This document shows, piece by piece, positions 1 through 64,000 of a DNA stretch of 64,000 bases. Below the pieces are notes generated by a model. It had not been told where the DNA came from. It did not search any database and worked only from the letters and a program-made list of their open reading frames with translations. The stretch is taken from the NCBI GenBank assembly GCA_029204225.1, contig CM055100.1, positions 28,658,649 through 28,722,648 of the forward strand, in the 5' to 3' direction. The position numbers were made by a program, and so were the translations under genes. This stretch comes from Diphasiastrum complanatum. Lineage: Eukaryota > Streptophyta > Lycopodiopsida > Lycopodiales > Lycopodiaceae. Numbering within the stretch: the first letter of the stretch is position 1; the number at the start of each line of letters is the position of its first letter.

Positions 1-1369
1 AGAAAATACTGAAAGCGAAAAGACATTGGCCCAGCAACAAGCTGATCGCTTGGAAACCTACATCAGCTCCCTGCAAAACGCCCTGACAACCGCACAAGAT
101 CAGGTAGATAAGGCAGTGCAACATGTGCAGTTGCTAAAGGGGCAATTACAAATGGCTGAACAAGATCGCACACGACTTCAAGGTGTATTGGATGCGACCA
201 CCCTTGAGCGTGATGCATATCTGGAAACACAAATACCCGATCATCCGGTCACACCGACGAAGATTGCATATTTGTTCAGGAAAGTGGAAACATACAAAGT
301 GGCCTTTCAGGGATTCCAAGGCCGCTTTGATAGGTTCAAAGGAGTAGCTTCAACCGAGTTGGCAAAGGCAAAAGAGACCATCAACGCCTATGAAAAAGCC
401 GTCGTTCAAGTGTTGGAAGCCGGACCACAAATCCCCGTCCCGGTCATGCCACAATTCTCCCCTTCGTGCCAAGAAGCTGTACAGATGGATACAATGGTTG
501 ATTCAAGCATGGACCAGGGGGGAGCTCTAGATCTAGCAGATCAACCGCCAACTATACCGGTAGTACAAGCGGGTCCATCCTCATCAAGGACAAGCCATTT
601 ATTCAGAAGGCCCATCAGCGTCGAGGACCAGATCCAGACCTTCTTAAAGCAGCATCCACATGAGTCCTCGCGTGGTGGATAGGTTCTCAAATTTAAGACC
701 TCCAAGATCAAGGCCGGCAAAGAATTGGACAAAATACCTGCACTGGGAGAGCAGCCGGCATGGAGAATTACAGTTTTAGAAAAAACTTTGGAATCAATTA
801 GGAGCTACGTTGCCAGCCCTCGCCAGTTGCGGGTAGATCCTTATTACGTGCCAATGCCGCGAAGACAAAAATAAAAAGATTTGGGAGTGGCTATGCATAA
901 AATCTACCATCCATACGCCCAATTGGCCAATCATCCATCAGCCTTACAGCTGGAACATTTCAGTGGATTTTCACTGGGCCTTACAAGCATTTCAGAGAGA
1001 GTATGTCTACTCTCTAGATCCAACGGTGCGACAATCGGCAATGTTTGCAAAAGATCTAACTCTGTTGGCATCAGTCGCAACCAAATGGGATGATTGCCTT
1101 CCTACCCTGGCATTCGATCCAAATAAGCCGATGGCCTCAGAGCAAATCAAAGATCAGCTGCCGATTGCTCGACTGTATTTCCATGCGGCTATGATGGGAG
1201 GCTCTTGGGAATCCCGCTTCACCTCATGGACAACTTCCAAGTGGATTGCCGGAGCCCACCGTTGTTGCCGCATAATTTGGATTTCAATACTGCACGCCTT
1301 GAATTTATGGAGAAGGTGCAGTACCATTTAATTAAGATTTGGCACGAAGCCAATAAAAGTCCCCAATAA
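1..1369 (+). pseudogene. Coiled-coil protein of unknown family, copy A (broken, runs off left edge)
   Basis: The first block (26-682 and upstream to the edge) is a heptad-rich, Gln/Asp/Leu-rich coiled coil (about residues 1-115) followed by a Pro/Ser-rich linker. A TAG at 680-682 interrupts it, but the same frame stays open to a TAA at 872-874 with good coding character (...LGEQPAWRI..., ...QLRVDPYYVPMPR...). After that, coding resumes in another frame (963-1200) and shifts again near 1200, continuing to 1369. Copy B on the minus strand at about 52130-52990 aligns over the coiled coil, linker and the segment after the stop, and has Trp where this copy has TAG. It is therefore a repeated, pseudogenised coding unit. 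I do not recognise the family; a gag-like or transposon accessory protein is possible. Function unknown. Confidence 0.6.
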
Positions 1370-3496
1370 CTGCATATTGCAGGTGTCGTGGGACCGCCAC
1401 CAGTTTTGGTGGAAGATACTGTTGGAGGGTTTGCAGATCCCAAGGCAACCCTAACCCTAGTTAATAAGTGAGAGGGATTTGGCACCTTGCGTGTGTAATT
1501 CCAACCCAATGATCACATAGTTATTTGATTAATTAGAATGTTAATAAAAGGACTTTAGGCCTTCTTGCAGGACTTTTAATGTCGCAGGGCCTAAATGTCA
1601 AGTTAGTGAATAAAGTTGGGTTTCCCTCCAATTTTGATGGTTCCCACACTTTTTTTAAATTTGAATAAAAAGAGAGGCAAGACTGGACCAATAGGATTCA
1701 GAGGCCAAGGTCCTCTTCTCTACTATAAAAAGGGACCAAGTCGAGTTGCTCCTCATGTTCATTTCCTCATTTCAATAAAGCAGATTGGTTCTCTTTGGAA
1801 ATGGATTGATGAATGTCCTTGCTCTTCCTTTCTTTTCCTCCATTTCTCATGCTTTCTTTGGATTTTGCTAATTGTTGGATTTGATCATTATTGGGATTGC
1901 TATTTCTTATGCTTTTTGTGAGAGAGAAAGGGAGAGAGAGAAGAGTAAGAAGTTTCTATCATTGTTGTGGATTTAGGGTTAATGGAAGTAGGGTTAATGG
2001 ATGTAGTGTTAATGCTTAGTGTTAATGGATGTTAGTGTTAGATCCTCCATTCATGTTGAAATCTGAACTATACTATCGCTCTCATGGGAACGAACTTACG
2101 CGTGACAACTAACTCCATCTCTTTGATGCTAGATTGACTAGATCTTGGATTCAGATTAGGCAAGGAAAGAAACCCACTACAATTGTGTGTGTGTGTATGT
2201 ACAATGCATCTGGTGCAGCTTGTATGAGTGAAGACTACAAATATTGAATCTATTCATCATGATCTTTAATCATCCAACATCATATCATACTTTGATAACA
2301 ATCACATGATCAATCATAGTAGTGAAACATGCCCAACTGATATTAGCCTTTACAACTATACACTCTCATTATGAAAAATTGATGGTACACACAACATGTG
2401 AATGATTGGATTCAAGAAGGTTCCTAGCAGTATCCAGCAATATACTTCACAATAACCATGAAATACAAGATCATTAGAAGAAGAAAAAACTCTAAGCGAT
2501 AATTGGACATGCCCTTGAGATATTGTTTTGCACTCCTCCAATGACTTATCCTTGGGCTAGTCATAAACTAACTAATTACACTAATCACATACATGATATC
2601 CAGTCATACTAGCATCTTGATTATTACCAATTACTTTCAATTAGTTCTGTTTTGTCCTTTTTGAAACAATAGCATGATCTTGTACATCAACACAAATATG
2701 AGCTACATGACATGCACAATGTCTAGTTGGTCATACTTGGACTTTAATCACTTTATTCCATTGTATATATCAAAGGTATGTGAATTGAGCACATAAGCTT
2801 GTAGGATAGGTCGAGTTTGAGTTAGGTAGATCTAGATTTGTAGACATGCAAATATTGAGATGACATGCAAAGTCAGTTAGAGTGCATGCATGCAACATGC
2901 AATCAGTGCATGCAACATGCAAGTCAGTATACATGATCTACACATGTCCAATTCATCTAGGGAAGTCACATGCAAGTAGAATTGTACACATGTAGTGAGA
3001 ATTTAACATTTGAAAAAAGTAGGTAGAAGTTAGGTGCAATTTCAGCATGCAAGCTGTTAAGTGTCAATATGGTGGTAGTTTACACTTGAATAGGTGTAGG
3101 AAATGCATTGAATACTAGTAGTACCACAAGTTTATGCTCCCTCTATATATGTATTGTGGGTTTCCACATCATTATGGATGATAATCAAGAATGAGGGTGT
3201 CATATGTCAAAATTGGATCTCATATTTGTAAGCTTGATTTGTGTTTCTCTCTCTAACCCGAGTTGAAGCTATTTCTCATACATTTACTGCTTATATTTTT
3301 TCTCCACACGTGTGAAATGAACGAAGCTTTGATCAATAGCATTCTAGACTGTGATTTAGTCTTAGATTATTGAGGCAGATTGTGGATTTCACTCTCCATG
3401 TGATCTAGGTGCTAACACAAAACTTTGGTAAGATCATTCACATGTTTTTGGTGGTTCCTCACATGTGTGAATATTCTGAATTTTTCACATTTTTAG
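1370..3496. other. No convincing gene; promoter-like and CATGCA-rich stretch
   Basis: No supported coding region. It contains a TATAAAA box at 1724 with an AATAAA at 1774, a purine-rich block near 1920-1950, and a run of CATGCA motifs between about 2845 and 3055. Short frames at 1616-1921 and 2356-2541 look random. Confidence 0.55.
1724..1779 (+). promoter_or_regulatory. TATA box plus nearby AATAAA, LTR-like
   Basis: A TATAAAAA element at 1724-1731 is followed 43 bases later by AATAAA at 1774-1779. Close TATA and polyadenylation signals are typical of LTRs, but no matching second LTR or primer site was found, so this is only a candidate solo or degraded LTR. Confidence 0.3.
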
Positions 3497-3840
3497 GTTC
3501 ACTGCCTCACATTGTCGGCATACCATAGAGAGTTCTATGCTAGGTCCACGCCAAACTTTGGGGCCATTCGTTTTCAAAGGCAATTAAGTGACATTTTTCA
3601 AGACAGGGCTCAAGAAAGTGAATGGGTAAGACATGAAGGTCAACCGATTCGTGGAGCTAGCCAACATAGTTGCAAGTTCTGGGACTACGTGTTGAGAGTG
3701 TTCAGTAAGCTCGGAGATTTGGTGGGTGATCTCATGTGTGGGACGGGCACATATTTGAAGATTGTAGAACTTTCAAGCACAATTGGAATAGGATTTGTCA
3801 ATGACATCACTACCATTTGATATGATCAACAATATGTGAT
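3497..3840 (+). pseudogene. Exon-like fragment with amino-methyltransferase (N4/N6) SAM-binding motif
   Basis: The frame opens directly after a TTTTTAG acceptor-like site and runs about 100 codons. Near its end it reads FSKLGDLVGDLMCGTGT, followed by a hydrophobic strand and IGIGFVND. This matches the pattern of the conserved SAM-binding block of the N-4/N-6 DNA methylase family (FSxxGDxVxDxxxGxGT...IGxExD). A TGA lies 9 codons later, then a GTAAGT donor at 3841 and an acceptor ending at 3929, so this looks like one exon of a spliced gene or captured fragment. The catalytic DPPY-type motif is not visible in this exon. Assignment rests on one motif; chance resemblance is possible. Confidence 0.4.
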
Positions 3841-4248
3841 GGTAAGTAGCTTGTGCGAAATCTACTGATGTTTTTTCACTCACCCATCATGAAGTCACAT
3901 TTAACATTTTTCTATCTTGTTTGTTACAGATCCCAAGAAGAATCGGGACGAGACTTGGAGCGAGCTACTATGTTGTTTTTTGGATTTTCTTCCATAGAGA
4001 CCAGATAGATTTATTTGTTTTTCCAAATTTTTGGCAGATTCAAGTTTGGAAACTACTATGTACAATTTGGACTTGATATGATACAATTCAGTTTTGTATG
4101 ATATATATGGTTGAATTTGTGAGAGATATCAACAAGTTTAGTCATATTTTGGTAAATTGTCAATTGAGGCCAAAACTCATTTTAGACCTAGAGAAAGTTT
4201 TTGAAGTTATATTAGTTTAAAATACATTCAATAAGCACTTTTTGAAAG

Positions 4249-4755
4249 TGTGGGAAAGTTGGTAGTCGAGTCTGAGAGAGATTCAAATTTGAACTTTGGG
4301 TACATTGAATCTAGACCCAAAAATAGTAGGGTTTACATTTTGGAGGGAAATCCAAGTGGCCAAATAGGGTTTGAACCTGTTATAAAAGGATGTAACTTGT
4401 GGAGAGACACATCTTCTCTCTTCTCTCTCTCATTTCATGCTTATACATGAGTTCTCTTGGGTTCATTTATCCATTGGTGCACTATGATGATATCTTGGAA
4501 TCTTGTGTGTGGAATGCTCATATTTTGTTATTTTTGGATCCACACGTGTGAAATACAGTAGGGTACTGTAATTGTACGGAAAGAAACTATATTTTATGTT
4601 TTGGTTCATGTTTGATCAGTATCTCTTAGAGTTTGCATCTCATTTTGTATGTAGATGCTGATTTTTCTACATTGGCAGGATTGTTGGTTTGCTCCTTTTT
4701 GTAACCAAAGATCAGGGACATGGATTGGATTTTGAATGATCTGAAATCCTTCACA
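4249..4755 (+). mobile_element. Candidate 5' LTR of Copia-1
   Basis: Inferred LTR beginning TGTG at 4249 and ending CACA just before the primer site at 4756. A TATAAAA box at 4381 and a pyrimidine-rich downstream region fit an LTR promoter. No second copy was found by eye downstream of the element, so the boundaries are tentative. Confidence 0.4.
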
Positions 4756-4766
4756 TGGTATCAGAG
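4756..4766 (+). other. Primer binding site of Copia-1 (initiator Met tRNA type)
   Basis: TGGTATCAGAG, the standard plant Copia primer binding site complementary to the 3' end of initiator methionine tRNA, directly follows the candidate LTR end. Confidence 0.85.
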
Positions 4767-5369
4767 ATATTGTGTTTCAAGTTATGAAAGGATCAGCCAA
4801 ATTTATCAAGGATTTGGAGGAGTTACCAATTAGCGCATGCTAGATTGATTTCTACTCAAAAATTAGCATTTTTGCATGTGTAGAATTGACCTTTTGTAGG
4901 TCAAAACTCAATATAGGGTTATATACTTGATCAATTCCAATTTCACACTTGGTTTACTAGAACTAGCCAATTTTTGGTGCAATAGGAAGGTCTCATTGGA
5001 GGCTACAAGAAGATATATCAAGTTTTTAGAAATTGCATGTAAAAATTGAGATATTCAATTTTTTGTGATTTTGTCAAAACCCTAATTTTGATTGGATCTC
5101 TAGTTTGTGAGGTTACTGAACTTCATTTGAGTGTGTTTCAATCTTAGGAAGTGGCAAGAATCATTATATTGAGGATGGATCATAGGTTGATCAAAATTTC
5201 ACTATTCTATGTGTTAATTTTCTAGTTAGAAGTGCTAGAAGAGATTTGAGAGGTTCCATATCTTTGTGGTTTCTTCTTGACTTCATTTGTTGACATTCAA
5301 GAGAGTGCTTTGTGCATTAGAACAGGTTGAAAGAAGAAGATCAGGCCATTGCAACAATGCTACAAGTGG

Positions 5370-6259
5370 TGGATTCATGTTGGAAGGCAATGATAGGCCT
5401 ACCTCAATCAACTAATCTACTTGGAAGGTGAGGATGGAGTCCTTATTGGAGATGAATGAGTTGATGGAGACTATTGTAGGTGTGGAGGAGAGGCCTCAAG
5501 AACCTCAAGATCAAGTGAGGTATGACAAGAGAGTAAAGAAAGCTCTACACATGATTAAGATGAATGTTACCAATGAACTTCTCAAGGAGATTGGTAAGTG
5601 CACATCATCTTTGGAGGTTTGGGAAGCTTTGAAGAAGGTTTATGAATCCAAGTCTACATCAAGAGTGCTTACTCTTAGGAGGCAAATCTTTCAAAGTTTG
5701 CAAAATAAGGAAGAGAGTACTCATGTTTTTGTTTTGAGGGTTAAAGCATTTTGTGATGAGTAACATGTATTGATGAAAGCATTAAGGAGGTAGAACTTGT
5801 TTAAGTTATACTTAATGGCTTGTTGAATGAGAATGCTAACCTTGTTCAAAGTTTTGCTATTCAAAAGACTTTGACAAGTATTGTGGATTTGCCAGAGATC
5901 TTGGTGAATGAGGAGTATAGGCTTCAATAAAGAGGAGGTGGATCTACATCGACATCTCATTATGAAGAGGCAAGTTCAAGGGCAGAGGCAAAGGCAAGTG
6001 ATCTAAAGGGCAAGATCAAGGCAAGACTTCCTCTTTTGGCAAAAAGAAAGATAAGTCTAAGTTGAAATGCTTTTATTGTGGAATCAAAGGGCATTTTGCT
6101 AATGAATGTTCGAAGAAGCAAAGAGATGAACATAGCAAGCAAATCAACTTGACTACTAATGATGAGGATCTAGGTGGTGGTGATTCTCTTTTGATGTGTT
6201 CTTCAAGTCCAATATCAAGTGAAGGTGACAAAGACTCATGGTGGATTGAGTGGAGCTAG
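5370..6259 (+). pseudogene. Copia-1 gag remnant (UBN2-type) with CCHC zinc knuckle
   Basis: Gag capsid domain of a Ty1/copia element. The frame containing WKVRMESLLEMNELM (from about 5420) continues to 5763 and has the usual SSLEVWEALKKVYESKST motif and the VLRVKAFCDE helix. An in-frame TAA at about 5411 and a stop at 5761, plus frame changes up to 5960, break it. At 6062-6120 a separate frame encodes a retroviral zinc knuckle, CFYCGIKGHFANEC (C-x2-C-x4-H-x4-C). Gag packages element RNA in cytoplasmic particles; this copy cannot make a full protein. Confidence 0.8.
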
Positions 6260-7859
6260 TTCACACATGACTAGTCACAAGGAGTTCTTTACTTCTTTGG
6301 TCACTTATGATGGAGCCAAGAAAGCAATTCACATGGCCAACGGTGGTGAGTGTGTGATTGAAGGTATTGGTTCAATTCCTATTTGTCTTTCTACTAATAG
6401 GAAAGCAAGACTTGATGGTGTTCTTTACATCCCTTCACTTTCAAAGAATTTGCTAAGTGTTGGTCAAATGATAGAGAAAGGATACATGGTAAAGTTTGGT
6501 GGTGATGCTTGTATCATTACAAAGGAAGAAATCTTGGTTTCTAGGGGAAATAGGCAAGGTAGACTTTTCAAGCTTGATGATTTTGTTATGGCTAACAAAA
6601 AGGATGGAATGGAAAAGGAGATTGGTCTCAGCTTTCCAAAGTTCCCTTTTAGCATCAATAAGATTGGTGGATCTTATGCAAAGTCTAACAAGCTTCCTTA
6701 TGCTAGATCTAGGTCAAGATCTAATATGCTTCTTGGAGATGTTCATCTTTGTGCTAACTTGGCTAGTTATGAGGATAATGATGGTTCTTCAATGGTTCTT
6801 CATGGAAAGTGCAAGCATGCAAAAGGTAAGGAAAGAGCTAACTTCATCAATGGAAGTGAAGGTTCTTCCTTGGAAAAGACTGTTAATGATTTCTTTGATC
6901 ATATGAAAAAAGATGTTGCTAGGTGCATTCATGAAGGAGATGGTTCTTCTACATTTTTTTGTGATGAGTCCAAGAAAGTCATTTTTGTAGCAAGTGGAGT
7001 CACATGTCTTCATAAAGAGAGTAGATCAAATGGTTCTATCAAGAGAATTGGTGAAGGAGATAGTCACAAGTCAAGAAGAAGAGAAGTATGTGAAGAGTTC
7101 AAAGTAGGATGTACTTTGAATGATGTCATTGTGAATGATAGTGAGGAAGAATCATTATCCTATGAGTCATTACCTAAAACATTGAGTAGAAAATCTTGTT
7201 TGAGAAAAAGAGAGTACTTCAATCATCCTTATGTTGAAGGTACTAATCATTTTTTTATGGCTTCTAATGTCTTTGAGGTTTTTACTTCTTATGATACAAT
7301 CATTAAGATGGAGTCTTATGAAAGAAAGAGCAATGGAAGATTGGTTCTTGGAAAGATCCAAGGCATGGATCTCATATCTCTTCATCAAGTCAAAGGATTC
7401 TATGATTGTGAATTGATCACTCATGATCGAGATGGCAAAAGGTTGGTTGGAGAAGACTACATGGAGCAAATCGAGAGGCAATTTCTTCAAGGAAAGGGAG
7501 ATCTCATTGGTGAGCCTATTGAGGCTTGTTATGGACTCAAGAGGGCTGGATTTATTAGGTTTGATACTCATCTTCACCTACTCTACTTCATCTTGGATGG
7601 AAAGTTTGGAATCTATCTTTTGATTTATGATGGTGCCACCAATGGCATTGTTTTCACTAACCTTTGTGAAAATTCGAGATCAAGCATTGATGAGATCTTG
7701 TTGGATCTAGATCATATGTTTGAGAGAGAGTATTTCCAGAGGTTCAGGTCTGAAGATATTCATACTTTGATATCTTTGATGATCAAGAGAAAGGTAAGCA
7801 ATGGAAGCGACTCACTTTGCTTTACTCACATGTTTTGGAGAATCTTCTTGTGTAGATGA
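6219..7859 (+). CDS. Copia-1 pol-derived long frame: protease region plus eroded RT, no integrase
   Basis: A 546-codon open frame. Residues 10-120 match the copia protease/pre-integrase part (GASSHMTSH, LYIPSLSKNLLSVGQM, GRLFKLDD). The Asp-Ser-Gly active site is broken, because the frame enters it through a shift relative to the zinc-knuckle frame at about 6246. No integrase HHCC or DDE signature follows; instead there are about 250 Ser/Lys/Glu-rich residues. Residues 400-520 sit where RT should be (YMEQIERQF, CYGLKRAGF, DGKFGIYLLIYDGA), but the catalytic YVDD is replaced by YDGA. This is a non-autonomous derivative. The length of the open frame despite lost catalysis is unusual; whether it is translated is unknown. 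Confidence 0.6.
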   Translation: MKVTKTHGGLSGASSHMTSHKEFFTSLVTYDGAKKAIHMANGGECVIEGIGSIPICLSTNRKARLDGVLYIPSLSKNLLSVGQMIEKGYMVKFGGDACIITKEEILVSRGNRQGRLFKLDDFVMANKKDGMEKEIGLSFPKFPFSINKIGGSYAKSNKLPYARSRSRSNMLLGDVHLCANLASYEDNDGSSMVLHGKCKHAKGKERANFINGSEGSSLEKTVNDFFDHMKKDVARCIHEGDGSSTFFCDESKKVIFVASGVTCLHKESRSNGSIKRIGEGDSHKSRRREVCEEFKVGCTLNDVIVNDSEEESLSYESLPKTLSRKSCLRKREYFNHPYVEGTNHFFMASNVFEVFTSYDTIIKMESYERKSNGRLVLGKIQGMDLISLHQVKGFYDCELITHDRDGKRLVGEDYMEQIERQFLQGKGDLIGEPIEACYGLKRAGFIRFDTHLHLLYFILDGKFGIYLLIYDGATNGIVFTNLCENSRSSIDEILLDLDHMFEREYFQRFRSEDIHTLISLMIKRKVSNGSDSLCFTHMFWRIFLCR

Positions 7860-8499
7860 TGCTATGCAAGTGGATAATGGTTCTCATGTTTTTCATGCTG
7901 GAAAAGCAAGTAATGGATCTGGAAAAAAAAGTTTTTTCAATGACTTTGATGGTCAAGAGGAAGATCAAGAGGTTGGTCTCAAAGGGCTTCAACAACACAA
8001 AAGGAAAAGTGGCAATTTGGAGCTAGTCAAGAGAATCAAAGGAGGGTCAATTGGCAAAGATGTTATGGATCTGTTTTTTCAGGTGTTTGAAAAGCCAAGG
8101 AAGGTCAAAGGAGAAGCAAGGAAGTGTTGTTCAAGTTCACTTTACTTCTTCTATCTCATGTTTGAGCTATTTTATGTGGATGTGTGCAAATTGTCAAGAT
8201 ATGGACAAACTAGGTACATTGTCTTGTAATATCTTATTGTTGGAGTTGTACTAGCATTTTTGGCTGGTTTTGTTGATGGAAATGAAGCTATTGGAGGTTA
8301 ATTATGTCATTCACTCATGGCCAAGTCATCAAGTGTTGATGATATCTTGTGGCAAGATGGAGATGGAGGCTCATTCATGGAGTTTTATGGTGGAGACATA
8401 TCAAGAAAGGACAAATATGGAGGATACAAGCAAGCATTTGATGATCATTCACATTTATGGTTTGGTTGCTGTAATTTTTCAGAGATTTCAGAGTCTTAA
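7801..8499 (+). pseudogene. Copia-1 3' part, unassigned coding-like frames
   Basis: Two frames (7801-8229 and 8317-8499) overlap or follow the long pol-derived frame in other phases. They are Ser/Lys/Asp-rich with phrases like FFNDFDGQEEDQEVG and DDHSHLWFGCCNF and show no RNase H motif I can name. A purine-rich stretch near 8389-8415 could be a polypurine tract. No 3' LTR matching 4249-4755 was found. Confidence 0.35.
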
Positions 8500-10841
8500 G
8501 CATTGAGGAATCATTTCATTCACATTCTATTTGGTTCTTCATGTTCTAGTTATATCTTGATGTGTAAAATTGATGTAGAAAATAGTGAAGCATCCAATTT
8601 GGACACTATTCTCTATATCAGTTATGAAAGATTACATTGGCGAAAATTCTCTTAAAATGCATATTTGAAAAAAAAAAAAAAGGGTGTTGTTTTTGGTCTT
8701 CTTCAAATTGTTTGAATTTTGCCTCTGCAAAAATCATGTTGTCATGTATTAACTGCGCAATTATCATCCTCAACTTGTCACCAATACAATAATGTCGATA
8801 TACAAGGTTTTTCTGTCAACACTAGATGCTAATTTAGAAGAAGATATGCCAATTGACTTTGGTGAGGAAGACGGGTCTTCACCTTCATCAACTGAGAGTG
8901 TTTAGAATATGTCAAGTTTTGAATTGAGAGGCATTAATGAAAACTTGTTAAAAATTGTATCTTAAAAAAAATGTAGACATCGTTTGAGGCCTTTTGTATT
9001 TTTATAATTTGGGGATTAACTAAAAAAAAAACCATGATTTTGGCCTAGAACTAGAACCACTAAAAAATACCAAAAAAGATTACTTTTTTTTTAGGTCAAA
9101 GTCCCAAAACAAATGTCATCATGTTTTTAGTGTTTTTAGTGTTTTTTTTTCCCGAAAAGCTACCATTAGATCTCCCATAATTTTTTCTAGCAATTTGAAT
9201 AGCATATCATAGAAAAAAAAACCATTTTGAGACAGCATTCCAGGCCAAAATCCCGGAATGCGTTTAGGAATGGCCTATGCAACTTTCTTACATATCCACA
9301 TATTTTTAAATTCTATAGCAAACAATTTAGTTTGTAAGTTTAAAAAAACATTAAGTATTAAAAAACATTAACATCTTTCTAATCAATAAAAAACTATTAT
9401 TTTCACAATTTGAATTTGAAAATATTTCCAGTTTTTTCTTGTTCATTGAGATTTTAGTATATAAAAGATTAACTAATAACTTTTTTTCTTAGCATTGTCA
9501 TAATTTTTAATAGAATTATAAGACAATAATAGCATATTTTTGTGTGCATTTTAGATATTGTTAATTTTGAAGTAAAATTTAAATCTTAAAGGAAAACAGG
9601 TCTCCATGACACTTTTTTTTTTAGGTCACCATGTTCTTTTGGTGAGCACTCTAAACTCGTTGAGCAATTAAAGTTGACCATTGATGGACTTGAAGATGCT
9701 AATGCTTTCTACTATGCATGTACAAAAGCCACACTCAATTGAAATGGGCTTATGCTTGTAAGCATTTTATGTGAAAAATTGAGATGATAGCTAGGAAGAA
9801 AGTTCATTACAATTCATCAATTTGAAGAAAATTCTTTCATAAGACTTTTGTATGGGTTATATTAAGGTGATGTAGTAAATTTACACTTACCTATTATCTC
9901 CTTAACATGCATATGGTGTGTCGCTAGGAATTGCACATCAGGTAAGAATCAAGATGGAAGAAATTAGTCAATTACACAAATTTGATAATTTATGGAATAT
10001 CACTCACAGATTCTGATGCTAATCAGTGACCTTTTGTAATAGGTGAATGATATTTTGTAGTAGATCAATAATCGGTATTTTACCTTCTGTCCCGTATCCA
10101 TTCTGGTGTCGTATTTCCTATTCATGATAATCCAGCATGAGTGAGCTTCCTGTATCACCCTTCCATGCTTTGACAACCCATCAATCCCACTATTAGATAG
10201 TCATACAGTTGTTAATTTGCCGGTCATACAATTCAGTTGCACTTCAATTGCCTTCTATCTGTATTGCACTGCCCATCAAGAAAATCGGGATAAAGTAATT
10301 CATCGTCCCACACAAATTTGGTTCTGAGCTGTATCATGGAAGAACCGTTAGGACCGTTATTTATCGTGAAAACCTTTCTTTGATGCGTCTGTCAGCCTCA
10401 GCACTGCTTCGTAAAGCTTGAATTCAGAGCCAGTGATACTTCACCAAGTCCAAATTCCTCCAAATCTTCTCCTTCAATTTTGTTTAGCCTTGAATGGATG
10501 GATGATTGGAATGTCACTACCGTTTCATAAAAAATAACAAGCGGCATGAGCTACACCAAGGGAAGTCTACGCTCACTAAATCAATGGCAATATCCTGTTT
10601 GTAACTTTGCCCATTTGATATAAAGACATCTGTTAATGACACTGTAGACTCTCTTGCGTTTGCACTCTAGAACCAAATTATGTTTCTGTTCACAGACCTA
10701 ATAATAGTGCAAGGTCTCTTTTATTTGAGTTTCGAAACTGCCTGCCGGTTCTGTCTTTTTCAGCCCAGTGCAAGTGCTTAGTGAAGTTCGATCATTGATC
10801 AAAGTCGAATTTGCATTTTTTTCTGCTGCAAAATCTGAAAT
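8500..10841. other. AT-rich stretch between Copia-1 and the GT61 gene; weak exon-like scraps
   Basis: Mostly AT-rich with poly-A/T tracts. Two short coding-like pieces stand out: about 8820-8904 (acidic, ends ...DFGEEDGSSPSSTESV then TAG), and about 9632-9738 (GEHSKLVEQLKL, DANAFYYACTKATL). They may be degraded exons of a captured or old host gene; neither is assignable. The rest shows nothing supported. Confidence 0.4.
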
Positions 10842-12752
10842 TTATTGATTGGAAATTTTAACTTTATTCCTTTCAAGTTTGATTTTTTGTAATGCTTTTT
10901 GCAAAACCAGCTTGATTCGAGGCATAAAAAGCCTTACACTCTGCCCTTGCAGATAGTATTTCTTCAAGGATGGCCAGCCTTGGGAGGCGATGATCTGCGG
11001 ATCAGAAAGCACTCTATCATGCTCGTTGTACTTCTGGCTCAAGCTGCTCTCCTGTGCAGTAATCTTATATTCGATGTAGTCAAGGCCGAGCTTCTTTGCG
11101 GGCTCTCCATAGTAAGTCAAGGCAGGATAATCTGTTCCCAGAGGAATGATCTGAATAAAAACAGTTCCAGGTCTCATGAAGAGGAGATGAGTCATCGCTG
11201 CACCATGGACGCCCATCATAACATCGCAGGAGTTCAGCAGCCTGAAGATACGCTCCAATTTGGTTGTATCAGTGGGAATGATCACTTTCACCTGAAAGCC
11301 TAATTGCTTGGCTAGAGCTATGAGTTTGGCTTGGTTTAGAATGGCTCTACTTCCTTTTCGAGCAATTAGTACAAGCTTCGGCTTCTTGGACGATCCAAAC
11401 TGGGGAACTCGCCGGCCATTATCTGCAGAGGCATAATTGCTCAATTGCCGATCATCAGATGGAATGAATGCCTGCTGAAGCATCTGCCGAAAATCCTTGA
11501 TAGATCCCACATGATCAGCCAGCAGCTTTGGATTGATTGAAAGCTCATCGTGAATTTTCAGGCCAACTATAGCTTCTCTGAAGCAGTGAACTGTGCTGTA
11601 ATCGTTGCTTAAATCAACAACAGGGTAATGGGATAGTTGTTGCAGCACTTGGCCATATTTTTTGAGCCACCATTCATGATATTCTAGGATCAGGAAAACC
11701 ACCTCTCCCTGGAGATGGTGTGTAGTGATATAAAGAGGAATCAAGCCATCGTTGAAGTCATGGTAGACGTTTCCGCTGTATCCACCTGTAGAAAAGATCA
11801 CAGCCGGAGTAGAATAGTTCACGTTGCAGTTCATAATTCCGTCAGTTGAAGCTGCTGAAACGGAAGGTGCGTACAAGCTTTCTATTGTCACTTCATCCAC
11901 GTTTTCCATCACAGCCGTCTCCCATTTGCGTGGGTAGGGCTTGACCTTCTCTACAACGTGGCTTCGATGCCTGTCTTGGCTATGGAGTTGGATGGATTTG
12001 GTCTTCATTCTCACGTCTCCTCGAACGAAGCAGATATCTGTCCTCCAGTGACTGCGATCACAAGAAATTCCCTCCATAAAGGCCGTTCTAATTTCACCTT
12101 GTTTCCCTGAGACAATCATCAACTACGAGCTTGAGAGGAAGAAAGAGAGATTGAGATTCTTTATTGCTGCTAAGATCGGCCAACAATTGAGCATATGGCA
12201 AGAAACAAGCTGGAAGAATCAAGAAGGATGTAAAGTACTTCAAAAAGCATACCTACATAATTCGATAGGAGACGATGATCCGCCGATGAGTTGTCTAGAT
12301 TATCTAAGTTCATCAGCTGTATAAGGTTGCTTGTGTTGTTCATGCTTTTATCTATTACTCCAGACTTTTCTGTGCTCCGATCTATCTCAAATGTTGTGAC
12401 AGAACTTTGTAGAAGCACCTGCAATTCATACTTGTTTTTGGCGGAAATTTTTTCGAATGCAATCTCATTCTCACCCCTAGCAACATGAATGTCATTTGAA
12501 ACTGCGATAGTTTTCAAATCACTGACAATTGGATCATTTGCTTTATTAGATGTTGCAGAAAATGGCGAATTAGAAACTGTCAATTCTGTTTGGACAAACT
12601 GTTGTACGCCAGCAACATATGGATGGCTAAATAATTTCTTCGAAGACTGCTGCTCATTCAAGGTTGCATGCGACCATCCTGTGAGCAATCGGACATGAAA
12701 CACTCGCGGATCCTCGGTCTTATCTGCATAAATTTAAGTTCAAATATTAAAC

Positions 12753-12840
<88 letters not shown>

Positions 12841-13059
12841 CTTACATGGAGAATATGATGAAATTAGGTCAAGAATAAGGAAGCCTAGAGATGCTAAGCA
12901 CCATATTAGTATCAACGGCATGACAAATTGCCCTTTTCTGCCTTTCCTTTTAGAATAGAACGATTGTAATCTTGCACGATTTTCAGGAATTGTTTTATCT
13001 CCATCATCATGAAATCTTTTCTGGATTAATCTCCAGTATAGGAGCCATGGCAGCACCAT
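10842..13059 (-). CDS. GT61 family glycosyltransferase, Golgi type II membrane protein
   Basis: Three exons joined by GT-AG introns with matching phase: 13059-12846, 12723-12253 and 12106-10842, predicted 649 residues. The start ATG (13059) is the first after an in-frame TAA. Exon 1 encodes a short cytosolic basic tail and one hydrophobic anchor (about residues 45-67, FVMPLILIWCLASLGF). The stem in exon 2 is Ser/Thr/Asn-rich. Exon 3 carries the catalytic GT61 (DUF563) fold: TDICFVRGDVR, STGGYSGNVYHDFNDGLIPL, CDVMMGVHGAAMTHLLFMRPG and IQIIPLGTDYPALTYYGEPAKK. Plant GT61 enzymes add xylose, arabinose or GlcNAc in the Golgi to xylans or N-glycans; the exact sugar cannot be read here. The N-terminal stem is long for the family. 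No breaks were found, so it is probably a functional host gene. A GA/CT microsatellite fills most of intron 1. Confidence 0.85.
12755..12837. repeat. (GA)n microsatellite inside GT61 intron 1
   Basis: Uninterrupted GA dinucleotides, 83 bases. On the coding strand it is a CT tract lying just downstream of the GTAAGA donor of intron 1. Confidence 0.95.
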
Positions 13060-14020
13060 CTCAGTACGTGAAGCCTCTTAAAATTAAGATGTTCGGGCTC
13101 TTGTGGAATTAGGAGCTACCAACCTTCAAACCTATGCCTCTCCAAGGTGATAATAGGCTGTGTTTCGGTTACCAAGAAGAGTGCCGTTTCAATCTTTCCT
13201 GCACTGATATATGCTCAGCTGAGTAATCATTAAGCTCCATGCAGCTCGTAGTCCTAGTAATCCAGTAAAGCGTGAGGATGAAACAACTCTTTCTACTCAA
13301 ATAGTTTATTTAGCCCAAGTATTGCACACAGATTCGGAGAGATCATCAGTGTGGATTGGAAGCAATAGCAAATTTTTCTTAGGATGTTGGCAGGCTCTGG
13401 ATGAGCATTAGTGAAGATGGAAAAAACTTCCTATTTCGAAGTAAACGTGTCCTACTATCTTCTCAGGCCGACGGATATTCAAACAATCTCTAGTTGTTAG
13501 AGTTTTTCTCGGCCCCTATATAAAGCTCGGAGCATCAACCCACACATCATATGCTGTAAAAATAAGCTCAAAGAATGGTAATACGCGCTACTTCTGCTAA
13601 ACTCCTTCAATTCTATTCTGATCAGCTCAAGGAATCGGTCAGCAGGAGGCACATATTCTTTCCAGGAAGACAACAGATTCATCTTGCTGTAAGAAGTTGA
13701 CCTATCCTTATAAGGCGTTTTACAATGGGTAACGATTCTGTGGACACGAGAATTTGTCGTTCTAGGGGAAGGAACACGTCCAAAGCAGAGCTGCAGCACA
13801 TGAGCGGACGAGATTAGCGAGGCATGAGCTGGGTCACGGCAGTAGCTGATAAAGCAACAGCAGCTGGAAAGATAGGAAATAAAAGAAAAGAAAAGCAGCG
13901 AAGTGGGATCAAGAGTGTGGGGGCAGGTCAACAACAACAACAACAGCATAGCCTATGACGCCATCATCTCCCCATGAAGCAACTACAGCAACAACAAACA
14001 GCAGCGTTTGGAATTGATCA

Positions 14021-14021
<1 letters not shown>

Positions 14022-14101
<80 letters not shown>
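14022..14101. repeat. Compound (CT)n(CA)n microsatellite
   Basis: About 21 CT units directly followed by about 18 CA units. It produces spurious SLSLSL and HTHTHT frames. Confidence 0.95.
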
Positions 14102-14103
<2 letters not shown>

Positions 14104-15682
14104 GGCGGCTGGGCAAACCATCAAAATAGAATACAATACAATACAATGAAGCTTCCAAGTCGTTTGCCTAAGTTACTCAAAGATCCCACAAAGATCTCTT
14201 ACTTCTCATTTTAGTACTAGAATATACTCAAGGCTTTTTTAGGTTTTGCCTAAGTGACTCAACAAAGATGCCATAGAGCTCCACACCATAGATCTATTGG
14301 ATAAAAATGCTGCCTCTAGTGGTGTAGGTGTGGTCATGTAGGCCCCGGTTCACATACATGTGAGAGCATCTAAATCAAGGTATCTATGCTCCATAAATTG
14401 TTCTTATTTGGCGCGATCTACTTCAATCCTATACGTGGTTCTTTACTCTGGTTTGCGGATTTTCAATTCGGGCCATTTGATTTTGCCTAGTTGTATATGA
14501 TTTTAAATCGTTAAATATAGTTTTAAATAATTGCCTATGGTTTGCATTAATAGTGACCTTGACCTCAATGACACGTGTGCCTCAATAGAAAAAAGATGTT
14601 AAAGAAAGGCGGTGGTAATTTATGAGGTCAACTTATTCATTTGGAAGAAGTGAAATTTGATGGAAAATTTCAATAAAATTGGGCCATAATATAAGAAACA
14701 AACCATAACAGTGTCATTTATCTCAGTTGGGGTCCTTGATGTAACTTTGCCTTGGTTATATTTATGACATAGTCTGTTCTTAGGTTCAATGAGGACTTTA
14801 AATCCTCGTACTCACACCCTCTTTGTCTCTTGTCTTCTATTGAGTCAATGATTGATTGATCACAACACCACCAATTTTATGTCTAGAGCTAGATTCCACT
14901 CGAGTGCACTTGGACAAACAACTTTCAAATGAATGAGCACCTCTAGTGGAAGACTAGGGCTTGTTATAAGGCGAACCCATAGGCATTGTGGAGCTTTATG
15001 GCTTCAAATATTTCATGCCACTAGAAGAAAAAATTCCATTTATCCAATATATAATGATTATTATGTAATATAAATATTCCATACACAACACAACATGATT
15101 ATGTGATATCAATATTCCATACACAACATAAGAATATGGTGTTTATCCACACAACTTTGCCACGCAAGCTTAGGTTCGCATGGTGGAGCCTTGTGACACA
15201 TTATACAAAAACTTTTTCGACAAGCCCACTAGCAGAATATGGCCCAAGCAAAGAAGCTAGCAAGGTTTTTGTGGTGTGGAAGTGCCATGCGATTTTTTTT
15301 TGGTTGGGTTTATATTATTGAAAAATATGGCGGAAAATGGTACTCGTGGCATTGCCACATGTGATAGTGAAACACACATCTTTTTCTTTTTATTGTCATT
15401 GGGGAGTATTATGATCAATGGCATAGGATTATCAATATTTACTTCGAAATCCATTGTTGGCATCCTCCTCAACGTTCTTGTCTAAAATAATTAATTTATT
15501 TGAGGAGAAAATTTAATCACATACCACCACCTTGAACATAAACAAATCAGGCCAATCAAAGGGTACCTAATGTCACCACAAACTTTGACTTATTAGTATT
15601 TTTGTTACAATGATTTGAATACAAACGAATTGACTTTAAAAGTATTAAACACACAAATCATCGATTATTTGCATATGCGCGT

Positions 15683-15683
<1 letters not shown>

Positions 15684-15747
<64 letters not shown>
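15684..15747. repeat. (CA)n microsatellite
   Basis: Uninterrupted CA dinucleotides over 64 bases. Confidence 0.95.
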
Positions 15748-15748
<1 letters not shown>

Positions 15749-16489
15749 CATTGAAGAAGACCAAAAGAATCACTCTGATCTATCCATAACTTGGTGTAGT
15801 CTATGTCAAAATAGCCACTAGAATCTTTTCTCATATTTACATTAATACCGTTGTAGATAAATTTGAACAATTTCATATCAATTACTAAAAGCTAAACTGC
15901 CTGAATCCAACCTTCAAGATATATCAAGGATGGTCCCACACTAATCAAGTTGAGAAAAGATTAGGTTGGCATCAATCATGCTCCCTTATCTCTCTTGAAT
16001 AAAATCTACAATGACTTTAAACATGTTTCTAGTTTAATTAATCAATGCATCGTTCCACACAAAAATGGCATCCATGTGACGACATTGCATTGTATCTTTT
16101 GTACTAAACAAATAAAATATAAGAGGTTCAACGAGAAAATCATTAATATACCAAATATTAATTAAAATTGAACATTTGTGAACACGTACAAAATATATAA
16201 CCTAACATGAAGATCACATTCTACTTGAAAATTCCACTCGCTCTTTGTTACCTTTTGACCATTGTCTTCGGCCTATTTAAGAACATCCTCTAGCCAATCA
16301 AGTGGTCTATCCTTGGGAAGAAGAGCAAGGTCATCTAAGTATAGTTAGCTTCTATGACTCCTAAATGTGTTTCTAGCAATTGTTTTTGTACGCAAAAGCT
16401 TCCTATGATACTTTGAAAACCACTTTTTCATTTCCTAACTATTAAGAATAGAAACTTACTCATCTCCTCCTTTTGAATAGCTCACTCAC

Positions 16490-16740
16490 ACTAGTCCAAA
16501 AATACACTATGGCGACATTTAATATGATAGTCATGATGACTTTTGTGACACTTATAGCTTTGGTGAGTGTCATTATAAGTGTCGCTCCACTCTATGACAC
16601 ATATAACAACATCTTGGCAATATTTTTATGGGAATTAGCAACATTCTTAACACCATTGTGCGACCATAAAGTGACGCCAAGCGACACAACATAATTTTGA
16701 CTAATGTCACTGAGTGATTTGTGTTCTTGTGCAAAGCAAA
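16490..16740. repeat. CACTA-like end with repeated GCGACA/GTGACAC motifs
   Basis: Starts CACTAGTCCAAAAA and holds several short related motifs (GCGACATTTA, GTGACACTTATA, AAGTGTCGC) in both orientations, including a perfect 10-base inverted pair (GACACTTATA/TATAAGTGTC). Similar motifs recur at 19720-19930 on the other side of Copia-3. This resembles the subterminal repeat zone of a DNA transposon into which Copia-3 may have inserted. Confidence 0.35.
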
Positions 16741-16748
16741 TTCTAAGT

Positions 16749-16760
16749 TGGTATCAGAGC
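16749..16760 (+). other. Primer binding site of Copia-3
   Basis: TGGTATCAGAGC, initiator Met tRNA type. It is followed by a 1.29-kb leader before gag. No clear LTR precedes it; the upstream sequence looks like a DNA-transposon end, so the LTR may be truncated. Confidence 0.8.
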
Positions 16761-18050
16761 CGTATAGGGAATGTACACAGTACAGCGTCGCCGTTGAAGA
16801 GAGCTTCGAGAGAATTGTCTTCTGAGAGTTCGGGGTTTACGGCGGGTTGAAGACGGAAAGAGAAGCACTGGTGCACGGCTTCTAATTTATAGAGGCTTGC
16901 TAACCTCAGCAGAGGGATTATTAGCCTGTGCATAGCATCAGACAGGAAAAAAGTTGGTGAAAATTTGACAATTTTGAAGCCAGCTGAAAATTGAAACCGG
17001 GCTTGGGGTTACAGTTTTTATACATAACTGGTAATTTCTTCGCTGTTTGCGCACCGTTTTGGATGCTGTAAGGATAGGAAGGAAGCTAATCACATTGTCA
17101 ACCAGCCATGGGGGGGTTCCTGAGGTTTATGTCAGAGATTTGTCTCCAGACAGTTAACCTAGCAGATTTGCGGTAAAAAGGTGAAAAAAGTCACTTTGTC
17201 AAGTTGAGCTAAAATCACCGTTTCTCCATGGAATTTTCTGACTGAACACTCTACAGTCTTGGATTCAGTAGAGCAACCCTGCTCCAGGCCTCAAATCGTG
17301 CTCAAAACGATCCACAAGAGAGTTTGATCTGACATTTTTCAGAGAAGGGAGACGCGACCGCAGGCAGGGAGGTCCCGGACTGTTCGCGCGCCCAACGCAA
17401 TCAGTGTAGTGTCTCAAAGACCATAGCAACTGTAGGAGCATGGTTCAATGCCCAGATGCAGTTTGGACCTTTGGATGATGTGTCAAATGAATCGACGGTC
17501 CAGAACTTGTGATGGGAGAGAAATTTGGACCACAAGATTTGGTTCAACCATTGGATGAGCTTTGAACAGGGCCCTAAAGAAGTGAAGTGGATTCAACTTC
17601 ATTAAAAAATTTTATACTGAAAGTTGAGCTGGGTCTTTTCACAAGTGAAGAGTGAAGTTTCTTCAAGGTGAAGAAACAGTTCAAAAACTAGAAAAATCTC
17701 TATTTCTGGGTCCTTTGCCCGTTTTGACCCAAACGAAAGGCTATAACCTCCAAACGAAGGGCACCCGGACTGTACCTACAAGTACGGTATAGCAAAACAG
17801 AGTGATTGCAGCTGAGAAAGTGTTTGAAGTACGCCAGAAGTGATCTCACCATTCCACTGGGCACGTTGTTAGGAGTGGACGACTGAGTGCATTTCGGAAG
17901 GCGACACCGATTTGGCTTTCAAATTGGTGGAAAAGCGGCGAGTGGCCTGGTAAGGGAAAAAGTGCAAGTCATTATTTTGAACTTTTGACATTACTGTTGG
18001 CCTCGACATACTGTTCTTAGCCTAAGGCAGAAGTTTCAAGCAGTTTTGCG
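16761..18050 (+). other. Copia-3 untranslated leader
   Basis: About 1.3 kb of GC-richer sequence between primer site and gag start, without a coding frame. It presumably holds packaging signals; this is inferred from position only. Confidence 0.45.
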
Positions 18051-19712
18051 ATGGCAAACATGGGAGAGTCCATTTTGAGTGAAAGTAGCAAATTGGACGG
18101 GATTTCCAACTATGCAGTGTGGAAATTCAAAATGAAAAACATACTGATGGAGAAAGACATGTGGGAAGTCGTCACAGGTGATGAGAGAAGGCCGCCAAAT
18201 GAAGCAGACATCAAAGTGTTCGACAAAAAGATGAGGAAAGCTTTGACCTTCATTAACTTGTCAGTGAAAGATCACATCATTACCCACATTTGTGATGCTA
18301 TTACACCCAGACAGGCATGGGATGTGCTAAAGGAGCAGTTCGAGACGTCAAATCCATCAAGAATCATGTTTCTGAAGTCAAAGTTGAATAGTGCCCGCAT
18401 GGAGCAAGGAGCTCACATTCAGACGTACATGACCAGAATCAAGACAATGAGAGATGAACTGCATTCTATTGGCGAGCGCATACATGATGTGGAGCTGGTG
18501 CACAATGCATTGTGCGGCATTGCAGAATCCTATCATATGTTTGTGAGCGGAATAGCATCAAGAGAAATATTGCCAACCTTTGACGAGCTCACATGAATCT
18601 TGATGCAGGAAGAGCAATGACGAGAAATGGTGAAAGCTAGACGTCAAAATACTGATGATCAGGCACTTGCGACACGCCAAAAACAAGGCAAGGGCAAGGG
18701 CAAGAAGAAGTCTAAGCAGCAATTTGCCGAGTCTTAGGAGGATGAGGGATCTTCCAGTAAAACTAAGTAGAAAGACAAGTGCTTCAATTGTGGTAAAAAG
18801 GGCCATTGGAAGAGTGAATGTCACAAATTCCTGGTAGAACAAGACAAGGGAAAACCAAAACGAGCAGGTAACCTTGTCGATGAGGGTGAGATTGAAGACT
18901 CTAGCATCTTCATATCTGCATTGTCATCTAATCAAGATGATCAAGCATGGTATATTGACTCAGGAGCCACAAGACACATGACAGGTAACAAGAATTGGTT
19001 CAATAGTTTGAAGGTGTTGGATAATGGAACATCTGTTTCACAAGCAAATGGTGAGGTGTGCATGATCAAGGGGATAAGCACTTTTTCAATCCAACTACCT
19101 GATGGCAAAAGCAGGATGATCAGGGAGGTACTTCACGTACCAGGTTTGAAGAAAAATCTACTTTCTGTTGGAATCATTACTGATCAAAAGCTGAAAGTAG
19201 AATTCGCCCATGATCGTTGCTTTGTGAAGGATGCGAACCAAAAGTTCAAAGTTATTGCGGATGGAGTAAGAGAGCCCAATACAAAATTGTACAGGTTGAA
19301 TGCTACAATCAAGGGGCAACATGGACTTGTATCGTCCATTCCTTCGCAAACTGAGTTGTGGCACAAGAGGCTTGGTCACTTGAACCTGGGAAGCCTCAGT
19401 TTGATGAGAAAATTGGAGATGGTAACATGATTGCCTACCATAGAAGATCACTTGAAATCGATGTGCGAATCTTGTGTATATGGGAAGTAGCATCGAGAGA
19501 AGTTCAATAAAGGGGGTGTTGCAAGAGCAGAGAACATCCTAGATTTAATCCACACAGATTTATGTGGGCCTATGAGGACCATGTCCTAAGGTAAAGCCTT
19601 CTATTTCATGACCTTTATTGATGATATGTCACGTAAAACGTGGATCTACTTCTTGAAGAAAAAATCAGATGCATTTGATAACTTCAAGAGCTTCATGGTT
19701 TATCTTATCCGT
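18051..19712 (+). pseudogene. Copia-3 gag-protease-integrase, one frame with seven stops, truncated
   Basis: Gag begins MANMGESILSESSKLDG and shows the UBN2 pattern (NYAVWKFKMKNILME, TPRQAWDVLKEQFETSNPSR). The same frame continues into a zinc knuckle (CFNCGKKGHWKSEC, about 18780-18825), the protease site WYIDSGATRHMTG (about 18948), the pre-integrase LWHKRLGHLN (about 19357) and the start of integrase (DLIHTDLCGPM, FIDDMSRKTW). It ends abruptly near 19712. Stops lie at 18594, 18618, 18735, 18768, 19428, 19488 and 19587, with no frameshift at all; each sits where Gln or Arg (CAA/CAG/CGA) would fit. RT and RNase H are missing. Inactive, probably long-methylated copy. Confidence 0.85.
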
Positions 19713-19721
19713 TGATGAGTG

Positions 19722-19855
19722 ACGCTACTATCCATCGCTCAACAACAATGGTTTAAACTTGCATATTTGATTTGCAATGTTTACACCATCACAACAACCC
19801 TCGAGTTGTAGTTTACAATGTTGTTGGGCGACATTTGTAGCGACACTTTAGTGAA
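19722..19855. repeat. Small inverted-repeat block (fold-back), about 29-bp arms
   Basis: The left arm starts AGTGACGCTAC and the right arm ends GTAGCGACACT. The arms match over roughly 29 bases with several mismatches and enclose about 75 bases. It could be a MITE-like remnant or the other subterminal zone of the transposon seen at 16490. Confidence 0.4.
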
Positions 19856-19929
19856 AAAAATTAAGAGATCAATATTTATTTTAATTTTTTAGGTTTTTAC
19901 GATGTCTTAGCAACATTTATTTGAGCATC

Positions 19930-21180
19930 ACAAAAAAAATGACTTTCACGGTAGAGGAAAACGAAAACAGAACCTAATTCTGTGCCTCCTTTTTTTTCCA
20001 AAATTTTTACATGCACCTTCCGGGATGTGGAAGGTGCATGTAAAAATAATTTACCCGACCTTCCATGTAGAATGTGCATTTAAAAAAAATTTACGACAAG
20101 AAAAAAGTAAAGAAACTTTTCATGCCATGGAAGGTTACCTCCTCAGCCGTTCCGCCATGGGAAGGGTCTTCCGCCACGGGCTACCACCCTCAGCCGAAGG
20201 CCCTTCCCCAACGGAATGGCCTCGAAGGGTGACCTCCCCCCCCCAACTCAATTTGAGGTCCTCAGATAGCAAAATTTACTTGTGCCTTTCACAAACCAAA
20301 ACATTTGTAAGTACCTTATAAGAGTCATAAATTCCTATTTTGACTTTAGACAATCTAAAATGACATGTAGCATTGGCAAAAGATTTATTTTTGGGTAGCT
20401 AGTAAATGAATGACACCTAGCACTTGGATAGAAGGATAGAGGTTCAATGAGAGCTTATGGCTGTATGGAAAATTGCAGCAATACCATGGAGAGACTTGTG
20501 GTGGGAAATAATCATGGAACTCCATGATCAATTGCCCAATGCCAAGTTCCAAGCAGTGCTCGCAAAAAATTTACAAATACTAACAACCCAATTGTCAAAA
20601 TTTAATTTTTATCGTTTCATTTTAGATTTATAGATTTTTTATATGGCTCAAAATCAGGTGGTTTTAGTTATAAATATGAGGTTTTAAGGTTTTATTTTAA
20701 CCTTTTATAGATTTCATAATAATTTTGTGGTTAGTTTAAAACTTTTTGACAAGCACCGGTTCCAAGCATTACAAAAAAAAACGTTCCCCATATACACACC
20801 ACGAGTCTAGAACATAGCTGTGATATCTGATTATCCAATAAAAAATCTGTCAGTCTGTCAGTCGGATAGCACATTATTTTCATTGGACACAAAAGTCTTG
20901 GCAGCAGCTTGCATAAGACATCAAACTGGTGGCAGGTTGGTATCTGAAGTGACCTATCAATCACATATGGACGATGGTAGATTCTGAGCTCAATAATGTG
21001 ACACCCAAACTTACAAGAAACAATAGAAAATGAAATAAATGCATCATCAAACCAGGCAAAAGGTTATGAGTCGTAGCGTGTCCATCCACAACACTTTTGC
21101 TGCTGCCTATAACACGCAAAAGGGATCAAATACAGATTCCAGAAACAAGATTTTAAGGATTAGGTGCCAAGTGGGTGCTT
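19930..21180. other. Intergenic; one perfect hairpin, GC-rich patch
   Basis: No gene supported. It holds the 18-bp-arm hairpin at 20004-20046 and a GC-rich patch with repeated GGAAGG/CCTTCC words at 20100-20250. The rest is AT-rich. Confidence 0.5.
20004..20046. repeat. Perfect 18-bp inverted repeat, 7-base loop
   Basis: Arms 20004-20021 and 20029-20046 are exact reverse complements; each contains the word GCACCTTCC or its complement. A degenerate relative follows at about 20055-20085. Confidence 0.85.
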
Positions 21181-21189
21181 GTGCTCTCA

Positions 21190-21589
21190 TCAATCATTGT
21201 TGGGACCAATTGGGTTGCTAGTCTCTACTGCAGACGCAGCAGAAGCAGCAAAAGCAAAAGAAGCAGGTATTTCACGCATATGGAATGAAGCTATTACGCT
21301 AGTCTCTACATCAGATCCAGCCATACTTGATACAAGAGGAAGAAAATAAAATAAGGTATCAGATATGTGATCCAGCCATGATAAAGACGGGCTTCCGATA
21401 TATCCTTTCCACCTGCTTGGGCCCCCACCAGTGGGTGCATCCCACGTGGAATAGTAATCACCAGCATGTGTGAACAATGTATCCCTTCCAAGTGCCTTGG
21501 AAATTGCAATATGCAATGCTTGTCAAAGTATACTAACCTTCCAAGTGCCTTGGAAATTGCAATATGCAATGCTTGTCAAAGTATACTAA
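21190..21589 (-). pseudogene. 3' end of an unidentified host gene with duplicated exon edge
   Basis: The minus frame 21516-21190 reads like a real C-terminal exon (HIAISKALGRDTLFTHAGDY, GPSRWKGYIGSPSLSWLDHI, SDTLFYFLPLVSSM), then an Ala-rich tail and a stop. Its upstream edge, 53 bases, is exactly duplicated in tandem at 21484-21589, which breaks continuity. I do not recognise the protein, and no upstream exons are visible, so it is a gene fragment. Confidence 0.4.
21484..21589. repeat. Perfect 53-bp tandem duplication
   Basis: 21484-21536 and 21537-21589 are identical. The lack of divergence suggests a recent event or conversion. Confidence 0.95.
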
Positions 21590-22117
21590 AGGAGATGTTA
21601 GAAATAACCCTTTTATATAAAAGGAAAACTTGAAGAGTTAACTTTCATAAAAGAAGAAACTTCCTGTTTTATTAATAAAAGATAGGAAAACCCATAAGAG
21701 TACAAAGGAATGCATGTTGAAAACGTAAAGGCCATAAGGCGAATTGAGATACTGTACAACTATAACAAAGCAACAATCTCACAGAGTATTTACATAAAGC
21801 ATACTGCTTGGTGTAAGTCGCTAGTTAAGACAGTTGGAAGTTTAGGTAGTGCAGGAAGCTGTGAAACAGCCGTTCCTACAACTACGGCACGTCGAAGTAT
21901 TGCAAGTGCTTTAGTGCGTTGTAAAGTCATAGAAACTTGTTGACGATAATAAGCCGTAATGATAGATAAAGGTGAGGCACCACGTCCTTGGAGTTTTGCT
22001 GCATAACCTGCACAAGATGATAGAAAATCATCGAATTTTTTATGCAGGCACCCATATGTTTCCAAAGCAAAAGGAATAAAGTCTTCTCCATGAGTGCGAT
22101 GTGAATAATCTCGCTCT

Positions 22118-23144
22118 TTATCTAGAGCTGCATGAGAAGCAGCCGGAAGGTGAATCACTGAGAAGCTGAGTGAAAACATGTGAGTGGAAGCGCTCCAAAA
22201 GATACTTCTGAAAATGAGCACGCTGATGGCTAAGCAAAGTCTCAAAGAGAGGCAAAGAAGCTCGCACAGATGGAAGGATGAGATCCTTGGCCGCACAAAG
22301 ATGTTGTTGGAAAGGAAGAATGTCTGTTTCCACATGAGCTACTGAATCAAGAAGAATGGGCTTGTTGTCCTGCTGAAACCGAGAGATAAGTGCAGAGGCA
22401 ACAAGGGCCCAACTTCCCATAAAAGCAGCTGGAGCAATAGAAGCTGTGCAAGAAAGACCAACACCTCCGGACAAAGCGGGAAGAGAGACTTGTCGCTTAA
22501 CGAACTGGCCATTGGGAATATGAAAGGATTCTGAACCCATCAAGCGACCCAAAATATCTGATAAAGTATTATTGAAATCTTGTAGCAAAGCCAAAACATC
22601 AGGAGAGGGAGGAACACACCGTAAAATATAACTTGGCCGTTGAGCGAAGCATTGAGTGAGAATCCCTAGAGCAACTTGAGCATTGCCAAGCTTTGGTAGC
22701 AAATCAGCGTGATGAAGATGCGCGCCCAAAGTGTCCCACAAAGAGGAAGCCACAAAATCCGAGAAACCTATAGGAATACCAAGCGCTCGAATCCTATCAA
22801 CCGGAGTATTGAAACTTGTAGGTAAAGGGAGCTCAGGAAGGAGGCCCTGAGGACACCAAGCAACGAACTTAGAGGACGGTGAGGCCCAAAGTCGAAAGTT
22901 GCTGAGAGAAATGTAGGAAAGCTGAAAAGACATCATTAGCAGGTCCCACAATATGCATGTCATCAGCAATAGAGGGAAACAAACAAGAAGTAAAAGCAGC
23001 AGAAGAAGCACGCAATGCCCGATAGTGCGCCAAAGCAAAAAGAACACCACCCAAAGGATCACCTTGTCTGATACCATCAGCGGACGAGATAACCGAAACA
23101 TCACCAGAGCAAGAAGCATGACTGAAATATAGAGGCGCATCCAT
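22118..23144 (-). pseudogene. LINE reverse transcriptase, motifs B and C plus C-terminal domain
   Basis: Frame 23144-22869 carries motif B (GIRQGDPLGGVLFALAHYRA) and motif C as FPSIADDMHIVG, with the catalytic Asp pair intact (about 22959-22970). A shift near 22880 moves into the frame ending at 22118, which encodes the thumb and tail (FVAWCPQGLLP, VDRIRALGIPIGF, LGNAQVALGILTQCFAQRPS, LPALSGGVGLSCTASIAPAA). The catalytic residues survive, but the frame breaks mean this copy is inactive. Confidence 0.75.
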
Positions 23145-23222
23145 GGAATAAAAAGAGTGAACAAACGGGATGAGCTGAGCGAGAGGACCGTGAGCTGCAC
23201 GAAGTTCTTAGAAAATGGCCCC

Positions 23223-23870
23223 TCAGGAAATAGAATTGAAAGCATTTTTAACATCCACTTGAAGGACAACCCAATCTGGATGAAGATCCAAGGTAGCACG
23301 CAAAGCATGTATGACTGTCTTGCAACAACCAGGAGTAGCACAACCAAACTGATGAGGAAATAGGTGGTCATGAAAACTGTCATGAAGCTGAAAACCAAGA
23401 TCTCTAGAAACAAATCTGTATAAAACCTCTCCAACAGCAATGGGACGCACTCCACTGCCAGGCTTATCCAAGGCTATCAAACGAGTAGCACCAAGAATAC
23501 GAGCAATAGAAAGAGGAATACAACCACATGCTATGGAAGAGCAAACTTGAAAGAGCAAACCAAACCCGCTAGCGGAGTCATCAGGAGAAAAACAGTCAAG
23601 AAGATGCTCGAAAACCATACCAGAAGGACCCCCAGTTGACAGATGAGGGCTGCGTAGAAAAGCATTAAGAAAATGAGATTCTGAGAGCTGCAAATCAGAA
23701 TCAGGTTCAAAGTCCTCAACAAATGAGGGAAGGGAGTCATTTGCCGGTGGATGAAGAAGCTCCAAAGCCTGAAGGGTGGCAGCTGAAGGAGTAGCTGGAC
23801 TTGTAGGAGATAGAGCATGAGCTACACGAGAATGCTCACCCACTTGCCCAAGTAAAACACAGCGATGCAA
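23223..23870 (-). pseudogene. LINE reverse transcriptase, N-terminal part
   Basis: Contains the RT fingers/palm start: LIALDKPGSGVRPIAVGEVL, PHQFGCATPGCCKTVIHALR and motif A VDVKNAFNSI, where the Asp is a metal ligand. A TGA right after motif A (23223-23225) ends the frame; motifs B and C continue in the next feature in another phase. Confidence 0.8.
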
Positions 23871-25631
23871 CCGACGATGAAAAGGGGGTATAGAAATACC
23901 ATCTGAAGTCGAATCCCACTGAGCAGCAAGCGCATGACAGCGAAGGAAATGCTCTTCTTGCAGATTTTCTCAATCTCCTGACATAAAGCGACGAATCCTG
24001 TTGCGAGTTTTCCTATGACCAGCATCACCACCCCAAGGAGACAGAGGCAAACACCAGAGAGAAAAAAGCAAAAAGACATGCCAAGCTACAATATCAGAAG
24101 GGTTGGAAGCCAGATGAGACAAAGGTAAGGACAAAGCTCTCTGGACGTCTAAGCGCAAGGCAAAGAGAATGTGTGCATAAAGATGAGGACGAGGAAAACC
24201 CAAGTGAAAAGCGGTCAAAATATCAAGGGAGCGAATCCAGGTCCAAGCCGAGTCAGGTGGCGAAGTGGGAGCAGGATGAGGTGCAAAGTTGACATTGGTT
24301 AATGCGAGCTATTGACGAAAAGCAGAGCAAGCGTTATGATGGCGAGAAAGACCGGCACCTTGCACATAAAGATGACCACAACCTGCACATGGAACACGGG
24401 GATGAGAAGAGGAAGAAGGAGAAAGTTGAGAAACTAAAAGAGAGGAAGAAAGCTGGTCGTGAAGATGGGGCGGACAGTATGGCACCACCTGGCCAGAGGA
24501 AACAAGCAAGGAATCCGCAACATGACGGTGGGCTTCATGACACATGCATGAAGGGGAAGCATAGAAGGATGCTCTGAAGGGAAAGCATGTCTTTTTTCTC
24601 CACGTTGAGCAAGAGGATTGAAAACCGGGAGTTGCAAAGGATGAGAAGATTCTTGAGGAACCATATTGACAGGTAAAGATCTAGCCACTGCCTCCGAAGA
24701 TTCTAAAAATTAGTATGAAGCCTCCTTGTTGGCCAACAAGACCCTACTACGAATTCTGCAGGCTTTGCTTTTCAGTAGAATGAGTTTTCAAAGACTTACG
24801 CTAGTGACTGCCTGCCCTACAATCTGTCATGACCTATTTTTAGCTCTAACTGCTCGCTTGCTTATCCAAATTTGAAGAAATCGAGCTGTGATAGGTCGCC
24901 CTATTATCAGAAATCAGCTCCTTGATCACCACTATTGCCGCAAAGCCTTCAACTCTTTCTACTCATGACGAAATTTCCCCACAGATGTGCTGTTGATGTT
25001 GGAGAAATCACCTTCAACAAAAGCTCCTCTTACTGACTAACACGTCAAATTGGAATAAACAATGACATGCCACAGCCTGTGTGAGGACTGTTTTCTTGTG
25101 TTTTTACTTACTGGACCTGCCTGCGATGTGCCACATAGGTTTCATCACTGTCCACCATCAAAAATCAGAGTATCCATCGCTACCCACAGGCTCATATCTG
25201 CTGTCAGTGGCTCTGTTCTAGTTGATTGAAAGACAAGTAAAGTTCCGAGACTCCAAGTCTGACACCCGACTCCCAAGGTAACATGTAGTCTATTTTAAAA
25301 AACTCGAGACTCAAGGGAAGTATAAACTAGAGATGTGGGAGTACATAGATCAACTCTCGTATCTAATTAACTAGGACAAGGATGATGACGACAGATTATC
25401 CACATTGGACACATTTATTTGGCAGCAGGAGGTCCCACTGCATCGGCAAGCTGCAAGCAGAATTTGCTTCCCCTATCTTCCACGGAAGCAAAATATATGG
25501 TCGCATGTAAGTCTTCGAAAGAGTACATCTAGATTAGTAGTTTAATTGAGGAAATTGAAACACATGTGAACAGTTTTTGTTCTGTACAATGACAACCAAG
25601 TCCCTTTGATGCATGAAGTAACTAGAGAACC

Positions 25632-25751
<120 letters not shown>

Positions 25752-25975
25752 CTCCTCTTAGAATAGAAGATTTTGTATAAAAAGGGTGAAATATTTTGAC
25801 ATTTTTATGCTAAGAATAGTCTTCAAACATACATGTCCTATGAAAGTTGGAAATAAGTTAGGCCCTTTAATGTAAATGGTGCACATGCATGTCAAATCCA
25901 AGATGCTTCTCATCAACATACTACTAAAGATGATCATGCTGAATAGTAAAAGAGGCCAAGTCCATCTGTGCAATG

Positions 25976-26115
25976 TGCATTAGCTATCATATGATTTATC
26001 CGTTGTCATTAACATAGATCTAGGTGCTCGAGGTGGACTCCACTGTGCACTAGCTATCATATGATTTATCCCTTGTCATTAACATAGATCTAGGTGTTAG
26101 AGGTGGACTCCACGC
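25976..26115. repeat. 70-bp near-identical tandem duplication
   Basis: Copies start at 25976 and 26046, with only a few mismatches between them. Confidence 0.9.
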
Positions 26116-29100
26116 CATGGATCTTTATCCACCAATTGCTCTTGTGAATTTTAGAATGAGTAATCCCTATACAATTCCTACAGGCCTTGTAGTTTGATGG
26201 TCAAGGTTGCCTATCTTAGATACACATGGTGCCTATACTGTGGCACTTTAGTCATATATTTGCCTTTTAAATTTGATAACACATATTAATGCGTGTTAAA
26301 AATTATAATAATAGCTTGAGATTGGTGAGTGAGGCATTTCAACCTTTCATGATGGATTGTGGTCCTTCTAGATGCTAAAACTCAAAGCTTGGAAGTCACT
26401 GGTTGAGGTTTGAAGGTTTCAAAATTTAAGAACAAACTACTACCTAGCCAAGTCTAAGACTTACATAGAGGCAAGAAACACAATGGCCTATCACAACGAT
26501 AGTTTTAAAAAAAATATAGCTTTATGTTATGACAATCTAAATCTTGCAAAGGTTGTATTTCACAAGCAAAAAGGCATTTCATCGTCAATACAATGATGAC
26601 ATCGTCAAATTGCAACATTGGTTTCCCACCAACTTGTTCCTCAAATTTCATATTTTGCTCAATCTATTCATTTTTTTCTTGTGATACCAAATAGTCAAAT
26701 GCTTGCAATTTTTTGCTTGTTGGCAGTGTCCTGCGTAGGTCCCCATGGTCATGGAACTTTCAAAATGGTGCATCAAATTTTAGGCTTAATTTTGGGAATC
26801 CAAAATTATGCAAAAGGTCCACATTAGAGTTTACGGTTCAAGGGGACCTACTCTCGCCCCTATATATGTTATCCTACCTCATTTTTATCTTCTTTATACT
26901 CTTGAGCCGTAAGAATTGGCGAGGATAGACCATGTGACTACCACCACATATTGCTTATGCATGATAGCAAGAAGCCTATGCCAAAGGTGGTCTTTCTAGA
27001 TAAACAATTCAGATAGTGCTCTTGCCTACCTATCCAAAGTGGAATTACAACTTAACGTTCCCACATGTGAACTGGAAGTAGCAAGTTTGAGCCCATTTCA
27101 AACTAATTTTCTACCTCATTTGCATCATTTGTCTACTTGCATAATCCGATTTTCAAAGAAAGGATAGAGCAAATTATCTGAAATTCATCCAAAGTGACTT
27201 TTTGAGAGCCCAATATAGCCATTATGTTAGAACTCCTACCTAATTCCATCTTTAATGAGGACTTGTCAAGTATGTAGATGTACATTTTATCACATTTCGT
27301 AGAACTACAAGGCATTAATGGCGACATAAAATATTGACTCGACAATTCTAGCAATAGTAAGACATCGACTCAACATCTTTGCAACTAAGTGTCTAGCAAC
27401 CCATTCAGTGGAAATATTGACTACCACTAGTACCACCTGTTTTGGAGCATTTCCTCTTATGAGCACTAATTCAAACTCATTTAACGGATCTTTGATAGTG
27501 TTCAAACTACCGACTGTTATTTGATAGTAGTTAACCGACATTCGACAGTAAACAACAGTCGACAATCAACAATAGTGGACAATCAACTAACATTCAACAA
27601 TTAATCAGATGACACTTTTGTCAGTCGATCAATGTTCAAACCTTCAATAAATTTGGAGCATTGACATTATGAGATTTTGTGACTTTAAGAAAATTAGGTC
27701 TTTTTACAAATATGAATGGGAAAATTTCACAGAAAATAGACTACATAAATACAAAGGATAATTACACAACTAGAGATTCGATGCACTAGTGGTGTAACTC
27801 ACATGGTTAGCTATGTCATGTTGCCTATACATGGTACAATAAGTCTGGGAAAGTACTTGGCACATCAATTGCCATCGTTAGTATCAAGTACCTGACTTGG
27901 CAATTCTCTAATGTTTATGTACTTGTCAAACAAATAGTTCTATTCATACAAATATAGAATCAAAGCAAAGTCTAATGAATGAATGCATGAAAAAAATGAT
28001 GAATGTCAATGACTTGATAATCGGCAATATCAATTTATCCAACATAGCAAATTTAATAGTGGATGTCTATGCAATTATTGGGCAACTCAATATTATAATA
28101 TCGGTTTTCATATATCACTAATCTCCGATACCATCAATTTTCTCTCCAAGAAAGTTCTTTGCTTTTAGATCTGGTCATCAAAAAATCAAAATGATTATCT
28201 GACCATCCTATATCCAACATAGGATCCGATCTTCAAGAAGATCTTTAACCGCATTATCCAAAAATCTAGAGATCTTAAAACTCCAACTGGATTTCCTGTA
28301 CTAGATATGCACATATCTATTCCACCAAGTACTGGAGTACCCCCTATTTGTTCCTAATGGATCACAATAATCCATTTACAAAATTGTGATTTAACAAGAA
28401 CCTACACATGGTTTTACAGTCACATAAAGCAACCCATTTGGCTGGTACTATCATTCCTGAATTCCTACCATCTGAGAGTTCCAACTCTTAGGAATAAGGC
28501 TCTTTATAGTACAAATGTGAACCAAGTGTCCATTCTTGTTTCGTGTCACTATTTCCATTTACAAATAGGGTCAACTCATGGCCTAATGAATTCAATAAAG
28601 CGGTGCTATGGAATTGTCTTACATGGATTATTAACCAATCCAAACTACATAACACAATCACATTTACCTACTTGGGTGTCTCATTTTCTTCCTCCCTTAG
28701 ATTTTTCGGTCACCCAAAAAACTTCATCAGCGAAGGCATCGAAAATTCCTTTGACACTAGTAAATGCTAGGTTGCTACCCTTTTGACTACACTAGCTTAA
28801 ATATTACTTCGTTAAAGTTGCCAGAAACTAATGAAAAGTCAATACAATTTAGATCCGGGTACTCTTTTACAATATTCAATACACTTATTTTTTTTATCGA
28901 ATATAGAGCAACCTCCAAATATTATGACCTTATTCCATTTATTCACTTAACCAAGTATCTCAAAAGCTTTAAATTTCCCAATTCTAATGATCAATATCAT
29001 TGAGGACAAGCCTATCGGTGCTCCTCCGAGTCAAAAAGGAAGAACCAAAACTCAATTAACTGGGAATGATTCTACTCCAGAGTTTAGCACAGTACCAGGA

Positions 29101-29313
29101 AATCAAATTTCCACTTACAAGACACTTTCCTGGAGAAAAAATTACCATGAAGAATAGTGTTTTATTGCCAATCCTAAATCCATGAATCAATCACATAGGC
29201 ATTGCAGTTAGGATAATAAAATTATTCTCCAAAAATTCTCTTGTTTAATTCCAGGAGAATAGGTAACTCCATTCTCAACTGTCAATTTAGGTAGATTCAC
29301 AAAAATCCCCTTC

Positions 29314-29453
<140 letters not shown>

Positions 29454-31089
29454 TAATCACTAACACAATGAAAGCAAATAGTGAAACTATTAGTGAGCAA
29501 AAACAAGTGAGGAAATGTGTTCAAACACGCTCAATTTATAGCTTTTTTAGAATTCAAGTTCACATGGATGTGCACGACATTTTTTTTCCACGCGTGGCAA
29601 AAAAATGGAATTTTTTTTGGTACGGTCCTGCCCATCACGGCCTGCAAGGGGTCAAAATGCAATTTTTTTGTGCCCCCGACCTGCAAGGTGTCGAAATGTA
29701 ATTGGAAATAAAAAATGCAAATGATATTGTGTCCAAAAAAAAGATTATTATTTTAATTGATTAAAAAAGGGTGAGAGTTGATTTACAAAATAAAATAAAA
29801 TAAATGTCTTGTCTCACTCTTTTAAGGACAAGTAAAACTGAGACAAGATGTTTGACTTTTTTTATTTTAAAGGACAACTATTCAAATGATAAGACAATGA
29901 ATTAAAATAATTTAAAATAAAATCTTAGAAATGATAAAAGATTAAAGAATAGTTTGACATGTTTCAAGTTTTCTAATTTTTTTGAGGCTAGTGGTATGTA
30001 AGGGATCTGTTGGAAATTGCAAACATGTGCCACCTATGGCATGTAGGATGGCAATTTCGGCCCATGGCTTTTAATCCGTCTTGAAATACATACAAAGAAG
30101 TACAACATATGTGTGCAAGCCGGTGGGTGCAAACCCATTGAGACACAAGGAGACTAACGGGATCAAGGGTAGACCGCCATGTAACCAAATGTTCATAGCA
30201 TCGTTGCTTTTTGGTCCTCCAATGTTGACTCCTACAATCACTATGAAACAAAATTTACCAAGTGTTGGATTGTTCACCCACTAATAGGGAATGTGGGCTA
30301 GGTTTAGACCTTAGAAACCCATTCTGACCTTAAATATCTTGTTGTGTCTGTTTATCTAGTCAGAATCAAGTTATTTTGAATTTGTCATTCATCAATATCT
30401 ATCCCCTCACAAAAGTACTCATTGAAAGCAAGGCCATCATGCAAATATTAAATAGGCTTTCTGCAGCTTTTAGCAAAAGCAAAGTGTCTAAAAAATCTGT
30501 TTGCTCTCTAATGCCACCATCTAGGTGATGTTGTAGCCTGCGCTGAGAGATTCTATTTGCAAAAAACTTCTCCATTCCAGGTCTCACTTGCTCTCTTGAG
30601 TTCTTTTTTGTGCATTGCAGATCAAGCCCAAGTAGAAGTCTCCAAGGTGAGTTTTCCTACTCTATTCCGTAGTTGCTCCAGCATAATACGGATATGCAGT
30701 AGCCTCCGGTCCATACGAGTAAGCCTACCAAAATATTTGGTCAAACCAATCATTCCAAGCGAGAAATTAGATGGCCATCAAGGAATTTGCTAGTCACCTG
30801 CAAAGGAATTGAACATAACAACAAGAATCAGTCCGAGCACATAATAGAGAAAATGTTTTAAATAAACAAATTGCCAAACGCCCATAGCCATAAGACTACT
30901 TGATGAAAAAACAATGTTGAAATATTTGTAATCCTTACAATTCAAGGTCCACTTTGGACAATGAATTTTTCACAAAACAAGTCTCATGCATGTGTGCAGA
31001 GACAAAAGATAAGCCTACAAGTCTTATGTAGGTGTGCAGATGCCGAGCTGACCAACTGTATGGGGTATTAAGAGCATTCAATCACTTAC

Positions 31090-31258
31090 AGAAAATATGA
31101 AAGATAGAGTTCCTCAAGTTTCACACCAATGTGCACAAGAAGCTCACTCGAGACATCATTAGTGATACCACCAGCTCCACCAAGAAAAATTTGTGTCAAT
31201 TTCTGCAACTTAATCAATGATGGAAGTAATTTAGCCCATTCATGTGTGTGTAGCCCTC
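31090..31258 (-). pseudogene. Possible leucine-rich exon flanked by a CT microsatellite
   Basis: The minus strand encodes LLPSLIKLQKLTQIFLGGAG and HIGVKLEELYLSYF, resembling an LRR-type segment. It ends at a consensus GTAAGT donor (31089) and begins just after a long CT tract (the complement of 31262-31413), which could act as the polypyrimidine tract of an acceptor. No neighbouring exons could be joined with confidence. The minus frame 32126-31772 (Cys-rich, QMCGCSLCKYGVCCVFAKC) may belong to the same old gene. Confidence 0.3.
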
Positions 31259-31416
<158 letters not shown>

Positions 31417-31449
31417 AACTTTGAAGCCAAAATGTCAGTAACTTTTTAA

Positions 31450-32780
31450 ACTCCTGCTTCTGAAATAAGAGAGCATAGACTGATATCCAAACAAGTCAAC
31501 TGTGGAGTTGATTCGATCATAGTCGACAGGCCTTTATCAGTCAACCTCTATGCTCCTTTCAAAAACATTGTTCAAAGATTTGACATAATCATAATATTCC
31601 CAAACTGGTAGCAGCATATTATTTCAAATTACAATTTTACCTCTAGTTATTTCCATTTTCTAGTGACTAGCTAGGCCAAAGTTGCAAAATGACATTTTGA
31701 AAGTTGGTAACCAAATAGTGTCACAAGACTGAACCCAATAAAAGTTTTGGAGCATTATGCAAGGATTTCTATCAATTCTTGGTCAAAGATAAAAGATCAA
31801 TCGGGAAGTGCAATGGTGGACGGAGCTCCATCCACAAGAAGGCACATGATCTTGTAGTCCAATTTTCGATTACCACAAAGTTTTGCATACAAACTTTCTT
31901 CATCATATCTGAAACATTTTGCAAAGACACAACATACTCCATATTTGCACAAAGAACATCCACACATTTGGCAAAGATGGATGAGGGAGTTCTTGCCATT
32001 TAAATTAGCGTCTATGGCTTCTTGAAAGGACTGCATTCCACTAGAGAAGCTTTCAAGTTTGAGGCGCTTGCCTCCTGATCTCATATATGGAAGACAATAG
32101 ACCACATGCATCGATGGTAAATTCACATTAGTTGGTAGATTTAGGTCTATTTCTAACCATGGACAATCCTAGATCTCAGATTTGAGCTGATCTATAGCTA
32201 TTTTGATGAGGATCTTTTTGTACATTCATTGACGAGATGCAATTTTAACTTTTGAGTACGCATTGTTCTTACAAGACCAAGTTGAAGCATCTATGTTTGA
32301 GTGATTTTGATGATCTATGATAGTTAATTGAATGATAGTGAAGTGATTTGCTATCCTACAAACATTTAAAGTTGCTTTGATTCCTTGATCATAGTAATAC
32401 TAGGAGCAATTGCCACATAGTCAATTTAGATGCACTTAATAGAAAACTCTAGTGCTTGATTGGCCTTGTTAGAAATCTAAACCATTAAGATCCATCATTA
32501 TTAAAAAATAAATGTATTGTGTTGAATGCACAAGTGCTAGGAGGTCACTCAACTCAAGATTCAAGTTGAAGAAATAGTGGATGATGTTGTTTATTTAAAG
32601 AAAGTGAATATCAATCAATTAAGATTTAGAACATATTCTCTTTGTTCATCGTTAGTAGGTCATTAATGTTGATCTATCCAAACCTTCCATGCCATAAGGT
32701 AATGGTCATGAGACACTTGCAACATTTATTCTAAATCTCAAATACTCGCTTTTGTCTTGGCACCATCTGAACAATATTTG
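31450..32780. other. No confident gene
   Basis: Apart from the Cys-rich minus frame at 31772-32126, whose family I cannot name, this stretch is AT-rich without coding signal. Confidence 0.45.
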
Positions 32781-32781
32781 G

Positions 32782-33021
32782 TCAAACCAATTGGCAGAGT
32801 GGTCTATTGGCAGGTGTCGGTTGAGCTAACCAAGTTGTCTTCTCTGCTTGTAGGGTCGTCACCTCCACTCTCAGGCGTGTATTTTTTGTTTCAAGTAAGT
32901 TGTGCTTGGAGCGGGGCTGAACTTTGCGCGACTGGACCTTGAGTTGAGAGTTCATGGTGGATTTGGAGAGGTCCTTGATGTACCTCTGGAGGTTGTCTTC
33001 GTGTTTTTTCAACCTCAACAC
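32782..33021 (-). pseudogene. Short coiled-coil fragment
   Basis: Heptad-like Leu/Glu/Lys/Arg-rich frame (LKKHEDNLQRYIKDLSKS, RLRVEVTTLQAEKTTWLAQP). The style resembles the coiled-coil copies at 1-682 and 52631-52975, but I could not align it to them. Probably a piece of a transposon-borne protein. Confidence 0.35.
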
Positions 33022-33129
33022 CTCCTGAATGAAACTCTAGCAACAAAAGAGTGAATTGATGCAATGAAAAGTGAGTATATGATGTATTGTTTGAGATAGT
33101 TGTAAAATTATTGATCCTCCATCAAAGAT

Positions 33130-33300
33130 ACAAAATGTTACTGTTTGCAAATGGTTCTTTAAAATCAAGCTTAATCAAGATGGTAGTGTGAACAATTATA
33201 AAACAAGACTAGTTGCCAAGGGATATGCTCAATTCAAGGAGATTGACTATGATGAAATACTTGATTTTGTCATAGTTTGTGGTGGTGATTTCATTTTCTC
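33130..33300 (+). pseudogene. Isolated Copia reverse-transcriptase fragment
   Basis: Reads [20 protein letters not shown] then [10 protein letters not shown] and [10 protein letters not shown], the well-known start of the copia RT (RVT_2) domain. It is truncated on both sides and unrelated in position to the other Copia copies. Confidence 0.75.
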
Positions 33301-33534
33301 ACATGCTTTTAGTGATTTACTGCCTTTGCAACATTTGTTAAAAAATGAGATTTTTCTTGGAGAAGCCGTACATCTATCTTCACCGACATTATCTCCAAAA
33401 AAATGGGATTGAAGTCAAACTATGTCTATTCTTTTCACTTACTTGACCATAAATGAGATTCTATATTGGCTAAATAACAATCATTTGAAAGCATTGCAGG
33501 AATCAATTTCATTCAGAATTGCAATAATCAATTT

Positions 33535-34348
33535 TTATTCAGAATTACAAGAATCAATTTCATCAGCGATAGCATCTTGCAATTCATCTCCTCTTAGATG
33601 ATTTTCATCATCACTCTCACTTTCAAAAATTATTTCATCATCCTGACTATTAGAATTTCTATTCTCAACATCTGTGGAAGTGGGTGCTTCAAGTATGGTT
33701 TGACAATTTACTACATCTCTAGGTAGCTCAATCTCATAGTTAAAATGAAGGTTTTCGATTTCATTCTCAATATTTGCACCCTCAAATACTCGTCGTGAAC
33801 GTGGTTCAACTTGAGCTACAAACCACCATATCTTGTTTAGTCGATCTAGTTGAGAAAACACCTGCAAGAATCACTATTTTAGAACATATCGAAAACTCAA
33901 ATACTAAAGTCACTTGCAATAAAATGAAAAACATGATAGCATAGCATGTGCACCTGCTCACAGTGACGAGGCAACACCAATGTGTGAAAGGACTCCATGC
34001 TCAATGTTTTTGATGAATCAATCGTAAAAAGTCCACTTGGATCCGATTTTACGATTGCATTTGGCCCTCTACAAACTACCTTGAACCATTTCACATCAAT
34101 AAAAAATAGTGTCCACTTTCACCAGATGACACATCATAAATATTTTGTATAGTTCCTACGCATTCTATGTCTCCTGAGACGGGATTCCGATCTCGTGCAC
34201 TGCTTTGACTTTCTTGTTGGAAAGCTCCTATCACACCACAATCGTGTGTGAGTCTCTTGTTATCAATCCTTTCAACATGAAAGTGAAAACCAAAAGCCCG
34301 TATAGCATTATACATTTTGCGCTGCCACATGACAGACATGAATCTCAT
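33535..34348 (-). pseudogene. DUF4216 portion of CACTA transposase
   Basis: Three successive frames: 34348-34091 (CVGTIQNIYDVSSGESGHYF), 34094-33897 (MKWFKVVCRGPN, SMESFHTLVLPRHCEQVHML) and 33867-33535 (LNKIWWFVAQVEPRSRRVFE, then an acidic tail). Together they follow the DUF4216 order GxIxxI...WF...E...VFY..D....W.VV...PR. Confidence 0.65.
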
Positions 34349-34386
34349 AAATAATCAATGTGAATGAACATAGTGTTTCAAAATGA

Positions 34387-34956
34387 TTAAACAAATATTG
34401 TTATAAACAAGAATGTTCTAATAATAAAGTATCTAAAGAATAATACCTTCCATTCGCATCCTCTTGCAAAGTCCCATTCTGCGTTTGATATTTTTTGTCC
34501 CTCTTTTGTTGCCTTTTGTAGTGTGTCATGCATCCACTCTATAGTGCATTGCTTGGGCAATGGCTCAAGATCATGTGAACTTGTGGCCATGTGTCTACCT
34601 CTATTCTGTCGTTGGCACTTTCTAGACAAGGTCCTCTCTTTTTTCTCTTCTTCATATAGGTCTAACCATTTATCCATAAATCCACAATTATAAAGCATGA
34701 ATGTAGAAATTTTTTCTCGTTGGAAGCGTGCCAACCTATGGACCTTTCCCATCCCTTGAGGTTTTTCACTAGTTACCTCTTCGGCTTCCTCATCACGCCA
34801 CAATAGTGGAGCAGATGGATGTAGTTGGTGCAAAATTTCAGTAACATAAAAGAGAGATTCATGTACTAACCATCCCTCTGACATGCTACCTTCAGGCCTT
34901 GCCTTTTGACGCACAAAATCTTTTAAGACTTTCATGTATCTTTCCATAAAGAACAT
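34387..34956 (-). pseudogene. DUF4218 C-terminal part of CACTA transposase
   Basis: FFMERYMKVLKDFVRQKARP and EGSMSEGWLVHESLFYVTEI match the conserved DUF4218 pattern (ERYL..LK.YVRN.ARPEGSI.E.Y). A 66-base gap separates it from the fusion frame upstream, possibly a small intron. The rest is Arg/Glu-rich linker. Confidence 0.7.
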
Positions 34957-35022
34957 CCATCTAAAAATTCACAAATGGTTAAAAATAAGTATTTTATTTA
35001 ATGAGTTCATGTATCAATTGAT

Positions 35023-35450
35023 TTAGTTTAAATACACATGCAAAAAAAAATTTACGCACTTATACCTAGTGTGCACTGGACCAACAATAGAAACTTCTTC
35101 AACCAAGTGCACCAATAAATGCACTTGTGAGTCCATGATGGAAGCCGAAAAATATCTCTCAAACATGTACACAATCTCCACAATATCCTCATGTCTCTTG
35201 CGAAGATGCTCGTCACCAAAGGGGTTCACATCATCTGTTGCAGGACCAAATCTCACATTTCTTGACTCACTGGCAAAGCTTGGATACTCTTTGTTGATGT
35301 GTTTCCATGCAAGTGAATCTGAAGGTACCCTCATCATTCCATCCGTAGAGGTACGGTGTCCATGCCAATCCATAAGTTGTGCAAGAGATTTACAATGAAA
35401 TAAACGTTGCAATCGTGGAATTATTGGAAGATGTTTTTTGGAGTGAAGAT
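35023..35450 (-). pseudogene. TNP2-DUF4218 fusion frame
   Basis: One open frame holds the N-terminal TNP2 signature (RLFHCKSLAQLMDWHGHRTS, PSDSLAWKHINKEYPSF, VNPFG) and, 27 residues later, the DUF4218 start (DSQVHLLVHLVEEVSIVGPV). In normal CACTA transposases several hundred residues including catalytic acids lie between these. The in-frame junction points to a deletion rather than random decay. Confidence 0.7.
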
Positions 35451-36488
35451 CCGTTCAATTTTGACTCTTTTCCGTTTTGCAGGAGGGTGCCACACATCAA
35501 AGGAGATAATAGGATTTTGGGCGCCCATACGTCAGTTGGTTGTTTGCTGATTTTTCAGGTTGCAGGAAGGCGCCATTAATTATCTTCTTCAGGGCTGCTT
35601 TTAGGTCGCCCACATCCGTGTAGGTTTATCCTACTTCCGTTGGTCCGATGCTGCACTATTTTTCAGATTTGCTCCTTTGCAAGAGAGCGCCCATCTACAA
35701 GCAATTTTTATCTTTTGATTTGGCTGAAAATTTGGCTGAAAATCAGCACCCTTACTGATTTTACAAAGTGAAGATCCGCATCCTTTTGCTTGTTTCCAGG
35801 TGTCATCTCTTGTCTCAGGCATGACATTCCCTTTTGGTAGAATTTTGTTTTTCAATAGTCTGTACATGACAAAAGAAGTCATTGTAAAAAAATTATCACT
35901 AGATGTCCAGATTGTAAATTTTGTTTCAAAGCAAAAATGACAAGTAGATGAAATTTTTTTTACTCAAATAATGATGTGAGGCTTTGGTCACTCAGTCTAT
36001 ATTTGGCTTGAAGATTTAATAGAAGTAGAGAAGTCGCCAAACGAGATGTCTTTGTTCCAAGATACAATGCGATCTTTGATTCTTCTCATAATTTCTTTTC
36101 TTCTTTAGACAAAAGTGCCTCCTCATCTTGTTCATTATGTCTAGCTGCACTATTGTTCTTGTACATATCATCCAACATGTCTCCCATGACTTCAAATTCA
36201 TCATTCATTGGAAGTTCATTTTCATCGTTGGAACTTGTTTGCGAAGAAGTAGATCTAGATGAGCTAGATTCAGATGCATTAGTCTCTTAATTAATGCGCT
36301 CATCAAGTTCCATCATCTCTTTTAAGCCTTGACGTAGATGACGAGGTAATTGCTTTATATGAGGACCGTTGTATTACATTTGTCGACCATTACGAGGATT
36401 ATTGTCTCCAACGCTATATGAGGATGAAGAATCCTATATACCAAAAAAACAAGAAGTAGGTTGAAACAATGCTTGATAAACATTTCTC

Positions 36489-36508
36489 TCACCTACAGGC
36501 AGGGGACA
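36489..36508 (+). repeat. Left shard of Gypsy LTR A (before the inserted TIR element)
   Basis: These 20 bases (TCACCTACAGGCAGGGGACA) are identical to 50241-50260, which begin LTR B. The matching LTR continues at 42370 on the far side of the TIR element, so the LTR was split by that insertion. Confidence 0.75.
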
Positions 36509-36509
36509 C

Positions 36510-36546
36510 CATTAGAGCCCTTTTTGGACTCAAAAAGGGCCTCTTC
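36510..36546 (+). repeat. Left terminal inverted repeat with internal hairpin
   Basis: Begins CATTAGAG. It contains a perfect 10-bp stem (36517-36526 with 36531-36540) and a 4-base loop GACT, then CTCTTC. Beyond it the inverted similarity continues weakly (CTAATCATAATT... region). Confidence 0.9.
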
Positions 36547-36880
36547 CTTGCCTAAACAAGTTTTCTAATCATAATTAATTTAGTGCTAATCAATCCTACG
36601 TGGCACCTTTACCTTGGGTTACCATACAAGGTGAGCAAGAGTTAAGGCCTAAATGTAGGTCTTATTTTCATAGACTATTGTAGATTATTTGCATAGATTA
36701 TAATAGGCAACTAATAGGTAAGTTACAAATTACAACTAGAGTAGGGTTAGTATAGGACGACCTTTCATTGTCCTAACCACAATAGGACCCTAGGGATGGA
36801 AACTAGTATATGCCTAATAAAGCTTATATCATGGTCAGTTCACATTGAACTTTGACACCTTTTGATTAAGGTATATTGTA

Positions 36881-39614
36881 ATGTTCTACATAGATTCTTT
36901 TGGGAAATTCGACATCTTTAAGATGACAACCAAGTATCACTTACATGTGAAGTTAGAGAAGGATTATGCGACCACCAAAGCTGCATGGGGTGTTAACTTA
37001 AATCCGTATGACATGCATTGTTGGAGATTAGAAGGAAAAAAACATATTGACCTATGGGTAAGAGGTGATTTATACCCTCATAATCCACTGGTAGATGCTC
37101 CTCCTAAATTTTCTGATGTACATAGTTTGTTAAGGTTCGTTGGGGATGGTCGGAATGGACTGCTTGGCTATTGTCAAGCAATGTATTCTTGAAGAATTCA
37201 AGCTGAGACATTGGCAAATACGGCAAACATTCATATATTGAGTATGAATGACAATTTAAAGTCATTGCATGGAATAAATATGAAATTGGAGCAGGAGATA
37301 AATGGTTTGAAAATAGAGCTTGCCAGTTCTGTCGCAAAAATTGAAGGATTGCAATCTTCAATCAGTATATTTCAGAGGAAAATATATGGCTTACAACGAA
37401 AGCGTAGAGTCTCGATGGATCAGCAAGCAGAAAATGAAAACACTAAGAGACACAAACTAGAGGCTTTGGCACCAGGTTGTGGTGCCAGTAAAAGACGTAT
37501 GAGGGACACAAAAGAGTTCTTGAAAAAGACGGTTGGAAAAGATTTTATTGCCGGAAAATATATGAAACATTTTTTGAAGGGTAAAGATTTGATTAAGATT
37601 GGGGAAGATGAAACAAGTGATTCAATTCGCTTGAGAATTGCAAAAAAGCTAGTCGACAAGTTCAAGCCAAATCCAAATGTTAAAGAGATGGTGTACGCAT
37701 GTCATCAAGGAGGTGTGAGTCGCAAGGGGTACATAGCTTTGAAGAAGTATATGAAACGCTTTGACAAAAATGGGTTAAAACGCCATCAAATAGTACCTAC
37801 TTATAAACTTGTTGAATCCGCCAAACGAGAATGCAATTCGATTTTGCTCTTTGAATTAGGAGAGTTTCAACATATTGAGGATTCTTTTATAGTAACCAAT
37901 AAGAAGAAAGGACCTCCGACATGTTCTCATTATCATCAAGGCAATAATATATTCTTAGATCTGGAAAAGGTCCAAGCGATGATGATCCGACATTACGAAG
38001 TTAGAACAAATGGTAAGAACATTTATGGTGGATTTCGGTTTTCAATTGTATGCTTTTCTTCAACTAATATGTTTTAGTAATGAAATTTCTGTTTTACAGA
38101 TTGCGGAGGTAAAGTTATATTTGTTATTAAGTTGGACGAAGCAGAAATCGTAAAAGGACGTAAACTTGAATATATCACAATCACCTTGATGAATCGTGAA
38201 TTGCAACAGTTTGGCAGAAGTTATTGTAAAGAATTTAGCGTGCAATCTGAAAATCACATATGGTAGATAGCTGCATTTAAAGTTCCTAAGGAGTCTCACG
38301 ACATACTGGAGTGGCTATTTGAAAAATGTAGTATATCTAAGATAATACATGCACAAAATGAAGGCAAATTGCTCAATGTTGAAGGGGAAAGCTTTGCTGT
38401 AGAAGGGCACCTAGCTGTTGATTTGAAGACTTTGAAATGCATGTACGGTTGTGGTCTCGGTGCAAATGCAAAGAATTTTTGTATATATTGTATGTTTGAA
38501 TCTGGGCAGAACAAAAGCATTTTGAATTGCAACCAACGTCTTGCACCAAATAGGCACAATCTAGACAAAGCTTGGAGTCCTGCGTTGAACATTCCTCTCG
38601 AAAGAGTCCATTTTTGCACAATGCATGGTGAATTACGAATATTGGACAAATTATTATTTTTGCATTGTTGTTACGCATGGAACATGCAGCCCAAATCAAG
38701 AGCAGATGTTAGCATTAGAAATCTAGAGATAATTTTATCCGATATGGGATTGCACGGGGGCCACGTGAGTCTTACTAAAGACGTTGAGATGAGTGGAAAA
38801 ACGCAAGATGTTCCAGCAAAAGTTTCAATGGGTGTTGCGAAAGCGAGACACCTATTGTCAAATCATACTGCACGTGAAAACAGTGTTGAATGGGAGTACT
38901 GGAGGAAAATATGTCAATGCACAACAAATATTGGCTCAGATCCTCGCATGGCAAGTACACATGCTAAGGTTTGGCAAGCATTTGATGCCTTGTCACAAAC
39001 TATCAACAAAAACATTGTGAGAGATGAAGATTTGGATAGATACGCAAGAGAAGTCAAAACATTTACTGAATTGATGATCGATGCATGGGGAGAAACACAC
39101 ATAACTCACTATATGGTATGTGTGTCTCATATTTTTTACTTTCGTATTTATGTATTTGTAAAGATTTAAACTAATACAAATTTTCTATGAACAGCACATC
39201 TTCTATGCTCAGGGACCTTGGTATATGAAAACCTATGGATCATTAGCTATTTGGAATAGGCAAGGCATGGAAAAGAGTCATTACAGGGCAAAGGCTGCGT
39301 ATTTCAAAAATTCACGGCATGGCGGAGGAAAGGGTCTTAGCAATGCATTGGTTGAGATATTCCAATGGTTTTACATAGGAGTTTTGGGCCGAGGACACTT
39401 TCAAAACACAAGAACTGAAGAGTTGTGTTCAATGATCTCCAATTCAAATTCAGTCAGAAAGACAGCATGGCAATCCTCTAATGCTAGAACAAGGCATCAA
39501 GAATGGAGGATGTCTAGAGTCCGAGTTGGAAAGAGATGGATGCCGAGGACACCAACATCCAATGTTTTGGAAAACAACGCTAGAGAAACTACGGAAACTG
39601 ATGAGATGGAATAG
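36881..39614 (+). pseudogene. RAG1/Transib-like DDE transposase, three exons, two in-frame stops
   Basis: Exons 36881-38012, 38100-39115 and 39195-39614 join in phase (introns GT-AG) to 855 codons. Stops occur at codon 104 (TGA, 37190) and codon 433 (TAG, 38264); no frameshift. The first ATG follows an in-frame TGA. Exon 1 has a Lys-rich middle and SRKGYIALKKYMK, IVPTYKLVESAKRECN. Candidate catalytic residues are Asp390 (KLDEAEI), Asp485 (AVDLKTLK) and Glu742 (GSLAIWNRQGME). Zinc-type residues are Cys505/Cys508 (CIYC) and His717. Spacings (D-D 95, D-C 20, C-H 209, H-E 25) approach RAG1 (108, 19, 207, 25 for D600, D708, C727/C730, H937, E962, recalled). The second zinc His (RAG1 H942) is Gln722 here but His in the copy at 61152. 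Other zinc-containing DDE families remain possible. It would cut and join DNA ends; this copy is broken. Confidence 0.6.
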
Positions 39615-39878
39615 AAACAATTTATGTTGAATTGTAATTCGAATATTCCTTTGTGATAAATATTACTGCCGAATTGGATTGTTGTTATAAATAGAAATTA
39701 TTTTATTTGGTTTTACAATAATATCTATTTTTGGATACATGTCCCTCTATATAAGAGTGGGGGTTTCATTTTGTTGTCAATTCTTGCTTTGTTGAAATTT
39801 GTTTCCTCGTAATTTAGCTTGTCTTGTTCAATTAGACTACTAGTTTGCTGGTCAATTAGTGTTCTTAGTTGCATAACA

Positions 39879-41337
39879 ATGTCGTCCCCTAAAATAGAGT
39901 TGGCCAATCTGCTAGCCCCCACAGAGTTTTTAGATCAGTTAGATCGTATTTATTTTATGTTTACTGGTAGAATAGACACGCTTGCCACTCTACGGGCTAA
40001 TACGGATGCATTCACGTACGTGAGTGAGTATATAGATGAAACTTTGAAGCCTTATGCCATACAAATTCCTGGCTCAACTATCATGTAGATTCCATATAAC
40101 TTGCTTAGTTATATATGAAAAGGAGATAGACCCTTTATCGCTCGTCTCAACAAATTTATTAGTCACTTGGGTAACGATCATTACTTGGAGTGACCAAGGA
40201 TCAGCTGAAAACTTTTGATCTTGAAAGTGTAGGAAAGAAGTTTCTATCTGGTGAGATTACTGTTATTTTTTTGCTTAATGAGTTTCCAGCGACTGTGACT
40301 AGCAACAAACACAATTCTAGTGAGCAGGTGAACGATCCGGGTGAAGAGGAAGATTTATCTGCGGAGCACGAAGCAGTCTTGGCTGCGCAAGAGGAAACAG
40401 ATGCATCCACATAAGCGGAGCCAGAAGATATAGATGAGTCCGATGATGTCGTGCTTTGAATCCATGGCCTTGCTCCAATCATCATTGATGGGCAGGAGTA
40501 TGTGTTCATGCATGACTTGCAACATATTCTCGGCTTGCGAGAAGATGAGATGTTGGCAGCATTGGTAAATTTGCAGAATGGCAGTTCGACTCGACCACAC
40601 CCAGCCCGACAACACGTATGAGAATCTGATTGGGCATGACACGGACACCACCGAGCAAGCACTGGAAGGGTGCTTTCCCAATTGAAAACACTTCAACCAC
40701 CACCAGTTCAAACGAGGCCATTCGAGGTACTTGAAGGGAAAACTGCTGACGTGAAGTACAAAGGCAAAGGAATTGACCTTGCGCAAACCGAAGACATTGA
40801 TGAAGGCACCGAGGCAAGTCTGACCCAACAACTCAACTTGCGTGTGTTTGTTATGTTTGTTTGTCTTCATTATACTCATTTTGCAATAATTTGAACCAAA
40901 TGCAGGATGCAGTGGAGCTTGATGCATTTGCAATGCGAAGGGGTGGCGCTCGGGAGAAAGTTGAAGCAGGAACTCTGGACAGGTCTATGGCCCACTACAT
41001 TGGGAACTTGCCCAACAACTTTATTTTCTGCTTCAGCAACAAGTACAACCCAGATGGACAGACAGAGCTTCTTAAATGCAAAGCACTCTCCAAGCACATT
41101 GGTGAGCTGGACTTGTCACCGTCAGCGCCAAAGGCTTACTACGTCCTCATAAAAGCCGTTTTGAATGATTTCTGCCCTGGATTTGAGACCCGACTCATTC
41201 TCTCGGGTTTAATTGGCCCTTATGAGAATGAGGGAGATGCTCCTAAATTAGCATTCGAAATGTTAAAACCAGTACTATCATTAGAGAAGCGATCAGAGAA
41301 GCTGAAGTCCTCTCTGAAGGAAATGGATCAAATGTGA
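39879..41337 (+). pseudogene. ORF2 of the TIR element: unknown partner gene, broken
   Basis: Starts MSSPKIELANLLAPTEFLDQ 265 bases after the transposase stop, same strand. Coding pieces: 39879-40088; about 40190-40440 (VGKKFLSGEITVIFLLNEFP then an acidic stretch); about 40460-40620 (GQEYVFMHDLQHILGLREDE); about 40670-40813 (VLEGKTADVKYKGKGIDL); and a last exon 40906-41337 (VELDAFAMRRGGARE, IGNLPNNFIFCFSNKY). The last intron appears to be GC-AG (GAG|GCAAGT...GCAG). Several stops and at least two frame changes occur. A relative at 53446-54682 (minus) shares the REDE/REDK helix block and the VE-x-DAFA exon at the same intron position. No kelch-like repeats are visible, so I cannot call it RAG2-like. 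Function unknown. Confidence 0.5.
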
Positions 41338-41466
41338 ATAAAGATTTTGTCATTTTTTTCTTGTAGACTCTCCTAATTCTCTGTTGTCATTATATGATGT
41401 GCTTATTCATTGAATTTAGAATTTAATTTTTTTTTTTTATAAAGATTTCTCCTTCTTTTTTTACGT

Positions 41467-41623
41467 GGCGTGATTTTCATGCCAGGGCACGACCAGGGCC
41501 CGTTTGACCAAGTCAAATATCCCCCGGTCACGCCTTGGCATGATTTTCACGCCAGGGCACGACCAGGGCCCGTTTGACCTAGTCAAACGTCCCCTGGTCA
41601 CGCCTTGGCATGATTTCCATGCC
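41467..41623. repeat. 70-bp tandem repeat with internal palindromes
   Basis: Two full units starting at 41467 and 41537 and the start of a third at 41607. Each holds GGCATGATTTTCATGCC-like and TTTGACCAAGTCAAA-like palindromes, the latter a paired W-box-like TTGAC/GTCAA. It lies in the 3' non-coding part of the TIR element and may be a subterminal binding array. Confidence 0.85.
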
Positions 41624-41956
41624 ACGACATGGAAACCTATCTTAGCTACAACATGGTTAAAGAAACTACCATTCCCATAGTACTGAAAATTTTAAATCAC
41701 TGCATTCACATAGATGATACCAAAATTTTCAAATGACTGCATTCACATAAACAGTACTGAAATCTGATATCAAACTCAATCACAACAATTTGCATTCACA
41801 TAACCTGAAATTCTGCAAGATACTTGACACCAAATCTTCAGTATATTACAAATAAAATCATGTACATGATATTTTTAATTGCTCTCTCTCCTTAGCCTTC
41901 TAGCTAGGTGGAGATCCTTCGGGAGTATTGTGACTTTCTTCCCGTGCACTGCACAC

Positions 41957-41962
<6 letters not shown>

Positions 41963-42042
<80 letters not shown>
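41963..42042. repeat. (GA)n microsatellite inside the TIR element
   Basis: About 40 GA units. Confidence 0.95.
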
Positions 42043-42044
<2 letters not shown>

Positions 42045-42332
42045 ACAAAATGAGAGAGAGATGAGAGATAAAGCAATAAAATTTGAAATAAGGACTAGGC
42101 TCACTTAGGATAAGGCTGCTAGTAGATAGACAGGCTAGTTGATGCTAACTTGTAGGCATAATTATTGTTTTATCTAAGGGTGAATGTAAGGTTAATGTTA
42201 GAGGTGTACTTTGTGGGCCCACACTTGATTTAATCTGCACCATTGAATTTGCCATGTCATATGGACCATTCCCTCTCAGTTGTCAATATTTTATTGGGAC
42301 ACGTGTCGTCATTAACACTAATTATAATTAGT

Positions 42333-42369
42333 GAAGAGGCCCTTTTTGAGTCCAAAAAGGGCCCTAATG
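42333..42369 (-). repeat. Right terminal inverted repeat with internal hairpin
   Basis: Reverse complement of the left TIR with one mismatch. The internal stem is 11 bp with loop AGTC. An exact 18-bp palindrome (42316-42333) abuts it on the inner side. Confidence 0.9.
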
Positions 42370-42875
42370 TATATTTAGAATACAACATTGCAGGGTTATA
42401 ACTACTTCGAAACCTATGAGTTCATTATTGATGGGTTCTGGCATCTAACTTACGCCGTTTCCACCGACTACACAAGACCCACCCAGCCTTTCATACCATT
42501 TGGATTGCCAATGCAGTCACTCGGATCAACTAGCAGTACTAACAAACCCCCAGATCTAGATCCACCAAAAATAGAGAGAGATGAAACTAGTAGTGGTGAT
42601 CTCTCCACAGATTTCTACCTGGAGGGGTGGACGATCTAGAGAACAAAAAATCTAGGCATCAAGACCGATAGGACTGAGATTGCAATTACACCTCCTTGCA
42701 GCCGTGTCTCTAGGGGCCTAGAAAACCCTCATCGGTTGGGGAGCACAGGGTGGTTGGGATGGCCCTCGAGATTAGAAGCGACATTCCCCAATCACTCGCG
42801 TAAGGGCAGTGTGGGCCCTTCCCCTGTAGGGCTTCCTGGCGAGACCAGTCCCCTGTCAAAAATTTTTCCCAATCA
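42370..42875 (+). repeat. Gypsy LTR A, main part
   Basis: About 500 bases that match 50261-50776 closely in the same orientation, both containing an ACTACTTCGAAACCTATGAG word near the start and ending ...TCA. The match stops exactly where the primer-site-like sequence begins (42876), which defines the LTR 3' end. The 5' end is displaced to 36489 by the TIR insertion. Confidence 0.8.
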
Positions 42876-43128
42876 TTGGTGTGTCTGTCGGGAGCTAAAA
42901 TCGTTTTAGGGGATGATCATTTGTATCACTGGTCTACAAAAAACTAGTTGTCAGTTAAACGAGTAACTCTAACCCGTCTGTCACTTATCATTGGTGCGTC
43001 TGCCGGGAGGTAGAACATTATCATGGGCTATCTATACGTGGGGATGTGAACTATACGGATTAGCCATTTGCGGGTTGCTTACATTACTTGACCCGCCAGA
43101 CGCCTATCATTGGTGCGTCTGTCGGGAG
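42876..43128 (+). other. Primer-binding-site-like motif, three spaced copies
   Basis: TTGGTGTGTCTGTCGGGAG follows the LTR end at once. Near copies (TTGGTGCGTCTGYCGGGAG) recur at 42991 and 43110, each after a TATCA word. The motif resembles the TGGCGCCGTCTGTGGG-type sites of plant Tat/Ogre Gypsy elements. Confidence 0.6.
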
Positions 43129-43733
43129 TGCTTTGAAGATAGTCACCCATAATATTGACTACCTTACTTGTTAACCCATTGATGAGAGCTTACTCATTTC
43201 CCTAGTTTTGACGAAGTTGATTAGTTAGCATTACATTCCATCTGAGCACCATTTATCCTGCCAGACGCCTAGTGCGGGATGGGAATCATTGCGACACCAA
43301 CAATTGAGTTGAAAGCCTGGGCTCTGATGTCGGGATCATCATCTGAGACCCCAACCACATTAGCACCCCAGAGGAATGGAATTTAGTACGAACATCATGA
43401 AGACCATGCAAGAAAATGAAGGATTTAGGATTGCACAGACTAGTGACCAAGTGGAACTAGTTCGGACAGACATAGTAGAAGGCTGGATGACTTATGAAAC
43501 AACTTGGGAGGGTCATGAGATCCACGTACCACACCAATTGATGGCTATTTATCGGAAGACAGGGTACCCCCCCTAGGTAAGACAAAATAGGGTTACCACG
43601 GAAAACTAGAGCAAAGGGAACACCCCCCAGAGAGACATCAGAACCTAGGAAAAGATGACTAGGAGTTAGGAGGAGCAGTCGAGGGGTCCAATCCCCACTG
43701 CTTGGAGAATCCGATCGCGAGCCAAGCCAACCT

Positions 43734-45071
43734 ATGGTGAATCCTAATGACCCACCAGAAAACATTGCAGAGATACTAGAACTTGAACCAGTAGAAAAAA
43801 TCAATGCACCATTAGACGATATCGCACCCACTGTCATGGGAATGGCACGGCGTCCAACCAAACCAATCGTAGTACCCCCAACCGTCAGGACACTACCCAA
43901 ATTAAGCGGATCTACACCAGAATTCCATGGGACCCCCTCTGAGAGTGCCGAGGAACACATAGATGCCTTTTGGATAGCATGCTTCATAAGCCACATCATG
44001 GACCCACATCATGAGATGATGTTTTTCGCAACTACCATAACCGGAGCTGCCAGACGATGGTATCATAGTTTGCAACGAGGGATGATCCACACCATTGACG
44101 AATTCCATAGACTCTTCTTGATCAAGTATGCCCCCCATCATACGGCCGATGACTTACTGTTCACCCTAACCTCCCTGCAACAAGGAGGAAATGAGAGTAT
44201 TAGGCAGTATTGGCACTAATTGACAGAATTGGCACGGTAAGTGGAACCCACTGTACAACTACCACCCCTGTTACTATTGACCTTCTTTCTGCGAGGGCTA
44301 AAAAATGACATACAGATGGTTGTACGTCAGAGTAACCCCTAGACATTAGTTGAGGCAGTAGACAAGGCGATTGTGGTAGAAGATGCGCAGTTTGCGATTG
44401 CCCATGCATCCCACTTATCACAGGCGATGAACAGTTTAGATTTGAGACCCGAGACGTGCCGAGGGGGACCGATCACAGCTATAGGAACCGCAGATGTAGT
44501 GAATCCTCTACAAGCTATTGAACCACACCCAGACAGGATGGCGCAGACACAAGATATTAGATGGCATGATCATGGAGTTCCAGAGTCAGTACTAGAGCGA
44601 GGGTATGAGAGTGCCAACTCCAATACAGAATTGGGCGATATGCAAGCAATGCTGAAGGGGTACATGGACGTGATGAGTGAGAACATCCACAAGTTAGCAG
44701 CTGATGTGAATTTTCTGAAATGGCAACAGAATATGATAGGTCAGAGACACCCTATAGATGGTCCTAACCCATTAATGTGCCGCCATTGTAAAGGAAATTA
44801 CCTGAACCAAAATTGCCCAAACTTGATTTGTGGGTACTGCAAGAAGCCAGGGCATTTGGAGGATAGATGTTGGACTCATAGAGAGGCTCTAAATACGGGC
44901 GATAGAATGCCAATCCCCATGAACCATAGGCTCCAAGACATTGCTGGACCATCGAGGGGCCCTCAATTTCTACATCATGGGCCCAAAATTGATCCACGGA
45001 ACAAGGGGAAAGCATGCTTAGAGGATGATTGAGCACCCGTAAACTTCATTGAGTTAGAAACAATGGACTAG
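43734..45071 (+). pseudogene. Gypsy gag with zinc knuckles, interrupted by stops
   Basis: Retrotransposon gag capsid: RTLPKLSGSTPEFHGTPSES, EEHIDAFWIACFISHIMDP, ITGAARRWYHSLQRGMIHTI, DEFHRLFLIKYAPHHTADD. The same frame continues through stops at 44217, 44238, 44340, 45030 and 45069 into a zinc-knuckle region (CRHCKGNYLNQNCPNLICGY, YCKKPGHLEDRC, about 44779-44872). Each stop is explained by a single C-to-T change at a Gln or Arg codon. Gag would form the particle; this copy is dead. Confidence 0.8.
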
Positions 45072-45392
45072 ACCACACTGAGGAAGGAAGTCTTAGTAGT
45101 GACGAGAAGTAACCTCCGAAATGAGACCCCCCAGAACCACACCCCTGTAGATAGACAACAACAACCAGTGACCAAGGGATGATCAAGCCAGGGATAGAAG
45201 CTGCAGCACCTAAGGAACGGGGGGAGGTGAACACCTTAGAAGGGAGACGACACCCCAGATTCTTAGGACCGAGGAAGACTGGGAAAGGAAAAATTGGAAT
45301 GGGGGCAAAGAGAGCAAGTGATACAACACGCAAAATTCGTAGAAATCTTGGGTGTGAGCTTGAGAACATGAAAAATCGATCTAACACAGACA

Positions 45393-45977
45393 TTGGAGGA
45401 TATGAAGCTAGAAATAGGATTGTGGCAATTGGTCCAACTGTCACCCACCATTAAGTGCACCATCCGACGCATGATCATACCTAGACCATTGGAACCCCCT
45501 ATAGTCGGACACATCAAAGCAGGAATCCTAGACCGCTATTGTCCTAAGGTAGCTGTACTAATTGATGGCCTAGTTGTGAAAGGAGCCATAGTCGATGCAG
45601 GATCTGCCGTAAACATTATTAGCCTAGAGCTCGCTGACAGATTGGGATTCACACTAGAACCAGCCACATTGACCGTCCTCAAACTGGCCAACAATTCAAT
45701 GATAAAACCAGAAGGAGAACTTAAGGGTGTACCAATCACTGTAGCCGACAAAACCATCCAGGTAGATTTCTACGTGATGCGAATGTATGCCGGGTTTCAG
45801 GGGTATTCTATGTTGTTAGGCCGACCTTGGCTCAGATTGAGCAATTGTATCGTAGACATCCCAGCAAGAGTACTCATCTTTCGGGGCCGTGAGCGCGTCG
45901 TAGTAGATGGCTACCCAGAAGCCCCCCCAGTCAAAAAGAGCCCCTATACTCGAATCGGAATGGAAAGAGACATCTAG
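45393..45977 (+). pseudogene. Gypsy aspartic protease domain
   Basis: Retropepsin-like segment: LIDGLVVKGAIVDAGSAVNI (the active site reads D-A-G instead of the usual D-S/T-G), LADRLGFTLEPATLTVLKLA and GYSMLLGRPWLR (the conserved strand near the fold end). It lies downstream of gag in another phase. No reverse transcriptase follows. Confidence 0.7.
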
Positions 45978-48900
45978 TAGTGGGGACGACTCCGAGTCCA
46001 CTACCGGTGAAGACGAACCAGACTTTAGATCAGTACTAGGGGTAGAAGGAATGAATCTCTCAGAGAGTAGTACGAGGTCATTCCCCTTGGAACCAAGACA
46101 AACCACTAGCACTATACTCATAAGAAAACTACTCAAGACCCGATTACCACTAAGAAGGACTATGACGACTAAGTTTCAAGCATAGAATTTTACAAAGGGA
46201 TTAGTTGTGGGCAAAAGGCTACAAGCATACAGAGCCATGAACAAAGGGGTGGGTTAGATCTATGTAGTTATGGGCTAACCAATCATGAAATTTCAAATAG
46301 AAAGATTAAAAATTCACAGATCGAAAAGCTTAAATGGACTCTTCAAGATAGACAAGGCAAGACCAACGCCAAGAGACCCCCGTGACACTCAATAGGAGCA
46401 CTCATCCCCAAGAGGACTAGGGCGAGAGTACTAATGGTAACCAAGAAAGAGTTACGAATAGATCCACCTAGAAAGGAGTGGATGGAAGAGTGCAGCCGAC
46501 AGGTGAGTCTTGGGAGACCCGCTGAGGAGGAAAGGTCTTTCGCATCCAGTCTTCAGCTTGAGCATACCATGCCTCCTTACGAGAACAGTGAGAGCGACTA
46601 AGGCTATGCAGAAGTACATGACATAGTATGGACAGCCCCTGTATGTTACACCCCTAGTTCTAGATCCAAAGGTTGTTGTGTAACGAAACCAGAAAATGAC
46701 AAGAATCATGAACCCCCACCTAAGGCATTTGACCAAGAATCATTCGATATACAATGCTTATTTGGCTACCAAGAAGAGACAATAGATGACCACATGGTGG
46801 TAAACGTTGATAATTTCATCCATGAGGGTACGGGAGCACCAGATGACCCACTTCTTTGGAGGCAAGACATACCTGGCTATATCTCTAAAGTCGATATCAG
46901 GGATAGAGGTCATGAATCAGAAGTCAGAGATTCAGAGGTAAGGGATAACATATCTCCGACCATAGATAGGACTGATGATAATGAACCATTTGATATAGGA
47001 AAGATGTTCGATGGTGTACATGCAGATTTTCCATTTCTACCATGGGATCCAGATGTATATCAGAATTACCTACACCAATTAGAAGAGTTGCACTCTTTGG
47101 CCCTTAGCCCTATACATCATAGTAGACCTACCACAGAAGATGAATACCCAAATAACAAAATTGATGTTGGGTAGATGATAAGATGACAGACTATACCCTT
47201 ATCCTTGATTTTACTGACGGGATAAGGGAAAATATGAAGTTTATGTTTTATTTTCATTCGTTCATTTTTCTTCTTTGCTAATCTTGTTGTTTGGTGAATT
47301 TCCTTTCCATTTTATATGTAAAAAAAAAAAAAATTTAAAATCAGTTTCTAGGTTGCCCGTAGAATGGGTCCCAGCCCACCCCTAAGTGGCTAGACATAGT
47401 TTAGTAAGTGACCTTCGAAAAAACCGTCAAAAATATTTCATAGACAATTTTTGTACAGACCAAGTAAAAAATACCGCTCCACATAGAAATGGGTCCCAGC
47501 CCACCCAAAATGCGGCTAGAGCAAATTTTGAGGCCTTAGAAATGGCCCATAGACTAGGTTACGGCCTTAGAATTGGCCCGATTATACTAGCCGGCAAGGC
47601 CGAGCAAATTTTCAATGTACTCTGTTACTTTTATCAATGGAGAAATTGCCTACTGCGTTTTTCAGAGAACCGGTTGCCTTAAAAAAACCCCAAATCATGA
47701 GTGCTCACCAGTAACAACACACGGGACAAACTGGCAAAATCAACTCACAACAAACGATCAGAAATTATGGGACAGGGTCAAGGAAACTGCAGCAAAAATA
47801 TTGCAAATTCTAGTGCAAATCGAAACGACACACTAATAGACAAACCAACTCGACAGCTTGAGCCATGGGCCACAGACACACAAATGGAAAATACAAGTGG
47901 AGGCCAAAAAGTGCTTAACAAAAATATCCTACCTACAAATGGTAGGGGTTGACCACAAGTAGCAAAGAGAACTACCCAATTAAAAAAGACAAGCAAGTCA
48001 AGTACTTTCCATTTACACCACCAACAAGTGCAAAAGAGAAAAGTGGCTCACATAAGTGGTACCCCAATACCAATGAACCAAAACATATTTTCAAGACAAA
48101 GGGGGTAACATTTCAACTCCAATCACAACTAAGAGCCCATGTACAAAGCATGACACTTTTCATGAAAGGCTTGAAAAGTGAAAATTTGGCATTGTGATGG
48201 GAAAGCTTGGAGGGATGCCTATAAAGAGTATAAAGAGAGAGTCTCCCTTTGCATTAAGAGAGAGAATGCATGAGCGTGAGAGAATGAATGAATGTGAAAG
48301 GATGAATGAGTGAGAGGATGGGAGAGAGCACATTTGAGAGTGAGAGGATGGGAGAGAGCACATTTGAGAGTGAGTTTTGTTGTTGCTTGATGTATTTACC
48401 ATCTTTTGTCTGCGTGGAAAGATTCGAGAGTGAACTTCTTTTGGACTCTTTGTAAGAGAGTGATGGAGTGGATCCTGCTGATTATGGGTTGCGTGTTTAG
48501 AGGGTGAGAATTAGTGTTGAGGACTACACTGTGGTAGAGAGTTCCCTTCCTGGGGAAAGAGTCCTTTCAAGCGGGTTATGTTGTGGCCACCTGAGAGTAT
48601 ACGTGCTGCTGGGAGGGTGATATCACAAAGTGAGAAGAAACTGAAGGCAGAACCGCTATTCAGTTTGGTTGATAGAAACCTCTTGGAAACTGGGAAATGT
48701 TGGAGCACGCTGGGGAGCTTGCTTTGCTTATGCGTTGGTGGCCTGGACGAACTCATCCACAGTCTCACCTTTAGCAGTATCAGAGGTAGCTTACAGAACT
48801 GTGAATCCGTCGGCTCCTACTTCTCTGAACTATGCATACACATATGGTCTATGTCCAACTGTTACTACTCTATCGATGTCCAACCTGCAATGCGCATGTT

Positions 48901-50240
48901 GTGCCCACCTGAAGACCGTCTTCAAGCCCATCGGAAAACTCAAACATAGTCTTGATTGCACGCATGAAGTGCATTTGTCTCTAGCTCACAAGCCCTCTGA
49001 TTCACCACTGAACTAGATCAGATCTACGCCTGTCCCCAGAGGAGTCGCTGAGTGGAGGAGGCTGCATTTGGAAGTAAATTCAAGAGGGAGTGCTACTGGA
49101 AGTAACATTTGAAAGACAGTCACAGAATGGGCACCGCTCCTCATTGAGTCCACCTTATCTGTTGTTACCTCATAACTAGGCTGTGAACAGAATGTGGGAT
49201 CGTCGTTGAATCCTCATTCCAGCACTCGAATACTATTGCATTTCGCATTTCAGAACTGCGCCATAACTCCTTGAGGACATTGCCATTCTGAGTTATTGGA
49301 ATGCGATGCTCCTGCCTTGATTGGAAATATCGGAATTATGCACCTCTGCTAGCTCGAGGAGACTGAGACATCTGAACCTGCACCGGTTCTACAAATCGCC
49401 TCAATGTATGAGTCTTGGGGGTGGTCACCTTGGAGGTGGGGCTACGTGATTTATTGGTGAGCCATGAGCTCATGACTTGGGAGGTTGGCATACCGGTCCT
49501 TTCTCCCACACATAAGGTACATGTCCCAACTTTTTGATGGTTTGGATAGCCCGTTCAATATTGATCTTTTGAGTTATGTGATTCAATTTATGGTTTGAAT
49601 ATTGTTAGTATCGTTAACATGGCATAATTTTGATTGAGTTTAGACATGGTAGTGTACGATTTTGGTTGTTTAATATCGTTGCGTTGGCATGGTTCTATCT
49701 ATCGATAAGTAAGCTGCTCGATATGCCAATTACATTGTCTCATCTTAAGATTGTGACTATCAAAGATTGGAAGTCCTAAGTGTGTATGGTGTTTGATCGG
49801 AAAAATTTACACTTGATGTTGTATTTGGCAATAAACCGGTTCTTGTATGTCATAAGTCGTAAGCTCGACCTCTTTGAAATAAAAGAGCGGGGCGTCCACC
49901 GTACGTGGTTGAAACACACCACCTCGGTTAGGGGTCATCATAGTCACTTCCATCATTGGAACTGCCTAGCGAAATACCTAGGCCTGACGCTTGGCAAAAT
50001 ACCACTGCCTACCAAACAAGGCGACGCGTATAAGTGGCACCCTCTCACTGCACAGGACTAATCATGACATTATAGTATAATCATTTGGTGATTAGTTGCT
50101 TATTTCACCCTGATCAGTTGGACACTCTAGTGACGCATTCCAAGTAAATAACAAGCAACAGACAATGACTTCATTTCATTTCAACTATGATTGTTAATTG
50201 AGTACCCCCACAGAAATCTCTATACCCCGGCACTCCACCC
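45978..50240. other. Gypsy interior beyond protease; no RT or integrase seen
   Basis: Frames at 45907-46185 and 46794-47174 are acidic and may be leftover polyprotein (NEPFDIGKMFDGVHADFPFL). From 47200 on there are an A-run near 47320, a repeated ATGGGTCCCAGCCCACC word (47366, 47490), a 30-bp tandem repeat at 48311-48374 and unassignable frames at 48578-49016 and 49780-50061. I see no RT, RNase H or integrase signature, so this is either a large gag-only derivative or a composite with other insertions. Confidence 0.45.
48311..48374. repeat. 30-bp tandem repeat, two copies
   Basis: TGAGAGGATGGGAGAGAGCA begins both copies (48311 and 48341), followed by the same CATTTGAGAG. Confidence 0.85.
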
Positions 50241-50776
50241 TCACCTACAGGCAGGGGACATTATATTTAAGATACAACATTGCGGGGTTATAGTTACTTC
50301 GAAACCTATGAGTTCATTATCGATGGGTTCTGGCATCTAACTTATGTCGTTTCCATCGACTACACAAGACCCACGTAGCCTTTCATACCATTTGGAGCGC
50401 CAGTGCAGTCACCGGGATCAATTGGCAGTACTAACAGACCCCCAGATCTAGATCCACCAGAAATAGAGAGAGAGAGAGAGATGAAACCAGTAGTGATGAT
50501 CCCTCCACAGATTTCTACTTGGAGGGGTGGACGATCTAGAGAACGAAAAATCTAGCCATCAAGACCAGTAGGACTGAGATTGCAATTACACCTCCCTACA
50601 GCCGTGTCTCTGGGGGTCTGGAAAACCCTCATCGGCTGGGGAGCACGGGGTGGTTGGGATGGCCCTCGGGATTGGAAGCGGCATTCCCTAATCACTCGCG
50701 TAAGGGCAATGTGGGCCTTTCCCCTGTAGGGCTTCCTGGCGTGACCAATCCCCCGTCGGAAATTTTTCCCCTATCA
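50241..50776 (+). repeat. Gypsy LTR B
   Basis: Direct repeat of LTR A (36489-36508 plus 42370-42875), including the first 20 bases intact. It shows the LTR without the TIR-element insertion. Similarity ends at TATCA (50776), where the next sequence (AACTATCTGAG) is unlike the primer site of LTR A. Confidence 0.8.
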
Positions 50777-51267
50777 AACTATCTGAGGTGGGAAAGAGTT
50801 TAGATCGAGGATACAAGAATTCTCTTGTCCAAGAAACCTCAGCCTCCTGCTAGCGAAAAAGTAGGCGACATAGGAAAATTTGCTGATGTCTTGGTTCAAG
50901 ATTACAATGTGGTTACGGTAGTCGAGAAAACTGTAGAAGAGGTGCCACTTGAAAGTACAATGATGGCCCTCGGGATTGGAAACGACATTCCCTAATCACT
51001 CGCGTAAGGGCAGTGTGGGCCCTTCCCCTGTAGGGCTTCCTGGCGAGACCAATCTCCCGTCGGAAATTTTTCCCCTATCAAACTATCTGAGGTGGGAAAG
51101 AGTTTAGATAGCGAGGATACAATAATTCCCTTGTCCAAGGAACCTCAGCCTCCTACTAACGGAAAAGTAGGCGACACAAGAGAATTTGCTGATGTCTTGG
51201 ATCAAGATTACAATGTGATTACGGTAGTCGAGAAAACTGTAGAAGAGGTGCCACTTGAAAGTACAGT
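50659..51267. repeat. About 304-bp tandem duplication spanning an LTR end and a coding tail
   Basis: The unit beginning ATGGCCCTCGGGATTGGAA (50659) recurs at 50964. Each unit contains the last part of LTR B, AACTATCTGAGGTGGG and a coding-like tail. The duplication therefore occurred after LTR insertion beside that tail. Confidence 0.85.
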
Positions 51268-51322
51268 GGCTACTCAAGAAAAAGAAAAAGATGTAAATGA
51301 CCTTGATGATTTTTGGGAATAA
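51092..51322 (+). CDS. Acidic C-terminal coding tail next to LTR B, unknown
   Basis: Open frame (SLDSEDTIIPLSKEPQPPTN, VITVVEKTVEEVPLEST) ending in the acidic DVNDLDDFWE then TAA. The frame is open upstream through the LTR end without a convincing start. The first duplicate copy has a small deletion that shifts it. It is probably the last exon of a host or captured gene; family not recognised. Confidence 0.35.
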   Translation: MGKSLDSEDTIIPLSKEPQPPTNGKVGDTREFADVLDQDYNVITVVEKTVEEVPLESTVATQEKEKDVNDLDDFWE

Positions 51323-52130
51323 AAAATTCTCTTTTGTTTTAAAGGATAATCGCGTTTATATTTTTTAATGTATTGTGTTTTGAAATCTTTTTGATTGATT
51401 TAATGTTTTTAAATTTGTTTTTTAATGATTTAAAATTAGGAATTTGAGATATTTTAAAAATTTTAACATTGATAATCATTACCAAAAACTAATATTGTAA
51501 CGATTTGTCAAGTTTATAATATTTTAATTTTGGATGTGTTTCTATAATATTTTTTGTAAAAAAAATATTGTTAGAAATTTTAAGAAATGAAAAGATTTTT
51601 TTCAAGGTGATTTAAATATTTTCACAAATCATTTAATCTCGATTATTGTAAAGTAATTTCATTTGCATTAATTTAATGTTTAAATATTCAATGAGCTTAC
51701 GTAGGTATAAGTAAAGATTTTCAAAATTTTAAAACTTTAAAAAATATTGATTAAAATTTTTATCATAATTAAAAAAATATTTATTTTGATACAAGAGTTG
51801 TAATTTAAAAAACTCTTAAGATTCCAAAAAAAAAAACTATAACTTTTGTTTTAAATAAACAAAAAATATTTTTTAGTTATTTTAGTGGTTGTGTATCTAA
51901 TGATTTTATTTTGAATAGTATTATTATTTGATATAAGCTCATTTTAAGTTATTTATGAAAATCTATTGACCAAATTTTTCTAGCTTGAATTATTTTCTTG
52001 CAAAATACAACATTTTTTTAACATTACAATATATTTATTTGAAACATTTTAAATTTGGATATTTTTTTTAAAAAATTTAATTTTTTTTCAAAAAAATGGG
52101 TCTCTAAGTCATTTTTTTTTTTTTGGTCAT
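51323..52130. other. AT-rich non-coding stretch
   Basis: Very AT-rich with many T and A runs; no coding signal. It ends where coiled-coil copy B begins. Confidence 0.6.
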
Positions 52131-52990
52131 CATGTTGGAGGAAATCAACTGATATTTGCCAGTTATACATCTGATAGATTGTGGGACAATTTGGGATATG
52201 GATGCTAATTTGATCTATTGGAATACCCAAATCTTTTCATTTATTACGTCGCGGCATTGGCACTTAGTAGGGATCTACTCGCAATTGGCAAGGGCTCGCG
52301 ACATAACTCCTGATAAAATTCGAAGCTTTCTCAAAAACTGTTTCACGCCAATCTGGTTGCTCACCCAATGCAGGTAGGCTGTTCAATTCTTTGTCTGCCT
52401 CAATCTATGAGGTCTTAGACTTAATTACCCATCCACCCCTCGAGGACTCCTACGGATGTTGTTGTAGAAAGATTTGAATCTGTTTCTCGATGGTGATCAG
52501 CTTTTGAATCTGGTCCTCGATGGTGATCGGCTTTTGAAATAACGACTTGGCCTTTGAAGTAGATGGACCTGCTTCCGTGGCCTATAATTCTGTGACTTCT
52601 TCAGCATCTCCCCTTGAGGCATTGCTGTATTCATTCCTTCTTCTTGAACAAGGATTCAATCTCCTCTAATGAGACGGGATGATCTGGAACTTGTGTTTGG
52701 AGATATGTGTCTCGTTCAAGGGTGGTCACATCCAATTCACCTTGAAGGCACTCTCGATCAAGCGCTGCCATGTCCAATTGCCCATGTAGCAGCATCACCT
52801 GTTGTTTGACATCTTGGACAGCTTTGTCTACTTGATCTTGCGCAATCATCAATGTATTTTGAAGCGTAGCCATGTAGCCTTCCGATTGCTCGACAACTTG
52901 TTGGGCTTTTTTCATTTCTGCTTCGGACTTTTCTTCATGTTGTTCTACTAACAAAGCGTGCAGTTTACTTGACAAAGGATAAGAATCAAA
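52130..52990 (-). pseudogene. Coiled-coil protein of unknown family, copy B (broken)
   Basis: The minus frame 52975-52631 matches copy A (MLLHGQLDMAALDRE / TLERDTYLQTQVPDHPVS, with IAQDQVDKAVQ shared). Downstream it continues with PITIEDQIQKL duplicated as a 10-codon repeat (30-bp duplication at 52476-52535), then SSRGGW...LPALGEQPDWR..., QLRVDP and MPRRNK, aligned to 600-870 of copy A. Its stops (at the HP-TAG position, ...KTS-TAG and PY-TAA) differ from those in copy A. It is truncated near 52130 (IPNCPTIYQMYNWQISVDF). Confidence 0.6.
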
Positions 52991-53445
52991 TGCGAACTCA
53001 AAACATTTTTATTCGTGATCAACCTTGAAGGATTCACGAACTTTGTCTTACAGTCACCTCGAAAGATTCGCGAAACAATTACTTGTAGAAGCTCGTGGCT
53101 TTCTTGTTGAAGCTCGAAAGATTCGCGAACAGAATCTTGTCGCAAAATATTATGTTTCTTGTTCAAACCTGAGATGTCGCAAAATTGTCGTGAACAATTT
53201 ACGAAATCTTATGGACTATTCTTCAAGCTCACTTGTCGCAAACCATTTGCAAAATATTCTAGATTTTTTCTTCAAGCTCAAGAATTGTCATTTGTTGCGA
53301 ACAATTCGCGAAAGACGAAAATGTCACGAAGAGATAGCCAAATACTTTTATGGCAATGTCTCTCTTCACAAAAATAATTCTATATGTATTTGGAGGGTAT
53401 TTATGCCCATTCAAGAAATAGGATAATGCTTTAATTGCCATTATT
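52991..53445. repeat. Cluster of TTCGCGAA / TTGTCGCAAA words
   Basis: Between about 53020 and 53330 degenerate units repeat CTCGAAAGATTCGCGAA (twice exactly) and TTGTCGCAAA, TTGCGAACAATTCGCGAA variants. A related word (GTCGCGAACAATTCGTGAA) lies at about 62557. No gene is supported here. Confidence 0.55.
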
Positions 53446-54682
53446 ATTGTCGCAGCATCTGAGAAAATTTGCTATGATGAATGCAAATCTCTTTATTTAC
53501 AAAGCACTTCAAATAATTGGATAGGGATGAATCCCTTTGTCGTGATCCCTGGCCTTCCCTCAAATATCCCTGCCTTGTTGCAAAGGCATCCACCTCAACA
53601 GTAGCCTATAAAATATGAGCAAAGGTCACATGTCTTGAAAAACAAAATAACTATATTTGAATAAAAATCTCATTAAGATAAAACCAGATTTACCTACCAG
53701 ATCACGCTCATAAGCTTCAATAAGTGCAGCAATATGTAGATCATGACCAGCAACAATGATCGTCGAAGCACTGGATGGACTAGTTTCCGAAGACTGTGAC
53801 ACATATCTGCTTCGGATTTTCAGAAATTCCTCCTCACCAGGCAAATTTGCCTAGTATGCCCTGCTTTCAGACATGATTAACTGAAGTGCTTCAGTTCCAT
53901 CCATCCATTCATCTCCGTCTTTGTAATCAATAGAAGCACGTAGATCATCATCACCGTCGAGATCTATGAAGTCCCCGAATATTTTGATGAAATTAGACAA
54001 AATTGATAATATTTTGTCCTCCCTCAGATCAAGAACATCTCCAACATCATTAAGTGAGAGGTATGCGACACTATTCATGTAATACACTGGCAAATCGAGG
54101 AGAGTCTTGGTTTTGTCATAAGGAAGAAATGGACAATGCATGAGACTCGGCTGGGTCGTACATTGATGCCAATCTTGCCTCCTCATCAACACCCAAGGCA
54201 TCATCAACAATAGCTAACTCTGATATCACAAAATCAGTTGATGATGAGGCACCCTCAATGCTAAGCCTCGAAGTTCTTGTCTCCTCAGGAATAAGAGCAA
54301 AAAGATAAAACACAAAGCCCATGCCTTCTTGCAAAAAATGACATGATCGATTGTGCTGGTCACAATGGACCACACGTTTGAAATCACTCACGATTTTCGT
54401 GAATCGTCGGTTGTGGCTTGGCTACGAAGATGGTTGGGCAAGTACTAGGTCATAGATATGGATGAATCGTAGATTATCCATTATCAACATATACTGATTC
54501 AGACTATCATAATACTCTTTATACAACACTGGAAAATAGAATTTATGTTCTGATCCAAACCTCTCATTATCAAAAGACATATTGAAATACGTCTTATAGT
54601 GACCTATGTAGTTACCAACACCGGATTCAACGAGGAAGGCGTGCAACGCAAAATCAAAAGTATTAGAGGATGAGGCGGCCAT
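53446..54682 (-). pseudogene. ORF2 relative at the second locus (divergent from the Ulp1 gene)
   Basis: Starts MAASSSNTFDFALHAFLVES (54682). The frame runs to 54116 with a TAG at 54422, shifts, then runs 54210-53698 (YMNSVAYLSLNDVGDVLDLR, EDKILSILSNFIKIFGDF) with a TAG at 53851. A GT-AG intron (53697-53606) leads in phase to a last exon (53605-53446) beginning ATVEVDAFATRQG. The LREDK helix block and the VEVDAFA exon, with the same intron position, match ORF2 in the TIR element (LREDE and VELDAFA). It lies about 7 kb from the second RAG1-like copy on the opposite strand. Function unknown; damaged by two stops and one frameshift. Confidence 0.5.
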
Positions 54683-55694
54683 CTCGAAAGTATGACTAGT
54701 ATGGCCGAGTATCGCTATGACACGGGGTGGCAGGGAGTCAAAAGACAATCAGAAAATCCTCGCGTGATGGCGATATTGGCGAATGACCTGATATCGGAAC
54801 GACGCGAGGGATCTTAGATCGTCTAGAATCTCTGAAAGATTCTCGTGTGGTAGCGATACTGCAAAGAAATAGTACTGCTCACACACAGAGAGATACAGGG
54901 AGTGAAAATTCAAAACTTAGCAAAATGTTTTAACTGATCAAACAACATTTATATAGCTAAAACCAATAAAATCCAAGCCGTACACTCGTCGAGTATAACC
55001 GTCCACATGTGCGAGACCACACGTGCTACAATACGCATCAATGCCATTCGCCCACGTGTCCACACGTGCGAGCTCACACGTGCCAGAACACACGTCACCA
55101 AACCATTCGACCACATGGCCACACGTGCAAGTTTCACACGTGCGGATACAGAGGTGTAGGTCCCACACGTCAGGTACTGATTAGGCCACGTGGCCACACG
55201 TGCGAGCCTATACATGCGAGAAGACATGTCACTGATCCATTCGGCCATGTGTCCCCACGTGGGATCCCACACGTGTTGATCCAGACGTGCAGTTTTACAC
55301 ATGCGTATATAGACGTGTGGTTCCACATGTCAGCTACTGACTGGGCCACGTGTCGCTGGTATTCACACGTGCCAATTTTTTTCTCCTATAGGTGTCCATT
55401 CTCAGGGATTGTACAGGTTTTAGCGTAATTTGCTATCACGTTTGATTGCATCCATACGAAATGCATTTGTGATATCGCCATCACATGAGCGACCTCCTCC
55501 TCATGCCTGTTCCTTACACCCTCTCTCGTCATAGCGATATCAGCTTGACTTTCCCAGTATCGCCATCATGCGAGCCCCTGCCTCTCCCCGTCTGACTCTT
55601 CCACTCTCTCGCGTAGTAGCGATATCACTGTTAGAGTTCTCAGTGTCTCTTCTGCTGTGCTTTTGTCCTCGCATGGTATAGATATCCGGCCTCA
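54683..55694. promoter_or_regulatory. 1-kb divergent promoter region with mirrored GCGATATC motifs and G-box array
   Basis: Separates the ATGs of the minus ORF2 relative and the plus H3-like/Ulp1 gene. Both flanks carry repeated words around GCGATAT/GATATCGC joined to CGCGTGATGG-type sequence (left: about 54705, 54760, 54795, 54845; right: about 55472, 55520, 55555, 55615, 55675), oriented as mirror images. The centre (55010-55375) is packed with ACGTG cores. This looks like a bidirectional control region; regulation by bZIP/bHLH-type factors is inferred from motifs only. Confidence 0.55.
55010..55375. repeat. CACACGTG-rich array (about 14 ACGTG cores)
   Basis: Degenerate units of roughly 60-115 bases with recurrent CACACGTG, GGCCACGTGGCC and CCACACGTCAG words. 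The density of G-box/ABRE-like cores far exceeds chance. Confidence 0.8.
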
Positions 55695-55802
55695 ATGGCT
55701 CAGACGAAGCAAACCGCTAGGCTTACCAGTTTTGTTCAACCGTCCCATCCCCAGACATCTGAACCCGTACGTCCGCAAAGGCGCGGTAGGCCTATGACCT
55801 AA
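55695..55802 (+). CDS. Short frame with histone H3-like N-terminus and AT-hook-like end
   Basis: 35 codons: MAQTKQTARLTSFV... ending ...RRGRPMT. Residues 1-9 match the histone H3 tail (M-A-R-T-K-Q-T-A-R) except Gln for Arg at the second tail position; T-K-Q-T-A-R is exact, and Leu replaces Lys9. The C-terminal RGRP is the core of an AT-hook. It begins right at the inner end of the repeat-rich promoter region and is followed by the Ulp1-like coding sequence in shifted frames, so it is probably the N-terminus of that protein. A chance match or convergent basic tail is possible. Confidence 0.45.
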   Translation: MAQTKQTARLTSFVQPSHPQTSEPVRPQRRGRPMT

Positions 55803-56760
55803 ATACAGTGGTGGACATGATTGTTTCTGATGTGATGCAACTGATAAAGAGTTGCACATCAGACTTCCGAATGAGCCTAAAGACACATTTTTTTATTCTG
55901 AGAGGTACATTGATTTTGACTTGTATATAGCCAAGAAAATAGATGATTTCAGAGGGGACTTTATATTTTGTATAAACGATATTAATTTTTCAATGCATAT
56001 CAAAGACCCGCATTGTAGGGAGCTAAAGGATAAGACCTCATATATCTCAGACACAGTAGTTGAATCTGCTTGTGCATACTATGTACATAAATATACATAT
56101 ACAGTCACGAAGGAGATTGTCGTTGTATCTCCATTTTTTGGGCATCTGTTGAATAAAGAGAGGAAAGCCAGAAGGCTCTTCAGGCACATTAGCAAGGAGG
56201 CATCAATGTTCATCATCCCATACTGTTCAAAGTAAGATAGTTTCTTCTTGTAATATCTATTTTTTGTAAGATTTGTCTTTTGGAAACTCTTATAGATTCT
56301 AGTGATTCATTGCTTGTCTCTTTTTGGTAGCAAACATTGGAGTGTGCACATCATATCCATGAAAGTGGATTCGACTGGAAGCTGCACACCTGTGTGCATG
56401 ACAATGAATTCTTTGCATTCCACTCATTCTATGTTAAATCCATGTACAAAAGGATGGTGGAGCTATTGCCTAGGCCGGATGGGCTGGTTGTAAATACCAA
56501 CATAGAGGTTGTTGATGCAAAAGTAAAAAAAATCTTTTTACGTATTTTATTTGCATGATGGCATGTAGTTTAGAATTATATTGAGTTATAATTTAATAAT
56601 TTTTCGTTGTGATTTCTCGGTCTTCGCAACAAGACAATGCTTTCAGCTGTGGATGGTATTCAATCTGGAATGTTAAATCGTTCTTGGATTGGTATATGGT
56701 GCAACCTCTAGATGCTAGTATCCGTGACTCAATGTTCCAGTATCCTGATGATATATTGTT
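55803..56760 (+). pseudogene. Ulp1-like (C48) cysteine protease, broken
   Basis: Coding pieces: 55812-55860 (VVDMIVSDVMQLIKS), 55852-56233 (SYISDTVVESACAYYVHKYT, VVVSPFFGHLLN, ISKEASMFIIPYCS), intron 56234-56330, then HWSVHII and, in another phase, HTCVHDNEFFAFHSFYVKSM (to about 56520). After another intron come QQDNAFSCGWYSIWNVKSFL (about 56627-56690). The His-Trp, the later Asp and the Q..N...C-G set match the catalytic layout of Ulp1/SENP peptidases, which cleave SUMO-type modifiers. At least two frameshifts disable this copy. Ulp1 domains are known as captured cargo in plant transposons. Confidence 0.6.
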
Positions 56761-57179
56761 AACTTTGTGAATTTATTTTTTTTTAAACATTGGCTAATAC
56801 ATACATACATCAATATTTTTTCTTGCAGTTCCAATGTCCTAAGGTATTAGCAAATGCGATTCATTAGTATCGACATGAAATGTTGGAAATTTTACTATCG
56901 TGTGCAAGGCCTTACAAGCATGAAGGTGCATTGGATGAACCTGCCAGGGGATCCGTGGATGAGGTTATAGTGCTCGAGGATATGCCTCAGGCACCTTTGA
57001 TTGAAATGTAAATATTGTCACATAAGTTTCGACAGACACATAGAAATATATCATCACATGATGATCCATAGAACAATAGATAGGATAAATAGAAAGTGGG
57101 CTATTACTGAATGTCACAAATATATTATATCGATTTCAAAAACAATGTACATTTTTCAAAATACAAACTAACATGATAC
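56761..57179. other. Tail of the Ulp1 region and junction with Copia-2
   Basis: Includes a possible last Ulp1-gene exon (about 56835-57010, HEGALDEPARGSVDEVIVLE, EDMPQAPLIEM). It ends at the abrupt truncation of Copia-2 near 57180. No repeat marks the junction. Confidence 0.4.
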
Positions 57180-58377
57180 AACTTCCTGTCAGAATGATAT
57201 CATCAACATAAATAAGAAGGATGACAATATCTTTATCAAAAAACTTGACATATAAGGAAGGATCATAGTTACTAAGATTAAATCCTAGTGACTCAAGAAA
57301 GGTGTTAAGTCGAGAATACCATGACCTTGGGGCTTGCTTTAATCCATATAAACTTTTGAAGTGCAAGCAAACTTTTTCCTCATCATGGATAAACCCAATA
57401 GGTTGATCCCATTTAGAAATGCATTAGAAACATCTAGTTGAAGAATTTGCCAATTGAAAAAACAAGCAAGAGAAATTATGATTCTAATTGATACCATCTT
57501 TGCAACTGGGACAAAGGTCTCCTCATAATCAAGTCCATATACTTGAGCAAATCCTTTAGCACAAAGCCTAGCCTCGTACTTGTTGATTGTGCCATCTTGA
57601 TTATACTTGACTCGAAAAACCCATTTGCAACCAATGGTATGCTTGTTGGATGGAAAATCCACAAGTTCCCATGTATTATTGGCCATCAAAGTATCATATT
57701 CTTCCTTCATGGCAAGGTACCATTCCTTTGAGTTGATAGCATCATATACATCCTTCGGCTCCTCATGAGAAATAAAATAGGCACAATTAGTGGAGTTGAT
57801 TTCCACTTGCTTTCCTCTATCTTCATAGGTAAGCCTTCTAGGCTCGGATCTTTCTCTTTGAGATCTCCTTGGTGAAAAAATTCGAGGTGACTCCTGCTCA
57901 AATCTCGGCCCCATCTCTCCATGATAATCTTCAAGAGTGATGATTGGAGTATCTTTGTGAGAGTCTCTGAACTCGGCCTTCTCAAGAATGTATTTTTGAT
58001 TTTCATGGAATATCCCATCTCCACTCTCAATTGTAGGTGAGGTAGAGGGAACATAGACCTTGTAAACTTTCTTGTTGGATGCATATCCAACCATGATCCC
58101 TTTAACAGAATTAGGATCATCTCTTTTCCTTGTTTCCAAGGGCATATTAACAAAGCAAGTACAACCAAAAAATCTAAGGTGATCTACCTTAGGTTTTTTC
58201 TAAAACAAGACTTCAAAAGGTGATTTTCCAGCAAGAGCATTGTGAGGTAATCTATTGCACAAATTGTTTGCACAATTTATAGCTTCACCCCAATATTCAA
58301 TAGGCAAAGAAGCTGCTACTCGTATTGCTTTAACACACTCACATAAAGATTTGTTTTTCCTCTCAGCTACTCCATTT
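57180..58377 (-). pseudogene. Copia-2 integrase tail and reverse transcriptase, truncated
   Basis: Carries the integrase C-terminus (GIMVGYASNKKVYKVYVPST) and RT palm motifs: WVFRVKYNQDGTINKYEARL, AKGFAQVYGLDYEETFVPV, LQLDVSNAFLNG, a shift, then YGLKQAPRSWYSRLNTFLES and IYVDDIILTGS (catalytic Asp pair at 57199-57210). Coding similarity ends right after that motif. Confidence 0.8.
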
Positions 58378-59105
58378 TGAGATGGAGAATAGGCACAAGA
58401 AAATTCTCTCTTTATTCCTTCACCTTCACAATAATTATGAAACTTGTTGGAGATATATTCACCTCCTCCATCACATCTTAAAGCTTTAACTTTGCAAGAA
58501 AATTATTTTTCTACATAAGCGTTGAAGATAAGGAAGTGATAAAAAACCATAGCCTTTCAAGAAAGTAGAGACAACCAAGTGTATTTAGTAAAGTCATCAA
58601 TAAAGGTGACAAAACATGTTGCACCACCAATACTTTTCGAAGAGGAAAAATGTACATCTGAATGTATGAGTTCCAATGGACAAGTAGTCTTTATAAAAGA
58701 CTTTTGATATGGCTTTCTGTGTGACTTTGCAATGGCACAAGCCTCACAAGGCTTCAAATCTTTAGAAAGAGATTTTGGAAGACCAATAGCCTTCTCCTTC
58801 TTAACCATAGAAGACATAAATGTAAAGTTAGGATGTCCCAACCTTCTATGCCACAGCTCCTCCTTAGATAACAAAACAACTTCACAAAGGTTTGCATTCT
58901 CATAAGAATTCAACTTAAAATTTCCACCACATCTAGTTCCATAAGCAAGGATCTCATCTTTTCTCTTGATAAAACAAGTATTAGTGTTGAACTTTACATC
59001 ACAACCATTATCAAGCAACTTTCCCACACTAATTAAGTTCTCTGTAAGTTTTGGAATGAAAAGAACATTAGAAAGTGCAAGAACTTTTGAAGAAGCAAGT
59101 TTCAA
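58378..59105 (-). pseudogene. Copia-2 integrase
   Basis: The frame 59105-58557 has the pre-integrase LWHRRLGHPNFTFMSSMVKK, the zinc CEACAIAKSHRK and the core start LIHSDVHFSS, FVTFIDDFTKYTW. After a shift near 58557 the core continues (GGGEYISNKFHNYCEGEG, YSPSQNGVAERKN), so the D-D-E residues are all present but in two frames. Confidence 0.75.
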
Positions 59106-59171
59106 TGGAATGTTGCCAATTCCTTCTATTGGACACTCATGATCATTAGTTGTGTAAATAGATCTTTTGAG

Positions 59172-60190
59172 TCATTTGAAAGGTAAGATTGAGTCAAATG
59201 ACTCATTTGAACAGCACATATGTGAAGAGGCTCCACTGTCTATGTACCAAGCTCCATTTTTCTTGAAAGGTGATGAAGAAAAACTGGACACCATAAGTGA
59301 TCCTTCTTCATCACTTGCAACAGAATCTTCTTCAATCTCTTTGGAGAGATTAGCTTGCTTGAGTTGGTTTTTCTTCTTAAAGCAATTAGAGGCATAGTGC
59401 CCCTTTTTGCCACAAAAGAAGCACTTCACTTTCTTTTTCTTGGTTTTTGAGTTAGAGGGATGAGATGTATCATCCTCTTCACCATCTTGATCTCGATCTT
59501 TGGCTTTGTCTTTGTTGTATGCTTGAGAGAATTGGTTCTCACTCCTTCCTTTCTGCTTGCCTTTGACAAAGAGGGCTTTGTCACTTCCACCATGTTCAAG
59601 TTTGTTCATCCTGGTGAGTTTATAGCTTTGTCTAGATTCTTCAGAAATAAGAATTCCTTGGAGAGTTTCTAGATTAGGTAACTCCTCCTTAATAGCAAAA
59701 GACTGCACAAGATTATCATAGTCATCTCTCAAGCCATTCAGTATGACTTGAACTAGCTCAACTTGGTTAATGGTAACACCAACACATGAAAGCTCTCTAT
59801 GTAAATCTTTAACTCTCAGAACATAGTTAGATGCACTCTCTTCACTTCTTTGGAAACTTTGGAAAATCTGATTCCTAAGAGTGAGTATTCTAGAAGTATT
59901 CTATGAGATGGTCTTTAGTGCATCCCAAGCTTCTTTGGCTGTAGTGCAAGATCCTATCTCTCTCAAAATTTCATTAGATACATTCATCTTAATGAAATGT
60001 AGAGCCATTCTAGCTCTCTTCTTATATTAGAAATTTCAACCTGTGCTTGAGGCTCCTCCTCAACACCAAGCACAATATCCATAACATCTTGGAGAATCAA
60101 AACAGACTCCATTTTTAACTTCAAAATTGAGTAATTAGAAGTGTTTACTCTTTCACTGGCTTCTAGAAGATATCCTCCCTGAGATGCCAT
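59172..60190 (-). pseudogene. Copia-2 gag and protease
   Basis: Gag starts MASQGGYLLEASERVNTSNY; a shift near 60020 and a stop near 59900 break it. The later frame (59732-59172) ends the capsid, then a zinc knuckle CFFCGKKGHYASNC (59382-59423) and the protease site WYIDSGASSHMCC (about 59240), with Asp-Ser-Gly intact. Confidence 0.8.
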
Positions 60191-60947
60191 TATAATGAAG
60201 ACTTCTTAGTTATTGGATTGAAATATGTTTGAGCTTGTTCCTATCAGACTTAGAGTTGCTGCTCTCTTTCACTGTAGGCATTTTCAAAGTTGAACTACCT
60301 TCCTATGTGAAACACTTTCAACTATATATGAGATGAATCTCAAATATTCAACAAGACAATTTATATAGATCAGACACAAAAAGTGGTTTGTGACACTTTG
60401 GCTGGTTTGAATCCTACTTTTGGCACGTGTGAAATGCTTCAAAGAAAAAACTAATGACACACAGAAGGCTCAAAGGGTGTTCAAATACTTCAAACTCAGT
60501 CTTGATCTATAGTTTCTTGTGTTGGATGCTCAAAACAATGAATTCAGAACAAAGTATAATTGAATCAAATCAAAATGCTGTCACTCAGATTTTGGACCTA
60601 TCCCTATCCTCTTTAAGAGCTTATAATTCCTGGTAGACACATTAGATTGATTTGACTTCAATTTCTATGAAAAGTACACATCAAATGCTTTCCATCAAGC
60701 TATAACACTGCTATATTTGGATCTATAAGTAAGGAGAACAAAGGGACTGAAGAACTCTGATTTTCACACGTGCGGAATTCCAGAATTCCGTACTTCCTCA
60801 ATTCAGGTCTAAAAATTCAGTTCAAGTCCGATTTGATCCAAATAAACTTCAAAGAAGGCTTAGAAAAAGTGCAAAACTGCTTTTTTGTTCGATTTAGCTC
60901 TCAGTTTCTTGTACAATCAGAGTTGTTAGCATGCAAAGCTTAATGTG

Positions 60948-60959
60948 GCTCTGATACCA
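60948..60959 (-). other. Primer binding site of Copia-2
   Basis: The minus strand reads TGGTATCAGAGC, the initiator Met tRNA type, immediately after the LTR end. Confidence 0.9.
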
Positions 60960-61151
60960 TGACAAAATTTCCAGAATTCACATGTGTGGGGAATGTCCAC
61001 AAGAGTGACTGATCTTAATTAAGCTTTGTGATTGGCACTATGACCTGATTCTAGATTGATCAACAAAATCTAGTTTAGAAGAAATGGCTGATCCACAATC
61101 TAGCATGCTAATCAATAGAATGTAATTCTATTTTGGATTTTTAGTAAAACA
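60960..61151 (-). repeat. Candidate 5' LTR of Copia-2 (192 bp)
   Basis: On the minus strand it begins TGTTTTACTAAAAATCC and ends TTTTGTCA directly before the primer site. TG...CA ends fit an LTR; the length is short. There is no second copy to confirm it. Confidence 0.5.
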
Positions 61152-62316
61152 GAATATCCAGAGATAATTAAGAATCATATGAGCGACCCACCACTCAATG
61201 TTCTTGAAATAGGTGATTTTAAGGTGGAAAGGCATTCGGCTGGAGACCTAAAGTCATTGAAGTGCATGTTCAACGTCTCACATGGAGCAAATTCAAAACA
61301 TCCATGTCTCTATTGCATGAAAATTACACATGACATGTCAAAGAGTACGAGAGTTTCAAGGGATATAGAAGATCCGACTTGGAAACCAGTATTACCGATT
61401 TCGCTTAAAAATGTTCACATTTGTACACTACATGGAGAGGTTAGAATTATCGAAAAATTGATATACCTTCATATTTGGTTTGCTTGGAATACTAAGCCAG
61501 AGTCATTAGTCAAAAAGGCAATAGCTCGATTGAAAGAAGTTTTATCAAATGCGGGACTTCATAAAGGACACGTTAAAATACAAAAGGACGAGAAGCTTTC
61601 AGGGAAAACGGGAAACATCCCATGCAAACCAAGTATAGGAGGATCCAAAGCTCGTCGTTTCTTATCAAATCATTCTGAAAAACCAACTAAAATCCAGTAC
61701 TCAATTTGGATAGATGTACTCAATGCCACAAAGGATTTTGTAGAAAAAGAAACAACGAGGATTAAAAAAGTTGAAGTCTAGACAAAGCTTGACAACATGG
61801 TCAAATTGCTCAGAAAAGATAAACTATCTGATACTGATGTCCTACTAATTGAGAAATCAACAATTGAGTTTGTGGATGCAGTTAAAGACGTCTGGGGTGA
61901 ACATCATATTACACAATATATGGTAAATCTCTTTTCAATGTAACTAACTCTTCGATTTATAATCTCATTGCACATATGCTAAATTTAAAATGATTAATAT
62001 GACAATATTTGTATCTCTGATATTGTAGCACATTTTACGACATCATGCATCATTTTGTGCAAAAGCTTACGGCAGTCTAAGTATTTGGTCATCACAAGGA
62101 ATGGAGAAATCTCATTGGCAAGCCAGAGCAGCATTTCATCGATATACACACTATGGTGGAACATCTCAAAAAAATAGTTACATCATCCAACTATTTCAAT
62201 GGTTCTACAGGCGTATTCAAATCCAATATAAAACTAGATCAACAAATTATCAGAAATTCAGAAAGGCGTGCAAATTTATAGATGAAAATAATATTGATGC
62301 AAGACTCAACCCATAG
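61152..62316 (+). pseudogene. RAG1/Transib-like transposase, partial second copy
   Basis: Exon 61152-61922 and exon 62029-62316 joined by a GT-AG intron at the same position as in the copy at 36881. There is one in-frame TAG (61779) and no shift. Conserved blocks: AGDLKSLKC with CLYC (second Asp and zinc Cys pair), VHICTLHGEVRIIEKLIYLH, KARRFLSNHS, HITQYMHILRHH, GSLSIWSSQGMEK. The His pair is H-x4-H, and the distance from the first His to Glu is 25 residues, as recalled for RAG1 H937/H942/E962. The part with the first catalytic Asp is missing, because the gene starts abruptly at the Copia-2 LTR edge. Non-functional remnant. Confidence 0.6.
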
Positions 62317-64000
62317 TAATTTTCATGATGTCAGACGAAAAAAGTATGTATTATATCGCATCATTTGTAGTACAATGCAAGGCAAAATCATTGTTTCTCT
62401 TTGTGTTTAATGATCAGCTTTGCCGTGTGGTCATGAAGAAATTTTTTTCTATCATATGGATCTAGAAAATCAATCGATCTTCTTTTGCTCAAGTCAATGT
62501 ATCCAGAGAAAATAGCTAAGGAGGAAGACCTTTTCGGAACTTCCTCAGCTACAAGTGTCGCGAACAATTCGTGAAACACAAATAAATTATTTGACCCTAG
62601 AAACAGAGCATCTATTTGAGTATCAACAGTCGTAAACGATTAGATATCTACTATTACAGCATTAAAAGGCCAAAAGACCTGTAAATAAAAGGCCAAAAGA
62701 CCTATCTTGTAGCAATATAAATACATGTGCAGTACTCGTTGTAACTCACTCACTCAATCAAAGACACAACAAGAGGTAAGACAGCAAGAGATGTATATTG
62801 ATGAATCAGATTCAGAGTTATAAAAACTCATTTTTAATCAATAGTTTCTTATTGTCTAAATTGTCTTAAATTGTCTCTTACTTCCGCACGCATATTCAAT
62901 CAAGACAAACACTGTTTTATTAGTACATAGATCAGATACAGTTCCGATTGAAGACATTGATATTAGTTGATTTATTCAAACTTTTATCATATTCTCTGTG
63001 GAAGAATAATTACGATTTTTTCTACAATGACTCGTTTGTTGCTTAGGTTTTGTCCTTTCTTCCTCAGCTTCTTAAATCTCTCCCTTTATTTCGTGATGTT
63101 GTTGTGCCTGCTTCGTAAATCTTTTCTGGCTGATCAACCAATGTGGTTGGTCTCTGCAAGATACTTGCAACGATATCTCAGCTCCTTCGGTAAGACTATC
63201 AAGGTTTAAAAACTGGGGATTTCACAGATGAATAACGAGATGATGGAAAAACATAGAAATGGAAGGAAGGGTGGTGGTGGTGACATCGACAGATGGTATG
63301 GCATAGGAGTGGTTGAAGAAGAAGACCAATTTTCCAATACTTGTTATTCCTATCTGCTGAAAGATCTTCGTTGTGACTGTGGTACTTCTTCCAATTGAGT
63401 CTCTTTGGATTGCCCATTTTCTTCTTAGCCATGTCTTCTTTGTCGTGGTTTGTGACCTTGGCTGGTGATGTTGTTTCTGGCAATGTGGCTGCTCTAGTGG
63501 ATGTCTGCAAAACCACTCTCTCCCCCCCAAAACAATTTGTTGGTGGAGATGTTGTTGTTGGTATCCTGCACGCGCATGGTTGGATCGTCGTTTGGAACAC
63601 GTAGTTGAAACACACAGTTAAAACATGTGACTAGACTAAAGATTGAACAAATTTTAACTAAACCTGTTTTTATCTTGCTGTAGTTGACTCAAAGATGAAT
63701 ATGATGGTGAGATGTAGGAATCAACTCTAAAGTGACTTGGATTTTTCAGATTTGCAATATGCACATAAAATCCTAAACTCTCTACAAGGTGATCTGGGGA
63801 TAGATGGATGAAAAGAAATGGATTCCGGAGATACTCTACAAATATGACTCTTGTTCAATGGCTAACCTTGGTGAAATAAAAGCAAATCCAAGAATGACAT
63901 GCAAGCATAAGAAAATAACATGTGAAGAAGACACAGAAAAAGTGAATCATAGAAAAAAGAAACAAAGTAATATACCATCTTTACAAAGAGTTGATATTTG
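62317..64000. other. Right end: LTR-like promoter scrap, no confident gene
   Basis: Contains a 17-base word repeated at 62664 and 62687, a TATAAATA box at 62716 and a GTCGCGAACAATTCGTGAA word at about 62557, suggesting a solo LTR-like promoter. The minus frame 63615-63199 (Thr/Pro/His-rich) and the plus frame 62967-63209 (hydrophobic) have no recognisable domain. Confidence 0.45.
62664..62723 (+). promoter_or_regulatory. Repeated AAAAGGCCAAAAGACCT word and TATA box
   Basis: Two exact 17-base copies 23 bases apart, then TATAAATA at 62716-62723. Typical of an LTR or promoter core; no coding region could be tied to it. Confidence 0.4.

Follow-up and report, generated by a model that had tools for sequence, protein, structure and literature searches.

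The window analysed here, a 64,000-nt stretch of contig CM055100.1 from the lycophyte Diphasiastrum complanatum, contains a decayed DNA transposon of 5,860 bp (36510-42369) that is bounded by terminal inverted repeats (TIRs) and whose empty site is known. Between its ends lie a transposase gene and a second gene; a diverged copy of the first and a weak relative of the second are found elsewhere in the window (Table 1). The spliced reading of the transposase gene (36881-39614) joins three exons into 855 codons, with in-frame stops at codons 104 and 433, so this copy, hereafter copy 1, is dead as read. The first-pass annotation had proposed a RAG1/Transib-like transposase on the strength of six residues, D390, D485, C505, C508, H717 and E742, and all six are found at those places in the spliced reading. 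Outside the element, a long open reading frame with a glycosyltransferase 61 (GT61) domain (10845-12122, minus strand) is probably a host gene; together with the CACTA and Copia elements of the window, it is in keeping with a plant genome.

Table 1. Positions of the parts of the element, its empty site and the related copies within the window
Feature	Position	Strand	Description
Left TIR	36510..36546	+	37 nt; starts CATTAG; 97% complementary to right TIR; outer border from empty site
Transposase exon 1	36881..38012	+	Coiled-coil-like stretch followed by Transib-like S...Y / P-T-Y..V..AK..C block; in-frame stop, codon 104
Intron 1	38013..38099	+	GT..AG; supported by reading frame
Exon 2	38100..39115	+	D390, stop codon 433, D485, C505/C508, VHFCTMHGE with H553, KAR motif
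Intron 2	39116..39194	+	GT..AG; same position in copy 2
Exon 3	39195..39614	+	H717, GSLAIWNRQGME with E742, stop
Second gene	39879..41337	+	Interrupted by stop codons and frameshifts; Pfam finds no domain at cutoff
Subterminal tandem repeat	41466..41624	.	70-bp unit with internal palindromes; 3' part of element
Right TIR	42333..42369	-	37 nt; ends CTAATG
Empty (pre-insertion) site	50240..50770	+	Second copy of flanking repeat; flank match on both sides
Weak relative of second gene	53459..54063	-	Matched by two second-gene pieces in collinear order (tblastn, E 0.003 for each)
Diverged transposase copy 2	61125..62208	+	Exons 61125-61922 and 62029-62208, intron 61923-62028; one in-frame stop

The borders of the element can be read directly from its empty site. 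The left flank (36488-36508) is identical to 50240-50260 at 21 of 21 positions, and the right flank (42370-42870) matches 50262-50770 at 89% over 501 bases, with a single C/T difference between the left and right flank matches at the empty site. Because the joined flanks match this site, the element represents a real insertion with borders at 36510 and 42369 and ends that read CATTAG...CTAATG. The left homology extends for just 21 bases, which places the insertion close to one end of the flanking repeat. A tandem duplication of about 305 bp (50658-51268) starts inside the repeat that bears the empty site.

No target-site duplication is visible when the element is compared with the empty site at 50.24 kb, a comparison that involves one old copy. 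The absence could reflect a blunt cut of the target or a later loss of the duplication in an old copy, and a single copy does not decide between the two. An alternative border of the ESTA type, with a TA duplication at GAGCCC/GGGCCC, was rejected because the empty site reads GGGGACA-T-TATATTT and lacks the CAT and ATG bases that this border requires.

The two TIRs, whose starts read CATTAGA and CATTAGG, are complementary at 36 of 37 positions. Each also carries an internal dyad with the potential to form a hairpin. For the left TIR, the dyad GCCCTTTTTG/CAAAAAGGGC gives a single-stranded DNA fold of -11.3 kcal/mol with a z-score of -5.0, and the right TIR gives a z-score of -5.7 (200 shuffles in each case). 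The palindrome-rich 70-bp repeats in the 3' part of the element are perhaps subterminal protein-binding sites, a putative role.

Copy 2 of the transposase shares 39% identity with copy 1. No 5' part of this copy, and thus no counterpart of D390, was found within the window; all five of the listed residues that can be compared (D485, C505, C508, H717 and E742) are invariant. Copy 2 keeps both histidines of the H(3-4)H motif (H-I-L-R-H-H). The second of these has been lost from copy 1, which has A721/Q722, a loss on which the first-pass annotation was silent. Additionally, the intron of copy 2 (ATG|GT...AG|CAC) interrupts the protein at the same residue as intron 2 of copy 1, which provides independent support for that intron position. 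Over 325 codons, the two copies differ at codon positions 1, 2 and 3 by 0.47, 0.41 and 0.62, respectively, and where the residue is the same in both, 24 of 36 four-fold sites are different. This excess of third-position and four-fold changes points to an old divergence under past protein constraint. Pieces of a Copia-type element (RVT_2, gag and zinc knuckle; 57342-59900, minus strand) lie slightly more than 1 kb upstream of the truncated copy 2.

The second gene survives in short pieces of 53-177 residues, none of which matches a Pfam family at the cutoff (one chance match has E 0.19). The longest piece finds nothing of note in PDB, and no RAG2-type domain, which in RAG-like transposons carries kelch repeats, is recognised in any of these short pieces. 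Two of the pieces match the weak relative at 53459-54063 in order, which suggests that the transposon family probably includes the second gene.

A scan of the transposase against the whole of Pfam likewise returned nothing at the cutoff; NADH-UOR_E, Sas-6, ERp29 and other models all fell below it. The RAG1 core model (PF12940) was absent at E<=1 and at 10 with the HMMER filters on. When the same model was run on controls, RAG1 itself scored and a provisional Transib sequence reached 24.5 of 25 bits. The CACTA/EnSpm domains Transposase_21 and DUF4218 are absent from the transposase and present in the neighbouring CACTA, a plant CACTA/EnSpm transposase remnant at 34390-35454 (minus strand) that lies roughly 1 kb outside the left TIR. 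Sequence searches of PDB found nothing beyond chance for the whole protein, most of exon 1, exon 3 or a profile of the two copies, and Rfam gave no match at the gathering score. A weak match of exon 1 to one PHROGs family of unknown function (E 0.0026) was taken as noise. Relatives of the transposase were found neither in viral contigs nor in prokaryotic genome contigs, as is expected for a plant element. AlphaFold, run on exon 2 alone with a two-row alignment, gave a mean pLDDT of 34.4. Elsewhere in the window, a stretch at 23226-23969 (minus strand) weakly resembles reverse transcriptase (RVT_1, E 4.8e-05, below the cutoff).

Individual reference proteins provided a more direct comparison. 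These comprised HzTransib, RAG1 and BbRAG1L together with a provisional Transib and a provisional plant CACTA sequence, and the blastp E-values given here refer to these five subject sequences only. The human RAG1 core sequence was likewise provisional, and its numbering was computed through alignment to the mouse RAG1 chains in PDB. This alignment confirmed the RAG1 residues to which the element had originally been compared (D600, D708, C727/C730, H937 and E962) and also places H942. The spacings stand as well: from the first Asp to the second, on to the CxxC pair, from that pair to the His and from the His to the Glu, copy 1 has 95, 20, 209 and 25 residues, and RAG1 has 108, 19, 207 and 25.

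Residues 687-745 of copy 1 align with RAG1 904-965 (E 0.004), and copy 2 aligns with RAG1 in the same register (E 0.008) and with the C-terminus of BbRAG1L (E 0.023). Transib matches are weaker. In copy 2, the stretch from TLH to ARRF matches the provisional Transib (E 0.054), and this copy reaches E 0.38 with HzTransib; in copy 1, the P-S-Y..V..AK..C block matches the provisional Transib (E 0.14) and the PDB sequence of HzTransib (E 1.3). The provisional plant CACTA gave no in-register blastp match, and its best alignment, with an E-value of 0.52, lies elsewhere.

The block around E742 had been said to follow the RAG1 pattern position by position, and it is indeed the best ungapped 44-residue match to RAG1 in both copies. 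It scores 45 in copy 1 and 48 in copy 2, where the next best matches score 24 and 22 and the maxima among 200 shuffles of each copy are 43 and 46. The exact segment used by the first-pass annotation is shifted downstream by three residues; its scores are 38 and 43, values reached by 7 and 2 of the 200 shuffles. The resemblance is beyond chance for the set of features as a whole and less so for the single motif.

Caution regarding the single motif also comes from phage sequences. In a viral collection of 2.9 million contigs, the pattern GS...W..QG.EK occurs in two contigs, W..QGMEK in five, its F version in none and VH.CT.HGE in two. As candidate relatives these matches were rejected, since all are unrelated by their reading frames; for two of the nine contigs, tblastn with both copies gave matches at the motif with E-values of 0.024-0.073. 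Two phage open reading frames with YGSLPIWLQQGVEKWN, which mimics the E block, appear terminase-like by inspection (contig L008, 730-768, minus strand; contig L009, 4765-4803). Such look-alikes show that, when the search is large enough, chance by itself can produce the E block, which is a warning against claims made from a motif only. RAG1 was presumably chosen as the comparison after the block had been seen. The block by itself is therefore not proof of a RAG1-type protein, and the case is strengthened instead by the register of seven residues described below and by Transib blocks that the first-pass annotation had not used.

To compare whole domains, a profile of copy 1 residues 261-800 and copy 2 was aligned by hhalign. 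Against RAG1 it scores 33.1, which none of 400 column shuffles reaches (maximum 27.7), and against a set of HzTransib, the provisional Transib and RAG1 it scores 28.2, which none of 40 shuffles reaches. In the latter alignment, made at a loose threshold, D390, D485, C505, C508, H553, H717 and E742 pair with HzTransib D109, D208, C224, C227, H258, H392 and E419. All of these HzTransib residues other than H258 align with RAG1 D600, D708, C727, C730, H937 and E962; H258 was picked as the conserved His of the TLH block and is aligned with no RAG1 His. All seven residues are in register, and shuffles give between none and five, with five seen in 2 of 200.

The corresponding controls define how far these scores can be taken. 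CACTA gives a weak hhalign score of 25.0 at the E block, which 2 of 150 shuffles reach, and HzTransib alone scores 17.8, which 34 of 150 reach. Among 65 decoys taken from real open reading frames, two outscore RAG1, both of them phage frames picked by the motif itself, and contigs selected by motif are the source of all five best-scoring decoys. With 1,002 shuffled or reversed controls, an hmmsearch using a RAG1/Transib profile ranks copy 2 first and copy 1 thirtieth (rank 30), and a Transib-only profile ranks them 4 and 47, respectively; copy 1 is not separated from shuffles by these profiles.

Two papers provide the framework for placing the element: a 2025 description of the CMCT clade, whose author we take to be Kojima, and a 2015 study of the Transib and Chapaev groups, presumably by Kapitonov and Koonin. 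As described in the former, the CMCT (CACTA-Mirage-Chapaev-Transib) clade comprises EnSpm/CACTA, Mirage, Chapaev, Transib, Plavaka, ESTA and Lanisha, most of which have CA..TG ends, and its members leave target-site duplications of 2-5 bp (PMC12730594). According to the same source, all CMCT lineages and RAG1 have in common a C(2)C and an H(3-4)H motif that lie between the second Asp and the Glu (PMC12730594). The motifs listed in the first-pass annotation correspond to this signature of the clade, so the set is not diagnostic of RAG1/Transib as had been supposed. The 2015 paper unites Transib, TransibSU, Chapaev and Chapaev3 in one superfamily, and in its relevant passages the hosts named for elements of the Transib and RAG1-like kinds are animal species (PMC4411706). 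Transib in bryophytes, lycophytes or ferns is not mentioned among the literature matches listed.

The element shows the motifs and the ends of this clan. C505/C508 and H717 are present in both copies and the second His in copy 2 only, and the CATTAG...CTAATG termini lie at borders fixed by the empty site. By similarity, membership is suggested at the level of the pairwise and two-copy profile comparisons. Beyond the spacings, the element shares with RAG1 and RAG1-like proteins (PDB 6oem, 6b40) the order of the D-D-E residues and an ITxYxH...GS(I/L)..W...G.E block with an AR motif ahead of it. Overall similarity to RAG1 is near noise, however, and the element lacks CDGMGD at the first Asp and GNK after the Glu; its partner gene is without a recognised RAG2-type domain. 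With Transib (HzTransib, PDB 6pqn) it shares the S...Y / YPSY..V..AK..C block upstream of the first Asp, the TLH and ARRF blocks and a CxxC after the second Asp. It differs in the distance from CxxC to His, which is 165 residues in HzTransib and 209 in the element, and in lacking LSEEAxEARNK at the Glu. ESTA elements of rust fungi also have a transposase whose similarity to RAG1 emerges by profile methods, and they carry the CMCT motif set (PMC12730594). The ESTA families described there are fungal and leave TA duplications (PMC12730594), whereas no TA duplication is seen at the empty site of our element.

In total, we consider it likely that the locus holds the decayed copy of a land-plant DNA transposon of the cut-and-paste type with two genes, and that the product of the first is a DDE transposase from the CMCT clan, which also includes RAG1, with a RAG1-like catalytic block. 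The TIRs, the empty site, the conserved copy 2, the blastp and hhalign results, the seven-residue register and the CA..TG ends all support this placement. Homology to RAG1/Transib-type transposases is, from sequence comparison, probable and not proven. In the same comparisons, the catalytic block is nearer to RAG1 than to the single plant CACTA sequence, which gave no in-register blastp match and a lower hhalign score than RAG1. Several observations speak against the placement: the absence of a Pfam or PDB match, the hmmsearch ranks of copy 1, the phage decoys and the shuffle-level score of HzTransib. To these may be added the missing second His of copy 1 and the lack of a duplication of the kind that CMCT elements are described as leaving.

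What survives of the original proposal is a transposase gene, located in a TIR-bounded transposon, whose best match among a few references is to RAG1/Transib-type proteins; its assignment to Transib proper is disfavoured by the missing duplication and the termini. The further suggestion that a land-plant family of this kind would be new is weakened, because CACTA is a clan member of plants and Lanisha is probably another. The element is thus best regarded as an unusual relative in a clan already known from plants, and it does not define a novel type of system.

Within this preferred reading, two sub-cases deserve consideration. The element may belong to Lanisha, here in the present plant, which we hold to be quite possible at somewhat less than an even chance. 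Maumus, McDaniel and Carey, who proposed that lineage, are said to be moss geneticists, and Lanisha reportedly comes from moss. Lanisha was proposed in Repbase Reports in 2020, and the CMCT description counts it as a lineage of the clade that resembles EnSpm (PMC12730594). The CA..TG ends of our element, like its C(2)C and H(3-4)H motifs, would suit such a lineage; the likeness is at the level of description, and nothing speaks directly against it.

More tentatively, the element may represent an undescribed plant CMCT lineage, separate from both CACTA and Lanisha, whose TIRs are palindromic and whose insertion leaves no duplication. The failure of any Pfam model to match at the cutoff and the RAG1 match of the E block favour this reading, as does the lack of a visible duplication where 2-5 bp are described for the clan. 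However, absence from the curated Pfam collection is weak evidence. A bolder version, which we judge unlikely, is a land-plant RAG1-type lineage that stands apart from CACTA, Lanisha and Transib and is characterised by two genes, hairpin-forming palindromic TIRs and duplication-free insertion, in which strand transfer of the RAG1 type would be combined with a blunt or otherwise unconventional cut of the target.

The remaining explanations depart from our preferred CMCT placement. Improbably, the transposase could belong to another DDE superfamily (hAT, Kolobok, MULE, P or KDZ), and similar catalytic spacing could have misled the first-pass annotation. Zinc-binding insertions after the second Asp are widespread in eukaryotic DDE transposases, similarity scores to RAG1 are low and the E motif has its look-alike in phage reading frames. 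However, the whole-Pfam scan found no model at the cutoff even though Pfam covers hAT, MULE and P, and several RAG1/Transib blocks occur in order. A Transib proper or RAG1-RAG2-like element that reached plants, as first suggested, would account for the P-T-Y..V..AK..C and TxH blocks, the RAG1 match of the E block and the residues in register, but is very doubtful given that the one copy has no 5-bp duplication, that its termini read CATTAG where a Transib TIR opens with an RSS-type CAC heptamer, that PF12940 is unmatched, that the second-gene pieces have no Pfam family at the cutoff and that HzTransib alone scores at the level of shuffles.

If the element is a CMCT transposon of the kind we favour, its mechanism may be outlined as follows. 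D390, D485 and E742 would bind two metal ions to carry out two-metal DDE cutting and strand transfer, and C505/C508 and the His residues would form a zinc-held insertion domain. Dimers of the transposase are predicted to bind the palindromic TIRs and to cut at the CA/TG ends, probably via a hairpin on the flank as in RAG1 and Transib. The second protein may have served as an accessory DNA binder or as a regulator.

If the element proves to be Lanisha, the value of the locus is narrower and consists of one two-gene copy with defined borders and of a record of its host. The clean empty site yields exact termini, which make the family searchable in plant genomes, and the absent duplication becomes a testable oddity. 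RAG1, which assembles antibody genes in animals, is derived from a Transib-type transposase. A plant element with a RAG1-like catalytic block would broaden the sampling that is required for rooting the CMCT clan and for asking at what point both the zinc-held insertion and the hairpin chemistry appeared.
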